DNA from: Candidatus Omnitrophota bacterium
GTDB taxonomy: Bacteria > Omnitrophota > Gorgyraeia > Aquiviventales > Aquiviventaceae
Direction of reading: 5' to 3'
Assembly (NCBI GenBank): GCA_020057015.1
Contig: JAGVGS010000083.1
Location: 1 to 37,742, forward strand
Length of the DNA: 37,742 nucleotides
A program made the translations under genes and the position numbers. Every line of letters starts with the position of its first letter. Position 1 is the first letter of the stretch. The notes below the pieces were generated by a model. The model did no database searches and was not told the DNA's origin. It saw nothing but the letters and a program-made list of their open reading frames with translations. Shown piece after piece: positions 1-37,742 of this stretch.

Positions 1-1920
1 CACCAGCGCCGTCATCGGCAACACCTGACGCCCCTTCAGCAACAGCTGCACCCGATAGCGGCCGCGCAGCTTGGGAATGCGATGCGGGGCCGGCCCCAGC
101 AATACCAGGCGTTGGCGCTTCCCCTGGCGCTGCAAGGCCTCCTTCAACGCCAAGGCTGCAGCCTCCACGCGCGGGGCCTTGGGGCCCAGCACGGTCAACT
201 CCACCAAGTGCACGAAGGGCGGCAGTTGCACGCGCCGGCGCATAGCGAGCTCCTCGACGTAGAATCGCCCATAGTCATGCGCCTGGGCGGCCTGAATCGC
301 GTAGTGCTCCGGGCAGTACGTCTGCACAATCACGCGCCCGGCTTTTTCCCCGCGCCCCGCGCGGCCGGCCATTTGCGTCAGCAGCGCAAAGGTGCGCTCG
401 CCGGCGCGGAAATCCGGCAGATTGAGCGACGTATCCGCCGAAATGACGCCCACCAGCGTGACGTGCGGAAAATCATGCCCTTTCGCGATCATCTGCGTGC
501 CGACGAGCAGCCCAATTTGGCGCTGGGACATCGCCTCATAGAGCGCTTGGTGCGCGCCCGGGCCGCGCATCGCATCCAGATCCATGCGCGCAATCGCAGC
601 CTGCGGAAAGGAGCGATGCAGCTCGGATTCCACCCGCTCGGTGCCGCTGCCCCGCAGGCGGAAGTACCCTTTCTCGCACGCCGGGCACATCTCCGGCAGC
701 GCCTCGTGATGCCCGCAATGATGGCAGATGAGCTGCGCTTTGGCCGCATGGTAAATCAGCGGCAGGATGCACTGCGGGCAGCGCAGCACGATCCCGCAGA
801 CCGGGCATTGGATCGTGCGCGCAAAACCCCGGCGATTGAGCAGGAGCATCGCCTGCTCGGCGCGCGCAACCGTCTGCTCGAGCGCCCGATGCAGCGGCCG
901 GGAAAAAGGGCCAAAGCGCCGCCGGGTAGACCACTCGTTGCGCAAGTCGACGATCTCGACCTGCGGCAATGCCCAGCCGCCCACGCGCTCAGGCAAGGAG
1001 ATTACATGCTGCGGGCTGCTGTGCGTCGCGGCATAGTACGTTTCAATCGAGGGCGTGGCACTGCCGAGCACCAGCAGGGCTTGGGCTAGGCGTGCGCGCT
1101 CGAAGGCCACTTCGCGCGCATGATAGCGTGGGCTCTCGGCCTGTTTGTACGCCGCATCATGCTCTTCATCCAGAATCACAAGGCCCAGCGCCTGTGCCGG
1201 CGCAAAAATCGCTGAGCGCGGCCCGATGAGCACCCGGGCGTCGGCCTGCAGCAGCCGCTGCCAGGTCTGCGCGCGCTGCCGCGCCGTCAGCCGGCTGTGC
1301 CACACCGCCACGAGGCGGCCAAACCGCGCCTCAAAGCGCTCCAGGGTCTGGGGGGTGAGCGCAATTTCAGGGATCAGGCAGATCGCTGAGCGGCCCTGGG
1401 CCAAGGTCTGCGCGATCAGTTGCAGATACACCTCGGTCTTGCCTGAGGCGGTGACCCCATGCAACAGCGCCCAGTCGAACTGGTGCTGTGCGAGACTGCG
1501 ACCGAGGCGCTCGAGTGCGGCCTCTTGAGCGGTGGTTGGTGCCAGGGGGAGGGTGGGCTCATGGACAGGGGTGTGCGCCTCAAGGGCTGCGGCAGGCTTG
1601 TTCATTGTGAGCCGCAACGCCGAGGGCACCATCGCAAAAAGCGCCTCGCCCAGGCTGCAGCCGTAGTAGGCGGCCAGCCATTGCGCCAATTGCCAGCGCT
1701 GCGCATCAATCAGGGGCATCGGATCAAGGACCCGTCGGATCGCCTTGAGTTGGGCAATGCGGCTTGCCCCCACCAGCCCGGTGACCAACCCCACGCGCTC
1801 CCGCGGGCCAAAGGGCACGAGCACGCGCATGCCCCGCTGCACCGCGTCTGCTTGTGCCGCTGGAATCGTGTAGTGGAAGGAGCGCTCCAGTGCGAGGTTG
1901 AAGATGACCTCGGCGATCAT
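1..1920 (-). CDS. priA: Primosomal protein N' (PriA replication-restart helicase), C-terminus truncated by window edge
   Basis: Manual minus-strand translation from ATG at 1920 is open to the window edge (missing from the ORF track because the stop is outside). Shows helicase motifs (LLHGVTASGKTEVYLQLI, LIGPRSAIFAP, LVILDEEHDAAYKQ, VLGSATPSIET), the PriA zinc region (CPVCGIVLRCPQC...CHHCGHHEALPEMCPAC), GTQMIAKGHDFPHVTLVGVISAD, QMAGRAGRG and C-terminal LLGPAPHRIPKLRGRYRVQLLLKG. Confidence 0.96.
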   Translation of the reverse strand, partial: MIAEVIFNLALERSFHYTIPAAQADAVQRGMRVLVPFGPRERVGLVTGLVGASRIAQLKAIRRVLDPMPLIDAQRWQLAQWLAAYYGCSLGEALFAMVPSALRLTMNKPAAALEAHTPVHEPTLPLAPTTAQEAALERLGRSLAQHQFDWALLHGVTASGKTEVYLQLIAQTLAQGRSAICLIPEIALTPQTLERFEARFGRLVAVWHSRLTARQRAQTWQRLLQADARVLIGPRSAIFAPAQALGLVILDEEHDAAYKQAESPRYHAREVAFERARLAQALLVLGSATPSIETYYAATHSSPQHVISLPERVGGWALPQVEIVDLRNEWSTRRRFGPFSRPLHRALEQTVARAEQAMLLLNRRGFARTIQCPVCGIVLRCPQCILPLIYHAAKAQLICHHCGHHEALPEMCPACEKGYFRLRGSGTERVESELHRSFPQAAIARMDLDAMRGPGAHQALYEAMSQRQIGLLVGTQMIAKGHDFPHVTLVGVISADTSLNLPDFRAGERTFALLTQMAGRAGRGEKAGRVIVQTYCPEHYAIQAAQAHDYGRFYVEELAMRRRVQLPPFVHLVELTVLGPKAPRVEAAALALKEALQRQGKRQRLVLLGPAPHRIPKLRGRYRVQLLLKGRQVLPMTALV

Positions 1921-2561
1921 CTCCCGAGCACTTTCATCACCACCTGCAGGTCAGCCCACGTATCTTTCTTGGCCGGCGGGTTGCGCAAGAGATACGCTGG
2001 ATGAAACGTCGGCACCACCGGGATCCCGCGGTAGTCGCGAATCTGCCCGCGCACTTTCGTGATCGCCGCGTAGGGGCCTAAGAGCGCCTTCGTGGCCACG
2101 GCCCCCAGCGTGCAGATCACCTGTGGTGCCATCAACGAAAGCTGTGCCTCGAGAAACGGCTGGCAAGCCTCCAGTTCCTCGGGCAGCGGCGTGCGGTTGC
2201 CGGGCGGGCGGTGTTTGAGCACGTTGCAGATATACACCTCTTCGCGCTTCAGGCCCATCGCGCCGATCATCTTCGTGAGCAGCTGGCCGGCCGCGCCCAC
2301 GAAGGGCACGCCTTGCAGGTCTTCATCGCGGCCCGGGGCTTCGCCGACAAAGACCAGGCGCGCCTGCGGCGTGCCATCGCTGAACACTGCTTGGGTGGCG
2401 GTTTGATACAGCGGACAGCGCTGGCAGGCCCGCACCTCGGCAGCGAGTGCGGCCAGCTGCGCGCGCTTGGACGGGCGCGGCAGCACCGATACGCCAAAGC
2501 GCGCCAGGCCCTCGGCATGTTGACGAGCCTGCCGTGCCAAGCGCGGCCCTGGGGAGCTCAT
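1917..2561 (-). CDS. Uracil-DNA glycosylase, family 4 (Fe-S type)
   Basis: CQRCPLY near the N-terminus, VFVGEAPGRDEDLQGVPFVGAAGQLLTKM, VYICNVLKHRPPGNRTP, PTFHPAYLLRNP. Start refined to 2561 (MSSPGPRL) because it forms an ATGA overlap with the upstream gene; ORF-track start 2891 lies inside that gene. Confidence 0.93.
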   Translation of the reverse strand: MSSPGPRLARQARQHAEGLARFGVSVLPRPSKRAQLAALAAEVRACQRCPLYQTATQAVFSDGTPQARLVFVGEAPGRDEDLQGVPFVGAAGQLLTKMIGAMGLKREEVYICNVLKHRPPGNRTPLPEELEACQPFLEAQLSLMAPQVICTLGAVATKALLGPYAAITKVRGQIRDYRGIPVVPTFHPAYLLRNPPAKKDTWADLQVVMKVLGR

Positions 2562-3736
2562 CGCGTCTGGGCCGAAGGGAGCTTGGCCAGCAGCGGCAGA
2601 ATCACTTCTCGGGCAATGTCTGCCGCGGCCTGGGGGCGGCCCAGCGCCTTGGCCTGCGCTTGCATGCGATGCAAGCGACTTGGATCGATGAGACAATATT
2701 CCACGGCCTGGGCCACGGCAGCCGGCGTGTGGGCAATGACCCCGGCGCCGTGCGCAGCCACGTACTGGGCATTCATGCGCTCTTGTCCTGGAATGATGTG
2801 ATACAGCACGAGCGGCTTGCTGCAGGCGAGCGCCTCGCTCACAGTGAGGCCCCCAGCCTTGCTCACCACCAAGTCGCTCAAGGCCATGCACTCTGCCATG
2901 GTATCGATAAAGCCAAACACCCGCATCGGCATGGGGCTTTGGAGGGCGCGCTGTTCCAAGCGCCGGCGGATGATTTCATCTTCGCCGCACACCACCAGTA
3001 ATTGCAGCTGGCCGGGCCGAGGGCCTTCGAGAGCCAGCAAGGCCTCGACCACCTGCTCAAACTGCCCCACGGTCGTGCCTCCGCTGGTGACCAGCACCGT
3101 GCGGCGCTGGGCCTCCAGCTTCAGGCGCTGGCGCCAATCCAGCACATCAATTGCCGAGCCAAAGGCCGCAGCCACCGGGATGCCCAGTTGCCGCAGGCGA
3201 TGGTGCGACATGCCGCGCTCACCAGCCACCAGCAGGCTCTGCGGCGTGGCCACGATCATCATCTCACATTCTGGGGTGAGCCAAAAGCGATGCGGATGCA
3301 GGTCCGTCACCACGACCACCAGGGCGGCCTTGAGCCAGCCGGCTCGCTTGGCCGCACCGCACACATCGGCAGGGAGAAAATGAGTGGTGACGATCAGCGC
3401 CGGCGGATGGGCCACGACCCAGGCGCGAAAGCGGCGCGTCATCAAGCAATTCCACGCGCGGCGCAGCGGCTGCAGCCCCCGGTAGAGCGCCTGCCCATCC
3501 ACGGCATGGTAGCTGAATTTCCACACCCAGGACGCGTGGCGCACGAGAAATAGATACGACCAGCCGTAGCCCTGGCGAAACCATCGGGGGGCAAACGTCA
3601 GGAACTCCAGGCACTGAACGTCGGCCTCCGGGGCGGCGGCTGCGATGGCCTGCGCCAGTGCTTCGGCCGCCCGGCGATGCCCGGTCCCGGCCGTCACATA
3701 GGTGACGAGAATGCGGGGCTTAGCCACGAGCGACAC
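2558..3736 (-). CDS. MGDG-synthase-like / GT28 glycosyltransferase
   Basis: N-terminal VTAGTGHRRAAEALAQAI (MGDG synthase-type), VVTDLHPHRFW, TSGGTTVGQFEQVVEALL, SDLVVSKAGGLTVSEALACSKPLVLYHIIPGQERMNA. Confidence 0.88.
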   Translation of the reverse strand: MSLVAKPRILVTYVTAGTGHRRAAEALAQAIAAAAPEADVQCLEFLTFAPRWFRQGYGWSYLFLVRHASWVWKFSYHAVDGQALYRGLQPLRRAWNCLMTRRFRAWVVAHPPALIVTTHFLPADVCGAAKRAGWLKAALVVVVTDLHPHRFWLTPECEMMIVATPQSLLVAGERGMSHHRLRQLGIPVAAAFGSAIDVLDWRQRLKLEAQRRTVLVTSGGTTVGQFEQVVEALLALEGPRPGQLQLLVVCGEDEIIRRRLEQRALQSPMPMRVFGFIDTMAECMALSDLVVSKAGGLTVSEALACSKPLVLYHIIPGQERMNAQYVAAHGAGVIAHTPAAVAQAVEYCLIDPSRLHRMQAQAKALGRPQAAADIAREVILPLLAKLPSAQTR

Positions 3737-3749
3737 GCGCGGTGCGAGC

Positions 3750-4451
3750 CTACGCCGGCGCCGGCAGGTGGCGGAAGTAGTCGTAGAACCCGGAGAGTTT
3801 GGCCCAGAGGATCATCAGGTGCACGTCCTTATCCGTCATTTTGATCCGGCGGATCGCAAACAAATCGAGCCCGTTGCGATGAAACGTGCGGTTCGTCGTA
3901 AAGGCCGCGGCGTAGCCGGCTTCCCGGGCGAGCTGCTGGGCTTCGGTCGTGAAGCCCCCGACCGGATAGCTCAGATACGCGACGGATCGACCAACCGCCT
4001 GCTCGATCTGTTGCTTCGAGGCGCGAAACTCCTCCTGCACCAAGGCCGTTGCCGCCCGCGGCACATACGTATGATGCACCGTGTGGCTGCCAATGGTGAA
4101 CCCATCGGCCGCGATCTCCCGCAGCTGGGCCCATGTGATAAATCCCGGCAGCCCGACTTCGGCGGTGGCCACGAACACGGTCGCCGGAAACCCAAAGCGC
4201 TTCAGCAGCGGCCAAGCCACGGTATAGGTCTCTGCGTAGCCATCATCAAACGTAATCGCCGTCACCCGCGGCGGCAGGCGCTGCCCTGCTGCCAGTGCGC
4301 CCACCAGCCGCTCCACGGGCCAGACCTCGAACCGGTGCTGCTTAAGGAACGCCAAGTGCTGCTCAAACACCTCGGGAATCACCGTGGGCACATGGTCGCC
4401 TTTGTGGGCGCCGATTTTATGGTAGCCGAGAATAGGGATGTAACGCTTCAT
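3750..4451 (-). CDS. Polysaccharide deacetylase (NodB homology)
   Basis: MKRYIPILGYHKIG start, ITFDDGYAETY, IGSHTVHHTY, LSYPVGGF. Start refined to 4451 (ATGA overlap with upstream gene). Confidence 0.92.
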   Translation of the reverse strand: MKRYIPILGYHKIGAHKGDHVPTVIPEVFEQHLAFLKQHRFEVWPVERLVGALAAGQRLPPRVTAITFDDGYAETYTVAWPLLKRFGFPATVFVATAEVGLPGFITWAQLREIAADGFTIGSHTVHHTYVPRAATALVQEEFRASKQQIEQAVGRSVAYLSYPVGGFTTEAQQLAREAGYAAAFTTNRTFHRNGLDLFAIRRIKMTDKDVHLMILWAKLSGFYDYFRHLPAPA

Positions 4452-5251
4452 AGCTTGCGCGCCATCACGAGCGTATAGCGCCCTTGGGTAGCTTCGGCCG
4501 GCGTAGCGGCCTTCAATTCCGCCTCCAACCAAACGTGCCGGGCTGTTTCGTCGAGCTGCGAGGGGCTGAAACCCTGCTGCCACGCCTGGCGGTCAATCGG
4601 CGAAAGCGTCACCTCGGTCAACCCGAGCTCCTGATAGAGGGTCTGCAATTGCTCGGCTGTCTGCCAATTGAAATAGTTGCCGCCCAACAGGGCGCCTTCG
4701 CCCGTGCGCAGCACGCGCGCGACCGCTTCGGTATCCCCTGCCCGCAGCGCTTGCTGCTGGTAATAGAACGGTGAGCGGTGCGAGGCGCACAGCAGGCCGC
4801 CAGAGCGCGTCGCGCGCACGAGGGCCTGCAGGATGGCTCGGAAATTCGGACACAGGTACAAGACTTCCAAACACAGCACGAGGTCAAACTGCCGCTGCGG
4901 CGAGCGCTTCAGCACTGCAACAATGTCCCCCTGGATCAGTTCGGCCTGCAGACCCGCCTGGCGCAGGTGCGCCTTGGCCCGGCGCAGCCCAAAACCGGAC
5001 GCATCCACCCCTGTGACCCGAAACCCCTCCCGCGCCAAGGGGAGCACGAAGCGTCCGGCCTGGCAGCCGGCCTCCAGCACCGTAGCGGGCGGCGCCACGC
5101 CAACGCTGCGCGCGCGCGTCAGGATCTGCGCCAAATACACCCCGGCGAAGCACGCCTCGTTGGCGTCCTTGTGCATATCGTAATAGGTCGGGTCGTAGTC
5201 CGCTACGGATCGCAGGGCCTTGCGGATGAAGCGCGCAATCGGATGCGCCAT
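4448..5251 (-). CDS. Class I SAM-dependent methyltransferase
   Basis: Motif I VLEAGCQAGRFVLPLAREGFRVTGVDASGFGLRRA, motif FDLVLCLEVLYLC. Confidence 0.85.
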   Translation of the reverse strand: MAHPIARFIRKALRSVADYDPTYYDMHKDANEACFAGVYLAQILTRARSVGVAPPATVLEAGCQAGRFVLPLAREGFRVTGVDASGFGLRRAKAHLRQAGLQAELIQGDIVAVLKRSPQRQFDLVLCLEVLYLCPNFRAILQALVRATRSGGLLCASHRSPFYYQQQALRAGDTEAVARVLRTGEGALLGGNYFNWQTAEQLQTLYQELGLTEVTLSPIDRQAWQQGFSPSQLDETARHVWLEAELKAATPAEATQGRYTLVMARKL

Positions 5252-6140
5252 CAGCGCCCCGCCTCTGTTCGACGAAAGAAGAGGTTCGTGTAGCCCCGCC
5301 CGTGCGCGCAGAGCTGCGGCAGCTGAGCAATGGTCGCGGGCACCAAGCGCCCCGAGGGCTCTTCAATGCGATAGACGCCGAATCCCGCCTGGGCGACTTC
5401 ATCCGCCAGTCGCTGGCGCAGCCCCGCCTCAGGCCACGAGCGCTCAGGCCAGATTTCCATCATGATCCAATGCACCCGCCGGACAGCCAGCAACTCGCGC
5501 ATGCCGGCCCAGACCGCGCCCTCGGCCCCCTCGACATCGATCTTCAGCACATCAATGTCCGGCAAGCCGTGCGCCTTCCAAAACGCATCCAACGAGGTCA
5601 CCGCCACCTCAAGATCGTCCGCCCGCTGAGTGGACACGAGTTGATGAGCGCCGCGGTTGGTGGTATCGCACCGTAGCCACGCAGTGCCGGGCTGCGCCCC
5701 CACCGCCTGGCCATGACCGTCGCCTGTGTCAGCGCGTTGTCCCGCACATTGGCCTCCAGGAGCGCCCGATTGCCTGGGTCAGGTTCGAAGGCGATCACGC
5801 GCCCCGAAGGCCCGACGCGCTCGGCGGCCAGCACGGTGTAGAATCCGACATGCGCACCGATATCGACGACGCACTGCCCGGGCCGGAGGGCTTTGAGAAA
5901 AATCGGCACCTCCCACTCTTCATGCTGGCCGGTGAGCAGGAGGCTTTGCGTGAAGTACCGATCGCCCAAGTCCAGATGCCACCAGCGGCCGTGGATACGC
6001 TCGAGGATGGTCCCTTCAGCCGGACACACCCGCCGGTAAAGCCAGCGCGTGGCCTTCCACAGCGGGCGCCAGCGGATGAGCCCTGATTCGCGGAGGACGC
6101 GACAATGCCAGCGTAAGGCGCGAAACGCCCAGCGTTGCAT
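5251..6140 (-). pseudogene. FkbM-family methyltransferase split by an apparent 1-nt frameshift near 5711
   Basis: ORF 5598-6140 gives VVDIGAHVGFYTVLAAERVGPSGRVIAFEPDPGNRALLEANV...; ORF 5251-5703 gives the continuation GAQPGTAWLRCDT...SLDAFWKAHGLPDIDVLKIDVEGAEGAVWAGM. Adding one base after codon GCC (5709-5711) would read ...ATVMAQAVGAQPGTAWL... in one frame. Confidence 0.85.
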
Positions 6141-6155
6141 CTCAAGCAGCCAAGA

Positions 6156-7160
6156 CTAGCGCTTGCCACCCGCCCCAGAAACCATCGTCGCTTGCTGCCG
6201 CGACAGCTGCACTTGCTGGCGCCAATACTCCAAGAGATCCGCGAGAGTCTGCTGCAGAGGGATCGTCGGCTGCCATCCTGTCTGCTGGGCAAAACGGGAC
6301 GCATCGCCTCGAAGCACCAGCACGTCGCTGGGACGCAGCCGTTGCGGATCCACCCGAATCTCCGTGTCCGCGGGCGATAAGGCCCGTAGCATGTCGAGCA
6401 CTTCTCCAATACCCCAATCATGCCCGGAGCAGAGATTGTACACCTCGCCAGACTCCCCGCGCTCCAATGCCAGCCAATAGCCGCTGACAATGTCCCGCAC
6501 ATCGGTGAAATCCCTGCGGGCGTCCAAGTTGCCGACTGCGATCACGGGGGGCTGCAATCCCGCTTCAATGAGGGCGATTTGCTTCGCAAAGTTCGAGGTC
6601 GCGAACACTTCCCCACGCCGCGGGCCCGTATGATTGAACGCTCGCGTCCGCACGATGTGAAGCCCATAGCTCTTCGCGTACTGGTAGCCCATGAGATCCT
6701 GCGCCACCTTCGAGACGCCATAGGGACTTAAGGGGCGCAAGGCTTGACCTTCGCGGATCGGCAGCTCCTGAGGATGCACCAACCCATACTCCTCTGAGCT
6801 GCCCGCGATGTGCACCCGGGCTCTAGGCGCCACCTGTCGGATGGCTTCAAGCAAATTGAGTTGCCCGATGATATTGGTCGTGAGCGTTTCCGAGGGGGCG
6901 GTCCACGACACACCCACGAAGGACTGGGCCGCCAAGTGAAACACCCAATCGGGCTGCACCTCGCCAATGACCCGCCTGATGGACGTCGCATCCCGAATAT
7001 CGCAATCGTACAGCATCACACGCGGCTTCAGATGCTCAATATAATCGGTCTTGCTGCGCCAGCGCTCGATGCCAAAGAGCTCCACGTCAGGTTGCTGCAA
7101 CACAAACTCCGCCAAGTGGCTGCCGACAAAACCCGTAATGCCTGTAATCAAGACGCGCAT
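6156..7160 (-). CDS. NAD(P)-dependent NDP-sugar epimerase/dehydratase, GMD/RMD-like extended SDR
   Basis: MRVLITGITGFVGSHLAEFVL, VFHLAAQSFVG, SSEEYG, SPYGVSKVAQDLMGYQY, RAFNHTGPRR, RRDFTDVRDIV. Start refined to 7160. Confidence 0.9.
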   Translation of the reverse strand: MRVLITGITGFVGSHLAEFVLQQPDVELFGIERWRSKTDYIEHLKPRVMLYDCDIRDATSIRRVIGEVQPDWVFHLAAQSFVGVSWTAPSETLTTNIIGQLNLLEAIRQVAPRARVHIAGSSEEYGLVHPQELPIREGQALRPLSPYGVSKVAQDLMGYQYAKSYGLHIVRTRAFNHTGPRRGEVFATSNFAKQIALIEAGLQPPVIAVGNLDARRDFTDVRDIVSGYWLALERGESGEVYNLCSGHDWGIGEVLDMLRALSPADTEIRVDPQRLRPSDVLVLRGDASRFAQQTGWQPTIPLQQTLADLLEYWRQQVQLSRQQATMVSGAGGKR

Positions 7161-7954
7161 GACTCGCTCCCCTTTGCTGGGCACGGCTCCAGGCGGTCGC
7201 GCACAAGCTCCCAATACTTGGCCCACTTGAGAAAATTGACCCACGTGTAGAGCATCGCGAAGATGAGGCCATGCCATCCCTCGCGATAGCCCTGTTTCTT
7301 CACATAGCTCTTCCAGAAGAGCTTAAGCGGGCGGATCGCCATTTGATACCGCACCTCGCGAGCCGGCAGCACGCCGCGCGTCTCGAGCAACTCCTGGGCC
7401 TCCAGGCTCGTGTACCGGTTGTGGCGGGTGACAAACTGCTCCAGGCTGCTGAAGGGAAAATGGAGCACCGCGGCGTCCAGCACCCCAGCGCTGCCCTGGA
7501 TCTGGAGCACATGGTGCACCCGTCCCTGGAAATGGCAGCGCGAACGCCGATAGAGCGTGTAGTAATGATACTCCCAGCCGCCGCGGGTCATCCAATGCCC
7601 TAGAAAATTGCTCTTGCGGCGCAGCTGAAACGCCACGTGCGGGGTGCCCGTGGTCAAGAGCGCCTCGAGCGCTTGCCGCAGCTCCTCGCTCACCACGTCA
7701 TCGGCATCGAGTGCGAGCACCCAATCATGGCTTGCCGCCTCAGCACCTAAATTACGCTCATCCCCGAAGTTGCCGGCAAACGCATGCGGCACGACGTGGG
7801 CCCCGTACTCCGCGCAAATTGCCACGGTGCGGTCCGTGCTCAGGCCATCCACCACGACAATTTCATCCACCCACCGGATGCTCTCCAGGCACCGGGCCAC
7901 CCGCACCTCCTCGTTCTTGGTGAGTAGCACGGCAGTAATGGCCTCACGCGGCAT
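7148..7954 (-). CDS. GT2 glycosyltransferase (LPS core-type, KdtX/WaaE-like)
   Basis: ITAVLLTKNEEVRVARCLESIRWVDEIVVVDGLSTDRTVAIC, NFGDERNLGAEAASHDWVLALDADDVV. Start refined to MPREAIT at 7954. Confidence 0.88.
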   Translation of the reverse strand: MPREAITAVLLTKNEEVRVARCLESIRWVDEIVVVDGLSTDRTVAICAEYGAHVVPHAFAGNFGDERNLGAEAASHDWVLALDADDVVSEELRQALEALLTTGTPHVAFQLRRKSNFLGHWMTRGGWEYHYYTLYRRSRCHFQGRVHHVLQIQGSAGVLDAAVLHFPFSSLEQFVTRHNRYTSLEAQELLETRGVLPAREVRYQMAIRPLKLFWKSYVKKQGYREGWHGLIFAMLYTWVNFLKWAKYWELVRDRLEPCPAKGSESCAS

Positions 7955-8699
7955 GGCGCAGGGCCCGATACTTCTGGTAGCTTTTCCATTGATAGGCCCC
8001 ACCCATCCAGGCGGCAAACCACCCCAGGCGCCCATCGCGAAACCCCTGCTTGAGCACCAGCGTGCGGAAGAACCGATCGATGGTCCGCCACAGCGCCTTG
8101 CCAACACTCATGCGTCGCTGATCAGCAACCCACTTTTGGGCCTCCAAGGCGGTCTGGCGTTCGAGCTTGCGACGGTAATCCGCCGTGTCCCGGTAGGAAT
8201 AATGGAGCAGATCAGCCTTCAATGTGCCGGCCGGGGGGCCGAAGGCGCGGGGATGGACAGAGACTTCTTCCCACCGAAACACCGAGCGCTTGAAGAGCTT
8301 GAGTTGCGCGCTCGGGTACCAGCCGCCATAACGCAGCCAGCGCTCGCCGATGTAGTTGCGCCGCGGAATCGCGTAGGTCTCGTGGGATCCGGAGGCCAGG
8401 GCCTGGGTGATCTCTTCGGCCAACGCGGGGGTGACGCGCTCATCCGCATCGAGGCTGAGGATCCACTCATGTTGGGCCTGGCTGTGCGCCCAATTGCGAT
8501 GGCGCCCTTCGATCTCCATGCGGCGCCGGATCACCCGGGCGCCCAAGCGCTCAGCGAGTGCTGCGGTGTCATCCGCGCTCTCGTCATCGACCACCAGCAC
8601 CTCCGCGGCCCAGCCCTGCACGCTGCGGATGCACGCCTCAATGCGCGAGGCCTCGTTCTTGGCGAGGATTACGACTGTGAGCGGGAACGTTGCTGGCAT
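7944..8699 (-). CDS. GT2 glycosyltransferase (LPS core-type, KdtX/WaaE-like)
   Basis: PLTVVILAKNEASRIEACIRSVQGWAAEVLVVDDESADDTAALAERLGARV, RNWAHSQAQHEWILSLDADERV, YGGWYPSAQLKLFKR. Confidence 0.88.
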   Translation of the reverse strand: MPATFPLTVVILAKNEASRIEACIRSVQGWAAEVLVVDDESADDTAALAERLGARVIRRRMEIEGRHRNWAHSQAQHEWILSLDADERVTPALAEEITQALASGSHETYAIPRRNYIGERWLRYGGWYPSAQLKLFKRSVFRWEEVSVHPRAFGPPAGTLKADLLHYSYRDTADYRRKLERQTALEAQKWVADQRRMSVGKALWRTIDRFFRTLVLKQGFRDGRLGWFAAWMGGAYQWKSYQKYRALRHAA

Positions 8700-9835
8700 G
8701 CGGACGTAATCGCCTCAAGCTCTTCCTCGACCACGATGGCCCGGTGCCAACTCTGCAGCGCCCGAACCACTTGGCTCCAGAAACCTTTGGGCGTCACAAT
8801 AACGTCAAAAGGCTTTCTGCGGGTGCGCACCAGCACGCGCCAGAGCGCCAGCCACGGCACCATGCGCTGTCCGCCGCAGTGCCACTGCACATCAGCATGC
8901 GGCACGATGCCTGCCGAGACACACAGCGCGCGCAGATCCGCCGCCCCACTTCTGACCGCATACGCGTACACATGCGTGCGCCGCCGCGCCAAACCTACCA
9001 ACTGCTCCAGCCATCGCCGCAATTCCGGAGAACCGGCCTGCAGCGGCTCAAACCGTGGCCACAGCACGCGCACCCGCCGTCCCCAGCGCCGCGCGCACCA
9101 GTCGCGATTGCGCGCAAAAAGCGCTTCACGTTCCGGCATCTTGCGCACGGTCTTATGCTCCGCATGGTAGACATAGGCCCCGTGGGCCACAGCGCAACGA
9201 AACCCTGCTTGCTGCACGCGCATGCAAAAATCCTCGTCTTCAAAAAAGATCCTGTCCACTTCTTCGCTAAAGCCCCCGATGCGCTGAAGCACCTCGCGCG
9301 TGATCAACATGCAAAAGCCGATGCACATTCCCACTTCGGTGTACTGGCCGGCACGCTGGCGAAGGCGCGCGGCATACGCCTCGAGCGCCTGGCCTGGGGC
9401 CGGCGCCTCGCCAAAGGTGCTGCTGCTGGGATTGATCACACCAAGATCACGGTGCGCTTGCGCCAGGGCGATCAGTTCTTCCAGCCATCCCGCCGTGAAG
9501 ATCAGATCGTTGTTCAAAATGCAGGCGTAAGGCGCGGTGGATGCCCGAAGACCCCGGTTCATGCCGCGGGGGAACCCCTCGTTGGCATCGTTCTGCAGCA
9601 GCACGACTTCCCGAATGCATCCTTGCGGCTGCACACCCTTCAGATACGTGCGGACGGCTGGTTCGCTGCCGTTATCGACAATGAAGAGCCGGCAGGGCAC
9701 TGTGGTCGCTGCAAACAGGGTCTCCAGGCAAGGCTGCGTTTCCTCGAGGTGGTTCCAGCTGAGCAGGATGAGATCGCAGACGATGCGCCGCACGTCCGCC
9801 TCCTGCGTCTGGGGATCCTCACGACCTGGAGTCAT
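8669..9835 (-). CDS. GT2 glycosyltransferase (rhamnosyltransferase-like) with an uncharacterised C-terminal extension
   Basis: CDLILLSWNHLEETQPCLETLFAATTVPCRLFIVDNGS, NEGFPRGMNRGLRAS, ACILNNDLIFTAGWLEELI, FFEDEDFCMRVQQAGF. Start refined to 9835 (ATGA overlap). Confidence 0.88.
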   Translation of the reverse strand: MTPGREDPQTQEADVRRIVCDLILLSWNHLEETQPCLETLFAATTVPCRLFIVDNGSEPAVRTYLKGVQPQGCIREVVLLQNDANEGFPRGMNRGLRASTAPYACILNNDLIFTAGWLEELIALAQAHRDLGVINPSSSTFGEAPAPGQALEAYAARLRQRAGQYTEVGMCIGFCMLITREVLQRIGGFSEEVDRIFFEDEDFCMRVQQAGFRCAVAHGAYVYHAEHKTVRKMPEREALFARNRDWCARRWGRRVRVLWPRFEPLQAGSPELRRWLEQLVGLARRRTHVYAYAVRSGAADLRALCVSAGIVPHADVQWHCGGQRMVPWLALWRVLVRTRRKPFDVIVTPKGFWSQVVRALQSWHRAIVVEEELEAITSACQQRSRSQS

Positions 9836-10944
9836 TGGCTCGCCAGACCGCGCGATGCCAGCTCTTGCGACGCTTGCTGCACCCGGTCCACCGAAGCTTG
9901 CGTCTTGCCCCAAGCCACGAGCTCCTCCAAGCCCTGCTTCAGCGTGGCACTGGGACGGTAGCCGAGGGCGGCGAGTTTGGTGATGTCCGCATAGCAATGC
10001 CGGATATCCCCGGCGCGATACTTCAGCGTCAGTTCCGGCTCCAGGGGCACGCCATACAACTGCGCCAGCACCCGGGCCACTTCCCCGATGCTCGTGGGCT
10101 GACCCGTTCCCACATTGAAGACTTCGTAATCCGCACGCACATCCTCCATGACGAGGAGGTTGGCGCGCACGATGTCGCGCACATGCACGAAATCACGGGT
10201 CTGCGCCCCATCTTCATACACCAATGGGCGGTGCCCATTCTTCAAGCGGGCGGAAAAGATGGCGCAGACACCTGTGTAAGGATTTGACAAGGCTTGGCGC
10301 GGCCCATACGCGTTGAAGTACCGCAGCGCCACGGTGGGGATCTGATATGCACGGCCCACCGTCAGGCATAACTCTTCTTGATCGCGCTTGGACACGGCGT
10401 ACACCGATGTCGGCTCCAGCGGCTTGCGCTCCCCTGTGGGGGCGGACGCGGCCGCCTCGCCGCAACTCGCACAGCGCATCTCCCACTCGCCGCGCTTCAG
10501 CTGTGCCAGCCCGCGCAAGGACGGCGCGATAGGGCCGCAACGCTCGCATCGGTACTGCCCCTCGCCGTAAATGCTCATGGAGCTGGCGACCACGAGCTTC
10601 TTCAGCGGCACGCGATCGTTGACGATCACATCCAGCAGGATACCCGTGCCCAGGGCGTTGGCGGCGACATAATGCTCGATCGCATACATCGATTGGCCCA
10701 CGCCCACCACGGCCGCCTCATGAAACACAACGTCGCTTTGCCGCAGCGCCTGGCGCAGCATGGCGCGATCGCGCACGTCGCCGCTTACGTATTCGGCCGC
10801 CGGGTTCAAATACTCGGGGCGGCGGCCTTCGTGCACCTGGGGATCAAAATTATCCAACACCCGCACCCGGTGGCCGCCCTGCACCAACGCGTCCACCAAG
10901 TGTGAGCCGATGAACCCAGCACCCCCGGTCACGAGGACGTGCAT
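9832..10944 (-). CDS. NDP-sugar 4-epimerase (extended SDR) with a Cys-rich insertion, resembling dTDP-L-rhamnose 4-epimerase-type proteins
   Basis: MHVLVTGGAGFIGSHLVDALVQGGHRVRVLDNFDPQVHEG, VFHEAAVVGVGQSM, SMSIYGEG followed by CERC...CASC insertion, SVYAVSKRDQEELCL, RYFNAYGPRQALSNPYTGV. Confidence 0.9.
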   Translation of the reverse strand: MHVLVTGGAGFIGSHLVDALVQGGHRVRVLDNFDPQVHEGRRPEYLNPAAEYVSGDVRDRAMLRQALRQSDVVFHEAAVVGVGQSMYAIEHYVAANALGTGILLDVIVNDRVPLKKLVVASSMSIYGEGQYRCERCGPIAPSLRGLAQLKRGEWEMRCASCGEAAASAPTGERKPLEPTSVYAVSKRDQEELCLTVGRAYQIPTVALRYFNAYGPRQALSNPYTGVCAIFSARLKNGHRPLVYEDGAQTRDFVHVRDIVRANLLVMEDVRADYEVFNVGTGQPTSIGEVARVLAQLYGVPLEPELTLKYRAGDIRHCYADITKLAALGYRPSATLKQGLEELVAWGKTQASVDRVQQASQELASRGLASQ

Positions 10945-11807
10945 GCCTGCGTGTCCTTTCCATCAACGGTCAGCGCCCTGACCAGCCCCTGCGCCGCCAG
11001 ATACGCCCAGAGTTGTTTGAACCGCTCACGATACGTATGATGTTGCCGGACGGTCTCGCACCCCCGTCGTGCGATGACGTCGCGCTCCTCGGCGTGGGTC
11101 AAATAATAGGCCACCAACCCCGGCATCTCGCGCAACGAACGGTAGGCCACAAAATGACGCCCCGCCTCCAACCCAAGCTGCGCGTAATCGTCGTCTCGAA
11201 TGGCATTCGTTACCAGCAGGCATCCCGAGGCCATCACTTCAAACGCCCGCATGTTTACGTCATCTGCTATTGAGTAATTAAAGCCGATCTTAGCCTGACT
11301 GTAAATCTCGGAAATACGCTCGTAAGGTGCGGAGCCGATCTGGCTGATCGGGTACTGCTCGCGCAGCGCTTGCAGCACAAACTTTCTCGGAATCCCGCCC
11401 TCGGTTCCGACGAACCCAATATCCCAGCGCCGCGGTCCCGGCAACGGCCGGTGCCATTCCGGATCGCAGGCCAGCGGCACCCACGCAGCCCCCAGCGCGT
11501 GCGCCGCCCGCTGATGGCAGCAACAGAGCGCCTCAAACCGCCGAGCCATGCGCCGGATCTTCCGCCAGCTATGCGGCAAGTGGGTATCAATCGCATAAAA
11601 AACCGCCGGACGGCAGTGCACGGGCAGCGGCCGTTCATAATCATCCCCATGGTCCACTCGGAGGTAGAGATCATACCCCCCAGGGATGCGGTCAGCGTCT
11701 CGCAACCACCAATGCTCCGCAGCCAAGCCCAACTGCTTTGCCGCGCGGCAAAAATAGATCCCGGTCGTCTCCGGGCGCGCACTGTCGAAGATCAGCGCCA
11801 CGCGCAT
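10929..11807 (-). CDS. CgeB-like glycosyltransferase (GT4-type C-terminal domain)
   Basis: Starts MRVALIFDSARPETTGIYFCRAAKQLGL; WVPLACDPEWHRPL, WDIGFVGTEGGIPRKFVLQALREQYP, IYSQAKIGFNYSIADDVNMRAFEVMASGCLLVTN. Confidence 0.8.
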   Translation of the reverse strand: MRVALIFDSARPETTGIYFCRAAKQLGLAAEHWWLRDADRIPGGYDLYLRVDHGDDYERPLPVHCRPAVFYAIDTHLPHSWRKIRRMARRFEALCCCHQRAAHALGAAWVPLACDPEWHRPLPGPRRWDIGFVGTEGGIPRKFVLQALREQYPISQIGSAPYERISEIYSQAKIGFNYSIADDVNMRAFEVMASGCLLVTNAIRDDDYAQLGLEAGRHFVAYRSLREMPGLVAYYLTHAEERDVIARRGCETVRQHHTYRERFKQLWAYLAAQGLVRALTVDGKDTQACTSS

Positions 11808-11824
11808 GACCCTGCACTGCCGGC

Positions 11825-11853
11825 TTGCGCATAGGAGACGACATCCGTAGAAT
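11825..11853 (+). promoter_or_regulatory. Putative sigma70-like promoter for the plus-strand methyltransferase
   Basis: TTGCGC (11825-11830), 17-nt spacer, TAGAAT (11848-11853), followed 7 nt later by the ATG at 11861. By-eye match only. Confidence 0.3.
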
Positions 11854-11860
11854 ACCCTGT

Positions 11861-12373
11861 ATGGAAATCCTCGATGTCGGTTGCGGCGATGCCCGCGACG
11901 CCCGCGCCACCGTCGGCATTGATCTTCGCAAGCACCCCGGCGTGGATGTGGTGCACAACCTGGAGCAGTTCCCCTGGCCCCTGCCCGAGGCGCAATTTGA
12001 CCGGGTCATTCTGCGCGATGTCATTGAGCATCTGGACGACGTTGTGGGGACGATGGAAGAGCTGCACCGCATCTGCAAGCCGCAGGGCATCATTGAAATT
12101 TGGACGCCCCATTTCGCCCATCCGAATTCCTTCCATGACCCCACGCACAAGCATCACTTTACCCTGGCCACCTTTGATTATTTTACCGGCGACCGCACCT
12201 ACCCGCGATATGTGCGCTGCCGCTTTCGCATGGCGGTCCGCCGGTTGCTCTTTGACAAACATGAATGGACAGGCCGATGCCTCGCCCGGCTCAGCGAGCG
12301 CCATTACGAAAAGCATTACTCTCACCGGTTTCCTCCACGGGGTTTGTACTTCGAACTGCTAGTGCTGAAATAG
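11861..12373 (+). CDS. Class I SAM-dependent methyltransferase (the only plus-strand gene)
   Basis: MEILDVGCGDARDARATVGIDLRKHPGVDVVHNLEQFPWPLPEAQFDRVILRDVIEHLDDVVGTMEELHRICKPQGIIEIWTPHFAHPNSFHDPTHKHHFT. An alternative TTG start at 11825 is possible. Confidence 0.9.
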   Translation: MEILDVGCGDARDARATVGIDLRKHPGVDVVHNLEQFPWPLPEAQFDRVILRDVIEHLDDVVGTMEELHRICKPQGIIEIWTPHFAHPNSFHDPTHKHHFTLATFDYFTGDRTYPRYVRCRFRMAVRRLLFDKHEWTGRCLARLSERHYEKHYSHRFPPRGLYFELLVLK

Positions 12374-12764
12374 CCTCACCCGACACCGGGATGCCGCCGC
12401 GCGAGAGGACGTAGCGCCCATCCGGCCCCAGCGCGATAAGCGCCAGCGGCCGGCGCAGCAGGCGGGCCAAGAGAATCCAGCGCCGCTGAGATTTCTCATT
12501 ATCAACGAGCAAGGCGCTCAGGCGTCCGATCCCAGCCAAGTACAGCGCAAGACCCAAGACCGCGGGCACAAACCACGAGCGCGGGACATCCACGATACGA
12601 ACGCCCGCGAGGGGGCGGATCAGCGGCCGCGCGGCGCCCAGGCGTCCTTTCACGACATGGTAGCAGCCCCGGCCCTCACGGCTCAGCATGATGGAGTATT
12701 CCCGGGCCGCCCGCCACTCGCGCTCTACCAACGAAAGCACAACCTGCCTAGTGGGTGCGGTCAA
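12291..12764 (-). CDS. Hypothetical protein, no family recognised; possible membrane-associated segment
   Basis: TTG start at 12764 overlaps the upstream gene's TGA (TTGA); translation TAPTRQVVLSLVEREWRAAREYSIMLSREGRGCYHVVKGRLGAARPLIRPLAGVRIVDVPRSWFVPAVLGLALYLAGIGRLSALLVDNEKSQRRW... Confidence 0.55.
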   Translation of the reverse strand: MTAPTRQVVLSLVEREWRAAREYSIMLSREGRGCYHVVKGRLGAARPLIRPLAGVRIVDVPRSWFVPAVLGLALYLAGIGRLSALLVDNEKSQRRWILLARLLRRPLALIALGPDGRYVLSRGGIPVSGEAISALAVRSTNPVEETGESNAFRNGAR

Positions 12765-13873
12765 TTCGGCGCTTCCGTCAGGAGTGCCACACAGGCCTCG
12801 ATCACCTCGGCCGCGTCGATCGTCGTGAGACACGCGCGCTCGTAAGGGCATGGGGGCAACCGGAACTGATGGTAACACGGGCGACAGGCTAACTCCATCC
12901 GGCAGACCACCCGGTGCCGAGGGTTCGTCATGGGATAGGGCCCGTAGACCACCGGATCAACAGGGCCGAATAGCGAAACAGTGCGCACCTGTTGGCTGAC
13001 CGCCAGGTGCAGTGGGCCGCCATCGTTGCAGATCACGAGGTCCAGTTCGCTCAAGAGACTGACGAATCCTCCCAGGTTGGTTTGGCCGCTTACATCCACC
13101 GCCAGGCCTTTCATCTGTTGCGCAACTTCTTGGCACGTCTGGCGATCCGCGGCCTCGCCGAACAGCAAAATGTGTGCCTGGAAGCGCTCCTGCAGGGCAT
13201 CCGCGACGGCTGCAAAGCCGGCGGCCCCCCACCGCCTGAAGGGCGCGCCGCTGCCCCAACTCACCCCGCCGGCAGGAATGATGCCCACCCGCGGCCGGTG
13301 GCGGTCCAGCTGATGCGCTGCCAGCCACTGTCTCGCCCAGTGGTGATCCGTGTCGGAGGGCTGGAATTCGAGCCGCTCATGGCTCCCCCGGACTCCGAGC
13401 CATGCCAGCAGCTCCCAGTAGAAATCGACGATATGACGGCCATGGTAGCCCTCAATATCAAACGCCTCGCTGAGAAACCTCCCGCGGGCTTTATAGTTGA
13501 AGCCCACCCGCCTCGGCACCCCCAGCAGCCGCAGCAGAAAGCTATAGCGCTCGCCGAGCGAAAGGTCGATCGCGAGGTCAAAACGCCGTCGGCGGATCTC
13601 GGAAAGCAGCTGCCCCAGGTAGGCCAATCCTCGTAGGGGCGCGCGGCGCCACAATCGGATGGCATCATCCTTCTCGTAGACAAAGACCTCGTCAACATGC
13701 GGATTGGTCTTTAGGACGGGTTCGGTCCGCCGGTTGCACAGGTAGCCCAGGAAGCTATGAGGAAAAGCCTTCCGCACCGCGCTGACGAGGGGCGTGCTGA
13801 ACAGCACATCCCCGATGCCGAACGGATTGACGATCAGAATGCGCTGCGGCGCGCTACGCGGCCTAGCCCACAT
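12761..13873 (-). CDS. GT9 glycosyltransferase (ADP-heptose:LPS heptosyltransferase-like)
   Basis: RILIVNPFGIGDVLFSTPLVSAVRKAFPHSFLGYLC, VGFNYKARG, IIPAGGVSWGSGAPFRRW, LVICNDGGPLHLAVSQQVRTVSLFGPVDPVVYGPY. Confidence 0.92.
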   Translation of the reverse strand: MWARPRSAPQRILIVNPFGIGDVLFSTPLVSAVRKAFPHSFLGYLCNRRTEPVLKTNPHVDEVFVYEKDDAIRLWRRAPLRGLAYLGQLLSEIRRRRFDLAIDLSLGERYSFLLRLLGVPRRVGFNYKARGRFLSEAFDIEGYHGRHIVDFYWELLAWLGVRGSHERLEFQPSDTDHHWARQWLAAHQLDRHRPRVGIIPAGGVSWGSGAPFRRWGAAGFAAVADALQERFQAHILLFGEAADRQTCQEVAQQMKGLAVDVSGQTNLGGFVSLLSELDLVICNDGGPLHLAVSQQVRTVSLFGPVDPVVYGPYPMTNPRHRVVCRMELACRPCYHQFRLPPCPYERACLTTIDAAEVIEACVALLTEAPN

Positions 13874-14843
13874 AGCCCTTGACAGCCTCTAGCACCTCCT
13901 CGACACTGATGTCTTCCATGGAAGGCTTGGCGATGACGGTATGGCGTTGCCCCCAAGGGCCCCAGCGCCCTGGACCTTCGGCCGCAGCACTCGTCCCGAA
14001 CAACGCCACGACAGCGGTACCCACGGCGGCTGCTAAGTGGACCGGTCCGCTGTCATTGGAAATCAAGAGTCTCGCCTGCTGCAGGACGGCTGCCAGCTCC
14101 TGCAGGTCCAAACGGCCGACGAGATCATACACCAGGCTGTGCGATGGCACGAGTGTCGGCACGCGCGCCTGCATCGCCCGCTCACCGACAATCGCCACCG
14201 GCAGATGCCACGTCTCTGTGAGCCGGCGAATCAGCTCGGCATATCTCGCCAGGGCCCATTCTTTCTTGGCTGTTGAGGCCCATGGATGGATGACCGCCAA
14301 GTGCCCCACCCCTCTCCAGCCCTGAACCTCCAGGATCCTCTGGCTTTGCTTCATGGCATCCTCGGTAGGCCTAAGACGCCACTCCGGAAGCAATCGTAGC
14401 AGAGGATCAAACACCTGCAGCAAGGCGAGGTTGGACTCGACTTCATGCCGCCAGCCAGCCTGGCGCGTGTCTTCAAGCGTCCGGTTGAGCAGCCCACCCC
14501 ATTTTCTGCGATAGCCGACACGCAGCGGAATGCCTGCAAGCCATACCGCCAGATGCAGCTCTTTCGACGCGTTGGACACGATGGCCGCATCAAAATGATG
14601 CGCCCTCAACTGCCAGCCCAGACGCAGAGCCCGCCACCACCAGAGTCTCCGATCCCCTGGAGCGTGGGGCAGCACCCCTGCAATGCCCGGTATCGCCCGC
14701 ATGAGCTCCGCAAGCTGTGGTCGCACCAGCAAGGTGATGCGCATCTCGGGATGCCTGCCGGCCAGGGCCGCCAGGGTTGGCAGGTTAAGAATAGTTTCAC
14801 CGAGACGATCAGTGCGGAGATACACCAGCCGATCGACCCGCAT
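13863..14843 (-). CDS. GT9 glycosyltransferase (heptosyltransferase-like)
   Basis: MRVDRLVYLRTDRLGETILNLPTLAALAGRHPEMRITLLVRP, VIHPWASTAKKEW, LLISNDSGPVHLAAAVGTAVVALFG. Confidence 0.92.
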   Translation of the reverse strand: MRVDRLVYLRTDRLGETILNLPTLAALAGRHPEMRITLLVRPQLAELMRAIPGIAGVLPHAPGDRRLWWWRALRLGWQLRAHHFDAAIVSNASKELHLAVWLAGIPLRVGYRRKWGGLLNRTLEDTRQAGWRHEVESNLALLQVFDPLLRLLPEWRLRPTEDAMKQSQRILEVQGWRGVGHLAVIHPWASTAKKEWALARYAELIRRLTETWHLPVAIVGERAMQARVPTLVPSHSLVYDLVGRLDLQELAAVLQQARLLISNDSGPVHLAAAVGTAVVALFGTSAAAEGPGRWGPWGQRHTVIAKPSMEDISVEEVLEAVKGYVG

Positions 14844-14856
14844 CGCGGATGGCTGG

Positions 14857-16140
14857 CTAGGTCAGCTGAGCTTCTACGATGGCCGCCGGGCTTGCTGAGC
14901 CAGGCTCACGCACCGCGCTGGATTCGTGCGAGCTCGACATCCGGATCCGCTCCGCCAGGCCAAGCGCCAAGCCGGCCAGCATCCAGAATAACACCGCGTG
15001 GCGCAGTGAATAGAAGTTCGTGTCGATGCCAGCTTGAGCAAGAAAACCCACGAGTCCCGCAATGAGGGCAGCCAACAACGCCCGCAATGGTCCATCCGCT
15101 GTCCGGCGCACTTCTCGGAACAAGTATAGCCCCATCTGCGCGAGTAGCCACACAAACGCCACTAACCCGATGAGGCCGGTTTCAGCCCACATCTGTAGAT
15201 AGCAATTGTGTGCGTACCGCGGCTGTTGTTCCCCCCCCACCCAGTAACGGAGGTAATTGGCCATAAAGGTGTTCAGCCCGTGGCCGACGAGGGGCCGCGT
15301 ACGGATCATGCCCCAAGCAGCTTGCCACATGAACCATCGGTCCTGCATGCCGCGATCCACCCATCTTGTGACAGTGTGCATGCCTCCCGTCGGCACGAGG
15401 ATCGCCGCACCCAAGCCGATCCCAAGCATGAGAAAGACCATGAACGGTCCGCGCAGCCATCGACTTAACCAGAAGCCGCAACCCAGCGCGATGACAAATC
15501 CTATCCACGCGCTTTGGGCTTCAGTGCGAATCAGACAACCGGCTGCGACGCCGACCACACCCCACACTCCGACACGTGGCACACTACGGACGTGACCCGT
15601 TAGGGCGATGAGGATAGGAATTGCCACGAGTAGATACGTCCCCAAATCGATCGGGTTCTTATATGGGCCTGTCATTCGCTCATAGACTATCCAGGAATAA
15701 CCCCGCAGCAATCCCCTTCCCGTGAGTTCCTGCGTGATCCCTTCGAAGGCTACCAAAAGTGTGGACCAGGCCATGAGCATCCCGCAGCGCTCGGCGACTC
15801 CTGGCCTGACACCGAGATCAGCGACCGCCATAAAGAGGAGTAGGTATTCAAGCCACTTGTTTACGAGCCCATTCAAGCTTAGAGCCTGGTCGGTGCTCAC
15901 CAAGACTGAGAACGCGAACACGCCAACGCAACCTGCCAGAGCCCATATCACGGGTCGGACCTGCGGCCGCAACCAGAGAGTTTGCCACCGTGTGCGCGGA
16001 TTGCAACGGTCGCATAGCCACCCAAGAATGAGCAGGCTGGACGAGATCTCGGCCACTGCGTTGGAAAACGGCAGGAGCAGGAAGAGGAGAAACAAAGCCA
16101 CATATTGCACAGAGGCCGAGAGGCGGCGCAGCTCGTCCAT
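14857..16140 (-). CDS. O-antigen ligase / Wzy-like polytopic membrane protein
   Basis: Multiple hydrophobic segments; GLVNKWLEYLLLFMAV, MTGPYKNPIDLGTYLLVAIP, RTRPLVGHGLNTFMANYLRY...YAHNCYLQMWAETGLIGLVAFVWLL typical of WaaL/Wzy family loops. Start refined to 16140 (TAATG with upstream gene). Confidence 0.88.
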   Translation of the reverse strand: MDELRRLSASVQYVALFLLFLLLPFSNAVAEISSSLLILGWLCDRCNPRTRWQTLWLRPQVRPVIWALAGCVGVFAFSVLVSTDQALSLNGLVNKWLEYLLLFMAVADLGVRPGVAERCGMLMAWSTLLVAFEGITQELTGRGLLRGYSWIVYERMTGPYKNPIDLGTYLLVAIPILIALTGHVRSVPRVGVWGVVGVAAGCLIRTEAQSAWIGFVIALGCGFWLSRWLRGPFMVFLMLGIGLGAAILVPTGGMHTVTRWVDRGMQDRWFMWQAAWGMIRTRPLVGHGLNTFMANYLRYWVGGEQQPRYAHNCYLQMWAETGLIGLVAFVWLLAQMGLYLFREVRRTADGPLRALLAALIAGLVGFLAQAGIDTNFYSLRHAVLFWMLAGLALGLAERIRMSSSHESSAVREPGSASPAAIVEAQLT

Positions 16141-17954
16141 TAGGCCACAATAACGCCAGCTGTTACCACTTTCCACGCCACTTCCCTCGGCATACAGAGA
16201 TTCCGAATGTGCTCAAGCAGATCTCCGGGTGGATCAGCGACCGCGATGAGCACTTCCCGCACCTCATACCTATCCAAAAGGTTGCCGAGCTGGTGACGTG
16301 TGCCTAATACCGTGGCGCCGTGAAGGCGCTCACCCTGTTTGCTTGGATCATCATCGAGAAATCCGACTACGCGCCAGGCAGCCTTTGTATCGCTCCGGAG
16401 CATCCGCAACACGTGAGCCCCTGTGTCCCCTGCCCCTATAATGAGGATCGGCACACCCGGCTTGACCGCTGCGCGGATCCATTCATCGAACAGGCGCTCT
16501 AGCATCCTGGAGCCACCCACCGCGAAGAGGCAGAGCATCCAATCAATTACGAACACCGCCCGTGAATATCCCTCAAACCGCCAGAGGTAGAGCAATGCCA
16601 CAGCGCAGAGGATCGATGAGAATGTCGCCGCTTTCACTATAGCCATCACATCCCGCAGACTCAGATAACGCCAGACCCCTCGATACAAGCCGCAGCCTGC
16701 AAAGCACGCAAGTTTCAAAACTAAGATTACGGGGAGCGCTCGAACGATGAGCCCTTGGTCCTCTGCGCTTAACGAGCCTTCGAAGCGGAGGAGATGTGCA
16801 AAGATATAGGCGCTGACCACGAGAATAAAATCCACGAGTATCTCGATCAGACGCCGCTTATGGAGCAGCATGGTTTCAATGAGAGTGGTGTCCTCGCGGG
16901 TGCCTCCTCCCGCATATTTCGTCGTCGCATCCGCCAGGCGATACACCTTGACTTGGGCCAAGAAGCGGCCGCAGAGCACAAGAACAGCCAACGCGCACAG
17001 CCACACCATCGCAGCGATCAATGATGTGAAGGTGGCAGACACGACACTTACCATACCAAATGAGAAACTCAACAGGTAGAGCACGACCACCGTTTGCCTT
17101 GTGCTCAACCCAAGGATCGCCAGACGGTGAGAAACGTGGTCGGTGCCACCGATAAAGGGATGTTGACGGTGCGCCAATCTCTGCAGCGTGACGAAGCAGG
17201 TATCAAAGATTGGAACTGCCAGGACCAATGTCGGCCCTGCCAGCACCATGAGCAGCTGGGTCGAATGGCGCCAGGTCCCGAGCAGGGCAAGGCCTGCCAG
17301 GCTTAAGCCAAGAAGATGGCTGCCGGAATCTCCCATGAAGATCTTCGCGGGAGCGAAATTATAACGCAGAAATCCGATGCAGGCTCCGCTGACAATGAGG
17401 GCCATCGCTGCCACGGTCCATTGATTGGCCAGGGCCGCATGGAAGGCGCAGAAGAGTGCGGCGATTCCGCCAATGCCGGCTGCCAAACCATCCATATTAT
17501 CAAGGAGATTAAACGCGTTCATGATGAACACGAGCCACAAAATGGAGAGTGGGATCGACATCCACGGCCATGGAATCAGCTCAATCCGCAAGCCTCCCAC
17601 GACGGCCACGCAACCCACTAAGAGCTGTGCCACCAGCTTCGTATAGGGCTGCATCCGCCGCAAATCATCCACCAGCCCTACCCCAAAAACAAGCGTTCCA
17701 GCTATGAGGAGCGTCATGATTTTCGGCTCGAGCGGCACCCAGCTTAGCGTGGCCGCCATGAAGCCGATGAACATCGCCACACCCCCGAGACGCGCGATGG
17801 CGCGCCGCCCCCATCGATCCTCAAGCGGCTTTGTAATCAGCCCAAGGCGCACCGCCATGGCGCGGACCAACGGGGTAATAACCGCTGTCAACCCTAACGC
17901 GGTCGCACCCGCAAGAACAGCCCGCAATCCTTGTTGGGGTATCTCTAGAGACAT
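16140..17954 (-). CDS. Fusion: WecA/MraY-family polyprenyl-phosphate glycosyl-1-phosphate transferase + N-terminal (TM + Rossmann) half of a CapD/FlaA1/WbpM-type protein
   Basis: N-part: DRWGRRAIARLGGVAMFIGF, LVDDLRRMQPYTKL, MNAFNLLDNMDGLAAGIGGIA, FMGDSGSHLLGLSLAGLALLG, HRQHPFIGGTDHVSHRLAILGLS. C-part (about 16143-16875): LLHKRRLIEILVDFILVVSAYIFAHLLRFEG, YRGVWRYLSLRDVMAIVKA, VPILIIGAGDTGAHVLRMLRSD...VVGFLDDDPSKQGERLHGATVLG; ends before any catalytic SDR domain. Confidence 0.88.
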   Translation of the reverse strand: MSLEIPQQGLRAVLAGATALGLTAVITPLVRAMAVRLGLITKPLEDRWGRRAIARLGGVAMFIGFMAATLSWVPLEPKIMTLLIAGTLVFGVGLVDDLRRMQPYTKLVAQLLVGCVAVVGGLRIELIPWPWMSIPLSILWLVFIMNAFNLLDNMDGLAAGIGGIAALFCAFHAALANQWTVAAMALIVSGACIGFLRYNFAPAKIFMGDSGSHLLGLSLAGLALLGTWRHSTQLLMVLAGPTLVLAVPIFDTCFVTLQRLAHRQHPFIGGTDHVSHRLAILGLSTRQTVVVLYLLSFSFGMVSVVSATFTSLIAAMVWLCALAVLVLCGRFLAQVKVYRLADATTKYAGGGTREDTTLIETMLLHKRRLIEILVDFILVVSAYIFAHLLRFEGSLSAEDQGLIVRALPVILVLKLACFAGCGLYRGVWRYLSLRDVMAIVKAATFSSILCAVALLYLWRFEGYSRAVFVIDWMLCLFAVGGSRMLERLFDEWIRAAVKPGVPILIIGAGDTGAHVLRMLRSDTKAAWRVVGFLDDDPSKQGERLHGATVLGTRHQLGNLLDRYEVREVLIAVADPPGDLLEHIRNLCMPREVAWKVVTAGVIVA

Positions 17955-18982
17955 GATTTAGTTTTCCTTGCTCGTTTCCGACGAGGGGGTTCCTTGGCCG
18001 AACTCGCGGCGCCCCCTACGGGCGTCTTCCCCATGCTCCGGACGACGCTGGCGATGATTCCAGCTAAGTTCATGGTTGGCTGAAATCCGATCAGCGCGTG
18101 GATCTTGCTGATATCAGGAATGCGGCGCGGCATATCCTCATACCCTTCCTCATAGGCCTCTTCGTAGGGAAGGTGCTCGATGGAGGAGGGGCTACCGGCA
18201 ATTCGAATCACCCGTTTGGCTAATTCCTCGATGGTTACTTCCTCTTGGCTGCCGAGATTAAAGACCTGGCCTACCGCCCCGGGATGCTCCACCAGCTTTA
18301 TTAACGCATTCACCACATCGTGCACATGAAGAAAGCAGCGCGTTTGGCTGCCATCACCATGGACCTGCAGCGGTTTTCCAGCGAGTGCTTGGCTGACGAA
18401 GCGAGGGATTACCATACCATACGCGCCACTTTGCCTGGGGCCTACCGTGTTAAACAGCCGCACAATAATGGTAGGAACGCCCTTTTCCTTCCAGTACACA
18501 TGCGCGAAGATCTCGTCCACCGCTTTCGATGTGGAGTAGCTCCAGCGCGTCTTCAGCGGAGAGCCCAGCACACGGTCGGTATCCTCCCGGAGCGGGCCTT
18601 GGCTGTTCTTGCCGTAGATTTCAGACGTTGAGGTAATGAGCACCTTCTTCCGGTAGCGATGGGCCATCTCCAGCACCACTTCGCTGCCTCTAATGTTCGT
18701 CATCATTGATTCGAGCGGTTTCTTGATGATCAGCTCTACGCCGACCGCGGCCGCCAGGTGGAAGACCATGTCGCATCGCTCAACAAGTTTGTCGACGAGC
18801 GTTTCATTCAGGATGGTACCGGTGACCATCTGGAAGTCCGCGCGTCCGTCGAGGTGAGCGACGTTCTCGTACCGACCAGTAGAGAGGTTGTCCATGACGG
18901 TCACGGCGTGTCCGCATGCGAGCAGCGCCTCAGCAAGGTGAGAACCGATGAATCCCGCACCACCGGTGACGAATACCTTCAT
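17945..18982 (-). CDS. NAD-dependent epimerase/dehydratase (extended SDR, UDP-sugar type)
   Basis: MKVFVTGGAGFIGSHLAEALLACGHAVTVMDNLSTG, VFHLAAAVGVELI, STSEIYGKNSQGPLRED, WSYSTSKAVDEIFAHVYW, RLFNTVGPRQSGAYGMVIPRFV. Confidence 0.92.
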   Translation of the reverse strand: MKVFVTGGAGFIGSHLAEALLACGHAVTVMDNLSTGRYENVAHLDGRADFQMVTGTILNETLVDKLVERCDMVFHLAAAVGVELIIKKPLESMMTNIRGSEVVLEMAHRYRKKVLITSTSEIYGKNSQGPLREDTDRVLGSPLKTRWSYSTSKAVDEIFAHVYWKEKGVPTIIVRLFNTVGPRQSGAYGMVIPRFVSQALAGKPLQVHGDGSQTRCFLHVHDVVNALIKLVEHPGAVGQVFNLGSQEEVTIEELAKRVIRIAGSPSSIEHLPYEEAYEEGYEDMPRRIPDISKIHALIGFQPTMNLAGIIASVVRSMGKTPVGGAASSAKEPPRRKRARKTKSCL

Positions 18983-20253
18983 GCGACCACCTCTTGGTAA
19001 AGAACTTCCATCTCCTCGATCAGCCGACGTGTGCTATAGTGCTCTCGCACGAACGCGCGCCCCGCGCGCCCCATCGCCAGCCGCTTCTGCACGTACGTAA
19101 CCAAATACCGCAATCCTTCGTACAGCGCCTCTGCATCCGCCAACACACCGTGCTGGGTTAGCCTGAACCGACCGGGTCCGTGTTGGATGTCGCCTAGTAG
19201 ATCGCGCACGCCACCCACATCGGTCGCCAGCACTGCTCGACCGGCAGCCAGCGATTCGATGAGTGACACTGGTGTCCCTTCATTCAAAGAGGTGAGGCAC
19301 ACAATATCCAAGTTTTGATAGACGCTTGCCATCGCTGTTTGCCATCCTGTGAATGTCACGGACTCCGTGAGCCCTCTAGCCTTAACCTGCAGCTCTAGCT
19401 CTTGGCGCAACTCCCCATCCCCAACCAGGATGAACCGTAGACAACATAACTGGGGCTCATCCTTGGCGCGCGCGGCGAGCTCGAGGAACAACCCTGGGCG
19501 CTTGATGGGAACGAGCCGCCCGACAAACCCTACTGTGATGGGGGCGACATCCTCGCGCGGCAGCGGCAGTGCGAGCAGTTCATTCAGGGGTAGCCCAAGC
19601 CTGACGACGCGCAGGCGGCCTTCGCGTCCGATCTTCAGTCGGATGAGGTCTGCCCGCACGGCGGGACTCACTGCAATGATGCGGTTCGTCTGCCACCCAA
19701 GCATTCGCTCAATCCATAGAAACACCGTAGACCGCACTCGTCCAAAGTATCGCTCCAAGACGTGTCCGTGGAAGGTGTGCACTAACCGACACTCATGGAT
19801 CTGCCGACCTGTCACTGCGCGCTCCAGGCGCACCAGTTGATTGGAAAGGAGGGTGGCCGCGCGTCCTAGCGTTCCAGCCTTGGCCGTATGCGTGTGAACT
19901 ACGGCTGGGCGTTCCCGGCGAATGATGCGAAAGAGCTGCCACCATGCATGCAGATCGCGCCATGGACGTATGGGCCGGCGCAACGAAGTCAATCGGACGT
20001 GCCTTACTCTGGTGCCGGTTAGGAGCCCGCTAAGATCTCCTTCGCTCGATTCGGGCTGGCCGGTGATCAGCAGAGACTGGAACGCTCCGCCGTTCAGCTG
20101 GGATGCCAGCGTGATGACGTGCTGCGCTGTTCCGCCCACATTGAGTCTGGTGATGACCTGCAGGATGGTTATCGCGCCAGTCATTGGTTCACGGGTGCGT
20201 GCCGACATATTCGCAGATCGCGGGCTGGCGACGAACGTCGGTGCGGCGCTCAT
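18979..20253 (-). CDS. GT4 glycosyltransferase
   Basis: ILQVITRLNVGGTAQHVITLASQL, VVHTHTAKAGTLGR, RLVHTFHGHVL, VGFVGRLVPIKRPGLFLELA, LDIVCLTSLNEGTPVSLIESLAAGRAVLATDVGGVRDLL. ATGA overlap supports start at 20253. Confidence 0.93.
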   Translation of the reverse strand: MSAAPTFVASPRSANMSARTREPMTGAITILQVITRLNVGGTAQHVITLASQLNGGAFQSLLITGQPESSEGDLSGLLTGTRVRHVRLTSLRRPIRPWRDLHAWWQLFRIIRRERPAVVHTHTAKAGTLGRAATLLSNQLVRLERAVTGRQIHECRLVHTFHGHVLERYFGRVRSTVFLWIERMLGWQTNRIIAVSPAVRADLIRLKIGREGRLRVVRLGLPLNELLALPLPREDVAPITVGFVGRLVPIKRPGLFLELAARAKDEPQLCCLRFILVGDGELRQELELQVKARGLTESVTFTGWQTAMASVYQNLDIVCLTSLNEGTPVSLIESLAAGRAVLATDVGGVRDLLGDIQHGPGRFRLTQHGVLADAEALYEGLRYLVTYVQKRLAMGRAGRAFVREHYSTRRLIEEMEVLYQEVVA

Positions 20254-21497
20254 GCGACCCTCACTGAACAGCGGGGTTCGGCGCGAATATTTTCGGCTCG
20301 GCGCAACGCCGTAAGACAGCGCTCAAGTCCGAACGCGGCGAACACGATAAGGGCCGGTTCCACGGGCAACCGGAAACGAATCATCCCGGTGAAGAGTCCG
20401 TGCTGAATCACAAACGTCACGATGAACAACCCGAGCAACCCAACCACGGCACAGCGCTGAGGCATCCGCAGTGCCCCCCATATGCCCACACAGGCCCAGC
20501 CCAGGATGAAAAGGTATGAGCTGCCGAGCACAATACGGTTGCGCCAAGAGGCATCGGCATAGGTCGGGCGCCACATATTGACAAGCTTGCGAAGAAACAG
20601 CCTAGGGATAGCAGTCGGATGATGGCGCAGGAAGCTGAGCGCTTGCTCCCAGTGGTAGCGGTTGACGCGGACTTCGGGCCATTCGACCGGCAGGATGAGG
20701 GGCGTGTAATCGGCATCATCAACGTAGCCTCGGCTGCCGCCGGTCGCCTCTGGACTGTTCCCCTGGTAGAAGACTGGACCTGCTTCTGTCGAGGTGAGGA
20801 TAGGAGCACCCATCACCATTAGGTTCCTGATCACCCATGGCGCTAGCACGATTAAGAGGCCGGCGAAAATGGCGACCCCCTTCCGCAGCGCTCGCAAACC
20901 CGTGGACCGATTGCGCCAGCACCACCAGACGGGCACCACGCCGGCAAAGACGAGGATGACCGGGCGAACGAGCGCCGCCAGTCCCAAGCATATCCCCGCG
21001 AGCATCGCGCGCATCATCGAAGGCCGCTCGGTGAACCTTGCCACCGCAACCAGTGAACCGACAACGCCCAGAACGAACAGCGTCTCAGTTAGCAGATAGC
21101 CTGTCCAAAAGATGAGGTGGGGATAGCCGGCGCTTAGAATTCCGGCCAACACAGATGTGGAGCGTCCACCAAGGCGCGCGCTTAGCTGGCTGATGAGGAC
21201 GCAGGTGAGCCCACCCAACACACACTGTACCAGCCCGATGCCGATGGGGGTCACGATCCCCATCCAAGAGAGCGTTGCGAGAAAAAGCGGGTAACCTGGC
21301 GTTACCGATGCTGTCGGGATTCCATCCACGCTCATACCCGCTCCCTGCGCCAACGTCCGGGCGAGATTGATGTATCGTCTTGAGTCTGAGGCGACGAACT
21401 CCAGATGGAACCAATTGCCATGCGCCTGCCCCAGCACGACGAGCAGCCGAATGCCGACGGCGAGCAGAAAGATCATGAGCAAGGCCCGCCGGCTCAT
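20250..21497 (-). CDS. Polytopic membrane glycosyltransferase-like protein (GT39/ArnT-like, GT-C fold)
   Basis: Hydrophobic protein with N-terminal loop SDSRRYINLARTLAQGAGMSVDGIPTASVTPGYPLFLATLSW, then GYLLTETLFVLGVVGSLVAVARF, LAALVRPVILVFAGVVPVWW. Confidence 0.75.
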   Translation of the reverse strand: MSRRALLMIFLLAVGIRLLVVLGQAHGNWFHLEFVASDSRRYINLARTLAQGAGMSVDGIPTASVTPGYPLFLATLSWMGIVTPIGIGLVQCVLGGLTCVLISQLSARLGGRSTSVLAGILSAGYPHLIFWTGYLLTETLFVLGVVGSLVAVARFTERPSMMRAMLAGICLGLAALVRPVILVFAGVVPVWWCWRNRSTGLRALRKGVAIFAGLLIVLAPWVIRNLMVMGAPILTSTEAGPVFYQGNSPEATGGSRGYVDDADYTPLILPVEWPEVRVNRYHWEQALSFLRHHPTAIPRLFLRKLVNMWRPTYADASWRNRIVLGSSYLFILGWACVGIWGALRMPQRCAVVGLLGLFIVTFVIQHGLFTGMIRFRLPVEPALIVFAAFGLERCLTALRRAENIRAEPRCSVRVA

Positions 21498-21509
21498 GCG
21501 CAGGCCCAG

Positions 21510-22955
21510 TCACTCATGCGTCACCTGGCTGGCGTGCGCTTCCTGACTGGACCTGCAAAGACGCACTCGATCTAGGAATGCGACAAGACCAGCGCAACCC
21601 AACATCACCAGCACCATTAGGTAAGGGTACCTAAATCGATAGATGGCACCCATGTTGGTCGTCACGAAGCCATACATGATCAAGAAACCCAGACAACACA
21701 CGACGAGTGTCCAGAACTGCGTACATCTGCGCCACACCCACATGGCGTACGGGAGAAAGTACAGCGCCAAATACACACCGAGCATTTCCATCGCCGCCAC
21801 CCGGCGCATCAGGGTGTTCTGCGGAATCCGTCCCGGCTTGACCCAGTCCCTCGGAAACGGCGAAAACAAGGCGATCTGCGCGGCCCGCGGCAAGTAGCCA
21901 AGCATCTCCCCTGCGCTGTGCAACGCGATCTCGGTATCGATGTTGCTGGTGGCAGTCGGGTAACTGACGCGGAACCAATCCCGCGCGAGCGCCAACGCGC
22001 TGAGCTTGTCCTCGATCCGCGCCGGCAGGATTCCAGAGGCTCTCCAATACGGCTGGGACGGCGCCACCAGCGCAGGTGGAGTTGTAACCGTTGGATCTGG
22101 CAGCTCGACCTCAGTTACTTGAGGGGATGCCTTGACGTGCTGCAAGATATGAAACCGCCGATCCTGGATCTTGGTCAAAGAGCCCAGGCTGATACTCATA
22201 ACCCCAACACATATCACCGCTATGACGTTCCAGTGCCATTTCGCCTTTCTCTGCACCACCCAAATTAGCCAGCGGAGTACGGCATATGTACCGACGAGAA
22301 CCAGCGCCACTTGCAAGAGGTGCACTACGTACGGGCGAGCGATCGACACCAGCACAGATCCCAAGACCACCCACCCTACTGCACGAATCGGTCCCCATGC
22401 CGTTCGCTGCCAGGTGCCGGCGGCCGACAACTGGGCCAATCCGTAGAGCGCAACCATCACGCCGGTCGTCGCAAAGACCTCCTTATGTAGTTGTGCATAC
22501 CAGCTCATCGCCGATGGCCACATCATGTACGGCACGACGCACCATAAGGCCTGCTGTTGGGTTCTCACGAAGGGCCGGATGATGCGCAGGGCCATCGCGG
22601 TTCCAGTCGCATGTAGTGCCGCATTGAGGGGGATCACCGCCCAGGGTGTAGGCCAAATCAACGCGTAGAATACGGCAAAGACCCCCGCGCCGGACATGCC
22701 GTGTGGGCGCAGCTCCCATCGTCCCCACCCAAACTGTAAGATCTCGTTAGCAAGTTCAAGCGTCCGGCTATGATACGGTAACCAGTCTCCTCCTAACAAC
22801 AACCCGCCACCCCCGTGCCAAGCGGAAAACACGTAGGGAAGTAGAAAAAGCTGGACTAGAAACCCTATGGCCGCGGTGTAGGCGAAGACGATCAACCATA
22901 GCTGCAGTTCCGAAACCGCGGACGATCTCTGAGCCACTCCGATCGCGCGGGTCAT
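21510..22955 (-). CDS. Polytopic membrane protein of unknown function, possible GT-C-like
   Basis: Many hydrophobic segments; GGDWLPYHSRTLELANEIL, YMMWPSAMSWYAQLHKEVFATTGVMVALYGLAQL, GAIYRFRYPYLMVLVMLGCAGLVAFL. Confidence 0.65.
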   Translation of the reverse strand: MTRAIGVAQRSSAVSELQLWLIVFAYTAAIGFLVQLFLLPYVFSAWHGGGGLLLGGDWLPYHSRTLELANEILQFGWGRWELRPHGMSGAGVFAVFYALIWPTPWAVIPLNAALHATGTAMALRIIRPFVRTQQQALWCVVPYMMWPSAMSWYAQLHKEVFATTGVMVALYGLAQLSAAGTWQRTAWGPIRAVGWVVLGSVLVSIARPYVVHLLQVALVLVGTYAVLRWLIWVVQRKAKWHWNVIAVICVGVMSISLGSLTKIQDRRFHILQHVKASPQVTEVELPDPTVTTPPALVAPSQPYWRASGILPARIEDKLSALALARDWFRVSYPTATSNIDTEIALHSAGEMLGYLPRAAQIALFSPFPRDWVKPGRIPQNTLMRRVAAMEMLGVYLALYFLPYAMWVWRRCTQFWTLVVCCLGFLIMYGFVTTNMGAIYRFRYPYLMVLVMLGCAGLVAFLDRVRLCRSSQEAHASQVTHE

Positions 22956-23218
22956 GGCGGTGACAGACCTCTCCTGTCCCGCGGAGCGGCCAACTGGGTG
23001 GTTTCATTGAGGATATCCAGATGCTCCTGCAGGCTCACCAGTTGGTCTTGCAGAAGGCGCAACCGCTGCTCAAGCTTCGTGAACAGCTCACGCGTTCCTG
23101 AGAGGTAGCCCCACAACGACAGCGCGAGGAAAAATGCCACTATCATCCTAACAAAGAACAAGATGGCGTGCCGTCCGACCTCTTGGTACGTCCGCCTCTT
23201 TCGTGTGCGTATAGTCAT
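22952..23218 (-). CDS. Small protein with one predicted TM segment and a coiled-coil-like tail
   Basis: MTIRTRKRRTYQEVGRHAILFFVRMIVAFFLALSLWGYLSGTRELFTKLEQRLRLLQDQLVSLQEHLDILNETTQLAAPRDRRGLSPP. Start refined to 23218, 1 nt after the upstream TAA; ATGA overlap downstream. Confidence 0.65.
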   Translation of the reverse strand: MTIRTRKRRTYQEVGRHAILFFVRMIVAFFLALSLWGYLSGTRELFTKLEQRLRLLQDQLVSLQEHLDILNETTQLAAPRDRRGLSPP

Positions 23219-23219
23219 G

Positions 23220-24269
23220 TTAGCCTCGGCACAGGAAATGCCAGTAGGGCAACTGATCCGAAATGAGCACCTCGTGGAAGGTATCCCGCAATTCCGCGAT
23301 TTGCGCTCGACTGTACCGCTGTTCAATCCCTGTGAAGAATCTGTCATAGATATCCTGCCGAATCCGCTCCATCCCTTTGCCGTCATACACCTCCGCAAGC
23401 GGTACGTAGCGCGCCCATCCAAACGGCCGCAGGAACCTCCCGAGCTTAATACATGGACGGTAGATCAGCCAGGCGAGGACCCAGGTGAACCCGGCGCGAA
23501 ATTCCCGGTGCTGGATCTTCGACAGGACGCGACGCATCCGGGTCACGCATCCCAGTAGTGGGCGGAAATACCAGGGACGGTTGTCGACCGCATAATAAAG
23601 GTAAACCAGCAGCGTCGCCGCATAGCGTCTGAGGCGCCGGAGTTCAGCCAAAGCGTCGGTGGGCAGTGTGTGCAGGACACCGAGACAGAAGAGGAAGCCG
23701 GCAAACCGCTCACGGAAGGGCAGCCGCCTCAAATCGCCCATGAAAAAGAGGGTTCGGGGCGACCCCCGCAGATTGTGCCGGCCGACAAAGATCGCGTCGG
23801 AGAAATCGACGAGCACCAGCTCCCGGCACCGCTTGGCCAGAAAATAGCTCCACCGCCCGATGCCACAACCTAGATCGCAGACCCGCGCAGCCCGTAGATC
23901 CTCGAGATTCATGAGGTCGAAATACTGCCGGAATTCCCGTTCGTGCTCCGGGAGGATCTTCGGAAATGCTTGCCATTCGGCCCCGAACGTCCTCTGAATC
24001 GTTTCGCTCCCGTCGACGCAGCGGTTGGTCGCCGAGTCCTGCCCAGCGCGATGGAACCGCGCCGTGAGGCCCGCAGGATACTGCGCGGGATCAAGGAGGA
24101 TGATGACGTCATCTATAATAGGGTATGCGTGACCCGCTACCGTCAGCTGGTGGGTATCAAGCTGGACGTCCGGCGTGCCGAAGAGATCCCGCAAGCTGTC
24201 CAGCTTGTCGGCGTAGTACAGGGCTGGCGATTTAATTACCGTCGACGACTCGGGTGTAGAGAGACTCAT
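23220..24269 (-). CDS. Class I SAM-dependent methyltransferase
   Basis: ARVCDLGCGIGRWSYFLAKRCRELVLVDFSDAIFVGRHNL, RERFAGFLFCLGVLHTLPTDALAELRRL. Confidence 0.85.
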   Translation of the reverse strand: MSLSTPESSTVIKSPALYYADKLDSLRDLFGTPDVQLDTHQLTVAGHAYPIIDDVIILLDPAQYPAGLTARFHRAGQDSATNRCVDGSETIQRTFGAEWQAFPKILPEHEREFRQYFDLMNLEDLRAARVCDLGCGIGRWSYFLAKRCRELVLVDFSDAIFVGRHNLRGSPRTLFFMGDLRRLPFRERFAGFLFCLGVLHTLPTDALAELRRLRRYAATLLVYLYYAVDNRPWYFRPLLGCVTRMRRVLSKIQHREFRAGFTWVLAWLIYRPCIKLGRFLRPFGWARYVPLAEVYDGKGMERIRQDIYDRFFTGIEQRYSRAQIAELRDTFHEVLISDQLPYWHFLCRG

Positions 24270-25437
24270 AGGTTCGTACAATGCACTCCAGGGAAAACTG
24301 CTGCGCAATCCGCTCGCGCGCAGTCCGCCCCAACGCCTGGCGGGACTCCTCATCCATCGTTAAGAGCTCATGCCACGCCTCAGCGAGCGCGACGGGATCA
24401 CGGGGCGGAACCACGCGCCCAGTCTGACCGACGAGAGAGGCGGTATCTCCAACATCCGTCACTGCGCACGGCACCCCGCATGCCATTGCCTCGCCAATCG
24501 CATTCGGGAACCCTTCCCCATAGGCAGAGGAGGAAGTCCCCACATCCAAAGCGGCGTGGAACCTGGGCATATTGTCCAGGCGGCCGAGAAGGTGGCACGC
24601 GTCATGAACACCTGCAGCCTTGGTCCACTCCGCGAGAGGCCGGTTGGCCCATATCACCCCATCCCCGCAGAGGACAAAATGTGTCTGCGGCATCCGCTCG
24701 CGAAGCAGCCGCGCCGCCTCCACAAAAGTCCGGTGGTCCTTTTGAGGGTTAAAGCGCGCAGCTAATCCAACCAAGGGCGTGCACTCCGCCACCCCTAGCT
24801 CTCGTCGGAGCGCTGCGCGAGCCTCCGGAGCCGGGTGAAACTCGGTTAGATCAAATCCGTTCGGAATCACAACCATGCGGTCAGCCGCGTAGCGCATCCG
24901 AATATGGATCGTCCGGGCGACATCGGAACAGCACACGACTTGCCTAGGAATCCAATGCGACAGTGCCGCGCAAGCTCTGGCGGTCCAGACGGTAGTTCGG
25001 GGACTCAACCTAGCATCCAAGCTGCCGCGAATCCCCCAAATGACGGGAATTGGCCCCGACAACTTAGCCGCTAACCCACCCAAGAGATCGGCATGATACA
25101 GCCAGGTCTGCACGATATCCGGGGTGAGTCGCTTGAGTAGCCGCCAGAGCTGCCACAGTCTCTGTGGATCCGGAAGACCCCCACGTCGCATGCTCAGTGA
25201 ATGCACCTGGATCCCGGTGTCCCGGATCCGCTCTCCGACTGGCCCGATCGGCATGAGCGACACCACGGTGTTATCAAACTGTGCGCGATTAATCCGGCTC
25301 AAAAGCTTGCAGAGCATCATTTCTGCCCCACCGATATCGAGTCCGGTGATGACGTGCACGCATCGCACGCGCCGGACGACTGGCTCGCTACGGAGCTCGA
25401 TGGACGGCACGGTACCAGGCAACGCACAGCTCTTCAT
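24232..25437 (-). CDS. GT4 glycosyltransferase
   Basis: CVHVITGLDIGGAEMMLCKLLSRI, VIPNGFDLTEFHPAPEARAALRRELG, VGLAARFNPQKDHRTFVEAARLL, YGEGFPNAIGEAMACGVPCAVTDVGDTASLVGQTG. Exact start uncertain. Confidence 0.92.
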   Translation of the reverse strand: MKSCALPGTVPSIELRSEPVVRRVRCVHVITGLDIGGAEMMLCKLLSRINRAQFDNTVVSLMPIGPVGERIRDTGIQVHSLSMRRGGLPDPQRLWQLWRLLKRLTPDIVQTWLYHADLLGGLAAKLSGPIPVIWGIRGSLDARLSPRTTVWTARACAALSHWIPRQVVCCSDVARTIHIRMRYAADRMVVIPNGFDLTEFHPAPEARAALRRELGVAECTPLVGLAARFNPQKDHRTFVEAARLLRERMPQTHFVLCGDGVIWANRPLAEWTKAAGVHDACHLLGRLDNMPRFHAALDVGTSSSAYGEGFPNAIGEAMACGVPCAVTDVGDTASLVGQTGRVVPPRDPVALAEAWHELLTMDEESRQALGRTARERIAQQFSLECIVRTYESLYTRVVDGN

Positions 25438-26290
25438 CAGTAAATGTCCGAAATTTGGTTGCCAGGCGCTTCCGCGAGAACTGCGGATGCAATTCAGCCC
25501 GCTCCAACCGTTTGGCCACTGGAACGACGCCTGCGGCGGCAAATATTTCATCCCACTGCGGCGCGCGCAACCGGTTCGTCCACGCGCTTCGCCGGCTAGT
25601 CATAGACTCCCAGAGCTTGTTAGAGTATCGCAGGAACCGGAGCCAGTCCATGTCCTTTCCGAAGGTGTAATGGTCGCGCAGGTCGATGATGTGGCACATC
25701 ACGCCCTCCGGCCGAAGCACGCGGCACATCTCGTTGATGAGTTCGGTAGGAAACCGCACATGTTCTAGCACGCTCTTCGACCAGATGATATCGACCGAGT
25801 TGTCAGGCAGTGGGATTGTTTGTCCGTCATATAATGAGAGCTTCAAATCATCCTCTGAGATGCTGGCCTGACCCTCGTATCTGGAAAGCCGCAGACCGGA
25901 ATCGCTGGGCAGCTGGCCTGTGGCCAGGCGCGCGGCGATCCATTCCCGCGTTGCGGTGTACGTCCAAACACGGCGCACCGATTCAGAAAGATACGGGACA
26001 ACATCAACGCCAACAGCCCGGCGCACACCGTAGAGCAAGGCGGCGAACAGGAGGTCGGGCGTCTGGCCTGGCCCCAGCTCAAGCAGCACTTGTCCTTGCA
26101 GTTTGCCGCCCGCCTCCAGTGTCATGGACAACAGTTCTCCCAAAACTGGGGCGATCTTATCCGGATCGCGCCCCAATCCTGTGTGGTGAAATCGCCGGGC
26201 AGAGGATCTGACCACCGGAATGCCCATGAGAGCGTTCTGCACGACATGCCGCGTGGGCGAATCCAGCAGTAGCTCACGGATGGCATTCAT
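25388..26290 (-). CDS. Class I SAM-dependent methyltransferase (Methyltransf_11-like)
   Basis: GQVLLELGPGQTPDLLFAALLYGVRRAVGVDVV, LPDNSVDIIWSKSVLEHVRFPTELINEMCRVLRPEGVMCHIIDLRDHYT. Confidence 0.88.
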   Translation of the reverse strand: MNAIRELLLDSPTRHVVQNALMGIPVVRSSARRFHHTGLGRDPDKIAPVLGELLSMTLEAGGKLQGQVLLELGPGQTPDLLFAALLYGVRRAVGVDVVPYLSESVRRVWTYTATREWIAARLATGQLPSDSGLRLSRYEGQASISEDDLKLSLYDGQTIPLPDNSVDIIWSKSVLEHVRFPTELINEMCRVLRPEGVMCHIIDLRDHYTFGKDMDWLRFLRYSNKLWESMTSRRSAWTNRLRAPQWDEIFAAAGVVPVAKRLERAELHPQFSRKRLATKFRTFTDEELCVAWYRAVHRAP

Positions 26291-27546
26291 GACACGATTA
26301 CCCGGTGGGGCTCCGCGGTTTCCCGGAACAGCTCCGTAACGGCTCCAGCGGGTTCAGGGTCGCCCAATGACACTCGAGGCGCTGCGAGGGACTGCCCAAG
26401 CTGCCTATCGATCCCTCGCCCTCGCTCTTCAAGAGCCTCGAGAAACAGTGCTTCATATTGCGGAACGATCACGCGCATGTCAAACCGTGCGCTGGATGCT
26501 TGGCCAGCGACGGCGTACCGATGGCGCGTGTCAGGATCGACCGCTAGCCTCTTAATCGCCTGCGCTAGCTCCTCGGCCGACTCGGGCGCACATAACAGCC
26601 CATCCACCCCATCAACAATGATTTCCTCTGGCCCTGAAGGGCATCGCGTCGCCACCACCGGTGTGCCGCACGCCATCGCTTCCACTATGACATGCCCGAA
26701 TCCTTCCCACCGCGATGAGAGCACGAACAGATCCGCCCGTGCCATCCACGCAAACGGATTCGCTTGTGCACCGGCAAACACCACCCGCGGCTCGATGCTC
26801 AGCTGCCGCGTAAGAGCACGCAACGATGAGCTTTCTTCACCCTCCCCGATGATAGTCAGACCCCATTCGATCCCCTTCAAGCGAGCCGCCGCTTGCAAGA
26901 GCACATCGAATCCTTTCTGACGCACCAGCCGTCCGACCGCAACCATCTCAAACGGCCGGCGAGCACTCAAGTCTGCCAACCTACATCCTAGTGGGATGTC
27001 CGCGATGAGCCGCCGAATGGAATCGCGATCCACCGGATTATAGATGACTCGAACGCGTTTCGGTGCCAGGCTATTTCGCGCAATGCAATCTATCGCAACT
27101 CCGCGTGAGAGACAGACGACACGATCGGCCCGGCGATACGCAGCAGCCGTCAGCCAATCACTCAGCGTAGCGGGCTGACGACCCGCGGCGGTCTGATGAT
27201 TGGCCTCGCGCACAATGGTTACGGGTCGATAACCCGATAGCCGCTGAGCCAGGATGACCGCGGCGTTGGGATACAAGAGTGTTGAAAACAGCAGATCCGG
27301 CTTGTGCCGACGAATCAATCGAGCCAGTCGCCCCACTAACTGCCGAGCACGGTGTATCTGCAGGTTGAGCACCTCTACGTCGTCGCGCAACCACTGGCGG
27401 TACTCGCCAGTCTCCTGATACAGCGCCAAGACGGGTGTGAATCGATCACGATCGAGCCCATTGACGATGTTCAGGACGGTACGTTGCGCGCCTCCATATT
27501 CCATGGTTGGAAGCACGAACAGTGCGCGGATGCGGGGAAGCGACAT
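26287..27546 (-). CDS. GT4 glycosyltransferase
   Basis: ALFVLPTMEYGGAQRTVLNIVNGL, VVCLSRGVAIDCIARNSLAPKRVRVIYNPVD, VAVGRLVRQKGFDVLLQAAARL, LFVLSSRWEGFGHVIVEAMACGTPVVATRCPSGPEEII. Confidence 0.94.
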   Translation of the reverse strand: MSLPRIRALFVLPTMEYGGAQRTVLNIVNGLDRDRFTPVLALYQETGEYRQWLRDDVEVLNLQIHRARQLVGRLARLIRRHKPDLLFSTLLYPNAAVILAQRLSGYRPVTIVREANHQTAAGRQPATLSDWLTAAAYRRADRVVCLSRGVAIDCIARNSLAPKRVRVIYNPVDRDSIRRLIADIPLGCRLADLSARRPFEMVAVGRLVRQKGFDVLLQAAARLKGIEWGLTIIGEGEESSSLRALTRQLSIEPRVVFAGAQANPFAWMARADLFVLSSRWEGFGHVIVEAMACGTPVVATRCPSGPEEIIVDGVDGLLCAPESAEELAQAIKRLAVDPDTRHRYAVAGQASSARFDMRVIVPQYEALFLEALEERGRGIDRQLGQSLAAPRVSLGDPEPAGAVTELFRETAEPHRVIVS

Positions 27547-27552
27547 GGCACG

Positions 27553-29457
27553 CTAGGCTTCGCACCGTAACAGGACTTTGAGCGGCTTGCGGCTCTTAAC
27601 GAGATCCCAAGCTTGCGCATACTGTTCCAGCGGCAAGACGTGCTCTAGCAAGGGTGTCACCGGCAGCTGCGGCAGCAGATGAATCGCCGCCACCATATCA
27701 GCCGCACTGCTTCCCACCGATCCGATCACCATCTTATCGTAGGCCACCACTTGCTCGAATGAGAACTCGCGCTTCCCGTAAGGCAAACCCAGCAACAAGA
27801 GGACTGCCCCCGGGCGGCTACTGCACAGCAGCGTCTCCAGTGCGTTCGGATCGCCCGTCGCCTCGACCAGGACATCAAAGGTATGTAAGCCGCTGGGAGA
27901 ACCCGTCTGAGCCGGTGTGATGCGCGGCTGATGGAAGGCATTGAGCCGATCCGGATTTCGGTCAAACACCGTCACCTCATGGCCTTGATGGGCTAGGACT
28001 TGCGCACACAGATACCCGAGCGGACCTGCACCGACCACTCCGCACCACCGGATACTACCGCTCTTGCAGACCTGCCCGAGCCGTCTGAGGCCCTTGAGGA
28101 CGACAGCCACTGGCTCGCAGAGCACTGCTGTCTTTAAATCAAGGGTCTCGGGCAACTTATGCACGAACCGGCCGGGAATAACGACGTACTCGGCGTACGC
28201 ACCGTCCTTGCCCAGGACGCCAAGCTCCCGTCTCTGGTTGCAGCTAATACCGTTGTCTTGTTTGCATGCATTACACTCCCCGCAACCCTGGATGCACTCG
28301 GCCACCACAAGATCGCCAGGTTGAAGATGCTGAACGTTTGGACCTACCGTCACCACCGTACCAGAAAATTCGTGTCCCGGCACAATCGGGTAAACCGCAC
28401 GTCCGGTCCTGTAGTAGTCCAGCGTGCCATGGAATACTTCCAAATCCGTTGCGCACACACCCACGTATGCCGTTCGAATGAGCACATCGCCCGGTTTGAT
28501 CTCCGGCAAGTCACGCTCGTCCAACGCGGCATGGGAGGCTCTGTGGACTACCACCGCACGATAGGTGCGATCAAAGAAGACAGCGTCACGTTTGCGAGGA
28601 TCCTGCATGACCGCCCCGTCAGCTAGACCGTGGATCGTGCCCAGTACCTTGCGCATTCTAAACATAGCGATGTCGTGTGCCTCAGCACGCAGTCGCCCTT
28701 GGCGGCCGGCCTCCACCAGGTCCCCGAGAAATCGCGTGCTCTCTCGCGCCATCTCAAGCGGGATATGCCGCCGTCCTTTCAGTCCCATCCACTTCGCGGC
28801 CATGGCTTCTCTGTAGTAACGTCGCCGTATTTGGCGCCACGTCTCCTGATGAATGTGGTAGACCGCGGCGTTCGGCTCGTAGAAGATCTGCTGGCCGCGC
28901 GCCACCCAGTACCGAGCCCACTCAATGTCTTCCAAACCTGGCAATGCCTCGTCGAACGGATGCTTATCCCAAAGCTCTCGTCGAATGGCCGAGTTCGCGT
29001 TGTTGGCGAAGCACGCCTCAATGGTAAGAAGCCTTGGCTCTGGCCCGAACGTCCGATTGAAATCCTGCCCTTCTGAAAAGTTCGACTCAGGGGCCCCCAC
29101 CTGCCGTCCGTACACCATCGCCGTGTCCCGCTGACGCAACGGCTCAATAAGTTTCTCCAACCAGTGGGCGTCCAGCGGCTTGGTATGAGCTGAGACGATG
29201 GTAAGGAAATGGCCCAAGCTGTGGCGGATACCAACATTAAGTGAGTACCCGAACGTAAAGTCCCGGCTGGCAATGCGGATCAGCTTCGCGCCAAAGCGCT
29301 CGACGATCTCAGGTGTTCGATCGTACGAACCGGAATCCACCACGAGGATCTCAAAGGATTGGTACGCTTGCGCCCGAATCGCCTCCAGGAGCCCTGGCAG
29401 GCAACGCTCTTCATTGAATGCTCGAATGATGATGGAGCTCTCAACCGTCCGGCTCAT
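27553..29457 (-). CDS. Bifunctional fusion: N-terminal GT2 glycosyltransferase + C-terminal zinc-dependent MDR alcohol/polyol dehydrogenase
   Basis: GT2: SSIIIRAFNEERCLPGLLEAIRAQAYQSFEILVVDSGSYDRTPEI, FLTIVSAHTKPLDAHWLEKLI, ALPGLEDIEWARYWVARGQQIFYEP. MDR: IRTAYVGVCATDLEVFHG, VPGHEFSGTVVTVG, structural Zn motif CGECNACKQDNGISC (C-x2-C-x2-C-x7-C), Rossmann VVGAGPLGYLCAQVLAHQGHEVTVFDRN. Confidence 0.93.
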   Translation of the reverse strand: MSRTVESSIIIRAFNEERCLPGLLEAIRAQAYQSFEILVVDSGSYDRTPEIVERFGAKLIRIASRDFTFGYSLNVGIRHSLGHFLTIVSAHTKPLDAHWLEKLIEPLRQRDTAMVYGRQVGAPESNFSEGQDFNRTFGPEPRLLTIEACFANNANSAIRRELWDKHPFDEALPGLEDIEWARYWVARGQQIFYEPNAAVYHIHQETWRQIRRRYYREAMAAKWMGLKGRRHIPLEMARESTRFLGDLVEAGRQGRLRAEAHDIAMFRMRKVLGTIHGLADGAVMQDPRKRDAVFFDRTYRAVVVHRASHAALDERDLPEIKPGDVLIRTAYVGVCATDLEVFHGTLDYYRTGRAVYPIVPGHEFSGTVVTVGPNVQHLQPGDLVVAECIQGCGECNACKQDNGISCNQRRELGVLGKDGAYAEYVVIPGRFVHKLPETLDLKTAVLCEPVAVVLKGLRRLGQVCKSGSIRWCGVVGAGPLGYLCAQVLAHQGHEVTVFDRNPDRLNAFHQPRITPAQTGSPSGLHTFDVLVEATGDPNALETLLCSSRPGAVLLLLGLPYGKREFSFEQVVAYDKMVIGSVGSSAADMVAAIHLLPQLPVTPLLEHVLPLEQYAQAWDLVKSRKPLKVLLRCEA

Positions 29458-30458
29458 CGCACGATCGAACGTGCCTGCTTCGACGCTTGCGTGGACGATG
29501 ATTCTTCCAGACCGGCAATGAGGTTGTGAATCGTCTGCTCATGGACTCGCTCAACTGCCTCCACCGTGTTATAGGCGTTGTGGGGGGCGAGGAGCACGTT
29601 TGGAAATCGGCGCAATGGGCTCGTTGCCGGCAGCGGCTCATCTTCGAAGACGTCCAGCGCGGCCCCGGCGATCCGGCGCTGCTCCAATGCTTCTCCCAGT
29701 GCTCGTTCATCCACAATTGGCCCGCGGGCCGTATTGATCAGCACGGCGGTTGGCTTCATAGCGCGCAGTTGATATTCTCCAATAAGGTGAAAGCTTGTTG
29801 GATTCAGGTCGCAGTTAAGGCTGACGTAGTCTGACTGGCACAGGAGCTCATCTAGCTGCACCATCGTTAGCCCCATCTCCTGGCAAAATGACCTGTCGAT
29901 CTCTCGGATATCCCGCCCCAGCAGACGCAAGCCGAAAGGCCGTGCCCGTTGCACCACTTCCCGCCCGATATCTCCAATCCCGATAACGCCGAGGGTCTTC
30001 CCCCGCAGGCTTACGCCTGGAAGTTGCTCCCATTTGCCCTGCCGCATGAGCGCATCGACCTGATGCACCGGCCGCGCGAAACAGAGGAGATAGGCCATGA
30101 CGACATCGGCCGCGGCATCGCTGAAGGCGCCCGGACTGTTACAAACGCGGATCCCGCGACGTCTGGCTGCCTCTCGGTCAATGGCGTCCACCCCAACCCC
30201 CCACTTGGAAATCACTTTTAGTCGCGTGGCGCGCGCCATGATCGGCTCTGTAATCGGATCATCGCTGCAGACGACTCCGTCCACGGTTTCGTCCATGAAT
30301 GTGAGCATTTCTGATTCCGAAAACCGGTGCCCCCCCTCTGGGACAATTACTTCAATCTTCCGCTCCGCCAGCAGCGGGAGAAAACGCGGCAGGATACGGC
30401 GAATGTGGACTGATGCGATGAGCACTCGCCACCGGGCGGGCGGCGTTACGCCTGCCAT
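29454..30458 (-). CDS. D-isomer-specific 2-hydroxyacid dehydrogenase (phosphoglycerate dehydrogenase-like)
   Basis: VISKWGVGVDAIDREAARRRGIRVCNSPGAFSDAAADVVMAYLL, LGVIGIGDIGREVVQRARPFGLRLLGRD, LINTARGPIVDERALGEAL, ALDVFEDEPLP, NVLLAPHNAYNT. Confidence 0.93.
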   Translation of the reverse strand: MAGVTPPARWRVLIASVHIRRILPRFLPLLAERKIEVIVPEGGHRFSESEMLTFMDETVDGVVCSDDPITEPIMARATRLKVISKWGVGVDAIDREAARRRGIRVCNSPGAFSDAAADVVMAYLLCFARPVHQVDALMRQGKWEQLPGVSLRGKTLGVIGIGDIGREVVQRARPFGLRLLGRDIREIDRSFCQEMGLTMVQLDELLCQSDYVSLNCDLNPTSFHLIGEYQLRAMKPTAVLINTARGPIVDERALGEALEQRRIAGAALDVFEDEPLPATSPLRRFPNVLLAPHNAYNTVEAVERVHEQTIHNLIAGLEESSSTQASKQARSIVR

Positions 30459-31231
30459 CGGGACTTCGCAGCCTCCAGGTACTGCGGCACAAGCGGATCG
30501 TCTGTCAGGGCTTGCTCAACCCGTCGCACATCGTTGGGTACGTCCACGCTGATCGTTGGACGGTCGACGGCAAATGTGTGAATCTTGTAGCCGTGTTCTA
30601 GAATGCGCAGGATATCGACTGACTCGGCCTGTTCCAGTGGCGTCTGCGCAAGGCACGTGTAAGTCTGGAGGAAGTCACGGCGGAAACTCAGCACGACGAC
30701 AAGTTGGCGCTTCTGGATGCCTGATTCACCCAACCGCACGGTAGTCGGAATAGGTTCCCGTGACATGAAGAGGACTGCACCCTGTTGGTCGGTCACCACT
30801 TTGATGACGTTGCGGTTGCGGAATGTCTCGCCATCCTCGATGGGAGCAAGGGGGTGAGCGCACACCACAGCCGGGTCTTCCGCGAGCATCCGGACTCCGC
30901 CGTTCACGAGTTCCGGGTACAGCATGGGCTCATCACCCTGGATATTGACGACGACGTCGGCCGCCTCGTGGATTGCCGCCGCCGCCTCCGCGACCCGGTC
31001 CGTGCACCGCTCATGATTGGGCGATGTCATAATGACCGGCGCGCCGTAGCTCTCCACTACATCGCGGATTGCAGGATCCGGTGTGGTGACATATACCGCG
31101 TCTAGCGTCTTGCACAACCGTGCGCGGAAGTAGACGTGGAGAACCATTGGTAGTCCCAGTATCGGCACGAGCGGCTTGCCTGGAAACCGTGAGGAACCCA
31201 TGCGCGCTGGAATGAGACCGATGGCTCTCAT
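30446..31231 (-). CDS. KdsB-like CMP-sugar (3-deoxy-manno-octulosonate-type) cytidylyltransferase, divergent
   Basis: IGLIPARMGSSRFPGKPLVPILGLPMVLHVYFRA, MTSPNHERCTDRVAEAAAAI, VVNIQGDEPMLYPELV, NVIKVVTDQQGAVLFMSREPIPT, TISVDVPNDVRRVEQA. Confidence 0.88.
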   Translation of the reverse strand: MRAIGLIPARMGSSRFPGKPLVPILGLPMVLHVYFRARLCKTLDAVYVTTPDPAIRDVVESYGAPVIMTSPNHERCTDRVAEAAAAIHEAADVVVNIQGDEPMLYPELVNGGVRMLAEDPAVVCAHPLAPIEDGETFRNRNVIKVVTDQQGAVLFMSREPIPTTVRLGESGIQKRQLVVVLSFRRDFLQTYTCLAQTPLEQAESVDILRILEHGYKIHTFAVDRPTISVDVPNDVRRVEQALTDDPLVPQYLEAAKSRWQA

Positions 31232-32292
31232 CGACGGCCTCTCACGCCACTCATCGTGTGGCCGCGCCTGGTAGCCGCTCGCCTCCTGGCGATGCGTACG
31301 TCCTTCACTTCGCGGGGTGCGCCGCCCAGCAGCGTGCGCAGGTAGTCCGCACTAGCCTGCCATTCCTTTTCTTCATATTCCACGACGTTCCTCGGGGCTT
31401 GTCCGCACTCATGCGGTGTACGATAGTCCTGACCTGTAGGCTGAGCGTGCTCCAGCACAAATTTCATGACCTCGGCAACCTGCGCGGCCGGCCGTGCAGG
31501 GTACTCTGGCCAGAAGTCCGATTCCAGCATTCGGACGTGCCTGGCCTCCAACGCGCCAATCTCGAGGCTGGCCCACTCTGCGCGACCGTGCCGCTCGAGC
31601 AGCCCTATAAGCTCCGGGAACGGTATGACCCCGTGACCGACCGGACAGCGTACCAAACGGTAGCCGGACTCGCTCAGGAAAATTCGATAGTCTTTCAGGT
31701 GGACGTGCTTGATGAAGGGTGCGATCCGCTCGGCAAAGGCGAGTGGCAACTCCACAACGGAGAGCGCATTCGCCGTGTCCAACGTTACCCCGAACCATGG
31801 GCTATTAATCGTCTCGCACAGCCAGACCAACTCCTCGGAAGTGAGGTCCTGGTGGTTCTCGACCGCAAGTGGAATGTTCTGCCGCTCGGCCTCTCGCACC
31901 GCCCGAGCTAAGCGGTCCCTAACGGTCTCGAGAAATGACTTCCAGGTCCCGATGAACTCCCGCCGGTCCCCTCCAAATTTCGCACCGCCTACGACCGTTC
32001 GCACCACCGCGCATTCCATCACCCCCGCCGCCTGCAAAGTTCGGATGAGACGACCCGGGTCGACTCCCTCCGTCGAAAGCACCATCCGTAGCTGGTGCTC
32101 ACGGGCAACATCTCTGAGCATGATCCAGTGTCGCTCGTCTTGGAGGTCCACGAGGGCCGCCGGCAGCTCTACACCTGGGAATCCTCGCGAAGCCGCCTCT
32201 CGAATCACCGCCTCAGCGCTGCGGCGCTCAGCCCCTTCAGGCAGCCAACCGAACGTATAGAGCGAGCCGTAGATATTGAAAAGCAGCTTCAT
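31228..32292 (-). CDS. Sugar phosphate isomerase/epimerase, xylose-isomerase-like TIM barrel
   Basis: REAASRGFPGVELPAALVDLQ, PLAVENHQDLTSEELVWLCETINSPWFGVTLDTANAL, IKHVHLKDYRIF, WASLEIG: metal-ligand pattern of AP-endonuclease family 2 barrels. Confidence 0.87.
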   Translation of the reverse strand: MKLLFNIYGSLYTFGWLPEGAERRSAEAVIREAASRGFPGVELPAALVDLQDERHWIMLRDVAREHQLRMVLSTEGVDPGRLIRTLQAAGVMECAVVRTVVGGAKFGGDRREFIGTWKSFLETVRDRLARAVREAERQNIPLAVENHQDLTSEELVWLCETINSPWFGVTLDTANALSVVELPLAFAERIAPFIKHVHLKDYRIFLSESGYRLVRCPVGHGVIPFPELIGLLERHGRAEWASLEIGALEARHVRMLESDFWPEYPARPAAQVAEVMKFVLEHAQPTGQDYRTPHECGQAPRNVVEYEEKEWQASADYLRTLLGGAPREVKDVRIARRRAATRRGHTMSGVRGRR

Positions 32293-33107
32293 GGCGCTTT
32301 TACTGAGTCCAGCAGTTCTTTGGTGGCTCGCTCGTACGCTACGTGCGGCATCTGCACGGAGAACTTGCCCCCGCTGATATCAATGTGCGCCCCTGTAATA
32401 TAGCCGGACAGCTCACTCGACAGGAAGACCACCAAATTCGCAATGTCACTGGCCTGCCCCCAGCGCCGCAACGCGAGCGTGTTCAGGAGCCGTTCTTGGG
32501 TTTCGGGCGGCGCTTCGGCGAAGTGGTTGAGTTGGGTGGGAATCATACCCGGCGCGTAAGAGTTAACCGTGATGTTATAAGGGCCAAGTTCGGCGGCCAG
32601 CACTCGGGTTAGCGAAACAACCCCGGCCTTGGAGGCAGCGTAGGCTGAGAAACCCGCTGAGGGTACAATCGCCGCGAAGGAGGACGCATTGATGATCCGG
32701 CCTGAGCACTGCCGCTTCATGATCGGAATGACGGCCTGACTACAAAGAAAAACTCCTTTCAGATTCACATCGAGGTTATCATCCCAGGCGCGTTCATCGA
32801 ACGACTCGACGAATCCGCTCGGGGCGACTCCAGCGTTGTTCATGAGAATATCAAGACGCCCATAGCGTTCCGCCACAGTGCTCGTCATCTGGCGCACATC
32901 GTTGCGTACACGGACATCGCAGCGGAGTCCCTGGCCTTCAAGTTTTCGGCTCTGGAATTCTGCCTGTAGCCCCTTAGCGAGAGTCTCGTCAATATCCACT
33001 CCAATCACGACGACCCCTTCCTCCGCTAGCGTCAAGGCAATCACACGACCGATGCCCTGACCCGCACCGGTTACAATCGCGACTTTCCCGTGTAGGTCAA
33101 TCTGCAT
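32289..33107 (-). CDS. SDR-family oxidoreductase (FabG / gluconate-5-dehydrogenase-like)
   Basis: KVAIVTGAGQGIGRVIALTLAEEGVVVIGVDID, LMNNAGVAPSG, NASSFAAIVPSAGFSAYAASKAGVVSLTRVLAAELGPYNITVNSYAPGMIPT. Confidence 0.92.
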   Translation of the reverse strand: MQIDLHGKVAIVTGAGQGIGRVIALTLAEEGVVVIGVDIDETLAKGLQAEFQSRKLEGQGLRCDVRVRNDVRQMTSTVAERYGRLDILMNNAGVAPSGFVESFDERAWDDNLDVNLKGVFLCSQAVIPIMKRQCSGRIINASSFAAIVPSAGFSAYAASKAGVVSLTRVLAAELGPYNITVNSYAPGMIPTQLNHFAEAPPETQERLLNTLALRRWGQASDIANLVVFLSSELSGYITGAHIDISGGKFSVQMPHVAYERATKELLDSVKAP

Positions 33108-33131
33108 AGCTACACTCCTGTTGCACTCCGC

Positions 33132-33875
33132 TTAGGGCATCCATAATCCGCCATTCACCGGAATCGTCACTCCGGTCATGTATGCACTTTCCTCCGAGGC
33201 AAGGAAGGCTACGGCCTTTGCCACCTCCTCGGGCATGCCGAGACGGCCTAACGGAACTCGTTGCACCAACGCACGCAGTGCCCGGCGAGGAAATGCACGC
33301 GCCATGTCGGTGTCGATAATACCAGGAGCCACACAATTGACTCGAATCCTAGAGCTGGCCAGTTCCTTGGCTAAATATTTTGTGAGACAAATAAGCCCGG
33401 CCTTCGACACGGCGTAATGCGCTCCCACAAAAGCACCCCCGGTCTGGCCGGCCTGGGAAGCGATCATCACAATACTTCCACACCGCTGGGATGTCATGAT
33501 GGGTGCGACCCGTTGGCAGCACAAAAATGCCCCACGCAGATTGACTGCCAGCACTGTATCCCATTCAGCCACGCGAAGGCGCTGAAACGGCGTGACAGAG
33601 GCGATTCCTGCATTATTGACGAGCACATCGATCCGTCCCCAACGATGTTTGACCTGTGCAACCAGCCGTGCCACTGCCTCCGGACGTGCGACATCTGTCT
33701 GAATCGTCACCACATCTCGGCCAAGAGCCCGGATGCACTGTGCCACTGCTCTGGCCTCATGCGCCAGGCTGCGGTACGTAATGGCAACATCAAACCCGAC
33801 TTCCGCTAGCCGGATGGCACACGCGCGCCCGATCCCGCGAGAACCTCCAGTCACCAAGGCAACCCTGTTCCTCAT
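33132..33875 (-). CDS. SDR-family oxidoreductase (FabG-like)
   Basis: MRNRVALVTGGSRGIGRACAIRLAEVGFDVAITYRS, VLVNNAGIASVTPF, MIASQAGQTGGAFVGAHYAVSKAGLICLTKYLAKELASSRIRVNCVAPGIIDTDMA. Start refined to 33875 (ATGA overlap). Confidence 0.93.
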   Translation of the reverse strand: MRNRVALVTGGSRGIGRACAIRLAEVGFDVAITYRSLAHEARAVAQCIRALGRDVVTIQTDVARPEAVARLVAQVKHRWGRIDVLVNNAGIASVTPFQRLRVAEWDTVLAVNLRGAFLCCQRVAPIMTSQRCGSIVMIASQAGQTGGAFVGAHYAVSKAGLICLTKYLAKELASSRIRVNCVAPGIIDTDMARAFPRRALRALVQRVPLGRLGMPEEVAKAVAFLASEESAYMTGVTIPVNGGLWMP

Positions 33876-34843
33876 GTGAGCGACGCCATCACCTCGCACT
33901 CGAGGGAAGCTCTAGGAGCCAACTGCCCGCACGTACCCTGCCGCTGAGCCTGACGCAAATCTTTTGGGATGTTTGTGCATGGCTCCAGGACCACCGTATA
34001 GTGGCTGCGCCAGCCACCCAGTGCCATGAAGATCCACACGTAAGGAAACACGCGCATGGGAAAGTTGAGGGTGAAGCGCGCACCGGTGACGCCATCCTCC
34101 ACCCCGCACCACCCAGAAGGAAGTCCGTCGACGTACACAAACTCCTGATGGCGGCTTTCGACCGGCGGCAGGCGGCTCAAATCCCATAGTGTTCCGGATG
34201 GTCCAGGAACGTGTGGCCAGGAAGCAGGTCCCGGCTGGCTCATGATGGTGCTGAATGTCGGATCGACCTGCATTACGCGCCCTCCTGGCAAAAGCACCCG
34301 GTCCTGTGGCCGCACAGCCAGCGCTGGATGGAGCTTGAACAAAAATACCTGCGGCTCATCCGTCAGGTTCGTAATGCGATACCGTATCTTCACCACCGCC
34401 TCGTCATCGAGAAGCTCCACCCATTTCTCGTAGCGGAGCGGTAGCGCACGACCGGAGCACCATAACCGAATCCCTGTGCAGTTCGACCCTGGCAGTTGTT
34501 CATACGCCCACGCCTGAGACCACCACTCGCCGTGATCAGGAAGCGCGCGTCCGTTGAACTCACCAGCGGCATCGTTCGGAAATAGCTCCTCCCAACCTCC
34601 CCCCCAGTTGTCGTCATAGGAGGCACCGTAGTCAACCCGGCGCAATCCCACTTGGGCGTCTCGCCACAACCATTCCTTGCCCGTAGGCTTGTGCAGAAAA
34701 CTCCAGATCTTGCCGCCGAGTTCCGGCACCACCTGGATGGCGGTCAGCTTATGCTCCAGTCGAATGGTTTCGAACCCATCTACCCACGCGCGGGTCACAC
34801 GTGCGCGGCAACTCGATTGGGTGCTGGATGGCGCGTCAGGCAT
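33872..34843 (-). CDS. Galactose-mutarotase-like (aldose 1-epimerase superfamily / DUF5107-type) protein
   Basis: LEHKLTAIQVVPELGGKIWSFLHKPTGKEWLWRDAQVG, NWGGGWEELFPND, LPDHGEWWSQAWAYEQ, RYRITNLTDEPQVFLFKLHPALAV. Start refined to 34843. Confidence 0.72.
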   Translation of the reverse strand: MPDAPSSTQSSCRARVTRAWVDGFETIRLEHKLTAIQVVPELGGKIWSFLHKPTGKEWLWRDAQVGLRRVDYGASYDDNWGGGWEELFPNDAAGEFNGRALPDHGEWWSQAWAYEQLPGSNCTGIRLWCSGRALPLRYEKWVELLDDEAVVKIRYRITNLTDEPQVFLFKLHPALAVRPQDRVLLPGGRVMQVDPTFSTIMSQPGPASWPHVPGPSGTLWDLSRLPPVESRHQEFVYVDGLPSGWCGVEDGVTGARFTLNFPMRVFPYVWIFMALGGWRSHYTVVLEPCTNIPKDLRQAQRQGTCGQLAPRASLECEVMASLT

Positions 34844-35747
34844 TAGTGCTGGTCGCCTTAGGTCTCGATCTCTCGAGCTCGCAGTCCTCACCCGAGATCG
34901 AATCCAGCCTCCCTAAACCGTTGCTCGCTATACGGTAGGCCGCCACCTTCCAGCATTCATGAAGCCTGGCGCAGTGCTTGTCACAGAGTAGCTTCACTGC
35001 CTGGATGTCGGGCCAGTGATGATCGTCCAGCATCATAACGCTGTTGGAGTGGAGCAGTCCGCAGGATAGGCCGAAATCGAGCAGCGGATTCAACCCCTCA
35101 TGCGAGCCGTCGATGTAGATGAGGTGAAATCGCCGGCCCGCCTGGTGCAGCGCCCGCAGTCCATCGAGGCTGATCATCTCGAGCAGCTCGACCTCAAGAC
35201 CCACCGATTGGTAGAGGCTGAGGGCGAGCTGTCTTGTGCGTTTTGTAATACCGACATGGATGCCCTTTTCCCAGATTCCTTTTGACCCCTCGAAGTAACC
35301 CATATCGAAGTACGGGTCAATGGAGGTGAGCTGGCCAAGCGCGCCCCGCGCCCTCAGCAGGAGACCGATGACGCTCATCGAAAGACCTTGAGCCGAACCG
35401 ATCTCCAGAAAATCCACTGTTCCGAACCGCTCGGCCACATCCAACACGGCGCGTTCAAACGTCTCGACAACCTCCCGCCGCAGCGCATTGCTGTAGAAGT
35501 TCCATCCATGCTGCTCTCCCTGGTGGATTGTCTGAGCATTACCCTGGACGGTCTGGATGGCTTCTTCTGAAAACGGCGCCAGCTTTACAGACGAATAATC
35601 GAGCCCCTTTAACCGCAACAGCTCCCGCTGTCCAGCATCACGCAGAAGCTGCATCTGGACTGCGTGCTTGAGCTTAGTTGATAGCGCGCCGAACCATGAC
35701 GGCGGCGTCTCAGAATTGCGGCAGCGGGCCAACAGCGGATGGCTCAT
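34836..35747 (-). CDS. Class I SAM-dependent methyltransferase (Methyltransf_24-like)
   Basis: VDFLEIGSAQGLSMSVIGLLLRARGALGQLTSIDPYFDMGYFEGSKG, FHLIYIDGSHEGLNPLLDFGLSCGLLHSNSVMMLDDHHWPDI. Start refined to 35747 (ATGA overlap). Confidence 0.8.
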   Translation of the reverse strand: MSHPLLARCRNSETPPSWFGALSTKLKHAVQMQLLRDAGQRELLRLKGLDYSSVKLAPFSEEAIQTVQGNAQTIHQGEQHGWNFYSNALRREVVETFERAVLDVAERFGTVDFLEIGSAQGLSMSVIGLLLRARGALGQLTSIDPYFDMGYFEGSKGIWEKGIHVGITKRTRQLALSLYQSVGLEVELLEMISLDGLRALHQAGRRFHLIYIDGSHEGLNPLLDFGLSCGLLHSNSVMMLDDHHWPDIQAVKLLCDKHCARLHECWKVAAYRIASNGLGRLDSISGEDCELERSRPKATSTNA

Positions 35748-37742
35748 AAAGCGTTTGTCCACACCTTGTCACTGCCCCATTGCTGCTGGTACGTTTCAAC
35801 GGCCGCGCGCAGCGCGACCTCACGCGTCAGGCCCTGCTCGCACGCCTCGAGAAACCATCGGACGAACATCCCAATGCGTCGGGCTGCCTGCCCATCGCGA
35901 AAGGGGTCCAAGTGGGAGAGCATTGTTGATAGATCTCCCACACTGCCTTGCGCTCCACCGGAGACAAAGAACTGCTCGACGGCCTGCCTCAACTGCTCTA
36001 ACTCCGTAAACATGACTTTTGGATTATCCCACTTGGTACTAGCGAACCAATCCTTCATAGGCCCTTCGGTCACCCTGGCAGGATCCCAGAACACCGTCCG
36101 GGCTCCAGCGAGCGCCGCCACGACTCCGCCAGAATTGTACCCTAAGGCCACCACCAGATCAGACGCCCGCGCAGCCTCGTGAACAGAACGATGTCCTTCC
36201 AGTAGGACTGCGCGCCCTTCAGCCATGAGCGCCTGGAGGCGCGCCAAGAATCCCGGGGTGGAGGCAAAGATCTTCGGGGTCGGATGCTTCGGTTTGATGA
36301 GCAATCCGATGCGGGGGTTGGCCTCGGCCCACGTCAACATCGCGTCGTAGAACTGGCGGTGCTGAGTTGAGGAATAGTGGCTCGCCAGGCCTAGCGATCG
36401 ATCGAGGACACCGATCACGCGTGTCGTCTCGCCAAAGCACCGCCGCATCGAGGCGACGCCCTGACTGGTCACCGGTCCGTCCGACAGATGATGAAAGATG
36501 CACCCTGTTTGCAAAATCACTTCCGCGCAGCTGCCCCAGCGATCCGAGACAATGGCTTGGTGCTGGGGCCCCCAGACCCCATAGACCTGGTGTAATGGTA
36601 AGAGCGCCCCACTGGTCGGGTACAGTTGACTCCAGTGGTACCCGAGGCGAATCGCCCCCACAAGATCCGCAGCCAGCGACATCGCGTCAAGGTTCGTCTC
36701 TTCCACACTAAACAGCACTTTGATATGCTCCGCTTCCATAAGCGCCTGCCACCGACGCAGGTGTCCTACCACGTGTGCACATCGAGCGACGTGCCATGCA
36801 GGCGCCATGCTCCGGGGAGCCTTGAGCAGCAGGCGCATCAGCCAGAGTCCGTCGAAGACGGTTCTGCTGATGGGTTGGGCCGGAAAACCCGCGGTGGGCG
36901 TTGTGGCGCTCGCATTCGCATCAGCATAAAGAATCCGGTATCGATAGCCGCCTCGTTGTAAGTGGTCGATGGCCTCATCCGTCGCCTGAGAACGAGCGCG
37001 GTCAAAAAAGATCAGGCATCGCGCAGGAGGCAGTCCGGAAGCGGCATACCACCATAAATCGTTTAATCGATCGGCCTCGCTGCCGAATCCCCACGCGTAT
37101 TCGAGGGCTACCGTCGCAGGCTTCACGGCGGCAACGGAGAGGCCAAACGTCCCCCACGCCTTCAGGCGCTGAGTCACCTGCCACAAGAGATAGAAGCACA
37201 ACCGAGCCACCCTAACCAAGGAGGACGTCCGAACATCGGCATAGCCAAGGAACTGGATCTGGACCGCTGGGCTGAACGATGTCCGAACTGCGTCAGTCAG
37301 GGCAGGGGCTAAGTCGGCCACGTTGGCTAGGACCAGCACCTGTGGCGCTCCGGAAAACAGCTGGCCCTGTTGCTGCGCAAGCAGCCCGAGCAGGATCGGG
37401 TCATAGATCTCCCGCTGCACGAGCTTGCGCCAGAACGCCCGCAGTCGTTGCGGTGCAATCCCGGCTGCAAACTGGGCGAATAAGAACCCCTCCGCTTCCA
37501 GTCGCTGGACCAGGGTGCACCCAACCTGCTGTACGGTGAGCTGTAACCAGTCATAGAGTGAACCCGCAGCGGGCATCTGGCTCGTGAGATCCGGCTCGAG
37601 CCGCTCGACATCGTGGCAGAGCTGCAACCACCGGATGAGGTGCAACCATCGCTCGCCCCAGCAGCCGCTCCGTAGGATCCGGATGGCTGTGACGCGATAG
37701 CGAAGTGACAGCCGCCAGAGCCGCAGACCTGAACAGAAGTTC
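35744..37742 (-). CDS. Putative GT-B-fold surface-carbohydrate biosynthesis protein, N-terminus truncated by window edge
   Basis: Minus frame stays open past the ORF-track TTG start at 37645 to the window edge (NFCSGLRLWRLSLRYRVTAIRILRSGCWGERWLHLIRW...). C-terminal GLLIKPKHPTPKIF, VHEAARASDLVVALGYNSGGVVAALAGARTVFWDPA resembles the C-terminal domain of GT-B polysaccharide enzymes. Confidence 0.7.
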   Translation of the reverse strand, partial: NFCSGLRLWRLSLRYRVTAIRILRSGCWGERWLHLIRWLQLCHDVERLEPDLTSQMPAAGSLYDWLQLTVQQVGCTLVQRLEAEGFLFAQFAAGIAPQRLRAFWRKLVQREIYDPILLGLLAQQQGQLFSGAPQVLVLANVADLAPALTDAVRTSFSPAVQIQFLGYADVRTSSLVRVARLCFYLLWQVTQRLKAWGTFGLSVAAVKPATVALEYAWGFGSEADRLNDLWWYAASGLPPARCLIFFDRARSQATDEAIDHLQRGGYRYRILYADANASATTPTAGFPAQPISRTVFDGLWLMRLLLKAPRSMAPAWHVARCAHVVGHLRRWQALMEAEHIKVLFSVEETNLDAMSLAADLVGAIRLGYHWSQLYPTSGALLPLHQVYGVWGPQHQAIVSDRWGSCAEVILQTGCIFHHLSDGPVTSQGVASMRRCFGETTRVIGVLDRSLGLASHYSSTQHRQFYDAMLTWAEANPRIGLLIKPKHPTPKIFASTPGFLARLQALMAEGRAVLLEGHRSVHEAARASDLVVALGYNSGGVVAALAGARTVFWDPARVTEGPMKDWFASTKWDNPKVMFTELEQLRQAVEQFFVSGGAQGSVGDLSTMLSHLDPFRDGQAARRIGMFVRWFLEACEQGLTREVALRAAVETYQQQWGSDKVWTNAL

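Follow-up and report, generated by a model that had tools for sequence, protein, structure and literature searches.

The window analysed here, 37,742 nucleotides of contig JAGVGS010000083.1 (assembly GCA_020057015.1) from a Candidatus Omnitrophota bacterium, contains on its minus strand a single open reading frame of 634 codons with no internal stop (27553-29457, read from 29457 down to 27553). The encoded protein joins a GT2 (GT-A) glycosyltransferase domain to a zinc-dependent MDR dehydrogenase domain. Its gene belongs to a co-oriented cluster, from two SDR oxidoreductase genes to a GT4 glycosyltransferase gene, in which nearly all members overlap or are a few bases apart. The features are as follows, in the order of transcription.

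33132..33899, minus strand: second SDR oxidoreductase (adh_short_C2, 8.5e-72)
32289..33107, minus strand: SDR oxidoreductase (adh_short_C2, 5.3e-61), 4-base overlap
31228..32292, minus strand: AP_endonuc_2 TIM barrel, sugar isomerase/epimerase-like (Pfam, 3.5e-26), 4-base overlap with the KdsB-like gene
30446..31231, minus strand: KdsB-like CMP-ulosonate synthetase (CTP_transf_3, 2.2e-45; NF009905, 265.6 bits)
29454..30458, minus strand: D-2-hydroxyacid dehydrogenase, 2-HADH (2-Hacid_dh_C, 5.7e-57), 4-base overlap with the fusion gene
28588..29457, minus strand: GT2 (GT-A) glycosyltransferase domain of the fusion, residues 1-290 (PF00535, motif alignment and tree)
28564..28587, minus strand: junction or linker of the fusion, residues 291-298
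27553..28563, minus strand: zinc-dependent MDR dehydrogenase domain of the fusion, residues 299-634 (Pfam, ligands aligned to 2dq4/2dfv)
26287..27546, minus strand: GT4 glycosyltransferase (Glycos_transf_1, 8.5e-42), 6 bases downstream of the fusion gene and in the same transcription unit

The window also encodes, at 35744-37645 on the minus strand, a 633-residue protein without Pfam match that resembles KdsB-adjoining proteins of two other loci (L055 and L036). The C-terminal DPFRDG stretch common to these proteins suggests a capsule-type transferase.

Four Pfam families match the fusion protein, all above their cut-offs: Glycos_transf_2 (PF00535) over residues 8-162 (3.6e-22, 79.5 bits against 23.3), ADH_N (PF08240) over residues 321-437 (1.7e-29, 102.6 bits against 23.5), Glu_dehyd_C (PF16912) over residues 443-619 (5.8e-15, 55.8 bits against 34.9) and ADH_zinc_N (PF00107) over residues 526-595 (1.7e-8, 34.9 bits against 31.8). 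With no stop in the frame, these matches confirm the uninterrupted 634-residue GT2-MDR protein of the initial annotation. The GC3 is even on either side of the junction (0.69 and 0.67). Prediction of the fusion by AlphaFold2 as a single sequence gave a mean pLDDT of 32, and the model was discarded.

A search of 147 relatives returned a full-length homologue in genome G006 (G006:C21:41856-43730), which belongs to another genus of the same family as the organism of the window. It matches residues 5-631 with 50% identity and contains no stop. The GT2 parts are 52% identical and the MDR parts 49%, with a linker that is not conserved (one of eight residues identical). Separate production of the MDR domain from an internal start was considered and rejected, as no internal start preceded by an SD-like sequence is common to both copies. 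The gene order KdsB-like, 2-HADH, fusion is also common to the two genomes, the 2-HADH proteins being 52-53% identical and the KdsB-like proteins 47-48%. The initial annotation had allowed for a misassembly or a lost stop codon; that two genes were joined in this way or on a chimeric contig is hardly credible. The source genome is indeed a draft in 223 fragments with a completeness of 74%, but the same stop-free fusion with the same 2-HADH and KdsB-like neighbours in an independent genome excludes misassembly, and the even GC3 over the junction also speaks against it.

The full-length fusion was found in two of 384 genomes sampled from the class. No further copy was present in a phylum-wide draw of 384 genomes, which partly overlaps the class sample, and among plasmids (72,556 records) and phages (50,697 records) nothing covered at least 80% of the fusion. 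These searches covered chromosomes of this phylum only, together with plasmids and phages. A scan of genome contigs for exact peptides gave distant matches only and lacks the sensitivity needed to demonstrate absence. No description of a GT2-MDR architecture was found in the literature. A real and unusual fusion with a dehydrogenase that looks active is supported by the conserved homologue, the intact ligands and the low frequency in the genomes sampled. The GT2-MDR fusion is genuine, rare, conserved and built of known families.

The MDR domain is complete, as had been noted from the sequence. The catalytic zinc ligands are C335, H362/E363 and E448, the structural zinc site is formed by four cysteines (C392, C395, C398 and C406), and the Rossmann motif GAGPLG occupies residues 476-481. 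All of these align with threonine dehydrogenases of solved structure (2dq4 and 2dfv), and all are invariant in the G006 copy with the exception of L480 in the Rossmann motif. An aspartate past the second Rossmann strand (D499) suggests a preference for NAD. The domain shares the fold, the catalytic zinc ligands, the structural cysteines and the NAD motif with L-threonine 3-dehydrogenase (2dq4, 2dfv), IolM and sorbitol dehydrogenase; unlike these enzymes, with which its identity is low, it is attached to a GT2 domain. As it is at most 35% identical to everything found except the G006 protein, its substrate cannot be read from the sequence. Three assignments were tried against family cut-offs and rejected: L-threonine 3-dehydrogenase (NF003808, 146.1 against 380; TIGR00692, 135.8 against 458), the scyllo-inosose 3-dehydrogenase IolM (142.7 against the NCBIfam cut-off of 450) and galactitol-phosphate dehydrogenase (far under the cut-off). 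Plasmid-borne relatives of the MDR domain sit in catabolic loci for sugar uptake and provide no functional lead.

The GT2 domain had likewise been called complete. It is well above the PF00535 cut-off, but S89-A90-H91 stands in place of the DXD motif (DAD or similar in other GT2s), so that the description needs a caveat. The GLED motif (residues 174-177), which contains the conserved ED near the catalytic base, is kept and is invariant in G006. In a maximum-likelihood tree, the two fused GT2s form one clade with six unfused relatives (support 100/97), namely those of genomes G365 and G305 and plasmid-encoded GT2s of Sulfitobacter D7, Gemmobacter fulvus, Thalassovita gelatinovora and Pararhizobium A13. 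The proteins of G365 and G305 are the nearest GT2s in the class; they are stand-alone and match the fusion at 38-40% up to residue 285-298. Next nearest are GT2s that have a CTP_transf_3 (CMP-sugar synthetase) domain at the C-terminus, from six class genomes (G059, G014, G107, G131, G068 and G298; loci L037:2443-3831, L038:6946-8304, L034:1398-2828, L035:7767-9245, L036:7582-8928 and L060:6112-7473). They belong to the sister clade, the members of which are fused directly to CTP_transf_3 or to NeuB; one of them, in G006, has an N-terminal NeuB domain. In these proteins (L034-L038, L060 and L033) a sister GT2 is thus attached to an enzyme of a donor route, as may be the case in the window, but it is joined to a CMP-sugar synthetase or NeuB instead of a dehydrogenase. 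SAH or SGH replaces DXD throughout both clades. Three related GT2s (G376_a, G364_a and G285_b), beside which no CMP synthetase was recognised, have SAH as well; therefore, loss of the motif alone is no proof of the donor. No characterised enzyme is known from the clade of the fusion.

Other arrangements were seen around these GT2s. A separate CMP-synthetase-like gene lies near the GT2-CTP_transf_3 fusion at every sampled locus but L034. The NeuB-like-GT2 fusion (L033:9683-12673; G006:C21, about 80-83 kb) precedes two CMP-sugar synthetase-like genes in tandem, and a gene of the DAHP synthase family is nearby. At loci L061-L063, two adjacent GT2 genes, one with SAH and the other with TAD or QD, are kept as a pair in three related genomes.

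The loci of the unfused relatives contain a recurrent set of genes. On the Sulfitobacter, Gemmobacter and Thalassovita plasmids, the order is GT2, acylneuraminate cytidylyltransferase, 2-HADH, with an SDR and an SMP-30/gluconolactonase within a few kilobases in Sulfitobacter and Thalassovita. In Pararhizobium A13, the CMP-sugar synthetase, 2-HADH and GT2 genes all lie inside 5 kb. G365 and G305 share the arrangement GT2, cyclase-family hydrolase, CTP_transf_3, 2-HADH, SDR. The GT-A domains of the four plasmid proteins (about 280 residues) are 37-39% identical to that of the fusion, and a CMP synthetase and a 2-HADH are near in each case as in the window; they differ in that the protein stops after the GT2 part, with no MDR attached or found in the loci. 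The initial annotation had proposed to look for the two domains as separate adjacent genes, and none of loci L054, L055, L098, L100 and L101 has an MDR gene beside the unfused GT2; judged by annotation, none adjoins the GT2 of L099 either.

Close orthologues of the 2-HADH were found in four of the 384 class genomes, including that of the window (741, 331, 327 and 283 bits); the next-best match resembles phosphoglycerate dehydrogenase (196 bits). These are exactly the four class genomes that have full-length GT2 relatives, and in all four the 2-HADH gene is a few genes from the GT2 gene. The chance of drawing the same four genomes is about 1e-9 if genomes are independent, a figure that is only a guide because shared ancestry and horizontal transfer break independence. 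The GT2 clade of the fusion is tied to CMP-sugar synthetases and to a dedicated 2-HADH, which is the main clue that the initial annotation missed. A related but distinct recurrent module combines a 2-HADH and a transferase for CMP or NTP with a Gfo/Idh oxidoreductase, an SIS isomerase and an inositol monophosphatase (L105:9001-13895 in Sinorhizobium fredii, L104:4814-9915 in Leisingera and L037:8297-11998). The 2-HADH of the S. fredii and Leisingera replicons is of the type found in the window; the module of L037 additionally has KdsB and an HpcH/HpaI aldolase.

The synthetase next to the 2-HADH gene in the window reaches the KdsB (CMP-Kdo synthetase) subfamily NF009905 (265.6 against 255) but is just under the kdsB equivalog cut-off (TIGR00466, 150.8 against 155.2). 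Unlike an ordinary KdsB, it is a second copy, located within a polysaccharide cluster, and a separate KdsB is encoded elsewhere in the genome.

It is proposed, at a little short of even confidence, that the fusion acts as a bifunctional enzyme in a module for surface polysaccharide, in which a 2-keto-acid sugar (ulosonate) is made, activated with CMP and transferred. The 2-HADH would form or reshape the keto acid, the KdsB-like neighbour would produce the CMP donor, and the GT2 half would move the sugar from this donor onto the growing glycan. The fused MDR would oxidize or reduce a polyol or sugar in an NAD-linked reaction en route to the donor, a step possibly done by an SDR in the relatives without fusion. 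The TIM barrel (31228..32292) and the adjacent SDR (32289..33107) are probable members of the pathway. The fusion, its conservation and the genomic tie of the GT2 clade to CMP-sugar synthetases and this 2-HADH are observed, while the use of a CMP sugar by the GT2, the identity of the acid as an ulosonate, the action of the MDR on the donor route instead of another substrate and its place in the order of steps are all inferred. The proposal is supported by the conservation of the fusion with both flanking genes in another genus, by the equal conservation of both domains with invariant zinc and GT motif residues, by the co-occurrence of the 2-HADH with the GT2 clade, by the CMP-sugar synthetases that adjoin or lie near members of this clade, by the sister clade of CTP_transf_3- or NeuB-fused GT2s, and by the replacement of DXD in both clades. 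Against it, no gene adjoining the fusion was recognised as that of a 3-deoxy-ulosonate synthase or a lactonase-type hydrolase, and the second KdsB could just provide extra CMP-Kdo for a different transferase. The Leisingera and S. fredii module is compatible with the same scheme, starting from a phosphorylated sugar.

The MDR had been suggested to act on the donor precursor or on the transferred residue. The first option fits the neighbourhood, where a KdsB-like CMP transferase, a 2-HADH, SDRs and a sugar-isomerase-like TIM barrel are consistent with a donor route, but the two are not told apart. Under the second, the target of the MDR would be a hydroxyl or keto group on the added residue or the acceptor, oxidized or reduced in a tailoring step on the same protein. 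This would give a direct reason for fusing a dehydrogenase to a transferase and not to a synthetase, and the MDR is missing from the loci of the unfused relatives, as a late tailoring step predicts. However, the closest MDR families (threonine, sorbitol and inosose dehydrogenases) use small soluble substrates and no MDR acting on oligosaccharides was found, which makes tailoring after transfer rather unlikely.

A comparably low likelihood is given to a GT2 with an ordinary nucleotide-diphosphate sugar as donor; the CMP synthetase would then serve another transferase of the cluster, and the association would reflect acidic-polysaccharide clusters in general. Characterised GT2 enzymes are known to take NDP sugars as donors, and the cluster contains several further transferases. 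This reading is difficult to reconcile with the sister clade, in which at least seven proteins have the GT2 directly fused to CTP_transf_3 or NeuB, and with the tight order of GT2, CMP synthetase and 2-HADH in distant bacteria. It is more doubtful still that the fusion only couples expression, the MDR making the precursor of another sugar in this polysaccharide without any link to the GT2 substrate. The MDR has no counterpart in the unfused modules, and co-expression evidently matters in a cluster so tightly packed and co-oriented; but as adjacent genes are probably already co-transcribed, fusion would add little, and it has been retained at 50% divergence.

Within the preferred reading, that of a module for a CMP-activated ulosonate, a more specific and speculative version may be considered, to which only a low probability is attached. 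The ulosonic acid would be made oxidatively and then CMP-activated, not by PEP condensation, through the steps aldose, lactone, aldonate, 2-keto-aldonate (by the 2-HADH) and CMP sugar; the DXD-less GT2 would transfer it, and the MDR would serve as the route's sugar dehydrogenase. The lactonase- or cyclase-type hydrolases of the unfused modules suggest such an oxidative path, with the MDR as one dehydrogenase. Nothing relevant on CMP-hexulosonic acids was found in the literature.

Fusion is a sign that enzymes cooperate, and in two sister clades the GT2 is fused to three partners, an MDR, a CMP-sugar synthetase and NeuB. A dedicated 2-HADH is at or near the GT2 clade in bacteria as distant as the small-genome lineage of the window and the roseobacters. 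Beyond the fusion itself, what is of chief interest is that a GT2 clade without DXD is linked to CMP sugars. This predicts a CMP-sugar donor for a branch of a glycosyltransferase family that is among the largest, and an unusual acidic sugar in the glycans. If true, an oxidative route to CMP-ulosonates would bring in a new class of activated sugars, and the GT2 fold would gain a new type of donor.
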